A DNA stretch of 64,000 bases from Fulvivirga ligni (GTDB lineage Bacteria; Bacteroidota; Bacteroidia; Cytophagales; Cyclobacteriaceae): positions 5,375,001-5,439,000 of the forward strand of contig NZ_CP089979.1 in NCBI RefSeq assembly GCF_021389935.1, given 5' to 3'. Shown piece by piece: positions 1 through 64,000 of this stretch; the stretch's first letter is position 1, and the number at the start of each line of letters is the position of its first letter. Position numbers and translations under genes: made by a program. The notes under the pieces were generated by a model. That model was not told where the DNA came from. It saw only the letters and a list, made by a program, of their open reading frames with translations, and did no database searches.

Positions 1-301
1 TACTATTGTCTGAGCTGGTAAGAACAATTATGGTTACTTTTTCTCTAATTTGGTCTGAAAACGTGGAATACTCCTCTAAAAACTTGAATCCATCTATTAC
101 AGGCATGTTTAAATCCAGGAATATAACATCTGGAATATCCTGAATAGGAGCTTCTGCCAGATAGGTTAAGGCCTCTTTAGCGGAGTAATAAGTGATTATT
201 CTTTCAGCAAACTGATCAAACTCTAAGACTTTCTGATTAATAAACACATCGATTTCATTGTCATCAATCAGCATGACAACCTCCGCACTTTTACTATTCA
301 T
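1..301 (-). CDS. CheY-like response regulator, partial
   Basis: The first roughly 100 residues of a receiver domain read leftward off the window edge. The start is the ATG at 299-301, preceded on the coding strand by a purine-rich GGGAGAG. The N-terminus holds the acidic pair (MLIDDNE) that binds Mg2+. The phospho-acceptor Asp lies in the run VIFLDLNMP, and the conserved Thr/Ser lies in VLTSSD just before the edge. All receiver landmarks in view are intact, so this is a phosphorylatable regulator. Whether it ends as a single-domain protein or carries an output domain cannot be seen. Stand-alone receivers of this kind are common in Cytophagales and often serve hybrid kinases. Confidence 0.85.
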   Translation of the reverse strand, partial: MNSKSAEVVMLIDDNEIDVFINQKVLEFDQFAERIITYYSAKEALTYLAEAPIQDIPDVIFLDLNMPVIDGFKFLEEYSTFSDQIREKVTIIVLTSSDNS

Positions 302-599
302 CTCTCCCGAATTCAAACCAAAAAAATTAAGCAGCGATATTAATTATTAACACAGATGATTCCTACTGACTACAAAAAACAATTCCATCAAACTAAGAAA
401 TATCATATATATTAGTCATTTAAAAACATTATTATCTATACATCCCCGTAATTGTCGCAAAGTTACTACTTACCAAATATTAGTACACATTCTCCTCCAG
501 AAATTTATAGAGGCCGAATCAGTAAAAAATGACCTGAGATGTTTTATTCGCAAAAAAAATATATTAAAATTGAAGAATCATTATTTAACTAGAAAAACT
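302..599. other. Intergenic region between divergent genes
   Basis: About 300 bases of very AT-rich DNA between the leftward receiver gene and the rightward lipoprotein gene. It must hold both promoters. I see no convincing match to the Bacteroidota -7/-33 promoter pattern, no strong hairpin and no small gene. Confidence 0.5.
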
Positions 600-1493
600 A
601 TGAATTATAAGAGACTCGGGTCCATATCCTTTTCTTTATTATTAATATTTGGCGTGTTTTCATGCGGTCAAAAAGCTGAGAAGGAAAGTGAGCAATCTTC
701 AGAAGAATTTGAAGCCGCTGAATCTGATTTAAAAGAGCAGATAGAAGAAGTAGTTTATGAAATCCCTTCTCCTTCTGAAATACCTTCTTTATTGGAAAGA
801 ACGGGCGCAGAATACAATGGCTCATTGATTAATTCTAATGATAAGGCAGAGTCTTATGCATCTAGAAATGATAAAGCAGCTTTAAATTTAGGTGCGTATG
901 CTACTGACATCGGATACCTGGTATCTTATGATAAGGTTCAAGAGGCACTTACTTACATGAGCTCTACAAAGAAGCTTGCAGATGATTTAGGTGTTACTGG
1001 TGCTTTTGACGCCAGCCTAATCGAAAGATTTGAGAGCAACCTATCAAGAAAAGATTCTTTAGCGATCTTAATCAACTCTACCATCAACAAAACTGAGTCT
1101 TATCTTAAAGATGATGACAGAAACAGACTTGCTGCACTTGTAGTTACTGGTTCTTTCATTGAAGGTCTTTATATTTCTACAGCTTTAGTTGATAGCTACC
1201 CTACAGACATACTTCCTGAAGACAAGAGAAACCTTGTACTTACTCCGCTTATCAGAGTGGTATTAGAGCAGGAAAAATCTGTGAAGGATTTAGTTAAAAT
1301 GCTTGAGACTATTGAAAATACAAGCCCAGTAGCTGAGATGATCACTAAACTAGAAAGCCTTGTTGCTGACTACGAAAAGCTTGATATTGAAGAGCAAATT
1401 AAAAATAACAGAGCTGATTTGGTTCTTTCTGATGCTACACTTGCTGAAATTACAAAGAAGGCAGCTGAGATCAGAAGCTCTATTGTAGAGTAA
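600..1493 (+). CDS. Conserved lipoprotein of unknown function
   Basis: A 297-residue protein with a lipoprotein signal: a short basic start (MNYKRLG), a hydrophobic stretch and a lipobox ending FSC at about residue 22. A longer reading from TTG at 570 is open, but the ATG at 600 places the signal peptide at the N-terminus and is preferred. After an acidic, Glu-rich linker (about residues 25-60) the rest looks all-helical with no catalytic motif I recognise. It stands alone, with a clear terminator just downstream. Its location should be the periplasmic face of the inner membrane or the outer membrane. Function unknown. Confidence 0.75.
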   Translation: MNYKRLGSISFSLLLIFGVFSCGQKAEKESEQSSEEFEAAESDLKEQIEEVVYEIPSPSEIPSLLERTGAEYNGSLINSNDKAESYASRNDKAALNLGAYATDIGYLVSYDKVQEALTYMSSTKKLADDLGVTGAFDASLIERFESNLSRKDSLAILINSTINKTESYLKDDDRNRLAALVVTGSFIEGLYISTALVDSYPTDILPEDKRNLVLTPLIRVVLEQEKSVKDLVKMLETIENTSPVAEMITKLESLVADYEKLDIEEQIKNNRADLVLSDATLAEITKKAAEIRSSIVE

Positions 1494-1516
1494 GAAAATT
1501 AGCACATAAAAAAATT

Positions 1517-1548
1517 AAAAGGATCGAATCTTATTCGATCCTTTTTTT
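1517..1548 (+). terminator. Rho-independent terminator
   Basis: A 13-bp perfect stem (AAAAGGATCGAAT with its complement), a 3-nt CTT loop and a following T run, starting about 23 bases after the lipoprotein stop codon. Confidence 0.85.
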
Positions 1549-1589
1549 ATTGCCGCAATAGTATATATTCGTGTCTTATCGTGTAGTGT

Positions 1590-4500
1590 ATGAGTGAATC
1601 AGTTCTAAAAACAATCATCCAACTTTTTGCCATTGTAGCCAAGGAAGACTCTGTGACCGTAGAGGAAAAGCGTTTGATTGAAGCATTTTTAAAAGATCAT
1701 CTAAACAAGGCCAAAGTAGAAACATACCTGCAGCTGTTTGAAGAGTATAGTGAAAGCATCACTCATAGCTCTGAAAACCAACTTGAAGAAGAGCACGATC
1801 AGATTAAGAAGATCTGTCAGCATATTAACTCTGAGCTCACTCAAAAGCAGAAGGTGGTAATTATTCTGGAACTGATAGCTATAATACTTGCAGACAGCCA
1901 TATCTCAGATCGTGAAGAGGAATTAGTGCGTTTCACTGCTAGTCTTTTCAACATCCCTGATGAAGAGGTCTCACTGATAGAGTCCTTCGTAACTGCATCT
2001 GAGCAAAAGGATATAGATAACAGCAATATTCTGATCATATCCAGAGAAGACAGTACTCTACCCAAAACTCATTTCATAGGTCGATCAGCATTAGAAGGGC
2101 TCATTTTCGTATTACATATTAGTACAGCAGATACTTATGTAATTAAATACCTGGGAACCACAGACTTATACCTTAATGGCGTACCTATTAAAAATGGTAA
2201 AATAAATGTTCTTGGCACTGGATCTACCATAAAAGCTGACAAGGTTCTCCCCATATACTACGGTGATATATTAGGACATTTCATTAATTCAGATGAGGCC
2301 AATTTAATTAGCTTTCATGCCAATAATCTCAGTTTTAAATTCAAGAATGGCAAACTAGGATTGAGAGACATCTCCATTCAGGAAGAATCTGGAAAATTGG
2401 TAGGTTTGATGGGAGCCAGCGGAGCAGGAAAGTCGACACTACTTAATGTGCTTAACGGTAATGAAACCCCAACCGATGGGCAGGTGTTGATCAATGGAGT
2501 TAACATTCACACCTCTCCTGAAGAAATAGAAGGCGTTATTGGCTTCGTACCCCAAGACGACCTATTAATTGAAGACCTTACTGTATATCAGAATCTATAT
2601 TTCGCTGCCAAGCTTTGCTTTGCACATCTTACAGACCAAGAAACCGAAGCTCTTGTAACTAAGACGTTGAGTAGTCTAGGGCTTCTGGAAACCAAGGATC
2701 TGAAAGTAGGCTCACCGTTGGAAAAAACCATAAGCGGAGGCCAAAGAAAGAGGCTTAACATAGGACTGGAATTATTGAGAGAGCCTTCTGTTCTGTTTGT
2801 TGATGAACCGACATCTGGCTTATCTTCCCGAGATTCTGAGAATATCATGGATTTGCTGAAAGAGCTCTCTCTAAAAGGGAAACTAGTATTTGTAGTAATC
2901 CATCAACCATCATCAGACATATTTAAAATGTTTGATAAGCTGGTGATATTAGATACTGGTGGTTATCAAATATACTACGGAAACCCTGTGGAAGCTGTAG
3001 TTTATTTCAAGGAGATGATTGAGCTGATCAACAGTGAGCAGGGAGAATGTCTGGAATGTGGAAATGTTAATCCAGAACAAATTTTCAATATCATTGAAAC
3101 TAAAGTGGTGAATGAATATGGCAACTTCACCACCGAAAGAAAGATTAGTCCGGTTCAATGGAATCAGATGTTCATTGATAAGCAAAAGAAGCCTCTTACA
3201 TCTCAAGGATTTGATAACCAGCCTCATAGCACCTTAAAAATACCTTCTCGCTTTAAACAGTTTCAGCTATTTGCCAGAAGGGATGTCTTCTCCAAGATGA
3301 GCAATAAGCAGTATCTGCTTATCAACCTGTTAGAAGCACCTATTCTAGCTTTTATTCTGGCCTATATTGTTAGGTACTTTGTCACTTATCATACCACAGA
3401 TCCTGAGTATCTGTTTAGCAAAAACCTAAATATCCCTGCCTATTTATTTATGAGCATTATTGTGGCTCTTTTCATGGGGCTTACAGTTAGTGCTGAGGAG
3501 ATTATACGTGACCGAAAGATTTTAAAACGAGAGTCTTTTTTACATTTGAGTCGAAGCAGCTACTTGTTTAGCAAAATAGCCATCCTATTCACCCTTTCAG
3601 CGATTCAGACCTTCACATTTGTGCTGGTTGGTAACGGTATTTTGGAAATTAAAGGAATGTTACTCACCCATTGGATGATACTTTTCTCTACCTCATGCTT
3701 TGCTAATGTATTAGGCCTTAATATAAGCTCAGCCTTTAATTCGGCCGTAACCATCTACATTCTAATACCAATATTGCTAATACCTCAACTGCTACTCAGT
3801 GGTGTAGTAGTTAAATTTGATAAACTTAATCCTGACCTTAGTCATACTGGTCAAGTGCCGCTCATTGGTGATCTCATGGCTTCCAGATGGGCATTTGAGG
3901 CATCTATGGTGAGTCAGTTTAAAGACAATACCTATGAGAGTCAATTTTATACCTATGATAAAATTATGGCTCAGGCTGACTATAAGAAAATCTATTATAT
4001 TCCCACTCTGGAAACCAAATTAGAATACTGTCTGAACAACCATAAAAATGAAAGTGATTCTATACAGACTATCATAAATGAGAATCTTGAGCTTTTGAGT
4101 AGCGAAATATCAGGCGAACTCAAAGTTATAGGTGAGGATAAGTTTGATGTAAATGTGCTCCAAAAATCCTTCAGTTATGATATATATGAAAGCACTTCGC
4201 AATTTTTGAAGAACCTGCACGCCTTCTATTCCAGACGCTACAACAAAGCGGATAAAGAAAAAGACAGAATTATCACCGGTATGACTGAGACTATTGAAGA
4301 ACGAAACGCGTTTGATCAGCTCAAAAATGAATATCATAATGAGGCCATTGCTGATATTGTTAAGAATCAGAATGACCCTCATAGAATCATTGAATCTGAA
4401 GGTCAGCTGATTCAGAAGGTCTTCCCTATCTATAAAGATCCTGATCCAAGTGGCTTTTTAGATTATGGAGAACAATTTTACGTACCCAAAAAGCATCTTT

Positions 4501-4622
4501 TCAATAGGTTTTTTGATACCGTAGTTTTCAATATTGCCGTTATATGGATGATGTCGATATTCTTGATTATCAGCCTTTATTTTGATGTTCTAAGAAAGAT
4601 AGTTACAGGAATGGGCAAATAA
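1590..4622 (+). CDS. ABCG-type ABC transporter with TerB-like and FHA-like N-terminal regions
   Basis: A 1010-residue half-transporter with ATPase and membrane domain in one chain. Residues about 1-135 are helical and resemble the TerB/DjlA-type domain, including the ILADSHISDREEE run. Residues about 145-230 look like an all-beta FHA-like domain (inference). The ABC domain (about 240-470) has Walker A GASGAGKST near 275, a signature ISGGQRKRL near 381 and Walker B VLFVDEP followed by TSGL, the order typical of the ABCG/White group. From about residue 600 come hydrophobic ABC2-type membrane segments, interrupted by a long soluble stretch (about 770-960), with a final helix at the C-terminus. 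The substrate cannot be told; export across the inner membrane is the family role. The convergent gene's stop lies one base away. Confidence 0.85.
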   Translation: MSESVLKTIIQLFAIVAKEDSVTVEEKRLIEAFLKDHLNKAKVETYLQLFEEYSESITHSSENQLEEEHDQIKKICQHINSELTQKQKVVIILELIAIILADSHISDREEELVRFTASLFNIPDEEVSLIESFVTASEQKDIDNSNILIISREDSTLPKTHFIGRSALEGLIFVLHISTADTYVIKYLGTTDLYLNGVPIKNGKINVLGTGSTIKADKVLPIYYGDILGHFINSDEANLISFHANNLSFKFKNGKLGLRDISIQEESGKLVGLMGASGAGKSTLLNVLNGNETPTDGQVLINGVNIHTSPEEIEGVIGFVPQDDLLIEDLTVYQNLYFAAKLCFAHLTDQETEALVTKTLSSLGLLETKDLKVGSPLEKTISGGQRKRLNIGLELLREPSVLFVDEPTSGLSSRDSENIMDLLKELSLKGKLVFVVIHQPSSDIFKMFDKLVILDTGGYQIYYGNPVEAVVYFKEMIELINSEQGECLECGNVNPEQIFNIIETKVVNEYGNFTTERKISPVQWNQMFIDKQKKPLTSQGFDNQPHSTLKIPSRFKQFQLFARRDVFSKMSNKQYLLINLLEAPILAFILAYIVRYFVTYHTTDPEYLFSKNLNIPAYLFMSIIVALFMGLTVSAEEIIRDRKILKRESFLHLSRSSYLFSKIAILFTLSAIQTFTFVLVGNGILEIKGMLLTHWMILFSTSCFANVLGLNISSAFNSAVTIYILIPILLIPQLLLSGVVVKFDKLNPDLSHTGQVPLIGDLMASRWAFEASMVSQFKDNTYESQFYTYDKIMAQADYKKIYYIPTLETKLEYCLNNHKNESDSIQTIINENLELLSSEISGELKVIGEDKFDVNVLQKSFSYDIYESTSQFLKNLHAFYSRRYNKADKEKDRIITGMTETIEERNAFDQLKNEYHNEAIADIVKNQNDPHRIIESEGQLIQKVFPIYKDPDPSGFLDYGEQFYVPKKHLFNRFFDTVVFNIAVIWMMSIFLIISLYFDVLRKIVTGMGK

Positions 4623-4623
4623 G

Positions 4624-7600
4624 TTATTTGATCACGTGTATCCAGCCGTTACACGTGGTTTCACCTTCTATATCAGCTTCATAATAATATACACCTGAAG
4701 ATATATCAGCACCCTGCCAATCATTCTGATAATCAGATGATTCGTATATTTTCTTACCCCATCGGTTATATATTTTGAGAGACTTTTTAGCTGGGCCAGT
4801 TATGATCTGAAAGTAGTCATTATCCCCTTTAGCTCCGGGGGTTATGACATTAGGAACCTTAATATCATAGAAATCCAGAGTTACAGCACTATCGTAAGGA
4901 CAGTTTTCGTTTTGGCCTGATAGCTTGATTTCATAAGTACCGTCCTCTGAATATTCATAAGCAACACTCTCTCCTTCAAGTGTTTGTCCATCTCCCAATG
5001 ACCATCGATAGTCTGCACCACCCGTGGAGTTATTTTCTAAGTGAAGTATTGGTCTTGAGAAACAATCGTATTCTTTAGCTGCCTGAAATGAGATGTTGAC
5101 TTTAGGAGTAACGTCTACTTTCACCTCAGCGATTTCAGAACAACCGTTCACATCAATCATGAACACGGTGTAAATAGTATTCTCAACAGGAGACACTACA
5201 GGCCTGGCCTCAGTAGAGGTAAAACTACTATCATTACTTATCCAAAAATACTCCACCCCTCCAAACGCTTGAAGCCGATAACTATCCTCTTCACAGATGA
5301 AACCATCAGCGCCTACACCCATATTTTTCTCGAATACATCCACCACATATGACGTAAAATCTTCACCTATACATGTAGTTGGGTCAATGGCCTTTAGAGT
5401 TATTGTATAGCGCCCGGGGCTTCCATAGTCGTGCGTTATAAAATCAGTATCAGAGGTGGTAAGACTATTTCCATCACCAAAATTCCATTCAAACACCTCT
5501 CCCCCTACGCTCAAATTCTCAATTATTAATGGACTTGGAAAGCATATCTTGTTTAAACCTGGCTGATCAAAATCTATTGAATTAGTCTGGAGCCGAGCAC
5601 GAAGAGAGGCCAGGTCAAATTTAAATGCCGCATTGTTACAGTTTCCACTATTGTTAGTTTCAGACCAGGCTCCTGGGGTTGGTGGAAAATCTGATGTGGG
5701 CTTCCCATCTACATTAAGAGATTGGCAACCAGCACAAACTGCATGATATACAATACCACTTTTATCAAAACGGCTAGTACCACCATCTACGTGGGTTGCA
5801 GATTTATTTCCTCCTAAAAATGTAGCATATAACAATTCAGAGGCATCTCCTGATAGTGCCATCAAGTAAAAATCGGACCCAAGGGTTTCACTTTGGTAAG
5901 CATCAGAAGTAATGGGCATACCAATGGTACTGCCTCCAAAGGCACCAAACGACTGATTAATCTTACCTCCCCATCCGCTGAGATAAATATTATCGCAATC
6001 ATTAACTAAAAATGCCGTTGGAGAAATATCTATGCCGTTACCTACTGAGCCAAAGGTAGTAGAAAACTCCAGAGCAGTGAGATCTGAGCTGTATTTTTGG
6101 AGAAATTGACCATCTCCTACGTTATAGACATCTCCTTTTATATCAAAATCAACACTATTGGTTTGTCCAAAAGTGTAGATAAAATCGTCGGCGTCTACAT
6201 CGATGAAGTAAACCTGATCATAATTGGTTTTGCCAACATATGTCCCGCCTAATATAGTAGATCCATCTTCTGCGAACTTCACTATCCAACCATCTACGTT
6301 TGTCACTCCTCTGACGCCCAGTGCTGTAGAATCAGAATTTGTTCCTCCCGCCACTATAATTTCACCAAAAGAATTAGTTTTAACAGAATAGAAAGCATCG
6401 GAGAATGTTCCCCCCAGATATGTAGACCATTTCAAATTAGTTAGATCAGGATCCATTTTAAAGACAACTGCATCCAGACTTCCTGCTAATGTATCCTGCA
6501 CAGAATTTACTACATCAAAATCATTAGAAAAGGTCTTGCTAGCCACCAGAATATCACCCTCTTGATTGATGTAGATATCCCCCCTTGATTGATCTCCATA
6601 GTTAGCGCTAAGGACACCAACGGACAACATAATGCCATCATTTGCACTTCCTCCTATAAATGTGGATCCCAGTAACCCCGATCCTGATGCATTAAATTTT
6701 GTAATGATGATATCAGACCCCTCGCTGAACTGTATACCGACCACATTTACACCATTTCCTCCTGCAAATGAGTTCTGATAGGCCTGGGCACTAACAGGGT
6801 AATTAGAAGAACTGGTTACACCCATCACATACAATTCATTTTGATCATTCACAATCATACTTTGAGGGACTTCATTCTTATTACCTCCCAAATAGGTGGC
6901 ATAAATTAGATTAGAACCGACGGAATCGTATTTCAATATAGCGATATCCCATAGGCCCTGGGTACTTACCTGATAGGCACCGGCCGTTGCGGGAAAATTA
7001 CCTGGAGCATTTATGGCAATACCTCCAGAGTACAAATTACCGCTTTCATCATAGGTGGCTGTACTGCCCCAATTATCGGCTGTAGATCCAGAATATGTTG
7101 AAAATATTAATGTAGGATCGATGATTAAATCATAGCATTCATCAAACCCCAAAGGAAAGGTAAAACTCACAATATCACCGTTTAAAACATATTGACAAGC
7201 TACTTGCTCCTTATTTCCATTTATGTACTGGTAAGCGTAAGGCCTTTCCTCCAAAACTTCATTAACGCTGGTCTTTATCTTTAGGCGACCATTTGAAAGA
7301 GAGAGATCCATAGCCCCATTGTAACGCAATTGTATACTAGCGGGATCATAGCCTGCTTCTACCCTTAAATCATATTTTACCGTATTACCAGTTCTTTTAT
7401 ATTGTAAATCCACCCCATCATAAAGGTTATTATAGTTAAGCTGGTCATAAGCATTTACATTACCTCGCCATTGAGAACTGTCACCTACGTAAAAATTATA
7501 TTTGGTCTTGAGAAGATTTGCTGGTTGTATTTCTGTTTGCTGGTTAGCTCCAATGAAATCCACAAAATAGGAATGAGCACTAATGCCCGATTCATCCTGG

Positions 7601-7848
7601 ACCTCGCTCATATCCTCAACATTATCATGAGATAAGGTATGAGTTATCTGATCATAATTGTAAAAAGTATATACCAGCCTGTTTTTAAGAAAATAGACCT
7701 CACCTTCTGGCAAGGTTCCTTTAAATAAAATCTCCGCTCTCCATTGCCCTCGGTTCTCTATAAATTTAATGGCAGGAACATCAGCCACAGCAAATGATGC
7801 ACTCACCACAAAAAAGAATAGCATCAATATGAACCGAGACTTTAGCAT
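4624..7848 (-). CDS. Secreted PKD protein with type IX secretion sorting domain
   Basis: A 1074-residue secreted protein. A signal peptide (about 1-22) precedes an N-terminal region beginning FIENRGQW, typical of the DUF7948 domain. The middle (about 250-750) is a series of repeats of the type YATFLGGN...D.., as in SBBP beta-propeller repeat proteins. Two PKD-like domains follow, each with a W.(F/L)GDG core and a paired Y..PG(R/T)Y-like strand. The last 85 residues match the gliding-motility-associated C-terminal domain (VPNVITPG, LKIYNRWGKKIYES, SSGVYYYE), the type B signal for type IX secretion. It is expected on the cell surface or in the medium, possibly as an adhesin. No catalytic motif is visible. 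Confidence 0.88.
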   Translation of the reverse strand: MLKSRFILMLFFFVVSASFAVADVPAIKFIENRGQWRAEILFKGTLPEGEVYFLKNRLVYTFYNYDQITHTLSHDNVEDMSEVQDESGISAHSYFVDFIGANQQTEIQPANLLKTKYNFYVGDSSQWRGNVNAYDQLNYNNLYDGVDLQYKRTGNTVKYDLRVEAGYDPASIQLRYNGAMDLSLSNGRLKIKTSVNEVLEERPYAYQYINGNKEQVACQYVLNGDIVSFTFPLGFDECYDLIIDPTLIFSTYSGSTADNWGSTATYDESGNLYSGGIAINAPGNFPATAGAYQVSTQGLWDIAILKYDSVGSNLIYATYLGGNKNEVPQSMIVNDQNELYVMGVTSSSNYPVSAQAYQNSFAGGNGVNVVGIQFSEGSDIIITKFNASGSGLLGSTFIGGSANDGIMLSVGVLSANYGDQSRGDIYINQEGDILVASKTFSNDFDVVNSVQDTLAGSLDAVVFKMDPDLTNLKWSTYLGGTFSDAFYSVKTNSFGEIIVAGGTNSDSTALGVRGVTNVDGWIVKFAEDGSTILGGTYVGKTNYDQVYFIDVDADDFIYTFGQTNSVDFDIKGDVYNVGDGQFLQKYSSDLTALEFSTTFGSVGNGIDISPTAFLVNDCDNIYLSGWGGKINQSFGAFGGSTIGMPITSDAYQSETLGSDFYLMALSGDASELLYATFLGGNKSATHVDGGTSRFDKSGIVYHAVCAGCQSLNVDGKPTSDFPPTPGAWSETNNSGNCNNAAFKFDLASLRARLQTNSIDFDQPGLNKICFPSPLIIENLSVGGEVFEWNFGDGNSLTTSDTDFITHDYGSPGRYTITLKAIDPTTCIGEDFTSYVVDVFEKNMGVGADGFICEEDSYRLQAFGGVEYFWISNDSSFTSTEARPVVSPVENTIYTVFMIDVNGCSEIAEVKVDVTPKVNISFQAAKEYDCFSRPILHLENNSTGGADYRWSLGDGQTLEGESVAYEYSEDGTYEIKLSGQNENCPYDSAVTLDFYDIKVPNVITPGAKGDNDYFQIITGPAKKSLKIYNRWGKKIYESSDYQNDWQGADISSGVYYYEADIEGETTCNGWIHVIK

Positions 7849-7880
7849 ACCATTAAAATAGTCAATTCATAATGTCTTTC

Positions 7881-10448
7881 CTAAGCTTCCTTCCTAAGCA
7901 CTTCTAATGGCGACTTATTAATAACATCTCTGGTATTAAACCAGCCTACTAAAAGTGTAAGGAAGATAACACCTATCCAGATCCATAGTAATTCTATGAA
8001 ATTAGGCATGAAAACCACTTTAAAGAAATAAAGTGCCAGTATCCAACCTGAGATTACTGCCAATACTAACCCAACTAAACCTGCGAAAAAGCCCAAATAT
8101 GTATATTCCAGCAAGGTCATTCCTACTATCTGCCGCTGGGCGGCGCCGATGGTTCTGAGTAGTACATTTTCCTTAAGTCTAAGGTATTTGCTGTTAATAA
8201 CAGCACCAGCAAGCACCACTAAGCCAGTTAAAATACTGAACAAGGCCATGAACTGTATTACGAAAGACACCTTTCCGAAGAACTCATCTATGGTAGATAA
8301 TATCAATCGAAGATCTATTAGTGATACATTTGGATACATAGTTACCAGTTCTCTTTGATAGGCATTGGCTTTGCCATCATCTTTTACCTTGGTAGTTAGC
8401 ACATAGGTCTGTGGAGCCTCCTCGAGCACACCATTTGGAAATACGAAGATAAAGTTGGGAGGATCCTTTTGCCATTCCACATCTCTAATACCACTTACAT
8501 AAGTAGTCATCGGAATTCCTTGCACATCGAAAGTTACGGTATCTCCAATACCAACTTCCAAATCTTCCTGCATACCTTCTGAGATGGTTACATAGATAGA
8601 ATCATTAGAAATGTGTTGTGCCACCCCTTCCAAGAGTTCCTCAGCATTGCTTAAAGAATCTCTGTATGTTACTCGATACTCCCTGGTAATAGCCCAGTTT
8701 TTAATACCATCAGTGGTATCACTTTGTATTTCACTGACCGTTTTGCCATTAATAGCGCCTATTCTACAAGTAACAATAGGCACCACCTGCTGAACAGGTA
8801 GTCCTGCCTCTTCTGTGAGTTTCACAACCCCATCCTTCTGTGGCGGCTGAATGTCAAATAATATAGTGTTCGATTGATTTTCTTGGCCCACAAATTCTAC
8901 CTGATTCAAAAGATTAGATTGTGCAATATTTAAAGTAGCAATCATAAAGGCTCCAAGGCCGATCACAACAATTAATACTGTGGTTTGATTATTAGGCCTG
9001 AACAGATTGGCTAAACTCTGTCGCCATACAAAGCCCCAGCCTGATGGAAAGTATTTCCTAACTAACTTCATAAGCAAATGTGCCATTCCCGCAAGGGCTG
9101 CAAAAGCAACTACCAACCCTAAGAAGAAAGAACCGCCAATTAAGAAGCTACCTGATTGATAAGTAGCAAATGCAAACGGAAACAACAGAATACCCATAAT
9201 AACGAACCACCGCATTCGGGATTTGATATTTTCTTTCGAAAAACCCGTTCTTAAAACACTAAGTGGCGGCACAAACCTTACGGCATTAAGCGGTAAAGTG
9301 GAAAATAGCACCGTAATGATAAAGCCCAGCACCAGCCCTTCAGCTATAGACGACCAAGCCACATGAAGAACTAAATCCAGAGGTATAAACTCTTGTAATA
9401 ATGGTGGCAGTGCAAACTGAATTCCTATTCCTAAAGCAATACCCAGGATGGTCCCCACCATTCCTAATACTACACTCTGTATAAAAAATATATTAAAAGC
9501 CTGCCAACCAGACGCACCTATGCACCTTAAAACGGCTACACTTTCTCTCTTCTCTTTTACATAAATATGAACAGAACTGGCTACACCTATACAACCCAAA
9601 ATTAAGGCAATAAAAGCCAGCAAATTAAAGAAGCGATATAGGTTTTTAACACCTTTACCCAGACTCTCTTTTCGCTCTTCTACAGTATCAAAAGAATGGC
9701 CATATTGACGCACCACCGGTTTGAGGTACTCTTCCGCTTTCTTGGTTTCTTCTTCATTATTTAATTTAAAAAACTGACTATAACGGACGCGACTGCCATA
9801 CTGCACCAAACCAGTTGAATCAAGATAACGCTTTGAAATATAGATAGATGGAGTAAAAGTAGACCTTACGCCTCCTCCACCTGGAATTTTAAAGACCTCT
9901 CCTGCTACCTTAAAAGTAACAGTACCCAGCTTGATGGAATCTTCAGAACTCACATCATAATGACTGGCCAAATTCTGATCTACCATTGCAAAGGGTCCAG
10001 GCCCTTCTTTTACTTTTTGCATGGCATTATCAGGAGAAGTCTCAAGATCACCGTAAAACGGAAAATCTCCCTCAATGGCTACCACCCGCACCAACCTGGT
10101 GCCTGGGCTACTGGTCATAAACATAGCCATTGATGCCAGGGCTGATTGAGAAGACTGCTCAGACTCTACAGAATCGAACGCTTGCAGTATTTCTGTTTCG
10201 AAGGGCGTATTACCTTCTACCACCAGGTCAGCGCCAAGCAGATCTTTGGCCTGGTCATCTATATTTCTTTTCAGATTTACATTAAAAGAATTGATAGATA
10301 CTAAGGCAGCTATACCAATTATAATTGAGGAAACAAACAAAAACAGACGTCCGAAGTTCTTCCGGGTATCCTTATACGCCATCTTCCAAACCCACTTATC
10401 CTTAAACAAATGAGCTTTTTCTCTGATTACCTGAATTCTATACTCCAT
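7881..10448 (-). CDS. FtsX-family ABC permease (YbbP-like)
   Basis: An 855-residue permease with an N-terminal helix, a large periplasmic MacB-PCD-like domain (about 55-260), a first FtsX block (about 275-400), a central membrane pair, a second periplasmic domain and a second FtsX block at the C-terminus. This two-FtsX-block plan matches the YbbP family. The start ATG overlaps the stop of the upstream ATPase gene by one base (TAATG), so the two are translationally coupled and should form one complex. By family analogy it would be a mechanotransmission-type or lipid/lipoprotein-handling ABC system rather than a classic importer; the substrate is unknown. Confidence 0.88.
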   Translation of the reverse strand: MEYRIQVIREKAHLFKDKWVWKMAYKDTRKNFGRLFLFVSSIIIGIAALVSINSFNVNLKRNIDDQAKDLLGADLVVEGNTPFETEILQAFDSVESEQSSQSALASMAMFMTSSPGTRLVRVVAIEGDFPFYGDLETSPDNAMQKVKEGPGPFAMVDQNLASHYDVSSEDSIKLGTVTFKVAGEVFKIPGGGGVRSTFTPSIYISKRYLDSTGLVQYGSRVRYSQFFKLNNEEETKKAEEYLKPVVRQYGHSFDTVEERKESLGKGVKNLYRFFNLLAFIALILGCIGVASSVHIYVKEKRESVAVLRCIGASGWQAFNIFFIQSVVLGMVGTILGIALGIGIQFALPPLLQEFIPLDLVLHVAWSSIAEGLVLGFIITVLFSTLPLNAVRFVPPLSVLRTGFSKENIKSRMRWFVIMGILLFPFAFATYQSGSFLIGGSFFLGLVVAFAALAGMAHLLMKLVRKYFPSGWGFVWRQSLANLFRPNNQTTVLIVVIGLGAFMIATLNIAQSNLLNQVEFVGQENQSNTILFDIQPPQKDGVVKLTEEAGLPVQQVVPIVTCRIGAINGKTVSEIQSDTTDGIKNWAITREYRVTYRDSLSNAEELLEGVAQHISNDSIYVTISEGMQEDLEVGIGDTVTFDVQGIPMTTYVSGIRDVEWQKDPPNFIFVFPNGVLEEAPQTYVLTTKVKDDGKANAYQRELVTMYPNVSLIDLRLILSTIDEFFGKVSFVIQFMALFSILTGLVVLAGAVINSKYLRLKENVLLRTIGAAQRQIVGMTLLEYTYLGFFAGLVGLVLAVISGWILALYFFKVVFMPNFIELLWIWIGVIFLTLLVGWFNTRDVINKSPLEVLRKEA

Positions 10449-11140
10449 TAAGAAACAGCCTTAGATTTTCGATCAGATACCAGTTTACCACCTTTTAGCT
10501 GCAGTATACGCTCCGTATGCTCTGCCAGTTCCAGATTATGAGTAACCATAACCAGGGTGGTGCCTTCTTGCTTGTTAATATTAAAAAGCAGGTCCGTCAC
10601 CTTTTCTGCTGTTTCTTCATCAAGATTTCCCGTAGGCTCATCAGCAAAGAGGATTTTTGGGCTCGTGATAAATGCCCGAGCCATGGCCACACGCTGCTGC
10701 TCACCTCCGGATAGTTGTGAAGGATAATGATGCATCCTATCCCCAAGACCTACTCTGTTTAGAAGTTCTTTCCCCTTCTCTTTATAGACTTTCTCACCTC
10801 TCAGTTCCAAAGGCACTGTTACATTTTCTAGAGCAGTAAGGGTAGGCAACAGTTGAAAATTCTGGAAGATAAACCCAACATGTTGATTTCTAATATATGC
10901 TCTATCATCTTCACTAAGGGCATTGAGTTTCATATCTACCAATGAAACAAAGCCAGAGGTGGAAACATCTAACCCGGCACACAAGCCAAGTAAGGTAGTT
11001 TTACCGCTTCCTGAGGGACCTACAATGGCCATACTCTCCCCTTCTTCTATAGTAAATGAAACATCATCTAAGACAGTAAGAGGCTTAGCGCCAGAATGAA
11101 AAGATTTGGTGAGATTTTCTACAATAAGTATTTTAGACAT
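10448..11140 (-). CDS. ABC transporter ATP-binding protein (YbbA/LolD-like)
   Basis: A 230-residue ATPase of the MacB/LolD/YbbA group. Walker A is GPSGSGKTT, the signature is LSGGEQQRV and Walker B is ILFADEPTGNLDEET; the Q-loop lies in FIFQNFQLLP. It is the first gene of the leftward pair with the FtsX permease and is divergent from the SGNH hydrolase at 11265. The same three functions are neighbours in E. coli (ybbA, ybbP, tesA), which supports the assignment. It is cytoplasmic and membrane-associated through the permease. Confidence 0.92.
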   Translation of the reverse strand: MSKILIVENLTKSFHSGAKPLTVLDDVSFTIEEGESMAIVGPSGSGKTTLLGLCAGLDVSTSGFVSLVDMKLNALSEDDRAYIRNQHVGFIFQNFQLLPTLTALENVTVPLELRGEKVYKEKGKELLNRVGLGDRMHHYPSQLSGGEQQRVAMARAFITSPKILFADEPTGNLDEETAEKVTDLLFNINKQEGTTLVMVTHNLELAEHTERILQLKGGKLVSDRKSKAVS

Positions 11141-11264
11141 AGTTATAACAAGCTGACGGAGTGACCGTTTAAAACATTAAAATTTTATCAGTATGTAACC
11201 TAATGATAAAGTTTGGAGTAAAATTTGATGTTATAGCAATTTAAAATATCACTTATAATTTATC

Positions 11265-11882
11265 ATGCTAAAGAAACAACTTATATATATACTGATTGCA
11301 GGCATTTTTGTTTTATCTGGCTTTAATTCAGAGCAAAAAACCATTCTCTTTTTTGGCGATAGCCTTACGGCCGGTTATGGTTTATCTAAAGAACAGGCTT
11401 TCCCCGCTCTTGTGGAAGACCAGCTCAGCGCTAAAAACATGAATTACAAGGTAATAAACGCTGGTTTAAGCGGTGAAACATCTGCCGGGGGCCTTTCCAG
11501 AGTAGACTGGATTCTAAAGCAGCCTGTCGATGTGTTTGTATTGGAGTTAGGAGCCAATGATGGCTTACGCGGATTACCTCTAGACCAGACCCGCAATAAC
11601 CTGCAGGGCATTATTGATAAGGTGAAAAAGAAAAACCCCAACGTAAAAATAGTGATCGCTGGGATGATGGTACCACCCAATCTGGGCCCTGATTATAGCA
11701 GTGAATTCCAAAAGATATTCCCACAAATTGCTAAGAAAAATAATGCCACCCTTATCCCCTTTTTACTGAAAGATGTAGCTGGAGATACCAACCTGAACCA
11801 AGCAGACGGTATTCACCCCAATGTAAAAGGGCATAAGATAGTCGCTGATAATGTGATGGAGGTGTTGAAGGGAATTTTGTAG
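11265..11882 (+). CDS. tesA: SGNH/GDSL hydrolase, TesA-like arylesterase
   Basis: A 205-residue secreted lipolytic enzyme. An N-terminal hydrophobic signal (about 1-20) is followed by block I FFGDSLTAGYG with the catalytic Ser near residue 33. Block III ELGANDGLRG carries the oxyanion Asn, and block V DGIHPNVKGH carries the catalytic Asp and His. The arrangement and length match TesA (thioesterase I / lysophospholipase L1 / arylesterase), located in the periplasm. It is divergent from the YbbA/YbbP-like genes. The last eight codons (ending EVLKGIL) lie inside a tandem duplication: a second, startless copy of the gene end occurs about 234 bases downstream. Confidence 0.9.
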   Translation: MLKKQLIYILIAGIFVLSGFNSEQKTILFFGDSLTAGYGLSKEQAFPALVEDQLSAKNMNYKVINAGLSGETSAGGLSRVDWILKQPVDVFVLELGANDGLRGLPLDQTRNNLQGIIDKVKKKNPNVKIVIAGMMVPPNLGPDYSSEFQKIFPQIAKKNNATLIPFLLKDVAGDTNLNQADGIHPNVKGHKIVADNVMEVLKGIL

Positions 11883-12088
11883 TGTGCATTTTGACGAAGC
11901 AGTTTGACGAACCTTAATTTTCAACCTCTTTTTTGGATATCTCCGCCTCTGTTGGTGTTATCACGTGTTATCACCGACAGAACTACGGATTTTTCAGTTT
12001 ATCCCACTCAAGTTTTAACCGAAATTCCAATTAATAAATATGTCCCGCTTCCATCCAAATTGTTGGTGATAACACCAACAATGGCATA
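11855..12088. repeat. Tandem repeat unit 1 (about 234 bp)
   Basis: Begins inside the last codons of the SGNH hydrolase gene (GATGGAGGTGTTGAAGGG) and is echoed 234 bases later. It contains TGTTGGTGTTATCAC-type palindromic pieces, including a perfect 10-bp tandem duplication GTGTTATCAC at 11955-11974. It ends with a 20-bp inverted repeat at 12061-12080. The open frame here (from 11904) is repeated in the second unit and has no signs of being a gene. Confidence 0.85.
12061..12080. repeat. 20-bp inverted repeat of a dispersed family
   Basis: TGTTGGTGATAACACCAACA: 8-bp arms and a 4-base centre, extendable to 10-bp arms (12059-12082). A copy with one mismatch lies at 22147-22166, and related variants sit at 11952-11979 and 12184-12203. 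It may be a REP-like element. Confidence 0.8.
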
Positions 12089-12300
12089 GATGGAGGTGTT
12101 GAAGGGGATTTTGTAGTGTGCATTTTGCTGAGGCAGTTTGACGAACTTTAATTTTAACCTCCTTTTTTGGATATCTCCGCCTCTGTTGGTGTTATCAGCG
12201 ACAGAGCTAGGGATTCTTCAGTTACTACTACTGAAGTTTCATCAGAAATTCCAATTAATAAATCGCTACCGCTACCCACTTAATGGCATAGCGCTTTACA
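12089..12300. repeat. Tandem repeat unit 2, diverged
   Basis: A second copy of the 11855-12088 unit. It opens with GATGGAGGTGTTGAAGGG and TTTTGTAGTGTGCATTTTG, then shares the TTGGATATCTCCGCCTCTG block and the GAAATTCCAATTAATAAAT block, and ends near ATGGCATAG. It is diverged and somewhat shorter than unit 1, lacking the 20-bp inverted repeat at its end. Together with unit 1 it fills the non-coding gap between the hydrolase and BlaI genes. Confidence 0.8.
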
Positions 12301-12317
12301 CAAGAAAAACTTTCATA

Positions 12318-12356
12318 CTACATTTGTAGAAATGAATATCTATTCTATATTTGTAG
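12318..12356 (+). promoter_or_regulatory. Paired BlaI-type operator sites
   Basis: Two 12-base elements, CTACATTTGTAG (12318-12329) and CTATATTTGTAG (12345-12356), lie 27 bases apart and end 25 bases before the BlaI start codon. The first is an inverted repeat with CTACA/TGTAG arms. TACA/TGTA half-sites are characteristic of BlaI/MecI operators, so autoregulation of the blaI-M56 operon is the natural reading. The spacing and similarity are seen directly; binding is inferred. Confidence 0.65.
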
Positions 12357-12380
12357 AACAAAATCTATAAACATAGAAAC

Positions 12381-12752
12381 ATGAAGCTATCTAGCAAAGA
12401 AGAGCAGATAATGAGTCTAATCTGGCAGAACGGCCGGGTGTATATGAAAGACTTGATGGAAGCGCTCCCTGATCCTAAACCTGCACCAACTACTGTAGCT
12501 ACTCTTTTGAAACGTCTTAATGAGAAAGGTGCCATAGACTATGAACTGCATGGCAACTCCAGACAATATTACTCGCTAATTGATAAGAAAGATTATTCTT
12601 CATCTTATCTGAAGAATATGATATCCACCTTTTTCCAGGGATCAAGTGGAAGGTTTGCCTCATTCTTTGCCCAAAATGCTAATCTATCAAAGCAAGAATT
12701 AGAAGAGCTGAGAAGTATTATAGATAACAAACTAAAAGATAGTGAGTCATGA
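12381..12752 (+). CDS. BlaI/MecI/CopY-family transcriptional repressor
   Basis: A 123-residue protein with the winged-helix pattern of the BlaI family: SSKEEQIMSLIWQNGRVYMKDL, then PAPTTVATLLKRLNEKGAI as the recognition helix region, then the wing. The C-terminal half (about 75-123) is the dimerisation helices. It is coupled by a 4-base ATGA overlap to the M56 metallopeptidase gene that follows. In the family, the partner protease triggers loss of the repressor. The target here is probably its own operon, through the paired operator-like sites upstream. No beta-lactamase gene is in view. Confidence 0.92.
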   Translation: MKLSSKEEQIMSLIWQNGRVYMKDLMEALPDPKPAPTTVATLLKRLNEKGAIDYELHGNSRQYYSLIDKKDYSSSYLKNMISTFFQGSSGRFASFFAQNANLSKQELEELRSIIDNKLKDSES

Positions 12753-13780
12753 TACTTTATATCATCAGATTTAGCCTGGCATTATCACTTGTCTACCTTT
12801 TCTATAAGGCATTGTTAGAAAAAGAAAAGGCTTTTGTATTTAACAGGTTCTTTCTAATCATAGGTGTAGTTATATCCTTAATACCCCCTTTTATTCCACT
12901 TCCGGGAACTCAGGAGATAAAATCAATTTTGATAAATGCTGAGCAAACGGCAGATTTTCAACTCATCCCCTGGCAAAACATTATTAATTGGCTCTATTTA
13001 GCCATCACATCAATATTCCTGATCAGGTTTAGTATGGATGTGTTTCACCTACTTGGTAAGATGAAGAAGGGTAAAAAAATTGATATTGAAGGTACTCAAG
13101 TAATCCTTACCCAACTGGCTCAACCACCGCATTCATTTCTAAATTATGTCTTCATCCATGAGCATGATTTTGAGGGCATTCATCAGGAGCTTATTGCTCA
13201 TGAAATCACTCATGTAAAGCAAAGACATACTTACGATATCTTATTCATAGAGCTGGTAAAAGCCTTTTTCTGGATCAATCCAGTGGTGGGGCTCATAAAG
13301 AAATCTATGCGCCTTAATCACGAATTTCTGGCTGATGCTTCTGCGATCAAATGTGCTCCAAGTATCTCCAGCTATCAAAACATTTTACTTACCTATTTCA
13401 CTGCCCAGGATGCTCCCGGAATGGCCAGTGGCTTTAATTTCTCCCTTACTAAAAAACGATTTACCATGATGACCAAACAAAAAACCAAAACTCAAATCAT
13501 TAAACAAATATTAGTCTTACCGCTTCTGGCACTGATTATATGGTCCTGCTCTGATAATCCCGGGGTAAGTGGAAAAGAGATGCTGAAATACTGGAGATAC
13601 ACCGCTAGCATGGAGGAGATTCTGCAAACAGGTGTAATTAACAATGCTGATTTGAAAGAAGGCATTATATTACCCATTGAAAACAAAAAGCAATATAATG
13701 AGCTCAAAGACATCTATAACAGAATGAATAACACACAAAAAGAATCTGTTTATAACCTTCCTTCTTACTTAGGTGAATAA
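12749..13780 (+). CDS. M56 (BlaR1-like) membrane metallopeptidase
   Basis: A 343-residue integral-membrane protease. N-terminal helices (about 1-50 and 80-97) precede the zinc motif HEITH at about 151-155 in a cytoplasm-facing loop. The downstream Glu in LNHEFLADASA is a likely third ligand. A further membrane segment (about 250-266) is followed by a roughly 75-residue C-terminal tail. The tail is too short for the penicillin-binding sensor domain of BlaR1, so the signal sensed is unknown. It shares an operon with the BlaI repressor (ATGA overlap). Confidence 0.88.
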   Translation: MILYIIRFSLALSLVYLFYKALLEKEKAFVFNRFFLIIGVVISLIPPFIPLPGTQEIKSILINAEQTADFQLIPWQNIINWLYLAITSIFLIRFSMDVFHLLGKMKKGKKIDIEGTQVILTQLAQPPHSFLNYVFIHEHDFEGIHQELIAHEITHVKQRHTYDILFIELVKAFFWINPVVGLIKKSMRLNHEFLADASAIKCAPSISSYQNILLTYFTAQDAPGMASGFNFSLTKKRFTMMTKQKTKTQIIKQILVLPLLALIIWSCSDNPGVSGKEMLKYWRYTASMEEILQTGVINNADLKEGIILPIENKKQYNELKDIYNRMNNTQKESVYNLPSYLGE

Positions 13781-13855
13781 ATCCATATTTACCTCATCCT
13801 AAGATAATTACATCGATTTATTGATACATTATTTACCCTTAAAACCTTAAGGATC

Positions 13856-14818
13856 ATGAAAACTATTGCCAAAATTTTCCTCATCTTCATCGCTCTTTAT
13901 GCTTCTGACCTACATGCCCAGGAGAGTGGTTCTTCGCCATTCTCAAATCAAACAGCCGTTAAAGGGAGTATTCAATCTAAGGTCTTAAATGAAACCCGTG
14001 ATTTCTGGGTACAGATACCTCAAGATGCCAAGCCATACGAACGATTTCCTGTTGTGTATATATTAGACGGTGTCGTGCAATTGAGCGGGTTATCAACGGT
14101 ACAAAATTACTATTGGGGGCATCATTTACCCAAAATGATACTTGTTGGAATTTCTAATCAAGCGAATTGTACCAGAGATTTAACGCCTACCAAAGTTAAA
14201 GGAGTGGCTAGCGGTGAATCAGAAAAATTTACTGAATTTATAAGCAAAGAACTCATCCCTTATATTGATAGCACCTATCCTACTACCCCATTTAAGACAC
14301 TTATTGGTCATTCTCATGCAGGTTTGTTTACAGTAAATACATTCTTGCACCACACTGATCTTTTTAATAATTATCTGGCCATTGACCCCAGTATAGATTG
14401 GGATCAACAGAAATTTCTAAAAAAGTCTCTTAAGGAACTTAAGAATAAGTCATTTTCTAATCAGGCATTATACATCTCTCTGGCTGGTCCATTAGATAGA
14501 TTAAACGATGAGGCCACCATTGACGATGTGCTGAAATCCGATTCACCTCATACCACTTGGGCCAGATCTACCCTTACATTTTGCAACGCTATGGAATCTT
14601 ATGATGATAAAGCGCTGAGATTCAAATGGAAGTTTTATCCAAATGAAATTCATGGTTCAGTGCCTCTACCAACTATGATTGATGGCCTTTGTTATCTTTT
14701 TGGATGGTATCCTTTAAAGGATATATCAAAATACAATGATCCGGAAACATCTATTCAGGAACTGAAAACACTCATTGAAGAGCGAAGCGCCAGTTTTGTC
14801 TCATCACTTTGGCTATGA
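13856..14818 (+). CDS. Alpha/beta-hydrolase-fold esterase, C-terminus frameshifted
   Basis: A 320-residue secreted esterase of the putative-esterase (esterase D/Fes-like) family. A signal peptide (about 1-21) precedes VVYILDGV, the nucleophile elbow GHSHAG (Ser near 153) and a catalytic His in NEIHGSVP. The hydrolase domain is complete. The reading frame ends at SSLWL-stop, but the next frame continues with HHFGYEVPP and TPR helices, as such esterases usually have. A one-base shift near 14795-14805 therefore appears to have cut off the tail. The likely substrates are ester-linked small molecules; none can be named. Confidence 0.8.
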   Translation: MKTIAKIFLIFIALYASDLHAQESGSSPFSNQTAVKGSIQSKVLNETRDFWVQIPQDAKPYERFPVVYILDGVVQLSGLSTVQNYYWGHHLPKMILVGISNQANCTRDLTPTKVKGVASGESEKFTEFISKELIPYIDSTYPTTPFKTLIGHSHAGLFTVNTFLHHTDLFNNYLAIDPSIDWDQQKFLKKSLKELKNKSFSNQALYISLAGPLDRLNDEATIDDVLKSDSPHTTWARSTLTFCNAMESYDDKALRFKWKFYPNEIHGSVPLPTMIDGLCYLFGWYPLKDISKYNDPETSIQELKTLIEERSASFVSSLWL

Positions 14819-15074
14819 AGTACCACCGGCTGATGAAGAACTTCTACTCATGGGGTCCATGCTATATGTGCAATTAGGCCAGGCAGATAAAGTCGAGCTC
14901 TTTTTAAACTATGCCGTTCAATATTACCCCAAAAGTGAGCAGGCTCAATTTCACATGGCTCAGTTTTATATAGAAATCAAAAACAAAGAAAAAGCCATTG
15001 AGCACTTAACTAAAGCCTATGAGATCAACCACAACGACGAGTATTTGCAGCAAATAAACGAGCTTAAGGAATAG
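14775..15074 (+). pseudogene. TPR tail of the esterase, displaced by a frameshift
   Basis: This frame encodes about 95 residues with TPR-like helix pairs (LGQADKVELFLNYAVQYYP, then NKEKAIEHLTKAYEIN) and overlaps the esterase stop. Esterases of this family commonly carry such TPRs directly after the hydrolase domain, joined by an RFGYEV-like segment, and here the SHHFGYEVPP run is in the second frame. Dropping one base around GTTTTGTC (about 14793-14801) would rejoin the two. It could be made separately from the ATG at 14775, but that start lies within the esterase reading frame and has no obvious signals. Confidence 0.65.
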
Positions 15075-15143
15075 TGAATATTACAGTCAACTCTGCCACT
15101 GATGTCTTAGTGACTAAATAAAATTTATTACATTTAATATTGA

Positions 15144-15680
15144 ATGGATAAATTACCAGATCCTGTTAATCACAAAGGCGAAGTACTTGAAATACTGGGC
15201 ATACTTTTAGGCTTAGCGATGATAGGTTTTTACCAGTATTTATACCCAATCAGCATAAGTACTAATGAAAATAATTGGAGGGAGGTAGAGTTAACGAGTA
15301 AACCGGAATACTCAGAACGCGGGGAAGATGACGCCCTCTTTATCACATTTAGAGCTAAAGGCATTCCGAGTGATTTAATAATTACAGGTTGCTCATTTAA
15401 TCTGGCTATAAAAGAAAAGTTATTAAATCTTAACACAGGAAGTATTGCCACACTTCAGCTCTCAAAAAAGAAAAATGTAATATTTCCATTTTCTGATGAT
15501 TTATATGTTTATGGTTTGATCATTGAAAATGAAGAGCTTTTGACACCTGCAATTTATAACACCTGTGAGAAACGTGCCTGGACCAAGCCTATTTTCTACC
15601 TTATCATATTCTGCGTTATGTTTTTACCATTTTTATTCAACCATATAAATCGTATTATTTCAAAACGGAACGCTCATTAA
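15144..15680 (+). CDS. Hypothetical two-helix membrane protein
   Basis: A 178-residue protein with one membrane segment near residues 16-35 and a second near 147-168. About 110 residues of probable beta-rich soluble domain lie between them on the periplasmic side. The plan (short N-tail, helix, extracytoplasmic domain, helix, short C-tail) is seen directly. I recognise no family. It sits 11 bases before the next small membrane-protein gene and may be co-transcribed. Confidence 0.6.
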   Translation: MDKLPDPVNHKGEVLEILGILLGLAMIGFYQYLYPISISTNENNWREVELTSKPEYSERGEDDALFITFRAKGIPSDLIITGCSFNLAIKEKLLNLNTGSIATLQLSKKKNVIFPFSDDLYVYGLIIENEELLTPAIYNTCEKRAWTKPIFYLIIFCVMFLPFLFNHINRIISKRNAH

Positions 15681-15690
15681 AACTACCTCC

Positions 15691-16074
15691 ATGTCCAAGA
15701 ACAAACTCCTCCTATCCTTACCACCTTTCATAGCGGCTCTTTTTGACACATCCATCACTATAGCTGGACAAACCCAAAAATATTGGGACGGCGACTTATC
15801 ACAGGCCAATGAAGGAAACCCCATTGGAGCCACCTTTATGAGCTGGCATGTTTCAGGGTTATTCATAATTTCGGGCATATGGCTGATTATTATTCCTCTT
15901 GCCGGTTATTACCTACCGAAAAAAGCGTCAAAAATATTTCTTCTCTTCGTATTGATCGCTCACTCATTTGGAGGTTCTACATGGCTAGTTTATAAATATC
16001 ATTTCTGGCTGGCTATGTTATTTATCTTGTTTAATGCCACATTCTATGTGTTGATAAATGAAAGACATGCTTGA
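15691..16074 (+). CDS. Hypothetical four-helix membrane protein
   Basis: A 127-residue hydrophobic protein with about four membrane segments (near 5-25, 55-75, 80-98 and 103-121). A polar loop after the first helix contains YWDGDLSQANEGNP. Family not recognised. It follows the preceding membrane-protein gene by 10 bases in the same direction, suggesting an operon. Confidence 0.6.
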   Translation: MSKNKLLLSLPPFIAALFDTSITIAGQTQKYWDGDLSQANEGNPIGATFMSWHVSGLFIISGIWLIIIPLAGYYLPKKASKIFLLFVLIAHSFGGSTWLVYKYHFWLAMLFILFNATFYVLINERHA

Positions 16075-16193
16075 AGGTCAAGTTCTAGCACTGAGGATAG
16101 TCTTTATTAATTAGTACCTACCACCATTTAAATTATTTTATATAAATAATTTGCGATAAATTATTATATTATCATTCGTAAATATTTAATGTT

Positions 16194-16655
16194 ATGACCA
16201 GAATTATTCCTTCTTTTTGGTTAATAGTAGTTTTGATGGTAGTAGGTGCTGCCTGTTCTAAAAAGAACCATGCTTCCAAAATTGAGCCTACTGATCATGT
16301 GTTAGTGGGTAAATCATGGAAAGAAGTGAATATTGAAGTATTCCAAAATGATTCACTTCAAAAGAACATTACGAAACAATTTATGAAGTCCGATCTGGAT
16401 GATGTCATTATCTTCAACCCTGACGGCACCTATTTTTTTGATGAAGGAATATCAAAGGCAAGAACAGCAAGTGCTCAGATATACCAACGAGGACTCTGGC
16501 AAATAAACGAATTAAATCAATTGACATTTATTGAGCTCAATGGCGACAGCACCACCTACTCCATTGAGGAGATGTCTCCTGAAAAGCTCATCATTAAACT
16601 CCCCGCCAAGAAGAACGATTTGTTTTACGTTATGACATATGTTCCTCTAAAGTAA
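16194..16655 (+). CDS. Small lipoprotein, lipocalin-like
   Basis: A 153-residue lipoprotein with lipobox GAAC at about residue 21. The mature part has the rhythm of the Bacteroidota lipocalin-like domain: GKSWKEVN, then IIFNPDGTYFFDEG, GLWQINE, LTFIE and a closing YSIEEMSPEKLIIK. These proteins usually fold as a small beta-barrel and their ligands are unknown. The gene stands alone before the large fusion gene. Confidence 0.7.
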   Translation: MTRIIPSFWLIVVLMVVGAACSKKNHASKIEPTDHVLVGKSWKEVNIEVFQNDSLQKNITKQFMKSDLDDVIIFNPDGTYFFDEGISKARTASAQIYQRGLWQINELNQLTFIELNGDSTTYSIEEMSPEKLIIKLPAKKNDLFYVMTYVPLK

Positions 16656-16822
16656 TTAAAGAGCTAACCTCTGCTTGAGAAGTTCTCTACTCATTCTCAT
16701 GTCGGAATTTTACAACATTTCACCGGATTTATTCTAATCCATCAGGGTAGGTGATTGATAACTTTACTTTTAGAAAGACTACAATAAAAGTTCGATAAAG
16801 TAGATCACTAAATCACAAACCA

Positions 16823-19800
16823 ATGAATGAATCAAATTATTCCTACACTGAGTTTTTAGAGGAAACTGTAGACCTTACACAATCTATCCACGCACATATT
16901 ATAAAGCAGGCTACTAAGCAGCCTGACAAAACCGCTATTATTGATCAATCAGAATGTATAAGCTATGAGCAACTGCTTTCTAAATCAGAAGACATTGCTA
17001 ACGAAATACTTTCCAGAGACATTCAGCCAGGCGCCTTGGTTGGGGTCTGTATGAGCAGAAGTTGGGAGCTCATAGCCACAGTACTAGGCATACTGCAATC
17101 TGGTTGTGCCTATGTTCCCCTAGACCCAAAATACCCAAGAGAAAGAATTCGATTTATGCTCCAACACTCTAAAGCAGCGGCAGTAGTTGTAGATGATACC
17201 ATTACCAGCGAATTATGTAAAGGATTTCAATTAATAAACAAGAACTCTCTTTCACAAGCTCGCCCTCTTGAATTGCCAACCGTATCCACCTCCAGCTTAG
17301 CATATGTAATTTATACTTCAGGATCTACAGGTCAGCCTAAAGGTGTAGCTATTGAGCATAGAAATGTGTTAGCCATGATTAATGCTATGAATGAGATCCT
17401 GGACAATAAAGATTTAGAGGGCATGTTAGCAGCCACTTCTATCTGCTTTGATCCTTCTGTCTCAGAAATACTTGGTACCCTCGCACTTGGAGGCAGCGTA
17501 ATCTTAGCCAAAAACATGCTTGACCTGCCGGAACTAGACAAAAAAGGCCTCATAAAAAGTTGTGTGGTTGTTCCTTCAGCCGTTCAGGCTTTACTTTCAT
17601 CAGGATGGAAACCTGAAGGAATCAGAACCATCATTTTTGGTAGCGAAGCACTGAAGCAGCCATTGGTTGAAAAACTCTTCGCTTTAAATATAAGTGCGAG
17701 AATATTTAATGCTTATGGCCCTACTGAAGACACCGTTTTCTCTACCTACACTGAAATTTTAGATGCCACTCAACCTATCACCATCGGCCAATCAGTACCT
17801 TATTCCAATTCATACATTCTAAATGAGGATATGACCCCTGTAAAATCAGGTGAAGCAGGTGAGCTTTATCTTGCAGGCAGCAAACTGGCCAGGGGCTATT
17901 TGTTTGATGAGTCCAAAACTGATGAGCGTTTTATCCAAATCAAGTCCGAACATATTACCGAATCCAGAATATACAAAACCGGAGACCTATGCCGTAGGTT
18001 GAAGAATGGAAATATTGAATTTCTGGGAAGAATAGATCAGCAAGTGAAAGTAAAGGGCTTCAGAATAGAATTGAAAGAAATTGAATCGGTGCTGGAATCT
18101 AAGGAAGGAGTAATTACTGCTGCCGCTCTGGTGACAGATGGCCTGCATGAACAACAAGTTTTGACAGCCTTTGTGACCTGCAGTGACCATCATACATCTA
18201 CAGATTGTCTAAAATCCCATCTATCTGACCGCTTGCCAAAATATATGATACCCCAGGTAATCCACATCACAGATAGCCTGCCTCTTTTACCTAACGGAAA
18301 AGTAGATCGCAATCAGTTGATCCGTCTATCTAAAAATTCTCACAAAACGACGCCAACTCCTATTAAAACAAATAAAGATATAACCTTTGATCAATCAGAT
18401 ATTTTAGAGGTTATTCAGGATACAACAGCCTCATTATTAGGCTATAAAGACTCGATCGAAATAGCTATAGATCTATCATTTGAAAGCATGGGCATAGACT
18501 CTCTTGCCTCTGTAGAACTAAGCAGTAGGCTAGCAAAAGCCTTGAATATACCTTTACCGGTAAACATTATTCTGGAGTACCCCACAGCCGAAGAACTAGC
18601 TCATTATATTATCAATATGAATTCGAAGGATAATAATCCACTTAGAAGTAAGCAAAAATCCTCCAACTCGCTGGCTACATTTCAAACCCAAATTCAATCC
18701 AGTCACCCCACCTTCCAAGCAGCCAAAATTAATGCCTGGTCTGTTAACGATAAAAGTAAATTAGTGCAGGAGGTGCTACATATGGTAAATAGTCAACGAA
18801 GAAATCCATATAGTAAAGTTCTTCGAACGGGTAGTGCTACACATGGTTTAGTTAGTGATGCTTATTCTGATGAGGAACAAGATGCTATTATCTGGACCAC
18901 CAATTTATACCTTGGGCTCAACAGAGATAAGGAAGTAATTCAGGAATCATCAAAAGCTCTGCATAGTTTTGGGACAGGTATGGGTACGTCTGCAGCAGCC
19001 TCCGGCATGACCGACTTGCATCTGACCTTTGAAAAAGAGTTTGCTAAGCTTACCGGCAAGCCAAGCGCCTGCCTCTTCCCTACCGGGTATACGGCTAATC
19101 TGGGAGCTGTTGCTGGCATTTTAAACCATAATGATGTGGTAGTGATCGATCAACTCTGCCATGCTTCCATTGTGGATGGCGCAAGACTTAGTCGCGCCTC
19201 CATTAGGACCTTCAAACATAATAATATAGCCGACCTTGAAGAAATACTTAAAACAGAAGTATCTGCCTATAGAACCACCCTGGTAGTATTAGAAGGTGTC
19301 TATAGCATGGGCGAAGGTGCGGCCCCTGTAGCTGATATAGTGAGAATGGCCAAAAAATATGATGCCTTAGTACTTGTAGATGAAGCACACTCCTTCGGAT
19401 TTTACGGAGATGGCGGAGCAGGTATATGTGCTGCGCAAGGAATAACTGAGGATGTAGATTTTATTATGACCACATTAAGCAAGGCCCTTGGTAGCATAGG
19501 CGGTGTGGTTTCAGCATCTCAAGAGCATATCGACCTCATTAAATCATCATCAAGGGCATATATTTTCCAGGCTTCCATTAGTCCTGCTGATATGGCTGCT
19601 GCACTTATAGCTCTTCGAAGACTTCGGTCGGATGATGCGCTGAGAGAAAGACTTTGGAACACCACACGGTATATGCGTAAGAGATTTACAGAAGAAGGCT
19701 ATGATCTTGGCACTGGGGATGGACCAATCGTTACACCTCATTTCAGCAATAAAGATAAACTATACGGTTTGGTACAGGAGATGTATAAAAGAGGTGTTCA

Positions 19801-20383
19801 AACCTCAGCGGTAACGTATCCTATAGTAGAACCTGGAAGAGGTCGGCTAAGGTTGATTTGCTCGGCGGCACATACTTTTGAAGATGTTGACAAGACTTTA
19901 AAAGTTCTAAAAGAGGCTGAAGAGGTAGTAGATCATCAACTGAAGATGTCACAAAACCATCATAGAAAGGCAAAATATCTCGTCCGGGCTGACCTAGACA
20001 AATGGGCGAACATCTTTGTTGAATATCTAAATAGCGCTGTTTTCACCTCTCAATCCTTAATACCAGATTTATTGATATCAATAAAAACTTTGAAAGCCAC
20101 TACTCCATTAAATATTGTCGTTGATAATGGAATAGCCAAAATGAACACGGCACATACTGATAATGTAACCAAATCCGTCCTCCTCTTTAAGGACGATGAT
20201 ACCCTTCATGCTTTATATAGATTAAACATTCAAGAGATATTACTTGGTATCAGCCAAGGCACTTGCGTGTTAGAAGGTGATGTAGAGCCCTTTACCTGGT
20301 TTATGGCTAGAATTAAGGATCTACATGAAAACAGTCTGGCCTCTAAAACAAATGAGTTTAATGAAACAGAAACCTTGGCATAA
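16823..20383 (+). CDS. Adenylation-ACP-alpha-oxoamine synthase fusion enzyme
   Basis: A 1186-residue multidomain enzyme. Residues about 20-500 form an NRPS-type adenylation domain: A3 [10 protein letters not shown] near 165, A4 FDPSVSE with the amino-binding Asp near 210, A5 NAYGPTE near 296, A7 YKTGDL, A8 [15 protein letters not shown] near 402 and A10 PNGKVDR with the catalytic Lys near 493. Residues about 525-600 form a carrier domain with GIDSL (Ser near 560) and a PKS-like SVELSSRL. Residues about 640-1035 form a PLP-dependent alpha-oxoamine synthase: GTGMG, DEAHSFG near 853 and the Schiff-base Lys in TTLSKALG near 887. The last 130 residues have weak SCP2-like character (inference). The plan predicts loading of an acyl or aminoacyl group on the carrier and decarboxylative condensation with an amino acid to give an aminoketone. 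An SDR gene follows. Confidence 0.88.
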
Positions 20384-20489
20384 GCCAAATGGTAAACAAG
20401 TCAGATTTGAATTATACATGGATAGATTCGGTTAACTGATCGTAGAAGATAGGTGTGACCTTTGTACTGTATCATTTAAATAAAAAGAG

Positions 20490-21215
20490 ATGAAAAAAGT
20501 ATTGATAACAGGTGCAAACAAAGGAATTGGTTTTCAGGTAGCTAAGCAAATGGCAGAAAAAGGCTATTATGTTTATTTGGGATGTAGAGATTTAGAAAGA
20601 GGCCAGGAGGCTGTAAATAAATTAGTAGCGGAAGGTCTTTCAAATGTAGAGGTTTTAGTAATAGATGTAGCTGATAGCGAATCGATTATAAAGGCAAAAG
20701 AGGTGTATGAGCAAAAAGAGGAAAGCCTTGATGTACTTATTAACAACGCAGGAATTTCATTCATGCAGGCTCCACAGTTGGCCTCTGTTGTTCAGACTGA
20801 TGCCATAAAACAAATCTTCGCTGTGAACTTTCATGGGGTAATAGAAACTACACAACAGTTTTTACCACTACTGAAAAAGTCTGATGCTCCTAGAATAGCC
20901 AATGTGAGTAGTGACTTAGGTTCTCTCACTACACAAAGTAATTATGACTGGCAGCATGCCATGATAAAACCTGTGGGTTACATTTCTTCCAAAGCTGCGT
21001 TGAACGCTTTTACTGTAGCTTTAGCTTATGAATTGAAGGACTCAAACTTTAAGGTGAATAGTGTAAACCCTGGAGCAACGGCCACGGACCTCAATAATCA
21101 TATGGGATCAAGAACTCCAGAGTTTGCGGCTCAAATTATAGTAGAATGTGCTACCTTACCTGAAGATGGCCCAAGTGGTAAATTCTTCAGCGAAGAAGGC
21201 TTTTTACCGTGGTAA
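20490..21215 (+). CDS. SDR-family NAD(P)-dependent oxidoreductase
   Basis: A 241-residue classical short-chain dehydrogenase. The cofactor motif is TGANKGIG at the N-terminus, the structural motif NNAGIS lies near residue 86, and the catalytic Ser (VSSDLG) and YxxxK (YISSKAA) are present. It most resembles carbonyl-reductase-type SDRs; the substrate is unknown. It lies 106 bases after the adenylation-AOS fusion, so it could reduce that enzyme's ketone product, as 3-ketosphinganine reductase does after serine palmitoyltransferase. Equally it could pair only with the AraC gene nine bases downstream, since SDR-AraC neighbours are common. Confidence 0.88.
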   Translation: MKKVLITGANKGIGFQVAKQMAEKGYYVYLGCRDLERGQEAVNKLVAEGLSNVEVLVIDVADSESIIKAKEVYEQKEESLDVLINNAGISFMQAPQLASVVQTDAIKQIFAVNFHGVIETTQQFLPLLKKSDAPRIANVSSDLGSLTTQSNYDWQHAMIKPVGYISSKAALNAFTVALAYELKDSNFKVNSVNPGATATDLNNHMGSRTPEFAAQIIVECATLPEDGPSGKFFSEEGFLPW

Positions 21216-21224
21216 TTGAATAGA

Positions 21225-22133
21225 ATGGAACAGCGAGAGATAAAGAATGTAAAAACCATATCTGAATATCATCAGATTATGGGATTGCCATCGCCAGATC
21301 ATCCACTTATCAGTGTTATAGACATCGGTAAGCATAGTCTGGATGGCGACTCCACCGTATTTAGCTTCAGCTTTTATGCCATAGCCATTAAGAGAGATTT
21401 CTCTGGAAAAATGCGTTATGGCCAGCAAGAGTACGACTTTGATAACGGCATGATGACCTTTATCTCTCCCAAGCAGGTGTTTTCATTTGAGAGCAATAAG
21501 AAATCATGTACTTCAGGATGGCTTATATTAATCCATCCTGATTTCATGTGGAACAGCACATTGGCCACAGCTATTGATCAATACGAGTTCTTTGATTACA
21601 GTACCAATGAAGCACTGTTTCTCTCTGAAAAAGAGGAAAATCTGATCATTAATATCATTCAGATTATTCAGCAAGAGTATCATACAAACCTGGATGGTTA
21701 CAGTCAGGAAATCATCATTGCGCAAATAGAGTTATTATTAAAATATGCTCAGAGATTTTATCAAAGGCAGTTTCTAACTAGATCAAAAGCTAATCATGAA
21801 GTACTGACGCAGCTTGAAAGCCTACTTAGTGAGTATTTCAATGGCCCAAATCTCACTGATAAAGGCATGCCTTCAGTACAGTTTGTTGCAGATGCACTGC
21901 ATCTATCTCCCAACTATTTGAGCAGGCTATTACAAACACTTACAGGCCAAAGTACCAAGCAATTTATTCAGGATAAACTGATCCATCTGGCCAAAGAAAA
22001 ACTCACCACTACCAACCTAACCATCAGCCAAATAGCCTATGAGTTAGGTTTTGATTACCCACAGTCTTTTACCAAGCTATTCAGAGCTAAGACAAATCAA
22101 TCGCCATTGGAATTTAGGAAGTCTTTTAATTGA
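21225..22133 (+). CDS. AraC-family transcriptional regulator
   Basis: About 302 residues. The N-terminal half is a cupin-like effector domain (FSFYAIAIKR, FDNGMMTFISPKQVF). The C-terminal AraC DNA-binding domain has two helix-turn-helix units (VQFVADALHLSPNYLSRLLQ and ISQIAYELGFDYPQSFTKLF). A reading from TTG at 21216 is open, but the ATG at 21225 is preferred; it lies nine bases after the SDR stop, so the two genes form an operon. The likely target is the SDR gene or the fusion-SDR-AraC cluster. Confidence 0.88.
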   Translation: MEQREIKNVKTISEYHQIMGLPSPDHPLISVIDIGKHSLDGDSTVFSFSFYAIAIKRDFSGKMRYGQQEYDFDNGMMTFISPKQVFSFESNKKSCTSGWLILIHPDFMWNSTLATAIDQYEFFDYSTNEALFLSEKEENLIINIIQIIQQEYHTNLDGYSQEIIIAQIELLLKYAQRFYQRQFLTRSKANHEVLTQLESLLSEYFNGPNLTDKGMPSVQFVADALHLSPNYLSRLLQTLTGQSTKQFIQDKLIHLAKEKLTTTNLTISQIAYELGFDYPQSFTKLFRAKTNQSPLEFRKSFN

Positions 22134-22146
22134 GTAGTACTTGTTA

Positions 22147-22166
22147 TGTTGGTAATAACACCAACA
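22147..22166. repeat. 20-bp inverted repeat, second copy
   Basis: TGTTGGTAATAACACCAACA differs by one base from the element at 12061-12080. A partial relative (GTGATAACCAACAAGGGCTAA) follows around 22207-22227. It lies just after the AraC stop in a non-coding gap. Confidence 0.75.
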
Positions 22167-22261
22167 AAGGCTAAAAGACTTTCAACGAAGTACGGCTGTT
22201 CAATTTGTGATAACCAACAAGGGCTAAATAACTTAGTGGTGCTTAAAAATAGCAGAAGTCA

Positions 22262-22300
22262 TTTCACCTCACCCCCGGCTCTTCTCCTCAAGGAGAAGGG
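22262..22300. repeat. 39-bp dispersed hairpin repeat, copy A
   Basis: Contains a perfect hairpin core CTTCTCC-TCAA-GGAGAAG preceded by TTTCACCTCACCCCCGGCT. An inverted copy with two differences in 39 bases lies at 63826-63864. This is an interspersed, non-coding repeat. Confidence 0.8.
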
Positions 22301-22310
22301 AGGTGGACAT

Positions 22311-22342
22311 AAAAAAAGCCGACATGTGATCATGTCGGCTTT
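22311..22342 (-). terminator. Rho-independent terminator of the outer-membrane protein gene
   Basis: A 12-bp perfect stem (AAAGCCGACATG and its complement) with a 4-base loop. Read on the minus strand it is followed by a T run and lies about 23 bases after the stop of the 22365-23405 gene. Confidence 0.85.
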
Positions 22343-22364
22343 GATGTTTTTATGGTTACTGGAA

Positions 22365-23405
22365 TTACTTTCCAAATGCTTCTACAGAGTAGTCAAGGTT
22401 GGTACTATAAACAGGGAAACTAATTTTTACTAAGGCGTAAAATCCTTGTCCTTTTAAACCTGGACGCATACCTACTTCACCACCATATGACCAGCTTAGT
22501 GTTCTGTTAAACTTACCATCTATACCCGCTCTAAACCCGATCATTGTAGTCTCTAAATTTTCTGCGCTGTATACGTTTCCGCCGTAGATAATATCATCGA
22601 CGCCAATAGCTGGTGCTATCATAATATCCAAGAAGGCCGTAAAGATAAGATCATCAACACCTTCTTGATATTTGTTATCAAAATCTACTGCCACGTTCTT
22701 TATCCAGCTCATAGAACCGCCTACATAAACACCTTTTACATCAATACCTGAAAAAAGCGTTGTATTCTTCATTTGTTCTTCACTGTTTTCAAACTGCTCC
22801 GGAATAGCCCCTCCAAAAGCCTCGGTCATGGTCATACCTTGAGCCTCAAGAGCTCTGTTTACATCCACCGAAGTATCAAAGAAAACACCTCCAAGTCTGG
22901 CTCCATAAACTTTCCTTACCTTACAAGGTATTTCGGCGTTTAGTGGTACACGAGCAGCCCACTTATCACCTTTATAACTTTTTCTGTATAAGAACATTTT
23001 AGTTTTACCACTCTCTTCAAAGTCTTTGATGTGGTAGGTAGCACCTAGTTCATAATAATTAAATACCCTTGGAGTTCCTCCTAAATCAGGATTTTCCTCA
23101 AGCAAATTATCTGCGATGTGCCTGGATAGGTCAAAAGGTTTTGCATACGCTTTTCTGGTATGAACTCTAAAGTCCATTTTCTCTTTCCAGAAATAGGTAG
23201 CTTCAAGACCAAAGCCAGCGTTTATATTTGCTTTCCACAACTCACCATAAACTGGCTGAAACTGAACGAACAGCTTATTAATAGCATATGGCTCATCATA
23301 TAATTCTTCGTAAGTTACGGGTTGTTGGTCGCGCCTTTTTTGCGCCATACCTGACGATACCACAAGCAGGACGAAAAGCACTAAAAAAATATGAGACTTC
23401 TTCAC
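22365..23405 (-). CDS. Predicted outer-membrane beta-barrel protein
   Basis: A 346-residue protein with a signal peptide (about 1-21, cleavage after GMA). It alternates aromatic and small residues in strands typical of a barrel (for example FGLEATYFW, VFNYYELGATYHI, TMIGFRAGI). Its C-terminal region ends in strands FYALVKISFPVY and LDYSVEAF. No enzymatic motif is visible. Function unknown. It is monocistronic, with its own terminator. Confidence 0.7.
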   Translation of the reverse strand: MKKSHIFLVLFVLLVVSSGMAQKRRDQQPVTYEELYDEPYAINKLFVQFQPVYGELWKANINAGFGLEATYFWKEKMDFRVHTRKAYAKPFDLSRHIADNLLEENPDLGGTPRVFNYYELGATYHIKDFEESGKTKMFLYRKSYKGDKWAARVPLNAEIPCKVRKVYGARLGGVFFDTSVDVNRALEAQGMTMTEAFGGAIPEQFENSEEQMKNTTLFSGIDVKGVYVGGSMSWIKNVAVDFDNKYQEGVDDLIFTAFLDIMIAPAIGVDDIIYGGNVYSAENLETTMIGFRAGIDGKFNRTLSWSYGGEVGMRPGLKGQGFYALVKISFPVYSTNLDYSVEAFGK

Positions 23406-23635
23406 GGTTATTGAAATTAAAAAATAGCTTTTGAAAATAGCTCTACAATAAAGTTATAAAAATAGTAAAATTTGCGTTAGCTCCTATATTTACCTTTAAT
23501 ATAACTTCCAACCAGGCAACAATATAAGCATTAATTAGAATAATGGAATAAAAGGTAACAGGTTGACACACATTCTCTCCATTAAATATATGTTTAAACT
23601 ATAATTTTTAATACTTTTCGGGTTTATAGCCAACT

Positions 23636-24898
23636 ATGAAAATCAGAAGAAAGACTAATGAGTGCCCAAACTGTGGCGCCAACCTGAATAAAGTATATAA
23701 TTATTGCCCTATGTGTGGCCAGGAAAACACCAGCAACTATGTTTCTTTAAAAACGCTGCTTGGTGACTTCTTTAACACTTACTTTGCTCTAGACTCAAAG
23801 TTTGCAAAAACAGTGTCACCTTTCTTCTTTAAACCGGGCTATCTTACCAATAAATACTCAGAAGGTAAAAGGGCTTCTTACACTCATCCGCTTAGGCTTT
23901 ATCTTATCTTAAGTCTATTTTTCTTCTTTGTATTCAAAAAAGTAGCTAACACAGATGATCTCCGAAAAGGCTACAATAATAGTGATGGAAATATATCTGT
24001 ATACATTGACTTGGATGATGTAGAAGGCCTGAGTAAAGAAACTAAAAAGGCCTTGACTGATCATGTGAGCAAAAAAGATATGAAGGCTATACTCAAAGCC
24101 ATGAATAAGAGTGAAGATCAGGAGGCGTTTCAAAGATCTTTACAAACTGAGCTTTCTGATCAGAAAAAAGAGACCCTCAAATCCGCTTTGGGTGAAAAAG
24201 CTTTATTTCAAATAGGGCTAACACCTTATGACTCGTTAACTGCTTCGTTAAAAAAAGAATTACAACAGGACTCCTTGAAGCTAGCCGAGCAAACTTCAAA
24301 ATCGAAAGTGGCTAAAAACAAAAATTCACAGGACTCTACCAAATTCATATTGGCGAGGGTAGATTGGGACCTGGTAGATAGTTTAAAGCACGAAGAGTCA
24401 TATTCTGATGAACAGCTTTTGGATAGCATGTATCTTGGAGAACTAGGAACATTCGATCATTTACTGGCCATACAGGCTATAAGGATTAATCGTGACCCTG
24501 ATGATGGTATCGATTATATATTGAGCAATCTTCCTATTATGATGCTCTTTTTAGTGCCTGTGTTTGCGGCTATTCTAAAGCTGCTTTACATCAGAAGAAA
24601 GCACCTTTATATTAAGCATCTTATTCATGCACTTAATTTGCATTCTTTCGTGTATTTCTTTTACGGATGTACGCTGCTGCTACTTATGTGGTTCGATCTT
24701 TCAGAAAAGGCCTCAACCATAGTAACACTATTGGGCTTTATAATCGCCAGTGTTTATGCCTATATTTCCTTTTTGAAAGTATATAAGCAGGGTTGGTTTA
24801 AAACGCTCGTCAAGTTCAAGATAGTGGGATGGCTTTATTTCACCTTCATTTCACTATTCCTGGTATCAGAAGCGTTTATATCCCTGCTATTATTTTAG
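23636..24898 (+). CDS. DUF3667-type zinc-ribbon membrane protein
   Basis: A 420-residue protein. The N-terminal zinc ribbon has CPNC (about 10-13) and CPMC (about 24-27). The following segment ([19 protein letters not shown]...[25 protein letters not shown] in outline) is the hallmark of the DUF3667 family. A membrane helix near 90-103 is followed by a long charged insertion (about 105-300) and then four membrane segments to the C-terminus. The role of the family is unknown. Its stop overlaps the convergent hemL stop by four bases. Confidence 0.85.
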
Positions 24899-26184
24899 TG
24901 AATGTCCTGGAGCACTTTATAGTTAGCATCCACAATTTTCTGAACTAAATTCTCAGTGATCTCTGTAGAGATGAATAGCGTTTCAAATTGTGATGGAGCC
25001 AGGTAAATCCCTTCGTTAAGCATTCCTCTGAAATACTTACCGAATAGCTCTGTATCGCAAGTTTTAGCAGATTCAAAATCAGTAATCTTTTGATTAGAAA
25101 AGAAAATACTGATCATAGATCCCAGCTGATTGATGGTATAATCCAGCCCTAGCTTAGTAAGATTATCTCTAAAACCAGCTTCAATTTGCTTTGTGGTAGC
25201 ATCCAATTGCTCATATACAGCCGGATTACTATATAAGTAGCTCAGCATAGCATAACCTGCTGCCATTGCTACAGGGTTTCCAGACAAAGTACCAGCCTGA
25301 TAAACAGGACCTACAGGAGAAACAAACTCCATGATCTCCCTTTTACCACCATAGGCACCTACCGGCATTCCTCCGCCAATAATTTTACCCATAGTTGTGA
25401 GATCAGCAGAAACATTAAAAAGCTCCTGCGCCCCACCTCTGGCCAGTCTAAAGCCAGTCATTACTTCATCAAAAATGAGAACAATCCCATGTTGATCACA
25501 TAAAGATCTTAGCCCTTGTAAATAACCTTCTACCGGAGTTATACAGCCCATATTACCTGCTACTGGCTCAAGTATAATGGCGGCAATATTATCCGGATTA
25601 CTTTCTATCAGGTGTTTTACTGCTACCAGGTCATTGAAAGGAGCTGTTAAAGTATCTTTAGCTACTCCCTCAGTTACTCCCGGGCTATTGGGTACGCCCA
25701 TAGTGGCAGCACCACTACCGGCAGCGATTAAAAATGAATCACCATGGCCGTGGTAGCAACCTTCAAATTTTATGATTTTTTCTCTGTTAGTATATCCTCT
25801 GGCTAATCGTATGGCCGACATAGTGGCTTCAGTACCAGAGTTTACCATTCGCACCTTTTCAACAGAAGGCACCATTTTACAGATAAGCTCTGCAATGATA
25901 ATTTCCTTCTCCGTTGGTGCCCCGAAAGATAAAGATGATTTAATAGCCTCAGCAACAGCACCTTCTATATCAGGATGGCTATGACCTAAAATCATAGGCC
26001 CCCAGGAATTGATCAGATCTACATACTCATTATCATCAGCATCATACATAAATGCACCCTTAGCTGATTTTATAAATAACGGATCTCCTCCTACTGATTT
26101 AAATGCTCTTACGGGAGAGTTAACCCCGCCTGGTATAAATTTCTGTGCTTTACTGAATAATTCTTTACTATTATCAATCTTCAT
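24895..26184 (-). CDS. hemL: Glutamate-1-semialdehyde 2,1-aminomutase
   Basis: A 429-residue PLP enzyme of class III aminotransferase fold, converting glutamate-1-semialdehyde to 5-aminolevulinate in tetrapyrrole synthesis. It has [11 protein letters not shown] at the N-terminus, [17 protein letters not shown], the cofactor Asp in [10 protein letters not shown] and the Schiff-base Lys near 267 in [18 protein letters not shown]. Length and motifs match HemL closely. Its start overlaps the end of the preceding gene by 11 bases, so guaA, the TPR/binding protein and hemL read as one leftward unit. Confidence 0.96.
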
Positions 26185-27919
26185 TCTTATCTTCTATTTC
26201 ATACAACACTTCTACTCCTTCCGGACCAAAATTCAAGATGGGAACTAACGCATTATCCTGACTGCTTTGATAGCTGTAACCAGGAGTTAAATAACCTGGC
26301 ATAAATTTCTCCTTCTCCCAACCCAGTTGAAAATACTTTCCATATTCTTCCAGGCTTTTACCCATGAAAAGCATCATATCATAACCAATGGCAGAATAGT
26401 TAGTAGGAGCTATTTTATGTCTTGAGATATAATTCTTTCTAAAAGTTTCGTAAGCAGGGTTATCCGTAGGCATATATAAAGGTGCGTATAAGGCCGCTCC
26501 TAATTTCTGATATACATCGTAACCTACTACAGAAAGTTCCAGCCAATCAGCTGATCCTACCACAAGCACAGAGTCACCTCGGGTTTGCACGGCACTGATC
26601 ACTTTGGTATATATAAGCTCATCTTTAGAGGCAACAAAAATATGTCCTAAGCTGCCTTTTTTAATTTTCAATCTTAAAGCTTCATCATCAGGACCACCTA
26701 TTTTTCCTTTGTTCACCAGCATATCAAGGATACTTCTACTTTTGTCCTTTTCAATCATTTGAGAAGATATAATATTAAAACCTTCCGCTTCGATTTCCTT
26801 TTTATAAGCATTCGCCACAATTGAATCGCCCGCTGCCTCACCGTAGAATATAAGGCCTGTTTTATTGAAAGCATGCTTTGCTACATAATCAGCTGTTTTC
26901 TTCCCTACTGTCTCATCACTTGGGCTAAATAGAAAGGAGTATGGGTTCTGACCAATCACATCTGCGTCAGATGAAAGCGGATTGATCATGTTAATTTTAT
27001 TCTTAAAAGAAAAATCCTGAACTAACTCTCTAGGGCCTGAAAACAACGGACCGATGATTAAATCCATAGATTTCAATTCTTCTTTCTCCAGAATTTTTTG
27101 CGTTGTCTCTTTGCTTCGCTTAGTATCATAAGCATAGAGCTCTACATTAATTCCTTGCTGCTTGAGAGTATCCATGGCTAGCCTCATGCCTTCGTAAAGA
27201 TCGAGCACAAGCTGATTTACTTTAGGCCTTTCGTTAGCTTCCAGTCTGTTCATAAGGAAAGGGAAAAGTACTGCTACCCTATACCTATCTTTATGCTCTG
27301 ACTTTTCTATTCTAACTATATTGAAATCATCCTTATTAAGATCGAATTTGTCAATTAGCTCTGAAAGCAGTTCTTTATCCTGACTTACCAATGGCTGAGC
27401 AGCAATTTTCTTAGCCAATACTTCAGCCAATACTGCATCTTTAGGATGATTTTGATATAACTGCTCAAGGTTATCTATTACTTCTACCTGATCCAGATAG
27501 TGATATTTCAGGTTATAGACATCCTTTTTATATGCTTTGTCATTTATCGCATTTAGAGCCGTGATACCCTGATTATACTCCTTAGATTCTAAATAAATCT
27601 TACCCAACCAGTAGTTTACCTCATTAACTTTTGACCATTTTGGGTACTTCTCTCGTATCTGCAAAAAGGCCGTTTTAGCCATAGGAGCATAGCCTTGGTT
27701 ATAAGCGGAGATAGCATAGTAAAAAGAAGCATATTGTACGAATGGATTATTAGCCTCCTCAGCCATAAGCGGCTTAAAGGCTTCCATTGCCAAACTATAA
27801 CTCTTATCATTGAATAGAGCCTTGGCATTAAGGTACTGCTGCTGCTTACTACCTTGAGCAAATATGGAGTTAAAACAAAGTAAAAAGCCGACTAGAAATA
27901 ATAGGTTTTTAGAATTCAT
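26174..27919 (-). CDS. TPR plus periplasmic-binding-fold protein (LppC/LivJ-like)
   Basis: A 581-residue secreted protein. A signal peptide (MNSKNLLF to IFA, about 1-22) is placed correctly by the ATG at 27919; a GTG at 27937 would overlap guaA. Residues about 25-210 are TPR-like helices. From about 215 ([10 protein letters not shown]) to about 560 the sequence resembles the type I periplasmic-binding fold of amino-acid ABC receptors and LppC/LpoA ([36 protein letters not shown]). This TPR-binding-fold pairing recalls LpoA-type envelope proteins. A solute-receptor or cell-wall-accessory role is possible; no ABC importer genes are adjacent. Confidence 0.8.
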
Positions 27920-27927
27920 AAGTTGAT

Positions 27928-29457
27928 TTATTCCCACTCTATAGTTGCAGGAGGTTTAGAACTAATATCGTACACTACTCTGTTAACACCTTTAACAGAA
28001 TTAATAATCTCATTTGAAACATCAGCCAAAAACTCATAAGGCAAATGGCACCAGTCTGCAGTCATACCATCTACGCTGGTTACTGCTCTCAGGCTTACCA
28101 CTCTTTCGTAGGTACGCTCATCGCCCATCACCCCTACTGACTGGATGGGTAATAGCATAGCACCTGCCTGCCATACATCGTCATATAATCCGGCTTTCTT
28201 CAAACCATTAACAAAAATATGATCTACCTGTTGCAGAATGTGTACTTTTTCAGGAGTTATATCTCCTAATATTCTTATTCCTAAACCTGGTCCTGGGAAT
28301 GGATGTCTTCCCAAAATAGATTGGTCTATTTCTAATGTTTTACCTACCAAACGTACTTCGTCTTTAAATAATGTATTTAAAGGCTCTACTACTTTTAGTT
28401 TCATGTAGTCAGGCAGTCCGCCCACGTTATGGTGTGATTTAATGGTAACAGATGGTCCATTTACTGATACTGACTCAATAACATCTGGGTAAATAGTACC
28501 CTGACCTAACCATTTTACATCTTCAATCAGGTGTGCTTCTTCATCAAAAACATCGATAAACACCTTACCAATGGCCTTTCTTTTTCCTTCAGGATCTGTT
28601 AAGCCCTTAAGAGCAGAATAAAATTTATCCTTGGCATCAACACCTTTTACATTAAGGCCCATGTCTTTGTAAGAATCCAGAACATCTTCGAATTCATTCT
28701 TTCTAAGTAGGCCGTTATCTACGAAAATACAATGTAAGTTGCTGCCAATAGCCTGATGAATAAGAACTGCTGCCACGGAAGAATCAACCCCTCCTGAAAG
28801 CCCTAACACTACCTTATCATCACCTAACTTTTCTTTTAGAGAAGCTACTGTACTCTCCACAAAAATATCAGGAGTCCAGCCTTGCTCGCAACCACAAATA
28901 TGTACTACAAAGTTTCTTAGTACTCGTTTTCCATCAGTACTATGTGTAACTTCCGGGTGGAACTGAATACCATAAGTTTGCTCACCTTCCTTTTTAAAAG
29001 CAGCTACTTTTACAGAAGGAGTACTGGCAATAATTTTAAAATCTTCAGGAAGCTCAGAAATGGTATCACCGTGTGACATCCACACCTGAGAGTCAATTGA
29101 AATCTCTTTCATCAGCTCATTATGCTGGTCTACTTTACTCAGCTTGGCTCTTCCGTACTCTCTTATTTCAGAAGGCAGAACATGACCTCCACTTTTATGC
29201 GCCATCATTTGGGCACCGTAGCAAACTCCTAAAACTGGCACTTTACCGCAGTAAGCACTCATATCTACATCAGGAGCATCATCTTGTCTTACAGAGCAAG
29301 GGCTACCAGAGAAAATAACTCCTTTTATATCATCAGTAAGTTCAGGAGCATTATTAAATGGGTGAATTTCACAATAAACGTTTAATTCTCTAACTCTTCT
29401 GGCTATCAGCTGCGTATACTGCGAGCCGAAATCCAGGATCAATATTTGTTCTGCCAT
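27928..29457 (-). CDS. guaA: GMP synthase (glutamine-hydrolysing)
   Basis: A 509-residue bifunctional enzyme making GMP from XMP, ATP and glutamine in the cytoplasm. The class I glutamine amidotransferase half has the nucleophile Cys near 79 ([10 protein letters not shown]) and the His/Glu of FHPEVTHS. The ATP pyrophosphatase half has the PP-loop [13 protein letters not shown], and the C-terminal dimerisation domain ends [17 protein letters not shown]. All landmarks are intact and the length is normal. Confidence 0.98.
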
Positions 29458-29637
29458 GGCACAAAAATAGTACGCTCCGTGGGGAAAAACTATTAATTTA
29501 TAAAAAGATGAATTTTCTTAATATTGTAGAAATAATTTCCCGGTTTACTCCAGACATTTTTTGATTATAAGAATGTAATCATAGTTGGCATAATATTTAA
29601 TAAGTCTTAGGTGTTTACAAATCAGAATTTAAAATCA

Positions 29638-30453
29638 ATGAAAAAAATTACTCTACTAAAAATTTTCACCCCTGTAGCATTACTCACTCTTATATTGTCT
29701 TTTTCAGCATGTGATAAGAATGATAATGTTTTGCTTTTTTCTGTGCAGAATGACATAGAACTTGGCGCGCAGGTGAGCCAGGAGATTGCAAATGACCCAC
29801 AATACAACATTATGTCCCGAACTGGGAATGAAGAAGCTTATGCTTACCTGGAAGGTATGGTAGATGAAATTCTTGAAAGCGGACAAGTAGCTTATAAAGA
29901 TGAGTTTGCCTGGGAAGTGACCATTCTTAAGGATGACGAAACTTTAAACGCCTTTGCCACTCCGGGAGGATATATTTATGTATATACAGGTCTTATTAAG
30001 TATTTAGAATCAGCTGACGCTCTTGAAGGCGTACTAGGACATGAAATTGCCCACGCTGACTTAAGACATACCAGTAGAAACTTACAGAAGCAATACGGAG
30101 TATCTATCTTATTAAGCATACTTATCGGTGACAATGCATCACAGTTAGAGCAAATAGCTGGTCAGGTAGCTGGTACAGTGGCCGGTTTATCATTTAGCAG
30201 AGACTATGAGTCTGAGGCAGATGCTAAATCAGTAGTTTATTTAGCTGAAACTCAATATGCTTGTAACGGTGCTGCTTATTTCTTTGAAAAATTATTAGAG
30301 TCTGGCCAGGGAGGCGGAACACCAGAGTTTTTAAGCACACACCCTAGCCCGGATAGCAGAGTGGAAGACATTAACGCTAAAGCTACTAGTGAAGGTTGTG
30401 AAACTAACCTGGCAACAAATACCGATTACGATACTTTCAAAAACAGTCTATAA
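29638..30453 (+). CDS. M48-family metallopeptidase lipoprotein
   Basis: A 271-residue zinc protease. The lipoprotein signal ends at the lipobox FSAC (about residue 25), which favours the ATG at 29638 over GTG at 29611. The zinc motif is HEIAH in LGHEIAHADLRH and the third ligand Glu lies in SRDYESEADAKSV, both canonical for M48. FATPGGYIYVYTGL precedes the active site, as in BepA/LoiP-like envelope proteases. The role is likely outer-membrane or periplasmic protein quality control. A terminator follows. Confidence 0.9.
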   Translation: MKKITLLKIFTPVALLTLILSFSACDKNDNVLLFSVQNDIELGAQVSQEIANDPQYNIMSRTGNEEAYAYLEGMVDEILESGQVAYKDEFAWEVTILKDDETLNAFATPGGYIYVYTGLIKYLESADALEGVLGHEIAHADLRHTSRNLQKQYGVSILLSILIGDNASQLEQIAGQVAGTVAGLSFSRDYESEADAKSVVYLAETQYACNGAAYFFEKLLESGQGGGTPEFLSTHPSPDSRVEDINAKATSEGCETNLATNTDYDTFKNSL

Positions 30454-30478
30454 TATTTAGGCTCGTGAATATAAAATC

Positions 30479-30511
30479 AAAAAGGCTGTCATCTCGGACA
30501 GCCTTTTTTTT
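30479..30511. terminator. Bidirectional terminator
   Basis: A stem of at least 10 bp (AAAGGCTGTC with GACAGCCTTT) and a 6-base loop, with A run before and T run after. It lies between the stop of the M48 gene and the stop of the convergent amidohydrolase gene and could serve both. Confidence 0.8.
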
Positions 30512-30534
30512 CGGATTTATAAATAAAAGCAAAT

Positions 30535-31842
30535 TTATTTCTTCACACCAGGATCTCTTTCCAGAAACTCATCATACAGCTTGGTATGACGGCTCTCCAT
30601 AGGAATATTCCATCCTTCAATAAATACATACTTGATCTGCGTTTTAGTTTCGAACGGATCACCGTCTGAAATGAACAAGGTTGCACTTTTTCCCTTTTCT
30701 AACGATCCTAACTGATCATCTACACCAAAAAGCTGAGCGGGAATAATAGTTACAGCTTTCAGAGCTTCTTCTTTACCTAAACCATAAGTGGCAGCAAAGC
30801 CAGCATGGTAAGGTAAGTTTCTTACATTCTCAGCATCGTTAGTTCTTATAGCCACCGTTACTCCTGCTTTAGACATAATGCCAGCATTAGCATAAGGGCG
30901 GTCATACTTATCATAATCACGGTTAGGGGTATCCAACACCGGACCTGTGATCACCGGGATTTTAGCTTCAGCCAATTCTTCAGCCACTCTCCAGCCTTCA
31001 GAAACACCTGTGAAGATCACTTTGATATTCTTTCCTTTCACCCAATCAATAGCCGCCTTGATATCGTTGGCAGCGTTCACTTCTATTAAAAGCGTTTGCT
31101 CACCTTTTACAACAGGTGCCAACGTGGCCATCTCAGGGTTATAATTTAGCTCTGTAGATACCTTTTGTGCAGTGATAGTTGAATCTATTTTAGAATAGGC
31201 TAAAGCATTATCCCACACCTTATTAAGGTTAGCAAGAGCTTTATCAGCATCTTTTTTAATGTCTTCCTCAGACCTTCTGTCCCATCTGCCTCTTTTACCA
31301 GTAGTAGGGAAATTCATTACCACACCTTCAAAACCTGCATACATCTGATCAGGCGTATAACCGTGTAGGTTAATTAACGCTGCAGTACCTGAAAATAGAC
31401 CTCCCTGTGGGATAGTTAATGCCGTAGTCACTCCGCTCACTCTGGTTACAGGGATAAGCACAGAGTTCGGGTTTACAGCAGTAAGCGCCTTCATTTGAGG
31501 AATAACCTCTCCTATTTCATTATAATCTCTGGTACGTGGATCTGAACCTACTTCTACCAAACCTATTCTGGATCCAGACTCTATCATTCCCGGGTAAATG
31601 TAAAGGCCTTTGCAATCTATCTCCTTAGCTCCTGAAGGAATAGACACATTAGCACCTATGTCACTGATTTTTCCGTCAGAGATGATTAGTGTACCATTAT
31701 TAATAGTGCCTTTGGTCACTGTAACAATGGTAGCATTTTTTAAAGCGAATGTACCGGTGGTGGCTTTAGCATTTTGTCCGTAAGAGATGAGGACGCAGAA
31801 TAATGCCGCAAGGGTTAATATTATATTTTTCATGCTCTTCAT
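30535..31842 (-). CDS. Amidohydrolase-family protein with degraded metal site
   Basis: A 435-residue secreted protein (signal peptide about 1-22) with the amidohydrolase layout: an N-terminal beta-sandwich (ALKNATIVTVTKGTI) and a C-terminal LGSLEKGKSATLFISDGDPF. The metal-binding HxH after strand 1 is missing: where the middle paralogue has IIDAHSHIAL, this one has MIESGSRIGL. The late Asp region reads AIRTNDAEN. Loss of the first two ligands suggests it is not a conventional metallo-hydrolase. It is the last of three tandem paralogues, six bases after the intact one, and may act as a partner subunit (inference). Confidence 0.8.
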   Translation of the reverse strand: MKSMKNIILTLAALFCVLISYGQNAKATTGTFALKNATIVTVTKGTINNGTLIISDGKISDIGANVSIPSGAKEIDCKGLYIYPGMIESGSRIGLVEVGSDPRTRDYNEIGEVIPQMKALTAVNPNSVLIPVTRVSGVTTALTIPQGGLFSGTAALINLHGYTPDQMYAGFEGVVMNFPTTGKRGRWDRRSEEDIKKDADKALANLNKVWDNALAYSKIDSTITAQKVSTELNYNPEMATLAPVVKGEQTLLIEVNAANDIKAAIDWVKGKNIKVIFTGVSEGWRVAEELAEAKIPVITGPVLDTPNRDYDKYDRPYANAGIMSKAGVTVAIRTNDAENVRNLPYHAGFAATYGLGKEEALKAVTIIPAQLFGVDDQLGSLEKGKSATLFISDGDPFETKTQIKYVFIEGWNIPMESRHTKLYDEFLERDPGVKK

Positions 31843-31848
31843 CTTAAA

Positions 31849-33222
31849 TTATTTATCTGTAAGTAAATAGTTATCATGAACATCCATACATCTATGCTCT
31901 TCTTCATCTGCATGAAGCGTTACATCGATCGTTTCTTTAGGATCTGGATAAATTCTCATATCTGCAGGATCATTCTCTCTATCAAATTCAACCACGCCAT
32001 CCACAATGGTGAACATCGGCACCGCATAAATAGAAAGCGGATGATTTTCAAAAATGGCTACATCACCATCTTTTCCCACCTCGAGTGAACCCACTCTATT
32101 TTCTATCCCCAATTGCTTAGCAGGATTAATGGTAATCAACCTCAAGGCTTCTTCATCAGACAGACCACCATATTTCTGCGTTTTACCGGCCTCATGATAT
32201 AGGTGTCTAATCAGCTCCTCAGAATCTGAATTAATGGATGTAGTTACACCGTTCTTCGCAAGTATAGCAGCGTTATAGGCTGTAGAATAATATACCTCAA
32301 ATTTATAGTCCCACCAATCAGCAAATACAGACGCCATAGCTCCGAACTCAGCTAACTCAGGTGCAACCTTGAATCCTTCATTTACGTGCTGAAAAACGAG
32401 TTTTTTGATACCGTAATCTTTAAAAACCTGCATTAGCATGTAAATTTCATCTGCTCTGTAAGAGTGACAATGAACGATGATATTACCTCTTAAAATATCA
32501 GCTAAAGTCTCCATTCTTAAGTTATACTCAGGAGCCTCCCCTTTGAAGCCTTTCTTCTTTTTAGCTGCCTTATAAGTATCCCATTTCTGCATGTACTGCT
32601 TGGCTTCAGCAAAAGAGCTTCTAAAAACAGCTTCTACACCCATTCTGGTACGTGGCACAATGCCGCTACCACCGCCATGAACCCTTGTAGGATTTTCTCC
32701 TAAAGCAAACTTAATGGTTCTTGGTGCTCCTTCCATTCTGATCTCTTCCATGTCTACTGTGCCAAACCTATGCTTGATGGTTTCGCTCTGTCCTCCGATA
32801 GCATTAGCAGAACCATGAAGCGCATGTGAAATAGTAACTCCACCAGCAAGAGCACGGTATATTGAAATATCTAATGGATCCAGAGCATCTCCTGTCCAAA
32901 CTTCGGCTGTAACTGGGCTAGTAGCCTCATTTACAGAGCTTAATGCTATGTGTGAGTGAGCATCGATAATTCCGGGCATCACATATTTACCAGAAGCATC
33001 TATTACTTTGGCACCAGATGGCGCGGCTATACTCTTTCCTATTTTGGCTATTTTACCGTCTTTAATCCAGACATCAGTATTTTCAAGAACACCATTAGTA
33101 ATAGTAAGAACGGTTCCATTTTTTATAAGCACATCGCCCTTTTTCTGCGCAGTGGCCAAAGTAGCCACACAAAGCATTAATAAGGCGAGTGTTAATTTAT
33201 TTATAGTTTTCATTAATCTCAT
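31849..33222 (-). CDS. Secreted amidohydrolase with intact metal motif
   Basis: A 457-residue protein with a signal peptide (about 1-25). The HxH motif is intact (GIIDAHSHIAL, His near 89 and 91), with further candidate ligands in IVHCHSY and FQHVNEG and a catalytic Asp in SINSDSEE. The C-terminal beta-sandwich reads GSLEVGKDGDVAIFENHPLS. It resembles imidazolonepropionase/dipeptidase-like amidohydrolases exported by Bacteroidota. The substrate is unknown; a peptide-like or cyclic amide is possible. It is the middle of three tandem paralogues with 6- and 11-base gaps. Confidence 0.87.
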   Translation of the reverse strand: MRLMKTINKLTLALLMLCVATLATAQKKGDVLIKNGTVLTITNGVLENTDVWIKDGKIAKIGKSIAAPSGAKVIDASGKYVMPGIIDAHSHIALSSVNEATSPVTAEVWTGDALDPLDISIYRALAGGVTISHALHGSANAIGGQSETIKHRFGTVDMEEIRMEGAPRTIKFALGENPTRVHGGGSGIVPRTRMGVEAVFRSSFAEAKQYMQKWDTYKAAKKKKGFKGEAPEYNLRMETLADILRGNIIVHCHSYRADEIYMLMQVFKDYGIKKLVFQHVNEGFKVAPELAEFGAMASVFADWWDYKFEVYYSTAYNAAILAKNGVTTSINSDSEELIRHLYHEAGKTQKYGGLSDEEALRLITINPAKQLGIENRVGSLEVGKDGDVAIFENHPLSIYAVPMFTIVDGVVEFDRENDPADMRIYPDPKETIDVTLHADEEEHRCMDVHDNYLLTDK

Positions 33223-33233
33223 GGTCTGATATT

Positions 33234-34955
33234 TTAATGTTTTTCCGGTACTCTTTCACCTTCTACAGGGAAACTTCCATAGCTTCCTGCAGTCATGCTT
33301 CCCTCAAAAGTATCTCCATCTATCTGTACACTAAATGTAATAGGCAGAGTCTCACCCCCTGTATCTACTGTAAATGCAAATGACAAAGTATTTCCATCTA
33401 CAGATACATCAGTGATGTCTGTAGACTCACCGGTAGTACTATTTGTAATTGAGCCGCTGTAAGCACCAGGCTCACCTGTAATGGTGATTACACCTGTCAC
33501 TTTTCCTTGCGGAGTCTCAGTGCTGTAAGACCATTTACCTTTCAAGTCAGTAGTTTTACCACCTTTACCCTTCTTCTTTTCTTTGGCTTTGTACTCGTAC
33601 ATGCTTCCATCTACAAATACATATCTCACATTAGATTCTTTATCAAAATAAGGCTTATCACTGATCACTAAGTTGGCCAACTTACCATTATCTACAGTTC
33701 CCATTGAACTTGAAACTCCAAGAATTGATGCTGGCGTAGTGGTTAAAGCAGCTAAAGCCTGATCCTCCGTAAAGCCGTTTTCTATCAGCTTTAATAAGGT
33801 TGATTTCACATCCTTAGATTTTACTTCCAGCGTAGAAAAGCCGAATTGTATGTCTTGCTGAGTGAATAATGCTGGCTGCTTGTAATAGTTAAGAATCATT
33901 TGTTTCTTTCTTTCTTCCAGCTGCTCTCTTTCAATATCTTCAGCAGTTTTCTCCTCTACCTTCACCTCTGTAGAATCTGACTGCACAGAATCAGCCTTCT
34001 CCTCTTTTAGTTCAGGTAAGTCCAAAGAAAGGAAAACCTTTGCCTGTGAGGCTTTTATCTTATTGGTAAGGTCCCAGCCCTGCTTTACTTCTGTAAGAAT
34101 TAGGTTGAAACCAAGATCATTTTTCAGCTTTAATACTCTTTCTATATCCAGTACATCTTCAGCTTTAAATGCCACGGGCACTTGCTTATCAATAACAGGA
34201 TAAAATGCTTCCAAGACTCTGTCTGCTGAAGGTCTGGTCATTCCCGCAGGATCTTTAGCATATAAAGTGCTGTACGATTTAGACTCCTTCGCCTGTCTGT
34301 AAAGCTCTCTGTATTTGGCCATTACAGCCATAACAGTGCTTGGGTAAACACCTGGTGCACCATCTAGCTGACTGAATAATGAAATTTCTTTTTTGTATAA
34401 CATAGCATCTGCACTTTCACCGGAAAGTAAAATCACAGAGCCTTGCCCTGGCAGCATTCTACCATAAGGAACTACATGAGCGGCAGTGAAACCCAACTCA
34501 CGCATATCGGCTATTGATTTTTCAGAAGTAGATAAAAGGTCTGCCACCGACTTCTCAGGCTCAATACCTGCCACATCGTTAGGCGGATTTCCCGGATCTT
34601 TCACATCGCTGTTTCGTCCTCTGCCACGTCCTTCTTCTTTTGGTTGTGGTATTCCTGTGTGTGAAACGCCCTCTATAAAACCAGCATATACATACATGCT
34701 ATCAGCTTCTATCACCATAGCATCTGCCGGCACTGACACATTCTTACCTACTGAGGTAATGATGCCATCCTTTATTACTATGGCTCCCATATCTATCTTT
34801 CGGCCTGGGGCTTGAATAATGTTAACATTCTTAATTACATAAGTGCTGGTGACTGGCTTAAGGTCCAGGTCCTGGGCATATGTAGCTAAAGAAGTGATGA
34901 GAAACAGAAGGATAAATAAGCCCCTCCGCTTCAAGTTCATAGTGGGTTCTTTCAT
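33234..34955 (-). CDS. Amidohydrolase-family protein, partly degraded site, with C-terminal beta domain
   Basis: A 573-residue secreted protein; the signal peptide is best from the Met at residue 6 (MNLKRRGLF to TYA). The amidohydrolase region has FIEGVSHTGI where HxH is expected, so the first His is lost and the second kept. A charged insertion rich in Glu and Lys (about 310-345) interrupts the barrel. After the usual GTVDNGKLANLVISDKPYF end comes a Lys/Gly linker and an extra beta-rich domain of about 95 residues (about 475-570, GKWSYSTETPQGKVTGVI). It is the first gene of the three-gene run. Confidence 0.8.
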   Translation of the reverse strand: MKEPTMNLKRRGLFILLFLITSLATYAQDLDLKPVTSTYVIKNVNIIQAPGRKIDMGAIVIKDGIITSVGKNVSVPADAMVIEADSMYVYAGFIEGVSHTGIPQPKEEGRGRGRNSDVKDPGNPPNDVAGIEPEKSVADLLSTSEKSIADMRELGFTAAHVVPYGRMLPGQGSVILLSGESADAMLYKKEISLFSQLDGAPGVYPSTVMAVMAKYRELYRQAKESKSYSTLYAKDPAGMTRPSADRVLEAFYPVIDKQVPVAFKAEDVLDIERVLKLKNDLGFNLILTEVKQGWDLTNKIKASQAKVFLSLDLPELKEEKADSVQSDSTEVKVEEKTAEDIEREQLEERKKQMILNYYKQPALFTQQDIQFGFSTLEVKSKDVKSTLLKLIENGFTEDQALAALTTTPASILGVSSSMGTVDNGKLANLVISDKPYFDKESNVRYVFVDGSMYEYKAKEKKKGKGGKTTDLKGKWSYSTETPQGKVTGVITITGEPGAYSGSITNSTTGESTDITDVSVDGNTLSFAFTVDTGGETLPITFSVQIDGDTFEGSMTAGSYGSFPVEGERVPEKH

Positions 34956-35165
34956 TGATTCGCTACGTTAATTTTCAGTTAAGTCATTTTAAAACTATTA
35001 TCCGTATCCTTCGAAACCAAAGCAGATATATATGAGCGGTAATAAAAGTTTAAGAAACAGTTCAGCCAGCCTGCAGTTCACTACACTTTCACTACAGTTG
35101 ATGACTTTCGGTTATTAATTAGGTTTTTAAATGCGGATCATTGTAAGGTATTAAAACTCAATAGT

Positions 35166-36641
35166 ATGAACAAAGGTCAAAAACTCACAAGGATAGACAT
35201 ACGGGTCAAAATAATGTCTATCCTTATTCTCACCTTGCTTTGTTACTCAACTCATGCTCAGCATATTGTAGTGAAAAGCAACACCAGTGTTGACAGGCAT
35301 GATGATGGTAAAGGGGTGGTTGAAATTCGTCATTCCACGGGCAAAAACAGCTTCAACATTGAATACAAAGGAGAGATAGCTACTACTGACGATGATAAAG
35401 ACATAAAAAGTATATCTCCCGGTGGCTACATAGAGATTAGTAAAACCACTTTTGGCAGCAAGCGCTCTATCCAAATAGAAGCTACTTCTAACGGCTTGAA
35501 AAGAGAATACTATGAAGGCAGAAGTGAGGTAAACTATCTTCCTGAAGGGAAAAAATGGCTTGCGGAGATCCTTCCGGAAGTTATCAGAACCACGGGTATT
35601 GGCGCTAAAGATAGAGTAAAGAGATTCTATAAAAAGGGTGGTGTAGATGCTGTTATGGCTGAAATCAACATCATTGAAAGTGATTATGTGAAATCTATTT
35701 ACGGCGGCCACCTTCTAGAAATGGACAACCTTTCTGATAATGAGCTTATTAAAATAGCGGAAGGCATTTCCAGCCAAATAAGCTCGGATTATTACCTATC
35801 AGAAGTACTCAGAAAGAATTCGAGACAATTTCTAATAAAAGACAATACCTCAACCGCTTACTTCAATGCTGTAAAGCACGTAGGTAGCGATTATTATAGC
35901 ACCATTATCCTTAAAGAGGCCCTCAAGGAGCATAAGCCTTCTCAAGTAGCTATCGTAAAGATCATGGATGCCAGCAAAAATATAGGCTCAGATTATTATC
36001 AAATGACCGTGCTCAACGATCTACTGGATGATGATCTTGATCCTGAAGCTTTAAAAGCAGTGGTGGCTACTTCCAGAAATATTGGCTCCGATTATTACCA
36101 GACTCAATTATTGAGCAAAGCTTTAGAAAAGCCTAATCTGCCCGATGAATCATTCATAATAGTAGTGGATGCCATGGCCAATGTAAACTCTGATTATTAT
36201 ATGGCTTCAGTATTTTCAAAAATGTTGGACAAGCCTCAAACAGAAGCTATCAACATGAAGATTGTGTCTATTATGAACACAAAATTAAGGTCTGATTATT
36301 ATGCCTCCACCGTACTAAGCAAAATGATTAAAAATCAAAAGTTATCGGATAAGACCATGGAAAGCATAGCCAGTGCACTGCAAAACCTTGGTTCATCTAA
36401 CTATGCCGCAGCAGTGATAAAAAATGCATCTGATCAGAATTTGTCAAAAAAATCAATGTTATCGCTGATACAAACGGCTAGTCGCATAGGTTCGGATTAC
36501 TACGCTTCTGAAGCCCTATCTTCTTTGGCTAGTCAGGTAAAGAAAAGTAATGATAAAGAGCTGATGGAAGCTTACAGAGCCGCGGCCAAAAATATTCATT
36601 CGGACACTTACTATGGACGCGCCATGAGGGCCATTGATTAG
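35166..36641 (+). CDS. Secreted SDYY-repeat protein of unknown function
   Basis: A 491-residue protein with a signal peptide ending near THAQ (about 32). A beta-rich N-terminal region (about 33-140) is followed by a helical C-terminal region. There, about eight units of roughly 33 residues each carry a core (I/V)(G/N/R)SDYYxxxxL: VGSDYYSTIIL, IGSDYYQMTVL, IGSDYYQTQLL, VNSDYYMASVF, LRSDYYASTVL, LGSSNYAAAVI, IGSDYYASEAL and a closing SDTYYGRAM. The repeats should stack as a HEAT-like superhelix (inference). Similar SDY repeats are familiar from proteins near M56 peptidases, but I know no function. It lies 93 bases upstream of the LytS operon. Confidence 0.75.
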   Translation: MNKGQKLTRIDIRVKIMSILILTLLCYSTHAQHIVVKSNTSVDRHDDGKGVVEIRHSTGKNSFNIEYKGEIATTDDDKDIKSISPGGYIEISKTTFGSKRSIQIEATSNGLKREYYEGRSEVNYLPEGKKWLAEILPEVIRTTGIGAKDRVKRFYKKGGVDAVMAEINIIESDYVKSIYGGHLLEMDNLSDNELIKIAEGISSQISSDYYLSEVLRKNSRQFLIKDNTSTAYFNAVKHVGSDYYSTIILKEALKEHKPSQVAIVKIMDASKNIGSDYYQMTVLNDLLDDDLDPEALKAVVATSRNIGSDYYQTQLLSKALEKPNLPDESFIIVVDAMANVNSDYYMASVFSKMLDKPQTEAINMKIVSIMNTKLRSDYYASTVLSKMIKNQKLSDKTMESIASALQNLGSSNYAAAVIKNASDQNLSKKSMLSLIQTASRIGSDYYASEALSSLASQVKKSNDKELMEAYRAAAKNIHSDTYYGRAMRAID

Positions 36642-36734
36642 TCCATAATAATATCCGGCAACTCGAAATAAATCAACAACAAGCCAGGGCAGGCCTTCAA
36701 AATAATCATCCTTTTGATTAGATTGTGGCCTGCT

Positions 36735-37811
36735 ATGGCGTTAAGACATTTTTCAACACCCACCTTTATGCGTAAGTTCTGGCTAGGAGTACTCATTTGT
36801 ACTTTTATCGGCATAGCCTATTTTCTATACCTTTTTTACAGCGAAGAGGCGTACCTACCCTCCTTACTGCAAAATTTACCACATCTATTTGTCAGTATTT
36901 TTACGGCTAACCTGATAGGCTTGGTCATGTATACATCTGACAGACAGCTTAATAAATACATTTCCTGGAAGGAGAATCTATCTACCCGATTTATCTCCGG
37001 GCTTCTGGTGAATATCCTATTGGCTACAGGCATTATGGCTGTAATTAGCTGGATATACCTTGGTATATATATTGATAATTTCAGAATAGGAGAAATATGG
37101 ACAGCTTTTAATGAATACATCATTAAGCTATCGATAATCACATTAATAGCCATAGTTCTCTACTCACTTATATACTTTGCACTGTACTCTTACAATCAGT
37201 ATGCTATAGTACAAATTGAAAGCATTAAAGACCAACGAAAGCAATTGCAGCTTCAATTCGATGTACTGAAAAGTCAACTGAGTCCACACTATTTATTCAA
37301 TAGCTTAAATACCATATCCTCATTAATATTCAAGGATGCATATTTGGCAGAAGACTTTATCAGGAGACTGGCCCTCACCTATCAGTATATTCTGGATAAT
37401 AATAAGAAGCAGTTTGTAACATTAGAGCAAGAGGTGGAATTTGTGAAGTCATACAACTACCTACTCAAGGTAAGGTTTCAAAATAACCTCCACCTGGAGA
37501 TTAACCTTCCAAAAAACATTATGCACACTCCTATTCCACCGCTAACACTTCAAATGTTAGTGGAAAATGCCGTGAAGCATAATGTAATTAATCAACAAAA
37601 GCCGCTTTACATTTATATCAGCGCTGTAGACAATACAGTTATCAATATCATCAACACAAAAACAGACCTTCCTGCTCATGTAAGTTCATTTCAAGTAGGA
37701 CTGAAAAATATAAAACAGCGTTATAGCTTCTTTACTGATAAGCCTATAAAAGTGATGGATGCAAGCAAGTTTACAGTGTCTCTTCCAGTACTAAAAAATG
37801 TAGAACTATGA
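36735..37811 (+). CDS. LytS/YehU-type sensor histidine kinase
   Basis: About 358 residues. Four membrane helices (about 15-35, 50-66, 85-110 and 130-153) precede the His_kinase domain with QLSPHYLFNSLNT, the phospho-acceptor His near residue 185. The HATPase N-box follows (LQMLVENAVKHNVINQ). The start is set at the ATG at 36735; TTG at 36714 and ATG at 36768 are alternatives. It is the first gene of a three-gene operon with a pseudokinase paralogue (ATGA overlap) and a LytTR regulator. The input domain is only the membrane segments, so the signal is probably membrane-borne. Confidence 0.9.
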   Translation: MALRHFSTPTFMRKFWLGVLICTFIGIAYFLYLFYSEEAYLPSLLQNLPHLFVSIFTANLIGLVMYTSDRQLNKYISWKENLSTRFISGLLVNILLATGIMAVISWIYLGIYIDNFRIGEIWTAFNEYIIKLSIITLIAIVLYSLIYFALYSYNQYAIVQIESIKDQRKQLQLQFDVLKSQLSPHYLFNSLNTISSLIFKDAYLAEDFIRRLALTYQYILDNNKKQFVTLEQEVEFVKSYNYLLKVRFQNNLHLEINLPKNIMHTPIPPLTLQMLVENAVKHNVINQQKPLYIYISAVDNTVINIINTKTDLPAHVSSFQVGLKNIKQRYSFFTDKPIKVMDASKFTVSLPVLKNVEL

Positions 37812-38863
37812 AGAAGCTGTATATCCATAATGCCTTATTCAGAATATTAGTACCTCCTTTTTACGGCATACTAATATATCTACTCATATTACTGATCAAT
37901 AACAATGTAGATCAGATCAACGAGATTTTCACCGGCCAAGAGGTTTACGTTTGCATAGGACTTACTTATATAGTTTCTGAAACACTGCGGCTACTTATTA
38001 TCTTGCTAGACAGGTTCTACTCGGTCACCATAGATAGTCAGCGCATATGGATTCAGTTCTTACTAGGCCTGGCCGTAAGCGTCATTGTAGTTTCAATCAG
38101 CATATCAGCCTATTTTGAGTATATCCTGAATTTCAGTATCACCCAGACTCAGCTGATTATTTTTAATATCATTTACGCAGTATCCAGCCTTATCTATAAC
38201 CTGCTTTTTGTGAGCAATGACTTCTTGCATCGTCAAAACCTGGACAAAATAAAGCAGGAAGAAATGCTTACAGAAACCATTGAGGCTGAGCTTCTAAAAT
38301 TTAAAAATGAAGTAAATCCGGAGCTATTTTATGATGCCCTGGAAACTCTTATCACACTGGTACATAAGAATGCAGAAGAGGCTGAAGACTACATAGACCG
38401 GCTTTCTCTGGTATATAGATACATTCTCGGTCATAGAAAAATAGAGTTATCTTCGGTATCAGACGAAGTGAATGCAGCTCAAAACATCATTCATTTACTG
38501 AATTTCAAGTTTAACCAATGCATCACCTTCAAAACAGATTTACCTCCTCAAAGTGGGAATATGCCAATGGTACCCGGAGTGCTGGCCAGCTTAATTGAAA
38601 CAGTGATCAGAAATAGCATAATCAACAAGTTTAAGCCCATGCAAATAGAGCTCAGCCTTGAGACGGATGATGGCTATTTCATTTTACAGCATAAGCTGAA
38701 TGATAAACTGATTATTTCAGAGAATAGAAGCCAAATCTTTAAGCAAATGCAAAATGCGTATGGATATTATAGCGAAAAACCTGTGGTTCATGTAAAGGCT
38801 TATGACATGAATTACATAAAAATACCTATACTTGAAATAATGGAAGACCAAGAAGCCATCTGA
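37808..38863 (+). CDS. LytS-like pseudo-histidine kinase
   Basis: A 351-residue paralogue of the preceding kinase with the same plan: four membrane helices, then a His_kinase-like domain. The phospho-acceptor motif SPHYLFNSLNT is replaced by NPELFYDALET, with Glu near 172 at the His position. The N-box ENAVKHN is replaced by ETVIRNS, losing the ATP-coordinating Asn pattern. Both phosphotransfer and ATP binding therefore look lost, while the fold is kept. It may form a heterodimer with, or sense for, the active kinase. It overlaps that gene by four bases and ends two bases before the regulator. Confidence 0.85.
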   Translation: MKKLYIHNALFRILVPPFYGILIYLLILLINNNVDQINEIFTGQEVYVCIGLTYIVSETLRLLIILLDRFYSVTIDSQRIWIQFLLGLAVSVIVVSISISAYFEYILNFSITQTQLIIFNIIYAVSSLIYNLLFVSNDFLHRQNLDKIKQEEMLTETIEAELLKFKNEVNPELFYDALETLITLVHKNAEEAEDYIDRLSLVYRYILGHRKIELSSVSDEVNAAQNIIHLLNFKFNQCITFKTDLPPQSGNMPMVPGVLASLIETVIRNSIINKFKPMQIELSLETDDGYFILQHKLNDKLIISENRSQIFKQMQNAYGYYSEKPVVHVKAYDMNYIKIPILEIMEDQEAI

Positions 38864-38865
38864 AT

Positions 38866-39627
38866 ATGAAAGTACTTATAATTGAAGATGAAGTGCCGGC
38901 AGCGGAAAAACTCGAAAGATACCTTTTAAGATATGACGCCAACATTGAGATTCTGGATAAGCTTACCTCGGTAGAAGAGTCTGTAGCCTGGCTTAAAAGG
39001 CACCAGGACAGAATCGACCTCATCTTCATGGATATTCAGCTCACTGATGGCAAAAGTTTTGATATATTCCCTTCCGTGAACGTGGAAAAGCCCATCATAT
39101 TCATCACTGCCTTTGATGAATATGCAGTAGAAGCTTTTAAAGTTAATAGTATTGCCTACTTGCTCAAGCCCATCATATATGCTGATCTTGAAGCTGCACT
39201 AAATAAAATGGAAAGCCTTAGAAGTCATCTAAATCCAGGTGCTTTTAATATCAACCAGGCCTTACAACAGTTACAGAAAGATCAATACAAAACACGATTT
39301 ATGGTAAAGCTCGGTGAGCACATTAAATCAATTACTACCGATAGTATTGAGCTATTCTATGCAGAAGGAAGAACGGTTTACCTCCTCACCAATCAGGAAA
39401 GAAAATTCATCATAGACTATAAACTGGAAGAGTTGGAATCTATGCTCGATCCTCAACAATTTTACAGAGCCAACCGATCATTTATAGTTAACATAAATGC
39501 CATTGAAGATGTGGTGGTCTATTCTAACAGTCGCCTGCAAATATCCACCAAAGTACCTTTCGATAAGGAAATAATTGTAAGCCGCGAAAAAGTAAACCCA
39601 TTTAAAAACTGGTTTAACGGACATTAA
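38866..39627 (+). CDS. LytTR-family response regulator
   Basis: A 253-residue regulator. The receiver domain has the acidic pair in IIEDE, the phospho-acceptor Asp in LIFMDIQLTDG, Thr in FITAFDEYAVEAF and Lys in LLKPI. The C-terminal LytTR DNA-binding domain (about 145-250) has IKSITTDSIELFYAEGRTVYL and FYRANRSFIVNINAI. All phosphotransfer residues are intact. It is the partner of the upstream LytS kinase. Its targets may include its own operon, the SDYY-repeat gene or the neighbouring utilisation locus. The convergent AraC gene ends one base away. Confidence 0.93.
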   Translation: MKVLIIEDEVPAAEKLERYLLRYDANIEILDKLTSVEESVAWLKRHQDRIDLIFMDIQLTDGKSFDIFPSVNVEKPIIFITAFDEYAVEAFKVNSIAYLLKPIIYADLEAALNKMESLRSHLNPGAFNINQALQQLQKDQYKTRFMVKLGEHIKSITTDSIELFYAEGRTVYLLTNQERKFIIDYKLEELESMLDPQQFYRANRSFIVNINAIEDVVVYSNSRLQISTKVPFDKEIIVSREKVNPFKNWFNGH

Positions 39628-39628
39628 A

Positions 39629-40501
39629 TCAATGCTTTGTAATTAGCTTCTGCTGTGCTCTGAACATACTCGGAGTAAAGCCCAGCTTCTTTTTAAAGGT
39701 TCTGTTAAAATTAGAAACATTATTAAATCCGCTATCAAAACACACCTCACTGATGGAACGCTCAGTTTCTATAAGTAGTCTGGCGGCGTGTCCCAAGCGC
39801 AAATCTGTGATATAATCTGAAAAAGAGCTATTAGTACGTTTTTTAAAGAAATGACTAAAGGCCGACTCAGACATATTTACCAAATCTGCCACATCCTTAA
39901 GCTGAATTTTCTGATAAAGATTTTGCTTTATGTATTCATTCACCTTTTCTATTCTTCGGCTCTTAGCAATGGTGTATGAATCTATATATGAAGGAGAAGC
40001 GAGCATGCGCTTATTTCTGGAAATACTGAGATCATAGAGTATTGACAAGAACTTGAGCAATGAATCAAAATCCTGTGACTGAGGCAGTTGTATAATCTTC
40101 TCTTTGAGCATGTCAACCGTTTCACCAGAAAAAAGGATACCTCTTTTAGACATATCTAACATATCTCTAATGGGTATAGCCAGCTTTCTGTTGAGCGTAG
40201 CCTCACTCAAAAAATCCTGATGAAACTGAATGGTGATCACATGAGCATTGGTATTTTTATCATTGCCGGTCCAGGCATGGGGTGTATTAGATCCTACCAG
40301 CACGAGATCAACATCACTGTAGTCCAGTATTGAGTCTCCTACTATTCTTTTTCCAGATGAATTCATTACCAGATTTAGTTCTAATTCCGGATGATAATGA
40401 ACGGGAAAATCAAATTTTGCACTGGTATGATTCAATACTATAAAGAAATCATCTTCAGAAATAGGCACCAATTCACGCAAAATACGCTTGTTATTATTCA
40501 T
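39629..40501 (-). CDS. AraC-family regulator with cupin sensor, divergent from SusC
   Basis: A 290-residue regulator. The N-terminal cupin (about 20-115) has FPVHYHPELELNLVMN and the sugar-sensor-like SNTPHAWTG. The C-terminal AraC domain has IQLKDVADLVNMSESAFSHFFKK and ISEVCFDSGFNNVSNFNRTFKKKLGFTPSMFR. The gene is divergent from the SusC gene across a 263-base gap containing a 16-bp perfect palindrome. Position and cupin type (as in RhaS/MelR-like sugar sensors) make it the likely on-switch of the utilisation locus, responding to a sugar; this is inference. Confidence 0.88.
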   Translation of the reverse strand: MNNNKRILRELVPISEDDFFIVLNHTSAKFDFPVHYHPELELNLVMNSSGKRIVGDSILDYSDVDLVLVGSNTPHAWTGNDKNTNAHVITIQFHQDFLSEATLNRKLAIPIRDMLDMSKRGILFSGETVDMLKEKIIQLPQSQDFDSLLKFLSILYDLSISRNKRMLASPSYIDSYTIAKSRRIEKVNEYIKQNLYQKIQLKDVADLVNMSESAFSHFFKKRTNSSFSDYITDLRLGHAARLLIETERSISEVCFDSGFNNVSNFNRTFKKKLGFTPSMFRAQQKLITKH

Positions 40502-40671
40502 AATAGTATCACATTATCTCAATGTTAATAATTGAATTTCATACAATCACAAACGATTTAAATAGTCATTTGAATTAAAAATATACTTCAAATATTAACA
40601 AAATAACTAAAAAAGCAATTCCCATCAGGTTTTAAATCTTCAATTCCATCATTTCAAGAGATTAACATTTC

Positions 40672-40687
40672 ATAATTGTACAATTAT
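40672..40687. promoter_or_regulatory. 16-bp perfect palindrome upstream of SusC
   Basis: ATAATTGTACAATTAT lies midway in the gap between the divergent AraC and SusC genes, about 80 bases before the SusC start. A second inverted repeat, TGCTTT-GT-AAAGCA, lies at 40727-40740. Either could be a regulator-binding site; the palindromes are seen, their function is inferred. Confidence 0.5.
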
Positions 40688-40764
40688 TAAGCTGAATTTA
40701 CAAAACATTACATCCTCAAAAACATGTGCTTTGTAAAGCATTAAATCACAAATCCCAAAATCTC

Positions 40765-43700
40765 ATGAATATGAAAAAAACTTTGACTAAACATGTCTTT
40801 TTTCTATTCCTACTTATACTCTCCACCACGGCGTGGGCGCAGAGTACCGTAACAGGAATTATAAAAGACGCCGATGGTAATGCGCTTCCCGGCGTTTCCA
40901 TAGTCGTGGAAGGCACCACCCAAGGTACCATAAGCGACGCTGAAGGTAAATATTCACTTCAGGTAAAAAATCAGAACGCCAGTTTAAGCTTTTCTTTTAT
41001 TGGCTTTCAATCGCAAACGATTCCAGTTGGTAATCAAAATACCATCAACGTTACCCTTAATGAAGATGTAGAACTACTCAGTGAAGTAGTAGTGGTAGGT
41101 TATGGTACTGTAAAGAAAACAGATCTTACTGGTTCAGTTGCCAGTGTAAAGCTGGATGAAGTGAAGGATATCCCCGCTAACTCTGTAGAAAGAGTACTTC
41201 AGGGTAGAGCAGCGGGTTTACAGGTAACTACTAATTCACAAGATCCCGGCGCTGGCGCTACAGTAAGAATCAGAGGTGGTAGCTCATTATTAGCATCCAG
41301 CGATCCTTTAGTGGTGGTAGACGGCTTTCCTTTAGGAAGTGCTGGCGACCTAAAACAGATCAACCCGGCAGATATCGAATCAGTAGAAGTATTAAAAGAT
41401 GCCTCAGCATCAGCCATTTATGGATCAAGGGGTGCAAATGGTGTTATCATTATCAGCACCAGAAAAGCTAAAACTGGTAAGACAGAATTTAGTATTAAGC
41501 AACAGACTACAGTGTCTCAGTTTACATCTAAACTAAACTTATGGAGAGACCCTGTGCTTATGGCTCAGCTTAGCAACGAGTCTAGAACCAATGGAGATGG
41601 GTTTCAGCCTATTTATGTAGGAGCTAATGATCCTTCAGGAGTTTATTACCCTTCTGTAGAAGAGTTAGCCTCAGGAGAATGGCCATATTATACCGAATGG
41701 GATGATGTAGTTTTCAGAGACACCCCAATTTCTAACAACACTACTTTTAGCGTAGCCAGCTCTAATGAGAAGACCAACTTCACCTTGAGTGCTAACTACT
41801 TCACAGACAAAGGGGTGTATATTAATGACGACTACTCCAAGATCAATTACAACCTGCATGTAAGCCACAAGCTTAGCGATAAACTGAAAGTGGGATTTTC
41901 TAACATACTAACCAGAGGAAAACGAAACAGCAATGGAGGCCTGGCATACTGGAGAAACCCTATATTCCCGGTTTATGATGATGAAGGAGATTACTTCCTG
42001 GTAGGTAATAACGACTACTCTCACCCTATGGCCATCACAGAAAATGTGACCAATACTTCCAAAACATTAGATGTGCTTTCATTCCTGGATGTGGAGTATA
42101 AAATCATGCCTTCACTGGTGTTAACCTCCAGACTGAACTACAAGTATGGAACTTCTATCTCTGATCAGTTTTATCCAAGCATTTACACTGAAGCAGGTAA
42201 CTTTAATAACGGTGCGGCCTTCTTGAATAACTGGCAAGGAACCACATTGGTATCAGAGACATTTGCGAACTACAACAAAGAAATCAACAAGCATCAGTTT
42301 GGAGTAACGTTAGGCTACTCTTACCAGACAGATGAAACAAGAACCTCTTCATTAGGTGCTTATGATTTCGCCAATGAAGTATTAAAGAATGAGAATCTTG
42401 CAGCTGGAAACCCAGAATCTAACACAGTTAATAATGGCCTTTCAAAGTCGGAATTAGTATCTGGCATTTTCAGAGTTAACTATACTTATAACAACAAGTA
42501 CCTTATCACTTTCACTTCCAGAGCTGATGGTTCTTCTAAGTTTGGTGCTAATAACAAATGGGCTTTCTTCCCTTCAGCAGCCATTAGTTGGAAAGCTCAC
42601 GAAGAAGACTTCATTAAGGATCTGGACATATTTGATCAATTAAAATTCAGATATAGTTATGGAGTATCTGGTAATCAAGGAATTAGTCCTTACGAAACAT
42701 TAAGTAGATATGGTGTAAGCAAGTACTATGTAAATGGCAAATGGACAACTGCCATCGGCCCAGGTAGAGAAGTAGGTAGATCCGGACAAGGAGGCATTGA
42801 AGTACTTTGGGGTGGTATTCCTAACCCTGATTTGAAATGGGAGACTACTACTCAGTCTGACTTCGGGGTAAACATGGGCTTCTTTGAAAATAAGCTGAAT
42901 GTGACCTTTGACTACTACAGCAAAAACACTGAAGACCTGCTACATAGCAGAATCCTTACGCCATCATCAGGCTATGATCGTATGACAGTGAATTATGGTT
43001 CTGTAACCAATAAAGGTATTGAGCTAACACTAGATGGGAACATCATTCAAAATGACGATTGGAGTGTAAATACGACTTTAATTTACTCTAAAAACAAAAA
43101 TGAGGTAACTGACTTGGGTAATGTAGTAGAGTCTGGCTTGATTACAGACCCTAATACAGGCATGCTTTACGAGTACTTCGGAAATAGTATTGAAGCATAC
43201 AGAGACTACCCTAACTTATTAGCAGTTGGACAGCCTGTAAATGTTTTCTACGGTTATAAAACCAATGGCATAGTTCAGTCTTTAGAAGACGGCATAGAAG
43301 CAGGTCTTGAAGGTGAAGAAGCTCAACCGGGTGAATTTAAATATGTAGACATCAATGGCGATGGACAAATCACTCCAGATGATAAAACCATCATAGGTGA
43401 TCCTAATCCAGATTTCACAGCCAGCTTAAACCTCAGCGTAACTTACAAAAAGTTTGATTTTAGCATCTTCTTCAATGGTGTGTTTGGTAATGATGTATTA
43501 AACACTCAGGCTTTTAACCAGCCTAGCGAATTGCCATTAAGATGGACTCCTGATAATCCTACCAATGAATATCCGGCGCTAAGAGAAGGAAGATCTGTAA
43601 GATTTTCTGACTGGTGGCTAGAAGATGGGTCTTTCGTGAGAATCCAAAATATTAACCTGGGTTACACGCTAACTCTACCTAAAAACATGTCTGCAAGGGT

Positions 43701-43836
43701 ATTCTTGAACGCTTCTAACCTATACACTTTCACCAAGTTTGACGGCTATGATCCTGAGGTAGGCAGTGACGGACGCTACTGGGGCGGATATCCCAGGCTG
43801 AGAAAAGTGACATTAGGCGTGAACTTAAAATTTTAA
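40765..43836 (+). CDS. susC: SusC/RagA-type TonB-linked outer-membrane transporter
   Basis: About 1023 residues. A signal peptide (MNMKKTL to AWA) precedes a carboxypeptidase-D-like regulatory domain (VTGIIKDADGNALPGVSI). Then comes the SusC signature EVVVVGYGTVKKTDLTGSV, the TonB plug (IRGGSSLLASSDPLVVVDGFP) and a large barrel. The C-terminus reads RLRKVTLGVNLKF, as usual. A GTG at 40726 is open but would spoil the signal peptide; the ATGs at 40765 or 40771 fit. It is the importer of oligosaccharides across the outer membrane, with the SusD protein as lid. It is the first gene of the rightward utilisation operon, 12 bases before SusD. Confidence 0.95.
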   Translation: MNMKKTLTKHVFFLFLLILSTTAWAQSTVTGIIKDADGNALPGVSIVVEGTTQGTISDAEGKYSLQVKNQNASLSFSFIGFQSQTIPVGNQNTINVTLNEDVELLSEVVVVGYGTVKKTDLTGSVASVKLDEVKDIPANSVERVLQGRAAGLQVTTNSQDPGAGATVRIRGGSSLLASSDPLVVVDGFPLGSAGDLKQINPADIESVEVLKDASASAIYGSRGANGVIIISTRKAKTGKTEFSIKQQTTVSQFTSKLNLWRDPVLMAQLSNESRTNGDGFQPIYVGANDPSGVYYPSVEELASGEWPYYTEWDDVVFRDTPISNNTTFSVASSNEKTNFTLSANYFTDKGVYINDDYSKINYNLHVSHKLSDKLKVGFSNILTRGKRNSNGGLAYWRNPIFPVYDDEGDYFLVGNNDYSHPMAITENVTNTSKTLDVLSFLDVEYKIMPSLVLTSRLNYKYGTSISDQFYPSIYTEAGNFNNGAAFLNNWQGTTLVSETFANYNKEINKHQFGVTLGYSYQTDETRTSSLGAYDFANEVLKNENLAAGNPESNTVNNGLSKSELVSGIFRVNYTYNNKYLITFTSRADGSSKFGANNKWAFFPSAAISWKAHEEDFIKDLDIFDQLKFRYSYGVSGNQGISPYETLSRYGVSKYYVNGKWTTAIGPGREVGRSGQGGIEVLWGGIPNPDLKWETTTQSDFGVNMGFFENKLNVTFDYYSKNTEDLLHSRILTPSSGYDRMTVNYGSVTNKGIELTLDGNIIQNDDWSVNTTLIYSKNKNEVTDLGNVVESGLITDPNTGMLYEYFGNSIEAYRDYPNLLAVGQPVNVFYGYKTNGIVQSLEDGIEAGLEGEEAQPGEFKYVDINGDGQITPDDKTIIGDPNPDFTASLNLSVTYKKFDFSIFFNGVFGNDVLNTQAFNQPSELPLRWTPDNPTNEYPALREGRSVRFSDWWLEDGSFVRIQNINLGYTLTLPKNMSARVFLNASNLYTFTKFDGYDPEVGSDGRYWGGYPRLRKVTLGVNLKF

Positions 43837-43848
43837 AAGAGCACAATT

Positions 43849-45345
43849 ATGAAATTAAAATATAACATCATCTTACTTCTGGCAGGTCTTTTTACCATAA
43901 GTAGTTGTGATTTAACTGAAGAACCCTACGGATTTTATTCAGAAAACAACTTCTACAAGACGCCTGCTGATGCCGAAGCAGCTATTAATTATGCCTATGA
44001 CGCTCTTACTTATTTAGAGTATTCCAGAGCCATCTTCTTCGTGGGGGATATGCCCACTGACGAATGCTCCACCAAAAGTGATGAAGCGGTAGATAACGTA
44101 AATCTGGCGACGTGGAAAACACAGAACTTCTCCACTAACACTATGCTTAAAAACTTCTTTAAGTATGCATATATCGCTATTAATAGGTCTAATGCCGTTC
44201 TTGAATATGTACCTCAGGCTAGCTTCAGCCAAAGCTTGAAAGATCCATACATCGGCCAGGCTTATTTCTTAAGAGCCTGGAATTATTTCAATCTGGCAAG
44301 GAACTTTGGTCGCGTGCCTATTCACAAAAATGTGATTGCCACTTTAGATCAGACTTCAGCTCCTATGGCTCAAGATCTTTCAGAGGTATACGATCTTATT
44401 TTATCAGATTGTAGAAAAGCAATAGAGTTACTTCCTGTAGATCAGGTACCTGGACACGCCGATAAAGTAGCTGCTCAAGCACTTGCTGCAAAAGTTTATC
44501 TTTTCATGGCGTCATCAAAAGATCATGGCGTACCTCAGTATTCTACACTAAGTCAGGATGTGAATCAGATGTATGACAGCGCTGCGTTCTTTAGCGGTCA
44601 GGTAATTAATGATCAAGGTCAATATGGCTTCGACTCTGATTTGCTGAATATTTATGATGTAAATGAGGCTGACGGACCAGAGCATATCTTCATTATGTCT
44701 ATGGACAGAGGCGGACTTATCGAAGGTGATTACTCCAAAATATCTAAGCTCTTCATCCCGTATGTTTCAGGGAGCAGCATATACCTGCCAGACGGTGATG
44801 GCACCTACACAGTAAGTCATGACGGATGGAGTGTAATGCAGACCAACGAATCTTTCTACAGTTCATTTGATGGTTCTGACAAACGTGCTCAGGTGCTGTT
44901 AGTAGATTCCGTTTTCAATGAAGATGGTGAAGTTATCGCCACCTACCCTGACGGATTGCCTTATCGCTTTAGCAGAAAATATATAGACCCTGAATTTGTA
45001 GGTGACAAAACCAGCACAAAACCTTATCTGATCAGATATACGGATATCGCTCTTACCTATGCTGAGGCCGTTGGCCCAACGGCAGAGGCATACAATCTGG
45101 TGAACTATGTAAGAAACAGAGCTGGCCTAGGCAATATGCAAAATGGCCTTTCTGCACCTGAATTCAGAGAAAGGATACTAGAAGAGCGTAAGCATGAGTT
45201 TGCCTTTGAAGGTAACAGACTTTACGACCTAAGAAGGTTCAACAGAATAACTACTGACGTGGAATCAGCAGCGGGCTTATCTGCAGAAGACGTGGCCTTC
45301 TACCCTATTCCACAAACAGAAATCGATCTTAATCAGGAACTATAA
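43849..45345 (+). CDS. susD: SusD/RagB-type glycan-binding lipoprotein
   Basis: A 498-residue surface lipoprotein (lipobox near ISSC, about residue 20). It has the SusD N-terminal region (NNFYKTPADAEAAINYAYDAL), helical TPR scaffold (AYFLRAWNYFNLARNFGRVP) and the C-terminal RagB/SusD block (YTDIALTYAEA, VRNRAGL, ILEERKHEFAFEGNRLYDLRRF). It binds the glycan at the mouth of the SusC barrel. Specificity cannot be read from the sequence; the neighbouring mannanases suggest beta-mannan. Confidence 0.95.
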   Translation: MKLKYNIILLLAGLFTISSCDLTEEPYGFYSENNFYKTPADAEAAINYAYDALTYLEYSRAIFFVGDMPTDECSTKSDEAVDNVNLATWKTQNFSTNTMLKNFFKYAYIAINRSNAVLEYVPQASFSQSLKDPYIGQAYFLRAWNYFNLARNFGRVPIHKNVIATLDQTSAPMAQDLSEVYDLILSDCRKAIELLPVDQVPGHADKVAAQALAAKVYLFMASSKDHGVPQYSTLSQDVNQMYDSAAFFSGQVINDQGQYGFDSDLLNIYDVNEADGPEHIFIMSMDRGGLIEGDYSKISKLFIPYVSGSSIYLPDGDGTYTVSHDGWSVMQTNESFYSSFDGSDKRAQVLLVDSVFNEDGEVIATYPDGLPYRFSRKYIDPEFVGDKTSTKPYLIRYTDIALTYAEAVGPTAEAYNLVNYVRNRAGLGNMQNGLSAPEFRERILEERKHEFAFEGNRLYDLRRFNRITTDVESAAGLSAEDVAFYPIPQTEIDLNQEL

Positions 45346-45357
45346 AAGAAGAATCTT

Positions 45358-46299
45358 ATGAAATCATTAAAATATATCTTGATTTTGACCATCGTAGCCA
45401 TGCAAATGGCTTGTCAAAAAGATCCTCTTGAAGAAATAGAAGAGGGCGACTGGAATAATGAGAGAAGCATTATTAACATCAAATTTGCTAATCAGGTAGG
45501 CCAGGCAGAGATAGTGAGAGACGATGAGTCTACTGGTCACATTACCATTGCTATCAATGTAGCCGCGGTACCTGATTTGAGTAACATAGCACTAAATTCA
45601 GTACAATTATCTTATGGAGCTACTGCTACCTTGAAAGAAGGCGAAAGTCTGAACTTTGAGAATGCCGATAAAAGCGCAACGGTAACAGTAACTTCTCCTA
45701 CAGGTAAGAGCAGAGAATATATCATAACTGCCACTGAATTCACAGAGACTATTGTGGGCACCTATGACATTAATAATCTGATAGTCTATGGTGGTACAGG
45801 ACCTGAATATGGCGGTGGCGCGGTAATGCCACTTACTGACAAGCCCTGGGTATGGCCAGAAGCTGATGGCCCACATGTAGAGCTTGATAATGTACTGACT
45901 TTTGAGTTAGAAGGTTTTACAGAAGAAGGAAACACATATGGCAAGTTCACTAACAGCGCTGGTGAGGACGGACTTTATGCCAACTTCAACTTTGTGGGAG
46001 ACCCTGAAACAGATGTCAATAATTTTTACCGTAAGCTTCCAAAAGGCGAAGGTACGTGGGCTAGAAATTACACTTCAGGAATGGTAACATTCACATTCTC
46101 AGATGGTCACACCACCAGTGGCACCTTTGTAGGATCTGGAACAGAAGATTTAGGCAATGGCCTCAGCAAAACAGTGGATAATAATGCCCTGGCTTTTACC
46201 CTGAACGGAACTGATAACTGGGACAAAATCTATTCTGATTATGACAAGTTCGTAAGCAAGCCACGAAAATTCTGGATTGACATTACAAAAAGAAACTAA
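45358..46299 (+). CDS. Probable surface glycan-binding lipoprotein
   Basis: A 313-residue lipoprotein (lipobox ending MAC near residue 20), 12 bases after SusD. Residues about 35-130 look like the Ig-like DUF5018-type domain common in SusE-position proteins (IINIKFANQVG, ATVTVTSPTGKSREYIITATE). The remainder is beta-rich and aromatic (VYGGTGPEYGGGAVMP, WVWPEADGPHVEL), compatible with a carbohydrate-binding surface. Its third position in the operon is that of surface glycan-binding proteins. No catalytic motif is visible. Confidence 0.75.
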   Translation: MKSLKYILILTIVAMQMACQKDPLEEIEEGDWNNERSIINIKFANQVGQAEIVRDDESTGHITIAINVAAVPDLSNIALNSVQLSYGATATLKEGESLNFENADKSATVTVTSPTGKSREYIITATEFTETIVGTYDINNLIVYGGTGPEYGGGAVMPLTDKPWVWPEADGPHVELDNVLTFELEGFTEEGNTYGKFTNSAGEDGLYANFNFVGDPETDVNNFYRKLPKGEGTWARNYTSGMVTFTFSDGHTTSGTFVGSGTEDLGNGLSKTVDNNALAFTLNGTDNWDKIYSDYDKFVSKPRKFWIDITKRN

Positions 46300-46433
46300 T
46301 AACACTAGTATGTAAGGTGAAGTGTAGTGAGTAGGCTATATAAATCGCAAATCAAAGTTGAGATTGAGAGTTTCAAAATGAGCGTGATAAGTGTAGTCTA
46401 CTCTACCTTTTTCCTTCACATCAACCCCATTTT

Positions 46434-47906
46434 ATGAAATACTTATTAACCCTTACTTTTTTATCACTTATCTGCTGGGCATGCTCTCACGAAAGCCCTA
46501 CAGATGCTACTATCACCATCAATAGCGCTACCGTAATTAATGACAGCTATATTGGTAACGGTGCTCAATGGGACCCTTACCAGCTCAATTATGGTGATAC
46601 CACCCTTCAAATTTCGTCTCAGGACTGGGACAAACTCTACTCCCGGCTGGACTTCATGAAACCTCAGCTCATGAGGGTAATGACCAATACCAGAAACTCA
46701 GTAAGAGATGGTAAACTACAGCCTGAATTACATTTCAGCAACCTAAAACCCATATTAGACTACTGCCAAACCCACAACATACAAGTGCTTTTCGGCGACT
46801 GGGGTGGTGACATGGTCCATTCAAAAGAAAATAAAATCGATTCGGCTAACCTGCATTTTGCTGCCGAATACCTGGACTTCCTGATCAACCAGAAAGGATA
46901 TTCCTGTATAAAATATTATAACATGATCAATGAACCCAACGGCTTTTGGTCTGCCACTGATGGCAACTATCAGCTGTGGGCAAACGCTATTAGGTTTCTT
47001 CATAAGGGGATAGTAGATCTCGGCCTCGACAATAAGGTAGCACTTGTCGGGCCGGATGCTGCTATTTGGTCTGGAGAAGAGGCCTGGTGGGCAGACAGCT
47101 GTGCCACACACCTAAGCAAGGAAGTAGGCCTTTTTGATATCCACACCTACCCTTCTAAAGTCACTGTAAATTCTGGAGAATACACTGATATTATCAAGGC
47201 CTACGAAGAGAAAGTACCTGAAGGCAAGAAAATAGTTATGGGTGAAATAGGCTTTAAATTCGTAGAGCCTGCAGACTCAGCCTTCAATAAAGAAAATATA
47301 TCTCGTGCCGAAGCCAAGAAGTATGCTTCTACAGACGACTCTCAAATGTTTGTCTATGACTACTCCTACGGCACTGACATGGCTGACGCGCTTTTCCAAA
47401 CCGTAAACGCCGGCTATTCAGGCTCCATTGTATGGATGTTGGATGATGCCATGCACTCTAAAGAAGCTCCTAACAAGCTGAAAGTTTGGGGGTTCTGGAA
47501 TATTTTCGGTGATGAATATTTCGGCAGTGAAGAAGAAAATGTAAGGCCATGGTATTATGCCTGGTCTCTGCTTACGAAATACATGCCCCAAGGCAGCCAG
47601 ATTTTCGAGGTTAAAAGCACCGGAGATCCTTCTATAAAAGCCATTGCTCTTAATAAAAATGGTCAGTACATGCTGGCAGTGGTGAACGTTTCGCAAGAGA
47701 GCCATTCGGTAAAAATTCAAAGCACGGATTTAAAATCACTGCAAGGAGCCAACAAATACATTTACTCCAAAAACACTTTAAAAAAGGAAGGTGATCATGG
47801 TTTACTACCTAATGAAACCGACCTCAACATCAACCTTTCAGAAGGAGTATCGCTGGACATGCCAGCAGAATCTCTGATTGTAATAAGCACTTTCAAAAAT
47901 GAATAA
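46434..47906 (+). CDS. Clan GH-A glycoside hydrolase lipoprotein, family unassigned
   Basis: A 490-residue lipoprotein (lipobox CWAC, about residue 17). The (beta/alpha)8 landmarks are the acid/base Glu near 167 in YYNMINEPNG and the nucleophile Glu near 271 in VMGEIGF, at the ends of strands 4 and 7. It begins INDSYIGNGAQWDPY and ends in a roughly 90-residue beta domain. The paralogue at 51039 shares SxxFIGNGxxW, KYYN.(I/V)NEPNG, GEIGF, DMADA and WGLDDAMH-like blocks. I cannot place it in GH5, GH39 or GH51. An exo- or endo-action on beta-mannan side products is inferred from context. Confidence 0.8.
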   Translation: MKYLLTLTFLSLICWACSHESPTDATITINSATVINDSYIGNGAQWDPYQLNYGDTTLQISSQDWDKLYSRLDFMKPQLMRVMTNTRNSVRDGKLQPELHFSNLKPILDYCQTHNIQVLFGDWGGDMVHSKENKIDSANLHFAAEYLDFLINQKGYSCIKYYNMINEPNGFWSATDGNYQLWANAIRFLHKGIVDLGLDNKVALVGPDAAIWSGEEAWWADSCATHLSKEVGLFDIHTYPSKVTVNSGEYTDIIKAYEEKVPEGKKIVMGEIGFKFVEPADSAFNKENISRAEAKKYASTDDSQMFVYDYSYGTDMADALFQTVNAGYSGSIVWMLDDAMHSKEAPNKLKVWGFWNIFGDEYFGSEEENVRPWYYAWSLLTKYMPQGSQIFEVKSTGDPSIKAIALNKNGQYMLAVVNVSQESHSVKIQSTDLKSLQGANKYIYSKNTLKKEGDHGLLPNETDLNINLSEGVSLDMPAESLIVISTFKNE

Positions 47907-49122
47907 TATGAACAGATCAACTCTATATACTCATTTTATAAAATTCTTACCAGCTATCCTGCTTATTATGCTAAGCACGATAGCTTCTTGTTCTTCTGAC
48001 GATGATCCACAGGCAGATACTGATGATGACAAGGTTGAAACCGTAACCCTGCACCTGGCTGATGCAGCCGCCACTAATGAAACCAAAGCACTGTATTCTA
48101 ACCTTTGGGCCATTCAGAAAACAGGATTTATGTTCGGGCATCATGATGATCTTATTTATGGCAGAGACTGGTATACCACCGCCGGAGGTTCCGATGTAAA
48201 AGAGGTGTGTGGGGACTATCCTGCCGTTTTCAGTGTAGATTTTGCTGAAATTATGGATGACCGCAGCGAGACCAGCGACCTTAATGATGATAGAAAGCGC
48301 ACGATTTTAGAAGCCAGAAAAAGAGGTGAAGTAATTACAGCCTGCGCACACCTAAACAACCCACTTACAGGAGGAGACTCATGGGATAACTCAGATAATA
48401 CCGTAGTAAAAAAGATTCTGGAAGATGGCTCTGAAACCAACATCAAATTTAAATCATGGTTAGACAAGCTATCCACCTTCGTTCTTGATCTGAAAGATGA
48501 CAATGGAAATACCATTCCCATCATTTTCAGACCTTTCCATGAGCACACACAGACCTGGTCATGGTGGGGTAAATCATGCACTTCACAAGATGAATTCATT
48601 GGCCTTTGGAAATTCACCGTAGACTATTTAAAGGGAAAAGGCGTGCATAACCTGATATATGCCATTTCCCCTCAGCTTGATGGCCCAAGCACTAAAGATG
48701 CTTTTTTATTCAGATACCCTGGAGATGATTATGTGGACTTCCTTGGCTTTGATAGCTACCATGGCACCTACACAGAATCACTTTCTACCAACCTTAAGAA
48801 TCTGGAAGAGATCTCTGCAGAAAAGCTAAAACCTTGTGGCGTAACCGAAACCGGAATTGAAGGCATTTTGAAAGATGGAGCAGAGTACGAAGAATACTGG
48901 ACAAAAGAAATATTAACACCGCTAATTGGCAGAGATATAAGCCTGGTAGTGATGTGGCGAAATAAATACGATCCTAATCATGGCGGTCATCATTTCTTCG
49001 GTCCATACATCGGCCATAGCTCAAAAAATGACTTTGTAGACTTTTATAAAAGCTCTATCACCCTGTTTAGCAAAGACTTACCGGATATGTATACGATGGC
49101 TGAAAATGTTACGGTAGAATAA
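47899..49122 (+). CDS. GH26 endo-beta-1,4-mannanase
   Basis: A 407-residue lipoprotein (lipobox IASC, about residue 31) followed by an acidic linker. GH26 motifs are clear: FGHHDDLIYG near the start, the acid/base Glu near 215 in FRPFHEHTQTWSWWG and the nucleophile Glu near 317 in GVTETGIEG. It should be anchored at the cell surface and cut beta-mannan internally. The start overlaps the previous stop by eight bases; the ATG at 47908 is an equally good start one base after that stop. This gene is the strongest pointer to mannan as the locus substrate. Confidence 0.93.
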   Translation: MNNMNRSTLYTHFIKFLPAILLIMLSTIASCSSDDDPQADTDDDKVETVTLHLADAAATNETKALYSNLWAIQKTGFMFGHHDDLIYGRDWYTTAGGSDVKEVCGDYPAVFSVDFAEIMDDRSETSDLNDDRKRTILEARKRGEVITACAHLNNPLTGGDSWDNSDNTVVKKILEDGSETNIKFKSWLDKLSTFVLDLKDDNGNTIPIIFRPFHEHTQTWSWWGKSCTSQDEFIGLWKFTVDYLKGKGVHNLIYAISPQLDGPSTKDAFLFRYPGDDYVDFLGFDSYHGTYTESLSTNLKNLEEISAEKLKPCGVTETGIEGILKDGAEYEEYWTKEILTPLIGRDISLVVMWRNKYDPNHGGHHFFGPYIGHSSKNDFVDFYKSSITLFSKDLPDMYTMAENVTVE

Positions 49123-49161
49123 AATTCTGATTCCTAATTTTAAAGAAAAACAACAAAAATT

Positions 49162-49968
49162 ATGAATCTGAAAAACACCTGGACGGCATTGTTCGCATTG
49201 GTTTTATGCCTGAACTATGCCGAAGCTCAAACCGAAAAGTATGATCTGAAGGAAAACATTGCCTACATCAATAATCCTTCTGATGCCTATGCTAAAAGCA
49301 GATGCAAGCTGGACCTGTACTACCCAAAAGATAAAGGTTTTGCCACCATTGTCTGGTTTCACGGAGGCGGGCTTACAGGTGGAGAAAAATACATTCCTGA
49401 AGGGTTGAAAAATAAGGGCGTAGCCGTGGCTGCGGTAAATTACAGATTAAGTCCTAAGGCTAATCACCCTGCTTATATTGATGATGCCGCAGCTTCAGTA
49501 GCCTGGGTGTTTGATCATATAGAAGAGTTTGGTGGCGATCCTTCCAAAATCTATGTTTCCGGTCACTCCGCTGGTGGGTATTTGGCACTTATGGTGGGGC
49601 TGGATGAGCAATATCTTCAGAAATATAATGCTGATGTAAATAAGGTAAAGGCCTATTTCCCTATCAGCGGCCAGACCATCACGCATAACACCGTTCGAAA
49701 AGAGCTGGGAAGACCTGAAAATGTGCCTTTTGCGAATGAGTTTGCTCCATTGAATCACGTAAAAAAGGACACCCCTCCTTTCCTGCTGATCACCGGAGAC
49801 CGAACCAAAGAAATTCCTTCAAGATATATGGAAAACGCCTATCTCTACGAGGCTTTAAAAGATGTAGGGAACGATAAAATCACGCTGTATGAAGAAGATG
49901 GTTTCGATCACAACTCAGTGGTAGAGCCAGCTTGCAGTTTGATTATCAAAGCGATAAAAGATAACTGA
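49162..49968 (+). CDS. Secreted alpha/beta-hydrolase, probable carbohydrate esterase
   Basis: A 268-residue enzyme with a signal peptide (about 1-22). The oxyanion motif is WFHGGGLTGG near 65, the nucleophile Ser near 136 lies in SGHSAGGYLA, and the late His lies in DGFDHNSV. This is the BD-FAE/hormone-sensitive-lipase-like type often found in utilisation loci as acetyl or feruloyl esterases. Between GH26 and GH130, removal of acetyl groups from mannan is the likely job (inference). Confidence 0.85.
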   Translation: MNLKNTWTALFALVLCLNYAEAQTEKYDLKENIAYINNPSDAYAKSRCKLDLYYPKDKGFATIVWFHGGGLTGGEKYIPEGLKNKGVAVAAVNYRLSPKANHPAYIDDAAASVAWVFDHIEEFGGDPSKIYVSGHSAGGYLALMVGLDEQYLQKYNADVNKVKAYFPISGQTITHNTVRKELGRPENVPFANEFAPLNHVKKDTPPFLLITGDRTKEIPSRYMENAYLYEALKDVGNDKITLYEEDGFDHNSVVEPACSLIIKAIKDN

Positions 49969-49986
49969 CAATAAATTTTTAATTAG

Positions 49987-51042
49987 ATGCTTAGAGAAAA
50001 CAACGTTGAAAGTAAAGTCTCTGTAAAACTAAAAAAACATGAGATGAACCCCGTATTAAAACCCAATCCCAATAATTACTGGGAAGATTTAGTGGTTTGT
50101 AATCCGGGAGTGTGGTATGAAAATGGCACTTTTTATATGCTCTACAGAGCGGCCGGAGATGATGAAAATCATTACATCCGCTTCGGGCTGGCCACTAGTG
50201 AAGATGGAGTAAACTTTCAGCGAGTAAGTGATGAACCGGTATTTGGCCCCAGTGTAGATGGCCCTGATCAGGGTGGTGTGGAAGACCCCAGGATCATTAA
50301 GTTTGGTGACGAATTTTACATTACTTATGCCTACCGTCCCTACCCTCCCGGAAGATACTGGACCTTCGCTCATGATGTAGTTAACCTGCCAGATGCCGGG
50401 CCGGAAGCACCCGCAGTTTATAAAAACAACATCGCCAACTCTGGCTTGGCGCTCTCTAAGGATCTTAAAAACTTTCGCAGATTAGGAAGAATCACTACTG
50501 CCAATTTAGATGATCGTGATGTTATCCTTTTCCCGGAAAAAATTAATGGCAAATTCGCCATGCTCCATAGACCGAAAGAGTGGATCGGCGAAGGATATGA
50601 CTGTGATCAGCCTTCTATCTGGATTCGCTTTTCTGACGATATGATGGTGTGGAAAGAACCCAGCACATTGCTTTTTAAAGGCAGAAAAGGCTCGTGGGAA
50701 GAGAAAATTGGCGGCAGCACCCCACCTCTTAGAACTAAAGATGGGTGGCTCATCATCTACCATGGGGTAGAAAATGGCGGCCAGGGCTACTATCGCGTAG
50801 GCGCAGCCCTGTTAGATCTGGAAGATCCTACCAAAGTAACTCACCGTCTTACAGACTGGATCATGGAACCTGAGCATGATTATGAAATTGAAGGCTTCTA
50901 CAAAGGATGCGTATTCCCTACCGGCAACATGATCATTGATAATACGCTTTATGTATATTACGGAGCTGCTGATAAATACATAGGTTTGGCCACTTATGAT
51001 GTCAATGAATTATTAGATGCCCTTAAAAATGAACCTGTATGA
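49987..51042 (+). CDS. GH130 beta-mannoside phosphorylase or hydrolase
   Basis: A 351-residue five-blade beta-propeller enzyme without a signal peptide, hence cytoplasmic. The family motifs are NPVLKP near the start, GGVEDPRI with the catalytic Asp near 100, KIGGSTPP, IIYHGVE and CVFPTGNM. Cytoplasmic GH130 enzymes usually split mannosyl-glucose or mannobiose with phosphate to give mannose-1-phosphate. Some GH130 members are plain hydrolases; I cannot decide from motifs alone. No 2-epimerase, the usual partner in mannobiose use, is in this window. It overlaps the next gene by four bases (ATGA). Confidence 0.9.
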   Translation: MLRENNVESKVSVKLKKHEMNPVLKPNPNNYWEDLVVCNPGVWYENGTFYMLYRAAGDDENHYIRFGLATSEDGVNFQRVSDEPVFGPSVDGPDQGGVEDPRIIKFGDEFYITYAYRPYPPGRYWTFAHDVVNLPDAGPEAPAVYKNNIANSGLALSKDLKNFRRLGRITTANLDDRDVILFPEKINGKFAMLHRPKEWIGEGYDCDQPSIWIRFSDDMMVWKEPSTLLFKGRKGSWEEKIGGSTPPLRTKDGWLIIYHGVENGGQGYYRVGAALLDLEDPTKVTHRLTDWIMEPEHDYEIEGFYKGCVFPTGNMIIDNTLYVYYGAADKYIGLATYDVNELLDALKNEPV

Positions 51043-52583
51043 AACGTTTACTGATATATCCACTAGCCCTGGCCATGGGCTTAGCGGCTTGCCAAAGTAC
51101 CAATGAAACCTCCAGCCAAAAGGACCTTGTTTCCATTTATCCTGATCAGGTGATCTCTGATGAGTTTATTGGTAATGGCGTGGAATGGTCAGCCTACCCC
51201 CATGCTGATGCGGATGATGCGGAATGGGGCTTGCTCATGACCGATGCCAAATGGCAGAAAGTTTTTGACAGACTGGATTTTATGCAGCCACGCATAGCCC
51301 GGGTGATGGATCAGGCCAACTGGAGATATTTAGAGGGCTTCGATGATAAGGGCGAGCCAATCCTAAATTTTGAATCTCAGGAGATGAAATCATTGTACAA
51401 GCTGCTCGATTATTGTCAGGAGCACAACGTAACAGTGATCCTTGGTGAATGGGGGCAGCCGTACAAAGTACATGATCCTCAGCTACATATGGAGGATAAA
51501 TTCACAGGGGCGAATGATCCTAATTGGATAAAGATCATCACCGCGAATCTTAAAAATCTGATTCAGAACAAGCAATATACCTGCATTAAATATTACAATC
51601 TGGTAAATGAGCCTAATGGCTACTGGGCCAGCACCGATGGCGACTGGGAACAGTGGAAGGAAGGCATTACCATGCTTAACACAAGCATCAAAGAAGCCGG
51701 ACTATCGGATCACATCGCGGTAATTGGGCCGGATGCTACCCCTTACAACAATGACAAATCAAAGTATACTGGTTATAACTGGGCCATAGAAGCGGTAAGG
51801 CAGCTGGGCAATGTACTGGGCGCTTACGATGTTCATGATTACCCTCAGAAAGACTTTGTAAGATCAGGCGAATTTGGCCAGCATTACAAAGAAATGGTCA
51901 GCTTCGCTGATTCTGTAAATGAAAAACCTTTCATCTTCGGCGAAATAGGCTTTGAAAAATACGTAGAAGGGAACATTAAAAGATATGAAGCCGATTCATT
52001 TGCCAGCCCTGACAGTCAGCTTGGTATTTATGATTATGATTATGGCGTAGACATGGCTGATGCTGTGATTCAAGCTATGAACGCTGGCTTCGATGCTACA
52101 CTGGCCTGGGGCCTTGATGATGCCATGCACACTAACGGTGACTCAGGCGACAAGCATCAGCTTAAAAAATGGGGCATGTGGAATATTCTTGGCACCGAAC
52201 TTACAGGAGATTCTACTGAAGAAAACATAAGACCTTGGTTTTACACCTGGTCACTCATGTGTCGTTATTTCCCTGGCGAAATGAATATCGTAAAGTCAGA
52301 CTCTGTTCCGGCTAAAAATGTAAGAATGACTGCCGGAGTATTTGGTAAGTACATGAGCATGGCTATAGTTAACAATTCTGACAGCACAGCAAATTTCACG
52401 GTGCACCCAGGCAATCTGGGCGAAGGAGCCACATTTAAAAAGTTTCTGTACACAGAAAAGCAAAGACATAAAGATGAAAATGGCTTTCCAAAACCAGTAG
52501 AAACAGACCTTAAAGGAAGCACAGCGCTGGAAGTAGAAGTACCAGCCAGAAGCTTTGTTTTATATACATCTTACAATTATTAA
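51039..52583 (+). CDS. Second clan GH-A glycoside hydrolase lipoprotein
   Basis: A 514-residue lipoprotein (lipobox LAAC, about residue 18) and diverged paralogue of the 46434 enzyme. The acid/base Glu near 191 lies in YYNLVNEPNGYW and the nucleophile Glu near 302 in IFGEIGFEKY. WGLDDAMH and a C-terminal beta domain follow. It starts within the GH130 stop (ATGA), so it is translated with it. Retention of both catalytic Glu in two divergent copies suggests two different linkages or sites of action. The GH family is unassigned. Confidence 0.8.
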   Translation: MKRLLIYPLALAMGLAACQSTNETSSQKDLVSIYPDQVISDEFIGNGVEWSAYPHADADDAEWGLLMTDAKWQKVFDRLDFMQPRIARVMDQANWRYLEGFDDKGEPILNFESQEMKSLYKLLDYCQEHNVTVILGEWGQPYKVHDPQLHMEDKFTGANDPNWIKIITANLKNLIQNKQYTCIKYYNLVNEPNGYWASTDGDWEQWKEGITMLNTSIKEAGLSDHIAVIGPDATPYNNDKSKYTGYNWAIEAVRQLGNVLGAYDVHDYPQKDFVRSGEFGQHYKEMVSFADSVNEKPFIFGEIGFEKYVEGNIKRYEADSFASPDSQLGIYDYDYGVDMADAVIQAMNAGFDATLAWGLDDAMHTNGDSGDKHQLKKWGMWNILGTELTGDSTEENIRPWFYTWSLMCRYFPGEMNIVKSDSVPAKNVRMTAGVFGKYMSMAIVNNSDSTANFTVHPGNLGEGATFKKFLYTEKQRHKDENGFPKPVETDLKGSTALEVEVPARSFVLYTSYNY

Positions 52584-52605
52584 ACATCAAGGAGCATAGA
52601 GAAGT

Positions 52606-54249
52606 ATGGGTACGATCAATTTAAGCGGAATAGACCTCACCATTGTTGTTTTATACATTGTTTTCATCATTTGGTGGGCACTGAGGCATGGTAAAAGTAA
52701 AGACTCTGATGCTTACTTTCTGGCCGGCAGAAACCTGACCTGGCCGGTAGTGGGCTTATCATTATTTGCTGCCAGTGTTTCCAGCTCCACACTTATGGGG
52801 CACTCTGGAGAAGGATTTATCAGTGGTATAGCAGTGTACAATTACAATTGGATCTCTGTGCTCGTCATGGTGTTCTTTGCGGTATTCTTTCTGCCATTTT
52901 ATATCCGATCCGGCATTTTCACCATGCCGGAATTCCTGGAAAAGCGCTTTGACGGACGTTCCAGAACCTACTTCTCCTTCATCACCATCATAGGAAATGT
53001 GTTCCTCGATGCTTCCGCCACCCTTTACACCGGAGCATTAATCATCAAAATGATTTTCCCGGAAGCTAACATGCTGTGGATCATCATAGGTATGGCAGCC
53101 GTGGCAGGAAGCTACACCATTGTCGGTGGACTATCTTCTGCCATTAATGCTGATGTAATTCAATCGGCCATATTGATTATTGGCTCCACTATACTTTCGT
53201 TTTATGCCTTGCACAGCATTGGCGGTTGGGATAATTTCATAGATACTTTCCATGAAGGTGTTTGGTTAAAGCTAACCCGCCCCATGGATGACCCCACTGT
53301 GCCCTGGCCTGGCATGATCATCGGTATTCCGATTCTTGGCTTCTACTTTTGGGCCAACAATCAGGTAATGGTGCAGCGCGTGCTCTCTGCAAAATCCATT
53401 GATCATGGTAGAAAAGGTGTGCTACTAGTTGGTTTTCTATATCTTTTCACCCTGTTCATTTTCATAGTACCAGGATTGGTAGCCAGAGGAATAAACTTAT
53501 TCGGAGTAGAAAATTTGCCTTTGGAAATCATTAGCGGCAGCGAACTGAAAAGCACCTTTGGTGTAAATACAGACCAGGTTTACCCCAGGCTAATCATCAG
53601 ACTATTGCCTGTAGGGCTTATCGGAATCATACTTTCAGCCATGATTTCAGCGCTTACTTCAACATTGAGCGCTACGCTAAGCTCTGTGTCTACCCTATTC
53701 ACCATGGACTTTTACTCCAAGTTTGATAAAAATGCCAGCAGCGAAAAGCTGGTAAGAGTAGGCCAGATCACCGCACTTGTGGCTCTTATTATAGCCGTGG
53801 TGTGGGCACCTTACATTCGCACTTTCGATTCATTAATTTCCTACTACCAGGAAGTAGTTTCCTATTTGGCTCCACCTATTGTAGGTACTTTCTTTATCGG
53901 CCTGTTTTGGAAAAGATCAAATTCAAAAGGTGCGTTTAGCGGCCTTATTTTTGGATTGGTTGTGGCTGTGGCCATCATGCTGGCTAAGTACACTATGGGA
54001 ATTGAAATAGGATTACACTTTCTACTGCTAGCTCCTATTCTATTGGTAATAAGCACATTAGTAAATATTATTGTGAGTTTAACTACTTCGCCTCCACCGG
54101 CTGAGAAAGTGGAAAATAACATCTGGACCCGTAAAATATGGGATGATGAAACCGAAGAACTAAAAGGCGTAGTATGGTACAAAAACTTCAGAATACAAGC
54201 CCTGATTTTAGTGGCAGGCTGCTTTCTGATGTATTTCTGGTTTATGTAG
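52606..54249 (+). CDS. Sodium:solute symporter (SSS family)
   Basis: A 547-residue inner-membrane transporter with about 14 hydrophobic segments. SSS landmarks are AYFLAGRNLTWPVVGLSLFAASVSSSTLMG near the N-terminus and FYFWANNQVMVQRVLSAKS in the middle. It sits between the GH-A/GH130 group and GH3 and should import the mono- or disaccharide released in the periplasm, driven by Na+. It would supply the cytoplasmic GH130 enzyme. Many mannan loci use an MFS carrier instead. Confidence 0.93.
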   Translation: MGTINLSGIDLTIVVLYIVFIIWWALRHGKSKDSDAYFLAGRNLTWPVVGLSLFAASVSSSTLMGHSGEGFISGIAVYNYNWISVLVMVFFAVFFLPFYIRSGIFTMPEFLEKRFDGRSRTYFSFITIIGNVFLDASATLYTGALIIKMIFPEANMLWIIIGMAAVAGSYTIVGGLSSAINADVIQSAILIIGSTILSFYALHSIGGWDNFIDTFHEGVWLKLTRPMDDPTVPWPGMIIGIPILGFYFWANNQVMVQRVLSAKSIDHGRKGVLLVGFLYLFTLFIFIVPGLVARGINLFGVENLPLEIISGSELKSTFGVNTDQVYPRLIIRLLPVGLIGIILSAMISALTSTLSATLSSVSTLFTMDFYSKFDKNASSEKLVRVGQITALVALIIAVVWAPYIRTFDSLISYYQEVVSYLAPPIVGTFFIGLFWKRSNSKGAFSGLIFGLVVAVAIMLAKYTMGIEIGLHFLLLAPILLVISTLVNIIVSLTTSPPPAEKVENNIWTRKIWDDETEELKGVVWYKNFRIQALILVAGCFLMYFWFM

Positions 54250-54260
54250 AATCCGTAAAA

Positions 54261-56507
54261 ATGAATTTGAAATTGAATAAAAAGATAAGTGTAATCGCTT
54301 TTCTCATGACTGTTATTACCCAAATTTTAGTAGCGCAGGATCAGAGCGTTGATCAAAAAGTGGAGAATCTGCTTAAGAAAATGACTCTGGAAGAGAAAAT
54401 TGGCCAGATGAATCAATTGCACTGTGCTGATATGGATCGGGTAAATGAAGAAATGCGAAAAGGCCATGTTGGGTCCATTTTGAGCATCACTGATCCTGAT
54501 ATCGCCAACAAAGCCCAGCGTGTGGCAGTAGAAGAATCCAGACTTGGTATCCCTTTCCTCAGCGGCAGAGATGTGATCCATGGCTTCAAGACCATCTTCC
54601 CCATTCCGTTAGGTCAGGCGGCCACTTTTAATCCTGAAATAGTGCGCCAGGGCGCTCGCATAGCGGCCATTGAAGCTTCTGCTACCGGTATCAACTGGAC
54701 ATTCGCACCCATACTGGACATTACCCATGATCCTCGCTGGGGTCGAATTGCTGAATGTGTGGGTGAAGATCCATACCTGGCCTCCCGAATGGCCGAAGCC
54801 ATGGTTCACGGATTCCAGGGTGATGATTTGAGTGATCCTACCTCCATCGCTGCCTGTGCTAAGCACTTTGCAGGTTATGGCGCTGCCGAGGGAGGTCGTG
54901 ATTATAATTCTACTTTTATCACTGAAAGACAATTTAGAAACCTGTATTTACAACCATTTCATGCCGCAGTAAACGCAGGTACAGCCTCACTAATGGCTGC
55001 TTTCAACGATAATGATGGTATTCCCTCCACCGCCAACAAGTTCTTGCTAAAAGACGTGCTGCGCGATGAATGGCAGTTCAAAGGCTTTGTGGTTTCTGAC
55101 TGGGCATCCGTCACCGAAATGATCGCCCATGGTTTTGCTGCCAACGAAAAAGAGGCTGCACTAAGAGCCGCCAACGCCAGCCTGGACATGGAGATGGTAA
55201 GCGAAACCTACATCAAACACCTTCCTGAACTCATCGAAGAAGGCAAGGTATCCATGGAAACCATTGACAATGCAGTAAGGAATATTCTCCGAATCAAATT
55301 TGAGCTCGGCCTTTTTGATCATCCTTATGTTGATAAAAAACGTACTGAGGTTTTCTACGCCCCTGATCATCTGGCAGCAGCCAAAGAAGCAGCCATCCAA
55401 TCAGCGGTGTTATTAAAAAATGACAACCAAATTCTGCCGCTGTCTGAGAAAGTAAAAACCATTGCGGTGATCGGCCCGCTGGCCAACGCACCGCATGAGC
55501 AGCTGGGCACCTGGGTATTTGATGGTGATAAAAGCCATAGTATAACACCTCTGAGAGCTCTGCATGATCAATTGGGCCAAAAAGTAAAAATCATTTACGA
55601 ACCAGCCCTTTCCTATTCCAGAGATACTACCACCGCCAATTTTGATAAAGCCATTGAAGCAGCCCAAAAAGCTGATGTAGTGATCACCTTCCTGGGCGAA
55701 GAAGCCATACTTTCAGGAGAAGCACATAGCCTGGCTAATCTAAATCTTCAAGGGAAGCAGAGTGAGCTCTTAGCAGCCTTGAGTGAAACAGGCAAACCTG
55801 TAGTTACCGTAATCATGGCTGGCAGGCCGTTGACCATCGAAAAAGAAGTGGAATTATCTGATGTCATCATCTACTTCTGGGCTCCGGGCACCATGGGCGG
55901 ACCAGCCATAGTAGACCTTCTCTTTGGCAAAGCGGTACCTAGCGGAAAGCTTCCTGTGACATTCCCTAAATCTGTAGGTCAAATTCCAATTTACTACAAC
56001 CATAAGAATACGGGTAGACCTGCTAATGGCAGTGAATATTCTCTTAATGATATTCCTGTAGGTGCCTTACAGACCTCTTTGGGCAATCGTTCTTATTATT
56101 TAGATGCTGGTCATAAGCCATTGTTCCCCTTTGGATATGGCCTTTCTTATTCATCATTTAAATATGAAACACCCGAACTATCTGCCAGCAAACTATCCAC
56201 CTCGGACACACTATCCATCAGCTTTACGCTCACTAATATGGGCAAATATGAGGCTACAGAAGTAGCCCAGATCTACACCCAGGACATAGCCGGATCAGTA
56301 AGCCGACCAGTGCGTGAGTTGAAGTATTTTGAAAGGGTTCAACTGAAAGCAGGGGAAAGTAAAAAGGTCACTTTCAAGCTACCCGTGCAGGAACTGGCCT
56401 TCTGGAATTATGACATGAAATATGTAGTAGAGCCAGGACAGTTTAACCTTTGGGTTGGCGGAAGCAGTGATACTAATAATAAAACGAGTTTTGAAGTAAC
56501 GGAATAA
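54261..56507 (+). CDS. GH3 beta-glucosidase (BglX-like)
   Basis: About 748 residues with a signal peptide (MNLKLNKK to LVA); the ATG at 54261 is 11 bases after the symporter stop, whereas earlier in-frame starts overlap it and lack a signal. The GH3 N-terminal barrel has GRDVIHGFKTIFPIPL, AKHFAGYGAAEGGRDY and the nucleophile Asp near 280 in GFVVSDWASV. The alpha/beta sandwich (LGEEAILSGEAHS) and a C-terminal fibronectin III-like domain (FTLTNMGKYEATEVAQIY) follow. It is a periplasmic exo-enzyme, probably removing glucose from glucomannan oligosaccharides. Confidence 0.93.
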   Translation: MNLKLNKKISVIAFLMTVITQILVAQDQSVDQKVENLLKKMTLEEKIGQMNQLHCADMDRVNEEMRKGHVGSILSITDPDIANKAQRVAVEESRLGIPFLSGRDVIHGFKTIFPIPLGQAATFNPEIVRQGARIAAIEASATGINWTFAPILDITHDPRWGRIAECVGEDPYLASRMAEAMVHGFQGDDLSDPTSIAACAKHFAGYGAAEGGRDYNSTFITERQFRNLYLQPFHAAVNAGTASLMAAFNDNDGIPSTANKFLLKDVLRDEWQFKGFVVSDWASVTEMIAHGFAANEKEAALRAANASLDMEMVSETYIKHLPELIEEGKVSMETIDNAVRNILRIKFELGLFDHPYVDKKRTEVFYAPDHLAAAKEAAIQSAVLLKNDNQILPLSEKVKTIAVIGPLANAPHEQLGTWVFDGDKSHSITPLRALHDQLGQKVKIIYEPALSYSRDTTTANFDKAIEAAQKADVVITFLGEEAILSGEAHSLANLNLQGKQSELLAALSETGKPVVTVIMAGRPLTIEKEVELSDVIIYFWAPGTMGGPAIVDLLFGKAVPSGKLPVTFPKSVGQIPIYYNHKNTGRPANGSEYSLNDIPVGALQTSLGNRSYYLDAGHKPLFPFGYGLSYSSFKYETPELSASKLSTSDTLSISFTLTNMGKYEATEVAQIYTQDIAGSVSRPVRELKYFERVQLKAGESKKVTFKLPVQELAFWNYDMKYVVEPGQFNLWVGGSSDTNNKTSFEVTE

Positions 56508-56508
56508 A

Positions 56509-57795
56509 ATGAGACCACTAAAGCTTATATGCCTTCTTTTTATCCTGTGCCTCGGCTTCACAGCATTACATGCTCAGGACTTTATCCATGTTGAAAACGG
56601 CCGTTTTATCAAAAATGGGGAAGAATACAACTACCTGGGTACCAACTTCTGGTATGGCATGAACCTGGGTTACTCTGATCCTGACCGTCTAAAAACAGAG
56701 CTGGACAGTCTGCAGCGCATGGGTGTTAACAACCTGCGTATAATGGCAGCCTCAGAAGGTGACATTGATGCTCCGTGGAGAATGCAGCCTACGACACAGC
56801 CTGCTCCCGGTGAGTATAATGAAGACCTACTCAAAGGCCTTGATCTACTTTTAGATGAAATGGGTAAAAGAGATATGGTGGCCGTGGTTTGCATGAATAA
56901 TTTCTGGCCCTGGAGTGGAGGTATGTCACAATATCTATCCTGGGCTAACCATAATGAATCCATTCCCTACCCACCACCAGCTGCGGGTGGAGACTGGGGT
57001 GTTTACCAGCGCTATGCTGCACAATTTTACTCTAACAAAAAGGCCGTAAAGCTTTATGAGCAATACCTGGAGCACATTGTGAAGCGCACCAATACCGTAA
57101 ACGGAAAAGCCTACACAAACGACCCTACAATAATGGCCTGGCAGTTGGCTAACGAACCTGAAGGTGCAGATAATGCCAAAGCCTATAGAAAATGGGTTGA
57201 TAAGACGGCGAAGATGATCAAAAGCTGTGACAACCATCACATGGTATCCATTGGTAGTGAGGGCAATACGCCATCTCCAAAAGCTGGCACTAACTTCAAG
57301 CTGGACCATCAGTCGGAGTATATCGATTATTGCACCATGCACATATGGGTGCAAAACTGGGGCTGGTATGATCCGAAGCATCCGGAGCAAAGCCTGCCTG
57401 AGGCAAAAGAAAAGGCATTAGCCTACTTGAAAGAACATTTGAAGGTGGCCAACGAGCTCAAAAAGCCCATGGTTTTAGAGGAATTCGGCATTTCGCGTGA
57501 TTTTAACAGCCATACACCTATGACCTCCACCGAGTACAGAGACCAATATTATGATTTTATGTTCAGCACCGTGGCTGCCATGGCTGAAGAAGGAAATCAT
57601 ATCTCAGGCGTCAATTTCTGGGCCTGGGGTGGCTTAGGGAGACCAAGAGCACCCCATGTGATCTGGAAAAAGGGTGATGATTTCATCGGTGATCCTCCAC
57701 ATGAATACCAGGGCTGGTACTCGGTGTACAATACTGATGCCTCCACTATAGAAGTAATTAAAAAATGGGCTGAAACACTGACCAAGTTGCAATAG
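56509..57795 (+). CDS. GH5 mannanase (subfamily 7-like)
   Basis: A 428-residue secreted enzyme (signal peptide about 1-22, cleavage after HAQ). It begins FIHVENGRFIKNGEEYNYLGTNFWYG, typical of GH5_7 mannanases. It has the acid/base Glu near 216 in AWQLANEPEG, a conserved His (CTMHIWVQNW) and the nucleophile Glu near 325 in VLEEFG. With SPI rather than a lipoprotein signal it is probably periplasmic and acts on imported manno-oligosaccharides, complementing the surface GH26 enzyme. Confidence 0.92.
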   Translation: MRPLKLICLLFILCLGFTALHAQDFIHVENGRFIKNGEEYNYLGTNFWYGMNLGYSDPDRLKTELDSLQRMGVNNLRIMAASEGDIDAPWRMQPTTQPAPGEYNEDLLKGLDLLLDEMGKRDMVAVVCMNNFWPWSGGMSQYLSWANHNESIPYPPPAAGGDWGVYQRYAAQFYSNKKAVKLYEQYLEHIVKRTNTVNGKAYTNDPTIMAWQLANEPEGADNAKAYRKWVDKTAKMIKSCDNHHMVSIGSEGNTPSPKAGTNFKLDHQSEYIDYCTMHIWVQNWGWYDPKHPEQSLPEAKEKALAYLKEHLKVANELKKPMVLEEFGISRDFNSHTPMTSTEYRDQYYDFMFSTVAAMAEEGNHISGVNFWAWGGLGRPRAPHVIWKKGDDFIGDPPHEYQGWYSVYNTDASTIEVIKKWAETLTKLQ

Positions 57796-57832
57796 ATCCG
57801 CTACATTTTAAAACCATCAACATTATAAAAAC

Positions 57833-59368
57833 ATGACTAAACTATATTTCAAATGTCCGTCTACCGTTTCAATAAGTTTGTTGATGCTATTCTTTCTGGG
57901 ATGCCATTACGTGAATGGTCAAAATAATGAAATCCAGGGATGGGTTACTAAAGCTGATCGGTCGGCATTGCTGCAGCCTTTGGCCAATGCCATAAGCTTC
58001 AAAAATAAACCACAGGATCTCTCAGGTGTCATTATGGTGGATCCTTCCCTATCCTACCAATCTTTAGATGGATTTGGTTTTGCGCTTACCGGTGGCAGCG
58101 CTGAGCTGCTTATCAAAATGGACCAGATCGAGAGAAGCAAAATCCTGCAGGAGCTATTTGGCAAAGGTGACAATAATATTAGCATCAGCTATATAAGACT
58201 GACCATTGGTGCCTCAGACCTCAATAGCTTTGTTTTTTCTTATGATGATCTTAAAGATGGTGACACAGACTTCAAACTCAAGAAGTTCAGCCTGTCACAA
58301 GACCTGAAAGATGTGGTGCCTGTGATGAAGGAAATACTGGCCATCAACCCGAATATTGAGATCATGGCATCTCCATGGTCGGCTCCCACCTGGATGAAAA
58401 CGAACAATAATATCCATGGAGGTAAATTAAAGCCAGACTGCTACGAAGTGTATGCTCAGTATTTCGTAAAATACATTCAGTCAATGAAAAAGGAAGGCAT
58501 TGATATTCACGCTGTTACCATACAAAATGAACCTATGAATTCTGGCAATACGCCCAGCATGAGTTGGTTTGTAAATGAACAGGCCGACTTCGTTAAAAAC
58601 CATCTCGGCCCAGCCTTTAAAGCCCATCAGCTCAGCACCAAAATCATAGTTTTTGATCATAACACCGATCGTCCAGATTACCCATTAGCCATTTATAATG
58701 ACCCTGATGCGGCCCAATATGTAGACGGTGCCGGTTTTCACAACTACCGTGGAAATATGGAATCTATGAGCCTGGTTCACCTGGCGAGACCGGATAAAAA
58801 CATCTACTTCACAGAGCAGATGCTCACAGAAAATCCTGAGAGCCAGAAAATAAAAATTGCCGCCGCCAGCCATCGCCTTATTGTAGGTCCGTTACAAAAC
58901 TGGAGCCGAAACATCATTTTATGGAACCTGGCCGCAGACCCTCAAAATGATCCACATACTGACAATGGCGGCTGCCCCTTTTGCCAGGGAGCCATCACAT
59001 TGGATGGAAACGAGGTGCGCCGAAACATTGCCTATTATACCATTGGGCATGTTTCAAAATTTGTAACACCAAGTTCATCCCGCATTTATACTACCACTCC
59101 CGGAGCAGCATCAGTACGCCTTTATCAGGATGAACAAAGGCCCGATGTTTATAGAACAGCCCTGATTGAAAACTCAGATGTGTTGCCTAATGTAGCCTTT
59201 AGTACGCCCGAGGGCGGCATTGTGCTATTGGTAGTAAATAATTCATGGGACAAAACATCATTCCAAATACAATATCGCGGCAGGTATGCTAAAATTGAAT
59301 TAGCTCCAGGATCGGTAGGCACCTACACCTGGAAAGAGCAAACAGAAAGTATAGAAAAGATGGAGTAA
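57833..59368 (+). CDS. GH30-family glycoside hydrolase
   Basis: A 511-residue secreted enzyme. The N-terminal signal contains LGC near residue 24, so it may be a lipoprotein. GH30 hallmarks are SLDGFGFALTGGSAELL, YIRLTIGASDL, SPWSAPTWMKTN, the acid/base Glu near 233 in IQNEPMN and the nucleophile Glu near 328 in YFTEQML. The side beta-sandwich closes the protein (PGSVGTYTW). It resembles the glucosylceramidase-like GH30 group with beta-glucosidase-type activities; the exact activity is not decidable. It is the last enzyme of the main run. Confidence 0.92.
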   Translation: MTKLYFKCPSTVSISLLMLFFLGCHYVNGQNNEIQGWVTKADRSALLQPLANAISFKNKPQDLSGVIMVDPSLSYQSLDGFGFALTGGSAELLIKMDQIERSKILQELFGKGDNNISISYIRLTIGASDLNSFVFSYDDLKDGDTDFKLKKFSLSQDLKDVVPVMKEILAINPNIEIMASPWSAPTWMKTNNNIHGGKLKPDCYEVYAQYFVKYIQSMKKEGIDIHAVTIQNEPMNSGNTPSMSWFVNEQADFVKNHLGPAFKAHQLSTKIIVFDHNTDRPDYPLAIYNDPDAAQYVDGAGFHNYRGNMESMSLVHLARPDKNIYFTEQMLTENPESQKIKIAAASHRLIVGPLQNWSRNIILWNLAADPQNDPHTDNGGCPFCQGAITLDGNEVRRNIAYYTIGHVSKFVTPSSSRIYTTTPGAASVRLYQDEQRPDVYRTALIENSDVLPNVAFSTPEGGIVLLVVNNSWDKTSFQIQYRGRYAKIELAPGSVGTYTWKEQTESIEKME

Positions 59369-59381
59369 CAGTTTTTACCAA

Positions 59382-60212
59382 ATGCCTGAACCTCAAACTA
59401 CTATATCTTATCTTAACCACCACAGCGTATGTTATCATGAACCATGGTCCATGTTGCAAAGCAGGCAGATACTCTTTGCACATACCAGCAAATCTTCTTC
59501 CTCTTCCCTCCTTTCACGTTATTTCGTAGTTCATGAAGCCTTCAATGGCCTTCAGGCATTAAAATTAGCCGAAGATTTACAGCCTGATGTTATTATAAGT
59601 CAGGTTCAGCTTCCTTTGCTCAATGGTTTGGAGCTCTGCCAGCAGGTAAGAGCACATCAGCAAATTGGTAGTATTCCTTTCATTTTGATCAGCAACTCTC
59701 ACGGTAGATTCAACCAGCTACAATGCTACCAGGCTGGTGCCGATTTGCATTTGGTTCATCCACTAAAACAAGAGGTGATTATTCAGGTTGTAACCAATTA
59801 TATCATAAAGCAAGAAAAGCTAAAACAAGGACTAAGGAGCAATCACTTTACAGAAATAACATCAACAGGTATTGTAGTTAATAAAGACGATGACTTCCTA
59901 CAACAGACCATTCAATATCTGGAAGAAAAACTATCAGATCCGGCTATTGACGCCAGCTATCTTTGCGAAAAGCTGGCTATGAGCAGGACCAGTCTTTATC
60001 AGAAAATTAAAAAACTCACTGGGCAAAGTGTGCATGAGTTCATCAAATCAGTGAGATTGAAAAACAGCTTGCATTATCTTATAGAAGGCAGACTCACCAT
60101 CAATCAGATCGCCTTTGAGGTAGGATTCAACAGCCACTCTTATTTCGACAAATGTTTTATAAAACACTACGGCATTACACCTAAAGCATATATTAGAAAA
60201 CATACTCAGTAG
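59382..60212 (+). CDS. AraC regulator with degenerate receiver domain
   Basis: A 276-residue protein resembling the output half of a hybrid two-component regulator: a receiver-like domain (about 28-140) and an AraC DNA-binding domain (about 165-275; ASYLCEKLAMSRTSLYQKIKKLTGQS, INQIAFEVGFNSHSYFDKCF). The receiver is degenerate. The usual acidic pair is replaced by FAHTSK, the phospho-acceptor position reads DVIISQVQLP (Gln for Asp near 74), the switch Thr region reads LISNS, and the KP Lys is His (LVHPL). No sensor half is encoded here. It lies 13 bases after GH30, so it is in the operon it may control. Confidence 0.88.
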   Translation: MPEPQTTISYLNHHSVCYHEPWSMLQSRQILFAHTSKSSSSSLLSRYFVVHEAFNGLQALKLAEDLQPDVIISQVQLPLLNGLELCQQVRAHQQIGSIPFILISNSHGRFNQLQCYQAGADLHLVHPLKQEVIIQVVTNYIIKQEKLKQGLRSNHFTEITSTGIVVNKDDDFLQQTIQYLEEKLSDPAIDASYLCEKLAMSRTSLYQKIKKLTGQSVHEFIKSVRLKNSLHYLIEGRLTINQIAFEVGFNSHSYFDKCFIKHYGITPKAYIRKHTQ

Positions 60213-60302
60213 TACCATATTTCAAGAAATGCGGACTATGGTGATAGTGTTCAGAAATGGATTTAAATAGCTTTGAATAGTAACTTAAATCAATCTAAAC
60301 AC

Positions 60303-61028
60303 ATGAAAAACGTACTCAAAAAACCATTATCCATTCTTTGTTTTCTTTTAGTTTTCGCCTACGGCTGTAGCGATGAACCTGAAACCAAACCTAACGTGCC
60401 AGATGATAACCGTGAAGGTCATCCTATCAGTGCGAAAGACATGACCAACGCCAGCGGCCCGGTATCACCAGGGGCTTTTAGTTTGTGGCAATCTTGCTCT
60501 ACATACCCTTACTACATCAGCGGCACCAATGGCATTTGCGTTCCGGTAGGAGGCACAGAATGTGGCACCAATTATCTGGGCGCACAGCAAAATGGTGGAC
60601 AGTATGCTACTGGCCTTCAGTTTACAGGTACATTTAAAGGTGGCAACAATGCTCCTAACGGGTCTAATGAAATGGCCGTGTTTATCTGTGATAATGTAAG
60701 CAGCTGGACAGGAAGAGAAATGGGCTTTGTGAAAACCCTCAGTGACAATACTTTGAAGGCGTATATCCAAAGTCCGGGACAGTATATTTACCAAACCTTA
60801 TACACGGGTGGCAGTGGGTACCATACATACAAGTGCCAGGTAAGATCTGCCAGCCAGAACTCACTGGTAGACTTTTATGTAGATGGCGTTTACCAATGTA
60901 CTCTAAACAACCCAGGGGTAAACTATTGGAACCAGTGGTACTACTTTGTAGGAACTACTCACCGTACCTCAGGAGGTTGGGGCTCAGGTGGTCAGCAGAT
61001 AGAGATGTATGATATGCAGACTTTTTAA
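60303..61028 (+). CDS. Uncharacterised aromatic-rich lipoprotein
   Basis: About 241 residues with a lipobox AYGC near residue 22; the ATG at 60303 is preferred over an earlier start at 60273. The mature part is rich in Gly, Asn, Tyr and Trp, with six Cys after the lipobox (for example QSCSTYPYY, GICVPVGGTEC, YKCQVR and YQCTLN). The strand pattern (GLQFTGTF, EMGFVKTLSDNTLKAYIQ, VDFYVDGVYQC, NQWYYFVG) is consistent with a concanavalin-like jelly roll. That suggests a surface carbohydrate-binding or lyase-like protein, but I do not recognise a family and see no firm catalytic set. Confidence 0.65.
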   Translation: MKNVLKKPLSILCFLLVFAYGCSDEPETKPNVPDDNREGHPISAKDMTNASGPVSPGAFSLWQSCSTYPYYISGTNGICVPVGGTECGTNYLGAQQNGGQYATGLQFTGTFKGGNNAPNGSNEMAVFICDNVSSWTGREMGFVKTLSDNTLKAYIQSPGQYIYQTLYTGGSGYHTYKCQVRSASQNSLVDFYVDGVYQCTLNNPGVNYWNQWYYFVGTTHRTSGGWGSGGQQIEMYDMQTF

Positions 61029-61043
61029 AAAGGTCAGTCTAAG

Positions 61044-61068
61044 GGTGTCTCATCAATTCTGAGACACC
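61044..61068. terminator. Hairpin between convergent genes, probable terminator
   Basis: A 9-bp stem (GGTGTCTCA with TGAGACACC) and a 7-base loop, followed by TGTCTTTTA. It lies between the lipoprotein stop and the convergent receiver-kinase stop and marks the end of the main operon. Confidence 0.65.
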
Positions 61069-61074
61069 TGTCTT

Positions 61075-62163
61075 TTAACATGGCAAAGAAAGTTCAATAT
61101 GAGTTCCTTCATGTATTCTGCTACTTATCTTTATTTCGCTTCCTATTTCTGATACCAGCTCTTTCACAATGTAAAGTCCCACGCCTGCCGTTCTAAATGT
61201 GGTGCTGGAAGTATAAAACATATCGAAAAGCTTCGAGAGGTTTTCTGTCTCTATGCCCAAACCATTATCCCTTATATGGATAACCAGCTGGTTTTCTTCA
61301 CTTTCTGCTGATACCGCAACCTTATTCAGCTCTTTTCGCTCATCTTTATAAAGAATGCAGTTTTTCAAAATATGCATAAGTATAACCTCCAAATAACCCA
61401 CTTTTCCTGTCCAGGTGATTACATCTGGTATATCGTTGATGAGGGTTAAATTCATATTATATTCCTTCATCACTTTTTCCCAAACTATTGAGATAAATGG
61501 CTTTAATAAAACCTGTCTGGCGGACACTTCTGATAATTTTAATTCATATAAATCTTTAATACTGCAGGCCACTCTTCTAATTTCATTGACATGAATTTTA
61601 AGACTTTGAATATGTATATTCTCCATCTGCCTCTCTTCTTCCAGCGTTTCTGCGGTTTTAATCACGTCATTAATGGTGGCCAGTTTGCTATCCAGATATT
61701 CATTATACTGTAATGAGAATAAAGAAAAGCCTCTGGTAGCTTGTTTCGTGGCATTGACCCCACCTACCTCTGATGCATGCTGGGTCCAATGCCAGTATTT
61801 TGTCATGGTGGTGATCACTACATCGGGTAGCAAGTGTAAATCTTTTTTCAGCACATAATTGTCAATCCCCACAAACATCAGCGATCTGGCCGCTTCCTCT
61901 GGCAATGCCCCCGTCACTAATATAAAAGGCACATTCTTATCCTTTTCCCGGCACATTTTAAGTGCATCAATACTACTAAAATCAGCCAAAGCATGATCCG
62001 ATATAATTAAATCTGGTGTATCCTTATCAATTGACCTCATAAACTCTTCGCGGCCATCTATACATCTCAAAGAACAATTGATATTATTCTTTCTTAAAAC
62101 CCTCTCCATTAAAAGGAAGTCATCCTTGCTATCCTCCACCACCAGAATATTCAAATCTTTCAT
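61075..62163 (-). CDS. Receiver-HATPase signalling protein with atypical H-box
   Basis: A 362-residue soluble protein. The N-terminal receiver (about 1-120) is intact: VVEDSKDD, acceptor Asp in LIISDHALADF, switch residue in LVTGALP and Lys in VLKKD. After a linker comes a kinase-like region in which the usual HDLRSPxxSIxGL motif reads NEIRRVACSIKDL, putting Asn at the phospho-His position (another His lies two residues earlier). The ATP-binding boxes remain: LKNC, DNGLGIE and GVGLYIVKEL. It may act as an ATP-binding partner or phosphatase rather than an autokinase (inference). It reads against the utilisation operon. Confidence 0.82.
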   Translation of the reverse strand: MKDLNILVVEDSKDDFLLMERVLRKNNINCSLRCIDGREEFMRSIDKDTPDLIISDHALADFSSIDALKMCREKDKNVPFILVTGALPEEAARSLMFVGIDNYVLKKDLHLLPDVVITTMTKYWHWTQHASEVGGVNATKQATRGFSLFSLQYNEYLDSKLATINDVIKTAETLEEERQMENIHIQSLKIHVNEIRRVACSIKDLYELKLSEVSARQVLLKPFISIVWEKVMKEYNMNLTLINDIPDVITWTGKVGYLEVILMHILKNCILYKDERKELNKVAVSAESEENQLVIHIRDNGLGIETENLSKLFDMFYTSSTTFRTAGVGLYIVKELVSEIGSEIKISSRIHEGTHIELSLPC

Positions 62164-62354
62164 GGCTTTTTTATATCAATTTACAAAGCAATCCTCCTCA
62201 TGTAAACCGGTATATCTACGTATTTTAACTGTAAACGTGGTAGTTAGCTTATTTGAGCAGTTTTTACAGCAACCTATGGTGAGATATTATGATCTGCTTC
62301 TTCTTACAGATAGAATATTCTATTTAAGTTTAACGGAAATCTAACTAGCACCTA

Positions 62355-63747
62355 ATGCGTAAAATCTTATTCATCCTCTTTCTACTACCTCATCTCAATG
62401 CGTCAGCTCAGAAGAAGCCTAACATTCTTCTGTTCATTGGCGATGATATGACTTGGCGAGACTGTTCTGTTTATGGAAATCCTGATGTGAACACACCTAA
62501 CATTCAAAGGCTTGCTGATGCTGGAATGAGTTTCGATAACATGTTTACTGCTACAGCCATGTGCTCTCCCACCAGGCAGCAGATCCTGACTGGACTTTTT
62601 CCGGCCAGAAGTGGAGCCTATCCTAATCACGCCAAGGTTTATGATGGAGTAAAGAGTTTGGGACATCATTTTAAAGCATTGGGTTATAATGTCGCCCTTA
62701 TCGGCAAACAGCATTATGGACCAGCAGAATCATACCCAATTGATTATTTGGGTGGCCGCCAGCATGACGGTGGCAATGGCATAGATATTCATCTGGATAA
62801 AATAAAGCCCGTCATCGAAGATGATAAACCATTTTTGCTAATCATAGCTCAGAATCAACCACATACACCCTGGACCAGAGGTAACAGAGCTCAATATAAT
62901 CCAGAAAAACTCACCGTGCCTGACTACATTATAGATACCAAAGAAACCCGCGAAGCTCTGGTAAAATATTATGCTGAGATCACCTATGCAGATAGTTTAC
63001 TAGGCTACTGTCTGGACGCAGTAGAAAAAGTGGGGAAGCAAAAGAACACCATTGAAGTATTTACCAGCGAACAGGGTTATCAATTACCTTTTGGTAAATG
63101 GACTTGTTATGACTTAGGACTAAAAACCGGATTTATCATTTCCTGGCCAGGGAAAGTACCTGCCAAAAGCCGCAATAGTGCTTTCACCCAATATGTAGAT
63201 ATACTCCCCACCCTCTTGGATATGGTCGGTGCTGATCCTGAAAAAATTGATGTGGGCATTAAAGACAGCTATGGCAATACCGGCTTTGATGGCAAGAGCT
63301 TCTATGATGTGATTCAAAAAAAAGACAGATCACCACCGTGACTATGTCTTTGGCATACAAACTACAAGAGGGATATTTAACGGCTCAGACTCCTACCCTG
63401 TGAGATCGATAAGAACAGAAAAATACAAATACATTCAGAATTATAGTTTTGATTCTGAGTTTAGCAACATTCCTATTGCCAATGAGAATAGCCTCTATAA
63501 TCAATGGCTAAGGGACAGCACCCTATCTGAAGATACACATGCCTGGTTAGAAAAATATAAGACAAGGCCTTTCGAAGAGCTCTATAACCTGGAAAATGAT
63601 CCCTTCGAGCAACACAACCTGGCTGAGGACGAAACCTATAAAACAACCATTCAAGACCTCCGTCAAAAACTAGAATCCTGGATGATCCAGCAAGGTGATT
63701 TAGGAGTGGCTACTGAAATGAAGGCCAGAGAAAGGATGACACATTGA
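62355..63747 (+). pseudogene. Sulfatase (S1 family), frameshifted at an A8 tract
   Basis: The signal peptide (about 1-18), NILLFIGDDMTWRD metal site and the formylglycine motif CSPTRQQ (Cys near 70) are intact in the first frame, which stops at 63341 after KKDRSPP. The normal continuation is in the next frame: DHHRDYVFGIQTTRGI from about 63328, then YPVRSIRTEKYKYIQ and a standard C-terminal tail ending at 63747. Removing one A from the eight at 63316-63323 restores one protein of about 463 residues. It may be a true pseudogene, a slippage-dependent gene or a base-calling artefact. The substrate would be a sulfated sugar. Confidence 0.82.
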
Positions 63748-63777
63748 TATTTGGTATACCTTAAATTAAATTCAGTC

Positions 63778-63864
63778 ATTCCGGCCGTAGCGCAGCGAAG
63801 AGCCGGAACCGCCGCACCTAAAGCCCCCTTCTCCTTGAGGAGAAGGGCCGGGGATGAGGTGAAA
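63778..63864. repeat. Dispersed repeat block with hairpins, copy B
   Basis: 63826-63864 is the inverted copy (two differences in 39 bases) of the hairpin repeat at 22262-22300, with core CTTCTCC-TTGA-GGAGAAG. Just before it, 63778-63808 forms another inverted repeat with TTCCGGC and GCCGGAA arms around CGTAGCGCAGCGAAGA. The block is non-coding and fills the gap between the sulfatase and the GH2 gene. Confidence 0.75.
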
Positions 63865-63897
63865 AACACCAGTTCGTATCCCCACAAACACACCATA

Positions 63898-64000
63898 CTA
63901 CTCCAGCACTATCTCAAAACTATAACTATAATCCTGAGCCTCAAGGGTGTATTTATCCCATGGTTTTGCTCCCCAGCTGTCATCACCACCCACACCCATT
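63898..64000 (-). CDS. GH2 beta-galactosidase, C-terminal end only
   Basis: The last 33 residues of a leftward gene running in from beyond the window. MGVGGDDSWGAKPW followed by YSYSFEIVLE-stop matches the conserved end of LacZ-type GH2 beta-galactosidases (small-chain domain). The catalytic part is not visible. It fits removal of galactose from galactomannan, or a different neighbouring glycan. Its stop codon is at 63898-63900. Confidence 0.8.
   Translation of the reverse strand, partial: MGVGGDDSWGAKPWDKYTLEAQDYSYSFEIVLE

Follow-up and report, generated by a model that had tools for sequence, protein, structure and literature searches.

What would a bacterium make with a single protein that joins the activating and carrier domains of an NRPS to a PLP-dependent alpha-oxoamine synthase (AOS)? 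The question is raised by a gene of Fulvivirga ligni at 16823..20383 (+) of the window, the whole stretch of 64,000 nucleotides analysed here (positions 5,375,001-5,439,000 within one 6,523,894-base contig). The gene is complete, a single unbroken ORF of 1186 amino acids plus stop, and 13 other full-length proteins could be aligned with its product. Specifically, Pfam, NCBIfam and the alignment place an NRPS-type adenylation (A) domain at residues 28-500 (16904..18322, +), with AMP-binding at 28-360 (234.4 bits, Pfam cut-off 29.9) and AMP-binding_C at 419-493 (33.3 bits, cut-off 24.5); a phosphopantetheine carrier (T) domain occupies residues 530-596 (18410..18610, +; PP-binding, PF00550, 51 bits, cut-off 20.8); a conserved segment at residues 626-686 (18698..18880, +) links the carrier to the AOS domain, residues 687-1031 (18881..19915, +), where Aminotran_1_2 matched at 688-1028 (146.8 bits, cut-off 19.7); and a C-terminal domain without a Pfam family covers about residues 1061-1165 (about 1040-1170 at widest; 20003..20317, +). 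Asp210, Lys493, Ser560, His780, Asp853, His856, Lys887 and Arg1010 are invariant in all 14 full-length proteins, that of F. ligni included, and the identical domain order and residues in the 14 rule out chance or an assembly error as the source of the fusion. The initial annotation had described an A domain, a carrier and an AOS in one chain with intact motifs, and the ORF, the domain scores and the conservation bear this out, with the carrier Ser560, the PLP Lys887 (TTLSKALG) and Asp853/His856 (DEAHSFG) at the positions it had given. Its three-domain plan holds for these parts, but is incomplete, as it overlooked the C-terminal domain. No Rfam family reached its gathering score within the 64-kb window.

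A search for further A-carrier-AOS fusions, as the initial annotation had advised, revealed a conserved family, of which 14 full-length copies were compared (G000, G253, G243, G262, G013, G285, G231, G037, G186, G275, G165, G107, G814 and G865; the G275 copy reaches a contig end and may be missing its first residues). At E 1e-80 the protein had matches in 51 of the 390 genomes sampled across the family; 12 of these, including F. ligni, carry it in full length, G002, which was excluded from the aligned set, has it in pieces on two contigs, and the remaining 38 contain NRPS-type A-T stretches. The enzyme is present in 10 of the 15 genomes of the genus. Three of 241 genomes matched in the order sample at E 1e-90, namely F. 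ligni together with G814 and G865 from another family, and only F. ligni did so among the 395 genomes of the phylum sample at E 1e-110. A search at 1e-85 of 398 genomes from the phylum of G986, a Rickettsiales MAG, gave no match, but had no positive control and is uninformative. None of 72,556 plasmid records had a single place covering 80% of the protein, none of 18 candidate stretches in viral contigs was confirmed, and a scan of genome contigs, with poor peptide patterns, returned eight loci matching in the AOS part only. Nineteen phage records also matched the AOS part, none of them covering 80%; two of the 10 phage matches listed are annotated as 2-amino-3-ketobutyrate CoA ligase.

Full-length identity among the 14 proteins ranged from 56 to 91%. 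Based on 12 proteins, mean pairwise identity was 0.66 in the A core, 0.58 in T, 0.85 in the segment preceding the AOS, 0.87 in the AOS and 0.48 in the C-terminal domain, the AOS domain being the most conserved part. For A, T and AOS, dN/dS was clearly below 1 in all five pairs analysed by NG86 (for the AOS, dN 0.013-0.059 against dS 0.41-1.55), and in the C-terminal domain it was below 1 in the four pairs with a computable dS, with the highest ratio in G814/G865 (0.061/0.18). The enzyme is under purifying selection. The G814 and G865 copies are 77-82% identical to those of G285, G231 and G037, whereas copies from the same genus drop to 56-59%, and in the AOS tree they are nested within the G285/G231/G037 group (98/99). 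Such identity between copies of different families suggests transfer, which appears likelier than ancient paralogy as a source of this pattern.

The C-terminal domain was found in 13 of the 390 genomes of the taxonomic family, exactly the 13 that carry the enzyme. The F. ligni domain had no Pfam match, and among 12 homologous C-terminal segments a single one matched PF21930, at E 9.6e-4 (given without a cut-off), the remainder being weaker. An SCP2 identity, suggested by eye, was not borne out, there being no PF02036 match or profile similarity: SCP2 was absent from the five Pfam families matched by the 12 segments at E 10, a test weakened by the HMMER filters, and an hhalign comparison with six SCP2 proteins (6 of 14 SCP2 matches) gave a probability of 0.2%, against 0.0-0.3% for control segments, which is a weak test with so few proteins. 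At the other end of the chain, five of the 14 proteins (G262, G285, G231, G037 and G275) are extended by some 55-67 N-terminal residues; the extension of one of them, G262, was compared with Pfam, and nothing scored above cut-off.

We considered which donor the A domain may activate. The domain passed the NCBIfam model for amino acid adenylation domains, TIGR01733 (374.6 bits, cut-off 317.4), and its top PDB matches among those listed were NRPS synthetase chains. The specificity residues, placed by motif spacing, were D210, P211, S214, V249, I271, G273, A297, V305, F306 and K493; their correspondence with GrsA numbering is our assumption. The resulting string, DPSVIGAVFK, is replaced in the homologues by DPMVVGLVFK, DPMVIGLVFK, DPMVIGAVFK, DVMMVGAVFK, DPTAIGAVYK, DTMMVGAVYK or DTMMIGAVYK. 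Because these residues matched no securely callable code and occur in eight versions among the 14 proteins, the donor may differ between homologues or be a non-proteinogenic acid. The Asp/Lys pair typical of domains activating alpha-amino acids (Asp210 and Lys493) is retained in all 14, suggesting that the donor is probably an aminoacyl rather than a fatty acyl group; the activated substrate would probably be a hydrophobic alpha-amino acid. The proposal that the pathway makes a lipid head-group is disfavoured by this pair and by a pocket read as hydrophobic, both of which point to an amino acid donor. The predicted attachment site, Ser560, conserved in all 14 proteins, lies in the F. ligni enzyme in the motif GIDSL, which we take to be an ACP-like carrier motif, and the same genome has two PF01648 (phosphopantetheinyl transferase family) loci that could prime the carrier.

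The AOS domain retains the stacking His780, Asp853, His856, the PLP Lys887 and the carboxylate Arg1010 in 14/14 proteins, and can be aligned along its length with two other proteins, a KBL-like one encoded in the same genome (32% identity) and an AOS resembling serine palmitoyltransferase (SPT; 37%). Among the best 25 of 120 families, it passed no AOS equivalog model, scoring below the NCBIfam cut-offs for SPT (320.9 against 500, 304.7 against 640 and 247.7 against 670), KBL (310.2 against 460 and 247.9 against 493), BioF (313 against 426.45), ALAS (246.9 against 338.55) and the CqsA-type autoinducer synthase NF005526 (191.5 against 428). We compared motifs across 37 AOS rows, comprising the 14 fusions, two solo relatives (L067 and L068) and 21 others, onto which residue numbers from PMC11906848 were transferred by motif. 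In the tree of these rows, the fusions and the two plasmid-borne solos form one clade (support 100/99) separate from the KBL, BioF, ALAS and SPT rows, with several long branches and an unsure deep order. The two solos, L067:7908-9194 on a Rhizobium rhizoryzae plasmid and L068:7908-9215 on a Photobacterium damselae plasmid, came closest to the AOS domain among the relatives identified.

In SPT and ThAOS, according to excerpts of PMC11906848, the carboxylate of the amino acid is bound by Arg residues of the LR-motif loop. The LR-motif Arg is present in all 37 rows, and since Arg1010 aligns with it, a free amino acid is likely to be the PLP substrate. The same excerpts report that Val79 sets the amino acid choice of ThAOS, that KBL also has Val here whereas SPT and AONS carry Ser, Alb29 carries Leu and an ALAS carries Thr, and that ThAOS V79S accepts Gly, Ala, Ser and Aba. 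In our rows, the residue preceding the Arg of the GSR-type motif is Val in KBL and Ser in SPT and BioF, which fits a correspondence with Val79, although the mapping is indirect. The equivalent residue is Ser723 in all 14 fusions, Ser in the annotated ALAS L072 and Thr in a Rickettsiales row; as the ALAS of the paper, unlike L072, has Thr, Ser723 by itself does not name the acceptor. The following residue is Ala724 in the 14 fusions, L067 and L068, but Arg in all 21 comparators, so that the x-R motif (Arg after the amino acid-selecting position) is lacking in the fusion AOS. The domain is still called an AOS by its core residues, the x-R motif as a mark of the superfamily being an observation made here rather than a published rule. 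At the x of the N-x-Y motif, all fusions have Leu and both solos have His, while the 21 comparators have Asn, Asp or Ala. Taken together, the catalytic core appears intact and the substrate neighbourhood altered, which may fit a donor other than acyl-CoA. The Arg-to-Ala change fits an altered site, but the lost Arg could mean changed chemistry instead of a changed donor.

Whether other genes take part was addressed by comparing the neighbourhoods, with flanks of up to about 8 kb per side (more in the window; short or absent for G037, G186, G275 and G002), by BLAST of ORFs of at least 60 aa, at 1e-8 for 12 loci and the two G002 pieces and at 1e-5 for G814/G865. No conserved partner gene was seen in the compared flanks of the 14 loci and the G002 pieces, some of which are short, and the gene therefore behaves as a one-gene pathway. 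One neighbour block downstream is common to G165 and G107 (83-94% identity) and a second is common to G814 and G865; the other matches were at the level of loose superfamilies only (SDR, AraC, ABC ATPases and a few others). An SDR oxidoreductase follows the gene in F. ligni (20490..21215, +), and SDRs occur near four loci. These four are only 27-32% identical pairwise, for which reason a conserved reductase partner was rejected, and the F. ligni SDR, which has three nearer relatives (51-52%) among the SDRs of the same genome, is probably not part of the system. The AraC-type regulator that comes next (21216..22133, +) has relatives beside the G165 locus (42% identity) and beside G275 (22%); the pair in F. 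ligni and G165 is a weak lead, and the regulator a weak candidate only. A terminator and promoter scan revealed no clear operon boundary, with 10 promoter-like sites against 16.6 expected. In the interval from the AraC gene to a convergent neighbour, window positions 22315-22342 form a terminator-like palindrome of 12 pairs that can be read on both strands. Positions 11880-12276, upstream of two genes that look by eye like a BlaI/BlaR pair, contain two-copy repeats with inverted parts, one of 84 bases (copies 90% identical, with a distance of 234 bases) and one of 88 bases (81%, 224 bases). In G865, a tandem repeat with a unit of about 277 bases (L066:6274-8072; besides diverged copies, four that are 87-100% alike) lies just 3' of the A-T-AOS gene.

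These data may be best explained by a decarboxylative, PLP-dependent condensation of a carrier-bound aminoacyl donor with a small free amino acid, giving an alpha,alpha'-diaminoketone and CO2, a reading towards which the sequences incline us slightly. The A domain would adenylate an alpha-amino acid, probably a hydrophobic one, with ATP, and the activated amino acid would be loaded onto the phosphopantetheine arm of T. Within the AOS, a further alpha-amino acid, probably a small one (Ser, Ala or Gly), would form an external aldimine with PLP, and the alpha-carbanion generated from it would attack the carrier-bound aminoacyl thioester. Loss of CO2, as in a decarboxylative Claisen condensation, would then join the two amino acids and release the product, presumably H2N-CHR-CO-CHR'-NH2, at once. 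Both the donor class and the acceptor class in this scheme are presumptive, as is any role of the C-terminal domain. The scheme would need no CoA, condensation or thioesterase domain; an ATP-dependent, carrier-bound route lacking condensation and thioesterase domains had been put forward in the initial annotation and is still the most economical reading of an A-T-AOS protein with intact motifs. A diaminoketone would be reactive and a further step is probably needed, yet a conserved partner gene was not seen.

Other explanations start from the same domains. For example, the acid activated by the A domain could lack an amino group, being a short fatty, hydroxy, keto or aryl acid, and the AOS product would then be an ordinary alpha-aminoketone of the kind known from CAI-1-like signals and sphingoid bases; operons with separate genes for a fatty acyl-AMP ligase, an ACP and an AOS follow this logic and GIDSL is presumably ACP-like, but the TIGR01733 score, the Asp at the alpha-amino-binding position in 14/14 proteins and the NRPS chains at the top of the listed PDB matches make such a donor unlikely. 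That the AOS has drifted to other PLP chemistry, such as non-decarboxylative condensation, racemisation or another release route, would agree with the Ala that replaces Arg in the 14 fusions and both close solos, against Arg in 21/21 others, and with scores below every listed AOS equivalog cut-off; with the core AOS residues, including the carboxylate Arg, intact and a full-length alignment with the KBL-like and SPT-like proteins, we regard it as rather unlikely.

The roles of the two substrates could also be reversed, the tethered amino acid being the PLP substrate, acylated by an outside acyl-CoA or acyl-ACP, with another protein taking the product. The diverged site beside the substrates could be read in this way, but Arg1010, the presumed binder of a free carboxylate, is invariant, and there is neither a release domain in the protein nor a conserved partner gene in the flanks, so that this reversal seems very unlikely. 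The remaining alternative is that the enzyme is one module of a larger NRPS acting in trans, its product feeding another synthetase. Beside the G262 gene, and back to back with it, lies a gene for a 2146-aa NRPS of the order A-T-C-A-T-C (L051:471-6911, -; second T placed by spacing), whose terminal condensation domain could accept an outside amine, and the N-terminal extension of five of the 14 proteins might serve docking. A neighbouring NRPS is, however, found at this one locus of 14; no other flanking ORF of at least 60 aa at the 14 loci and the two G002 pieces (flanks short for G037, G186, G275 and G002) matched A or T at E 1e-3; and the multi-A-domain NRPS block of the F. ligni genome itself, at about 2.51-2.56 Mb, is about 2.8 Mb from the gene. 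We therefore consider an in-trans module quite unlikely.

If the aminoacyl condensation is correct, two amino acids would be joined through carbon without CoA, and no thioesterase would be needed to end an NRPS chain; a single polypeptide, whose gene seems to pass as a unit from one bacterial family to another, would do all of this. We judge it evenly balanced whether the proteins represent a new subfamily of AOSs that carry their own module for amino acid activation and make C-C bonds between two amino acids, so that a single gene is the full pathway to free alpha,alpha'-diaminoketones or derived pyrazines. Such products would be a new small-molecule class to seek in marine Bacteroidota, and the enzyme a compact tool for aminoketone synthesis. 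General cluster finders can be expected to label an A-T-AOS gene merely 'NRPS-like', so that it is easily missed. In section 2.3 of PMC12565237, 14 of 16 clusters have no characterised counterpart, and one of these 14 is an NRPS-like cluster of F. kasyanovii; we would guess that this may be the A-T-AOS gene.

Carrier and AOS are found in one chain in SxtA and PigH; to our knowledge, and in the view of the initial annotation, neither has an adenylation domain. The two solo relatives, L067 (41% identity) and L068 (36%), share the Arg-to-Ala change and the motif NxYLGLNR with the fusion AOS, but their annotation is that of 428-435-aa proteins with a single domain, A and T being absent. SxtA is named as an AOS in the excerpts of PMC11906848, which also state that AONS accepts a CoA or an ACP thioester. 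Contrary to the impression given by the initial annotation, carrier-bound donors are thus not rare among AOSs, and plasmid operons combining a ligase, an ACP and an AOS also exist. We found four of these (L069, L074, L078 and L079, from Klebsiella, E. coli, Pseudomonas and Rahnella), each with a fatty acyl-AMP ligase, an NAD-dependent epimerase/dehydratase, an ACP and an AOS; three of the four lie near lipopolysaccharide or Lpt genes. They contain adenylation, carrier and AOS functions in the same logical order as the fusion, but as separate genes, with a fatty acyl ligase, an added dehydratase-family gene and an AOS of another clade, that of E. coli passing the SPT model (599.9 against 500). 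SgaAB of Pseudomonas fluorescens, as the available portion of PMC12134224 describes it, is comparable in pairing a PKS with an AOS that has SPT activity, for sphingolipid synthesis, but differs in having a PKS rather than an NRPS, in being encoded by two genes and in using serine and a fatty acyl group.

A close characterised fusion is BioWF of Corynebacterium amycolatum, in which, according to excerpts of PMC9544090, an adenylating domain is fused to an AOS and a carboxylic acid and an amino acid yield an aminoketone; that two-domain protein proceeds by way of pimeloyl-CoA, lacks a carrier and belongs to the biotin pathway. The fusion of adenylation and AOS domains as such therefore has a precedent, through CoA, in BioWF. 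The amino acid A-T-AOS form may be without one, no such protein being described among the open-access literature matches listed. We tentatively conclude that the amino acid A-T-AOS combination, for which no description was found among the open-access papers listed, is assembled from known parts, and that its logic has precedents in BioWF and the split operons.
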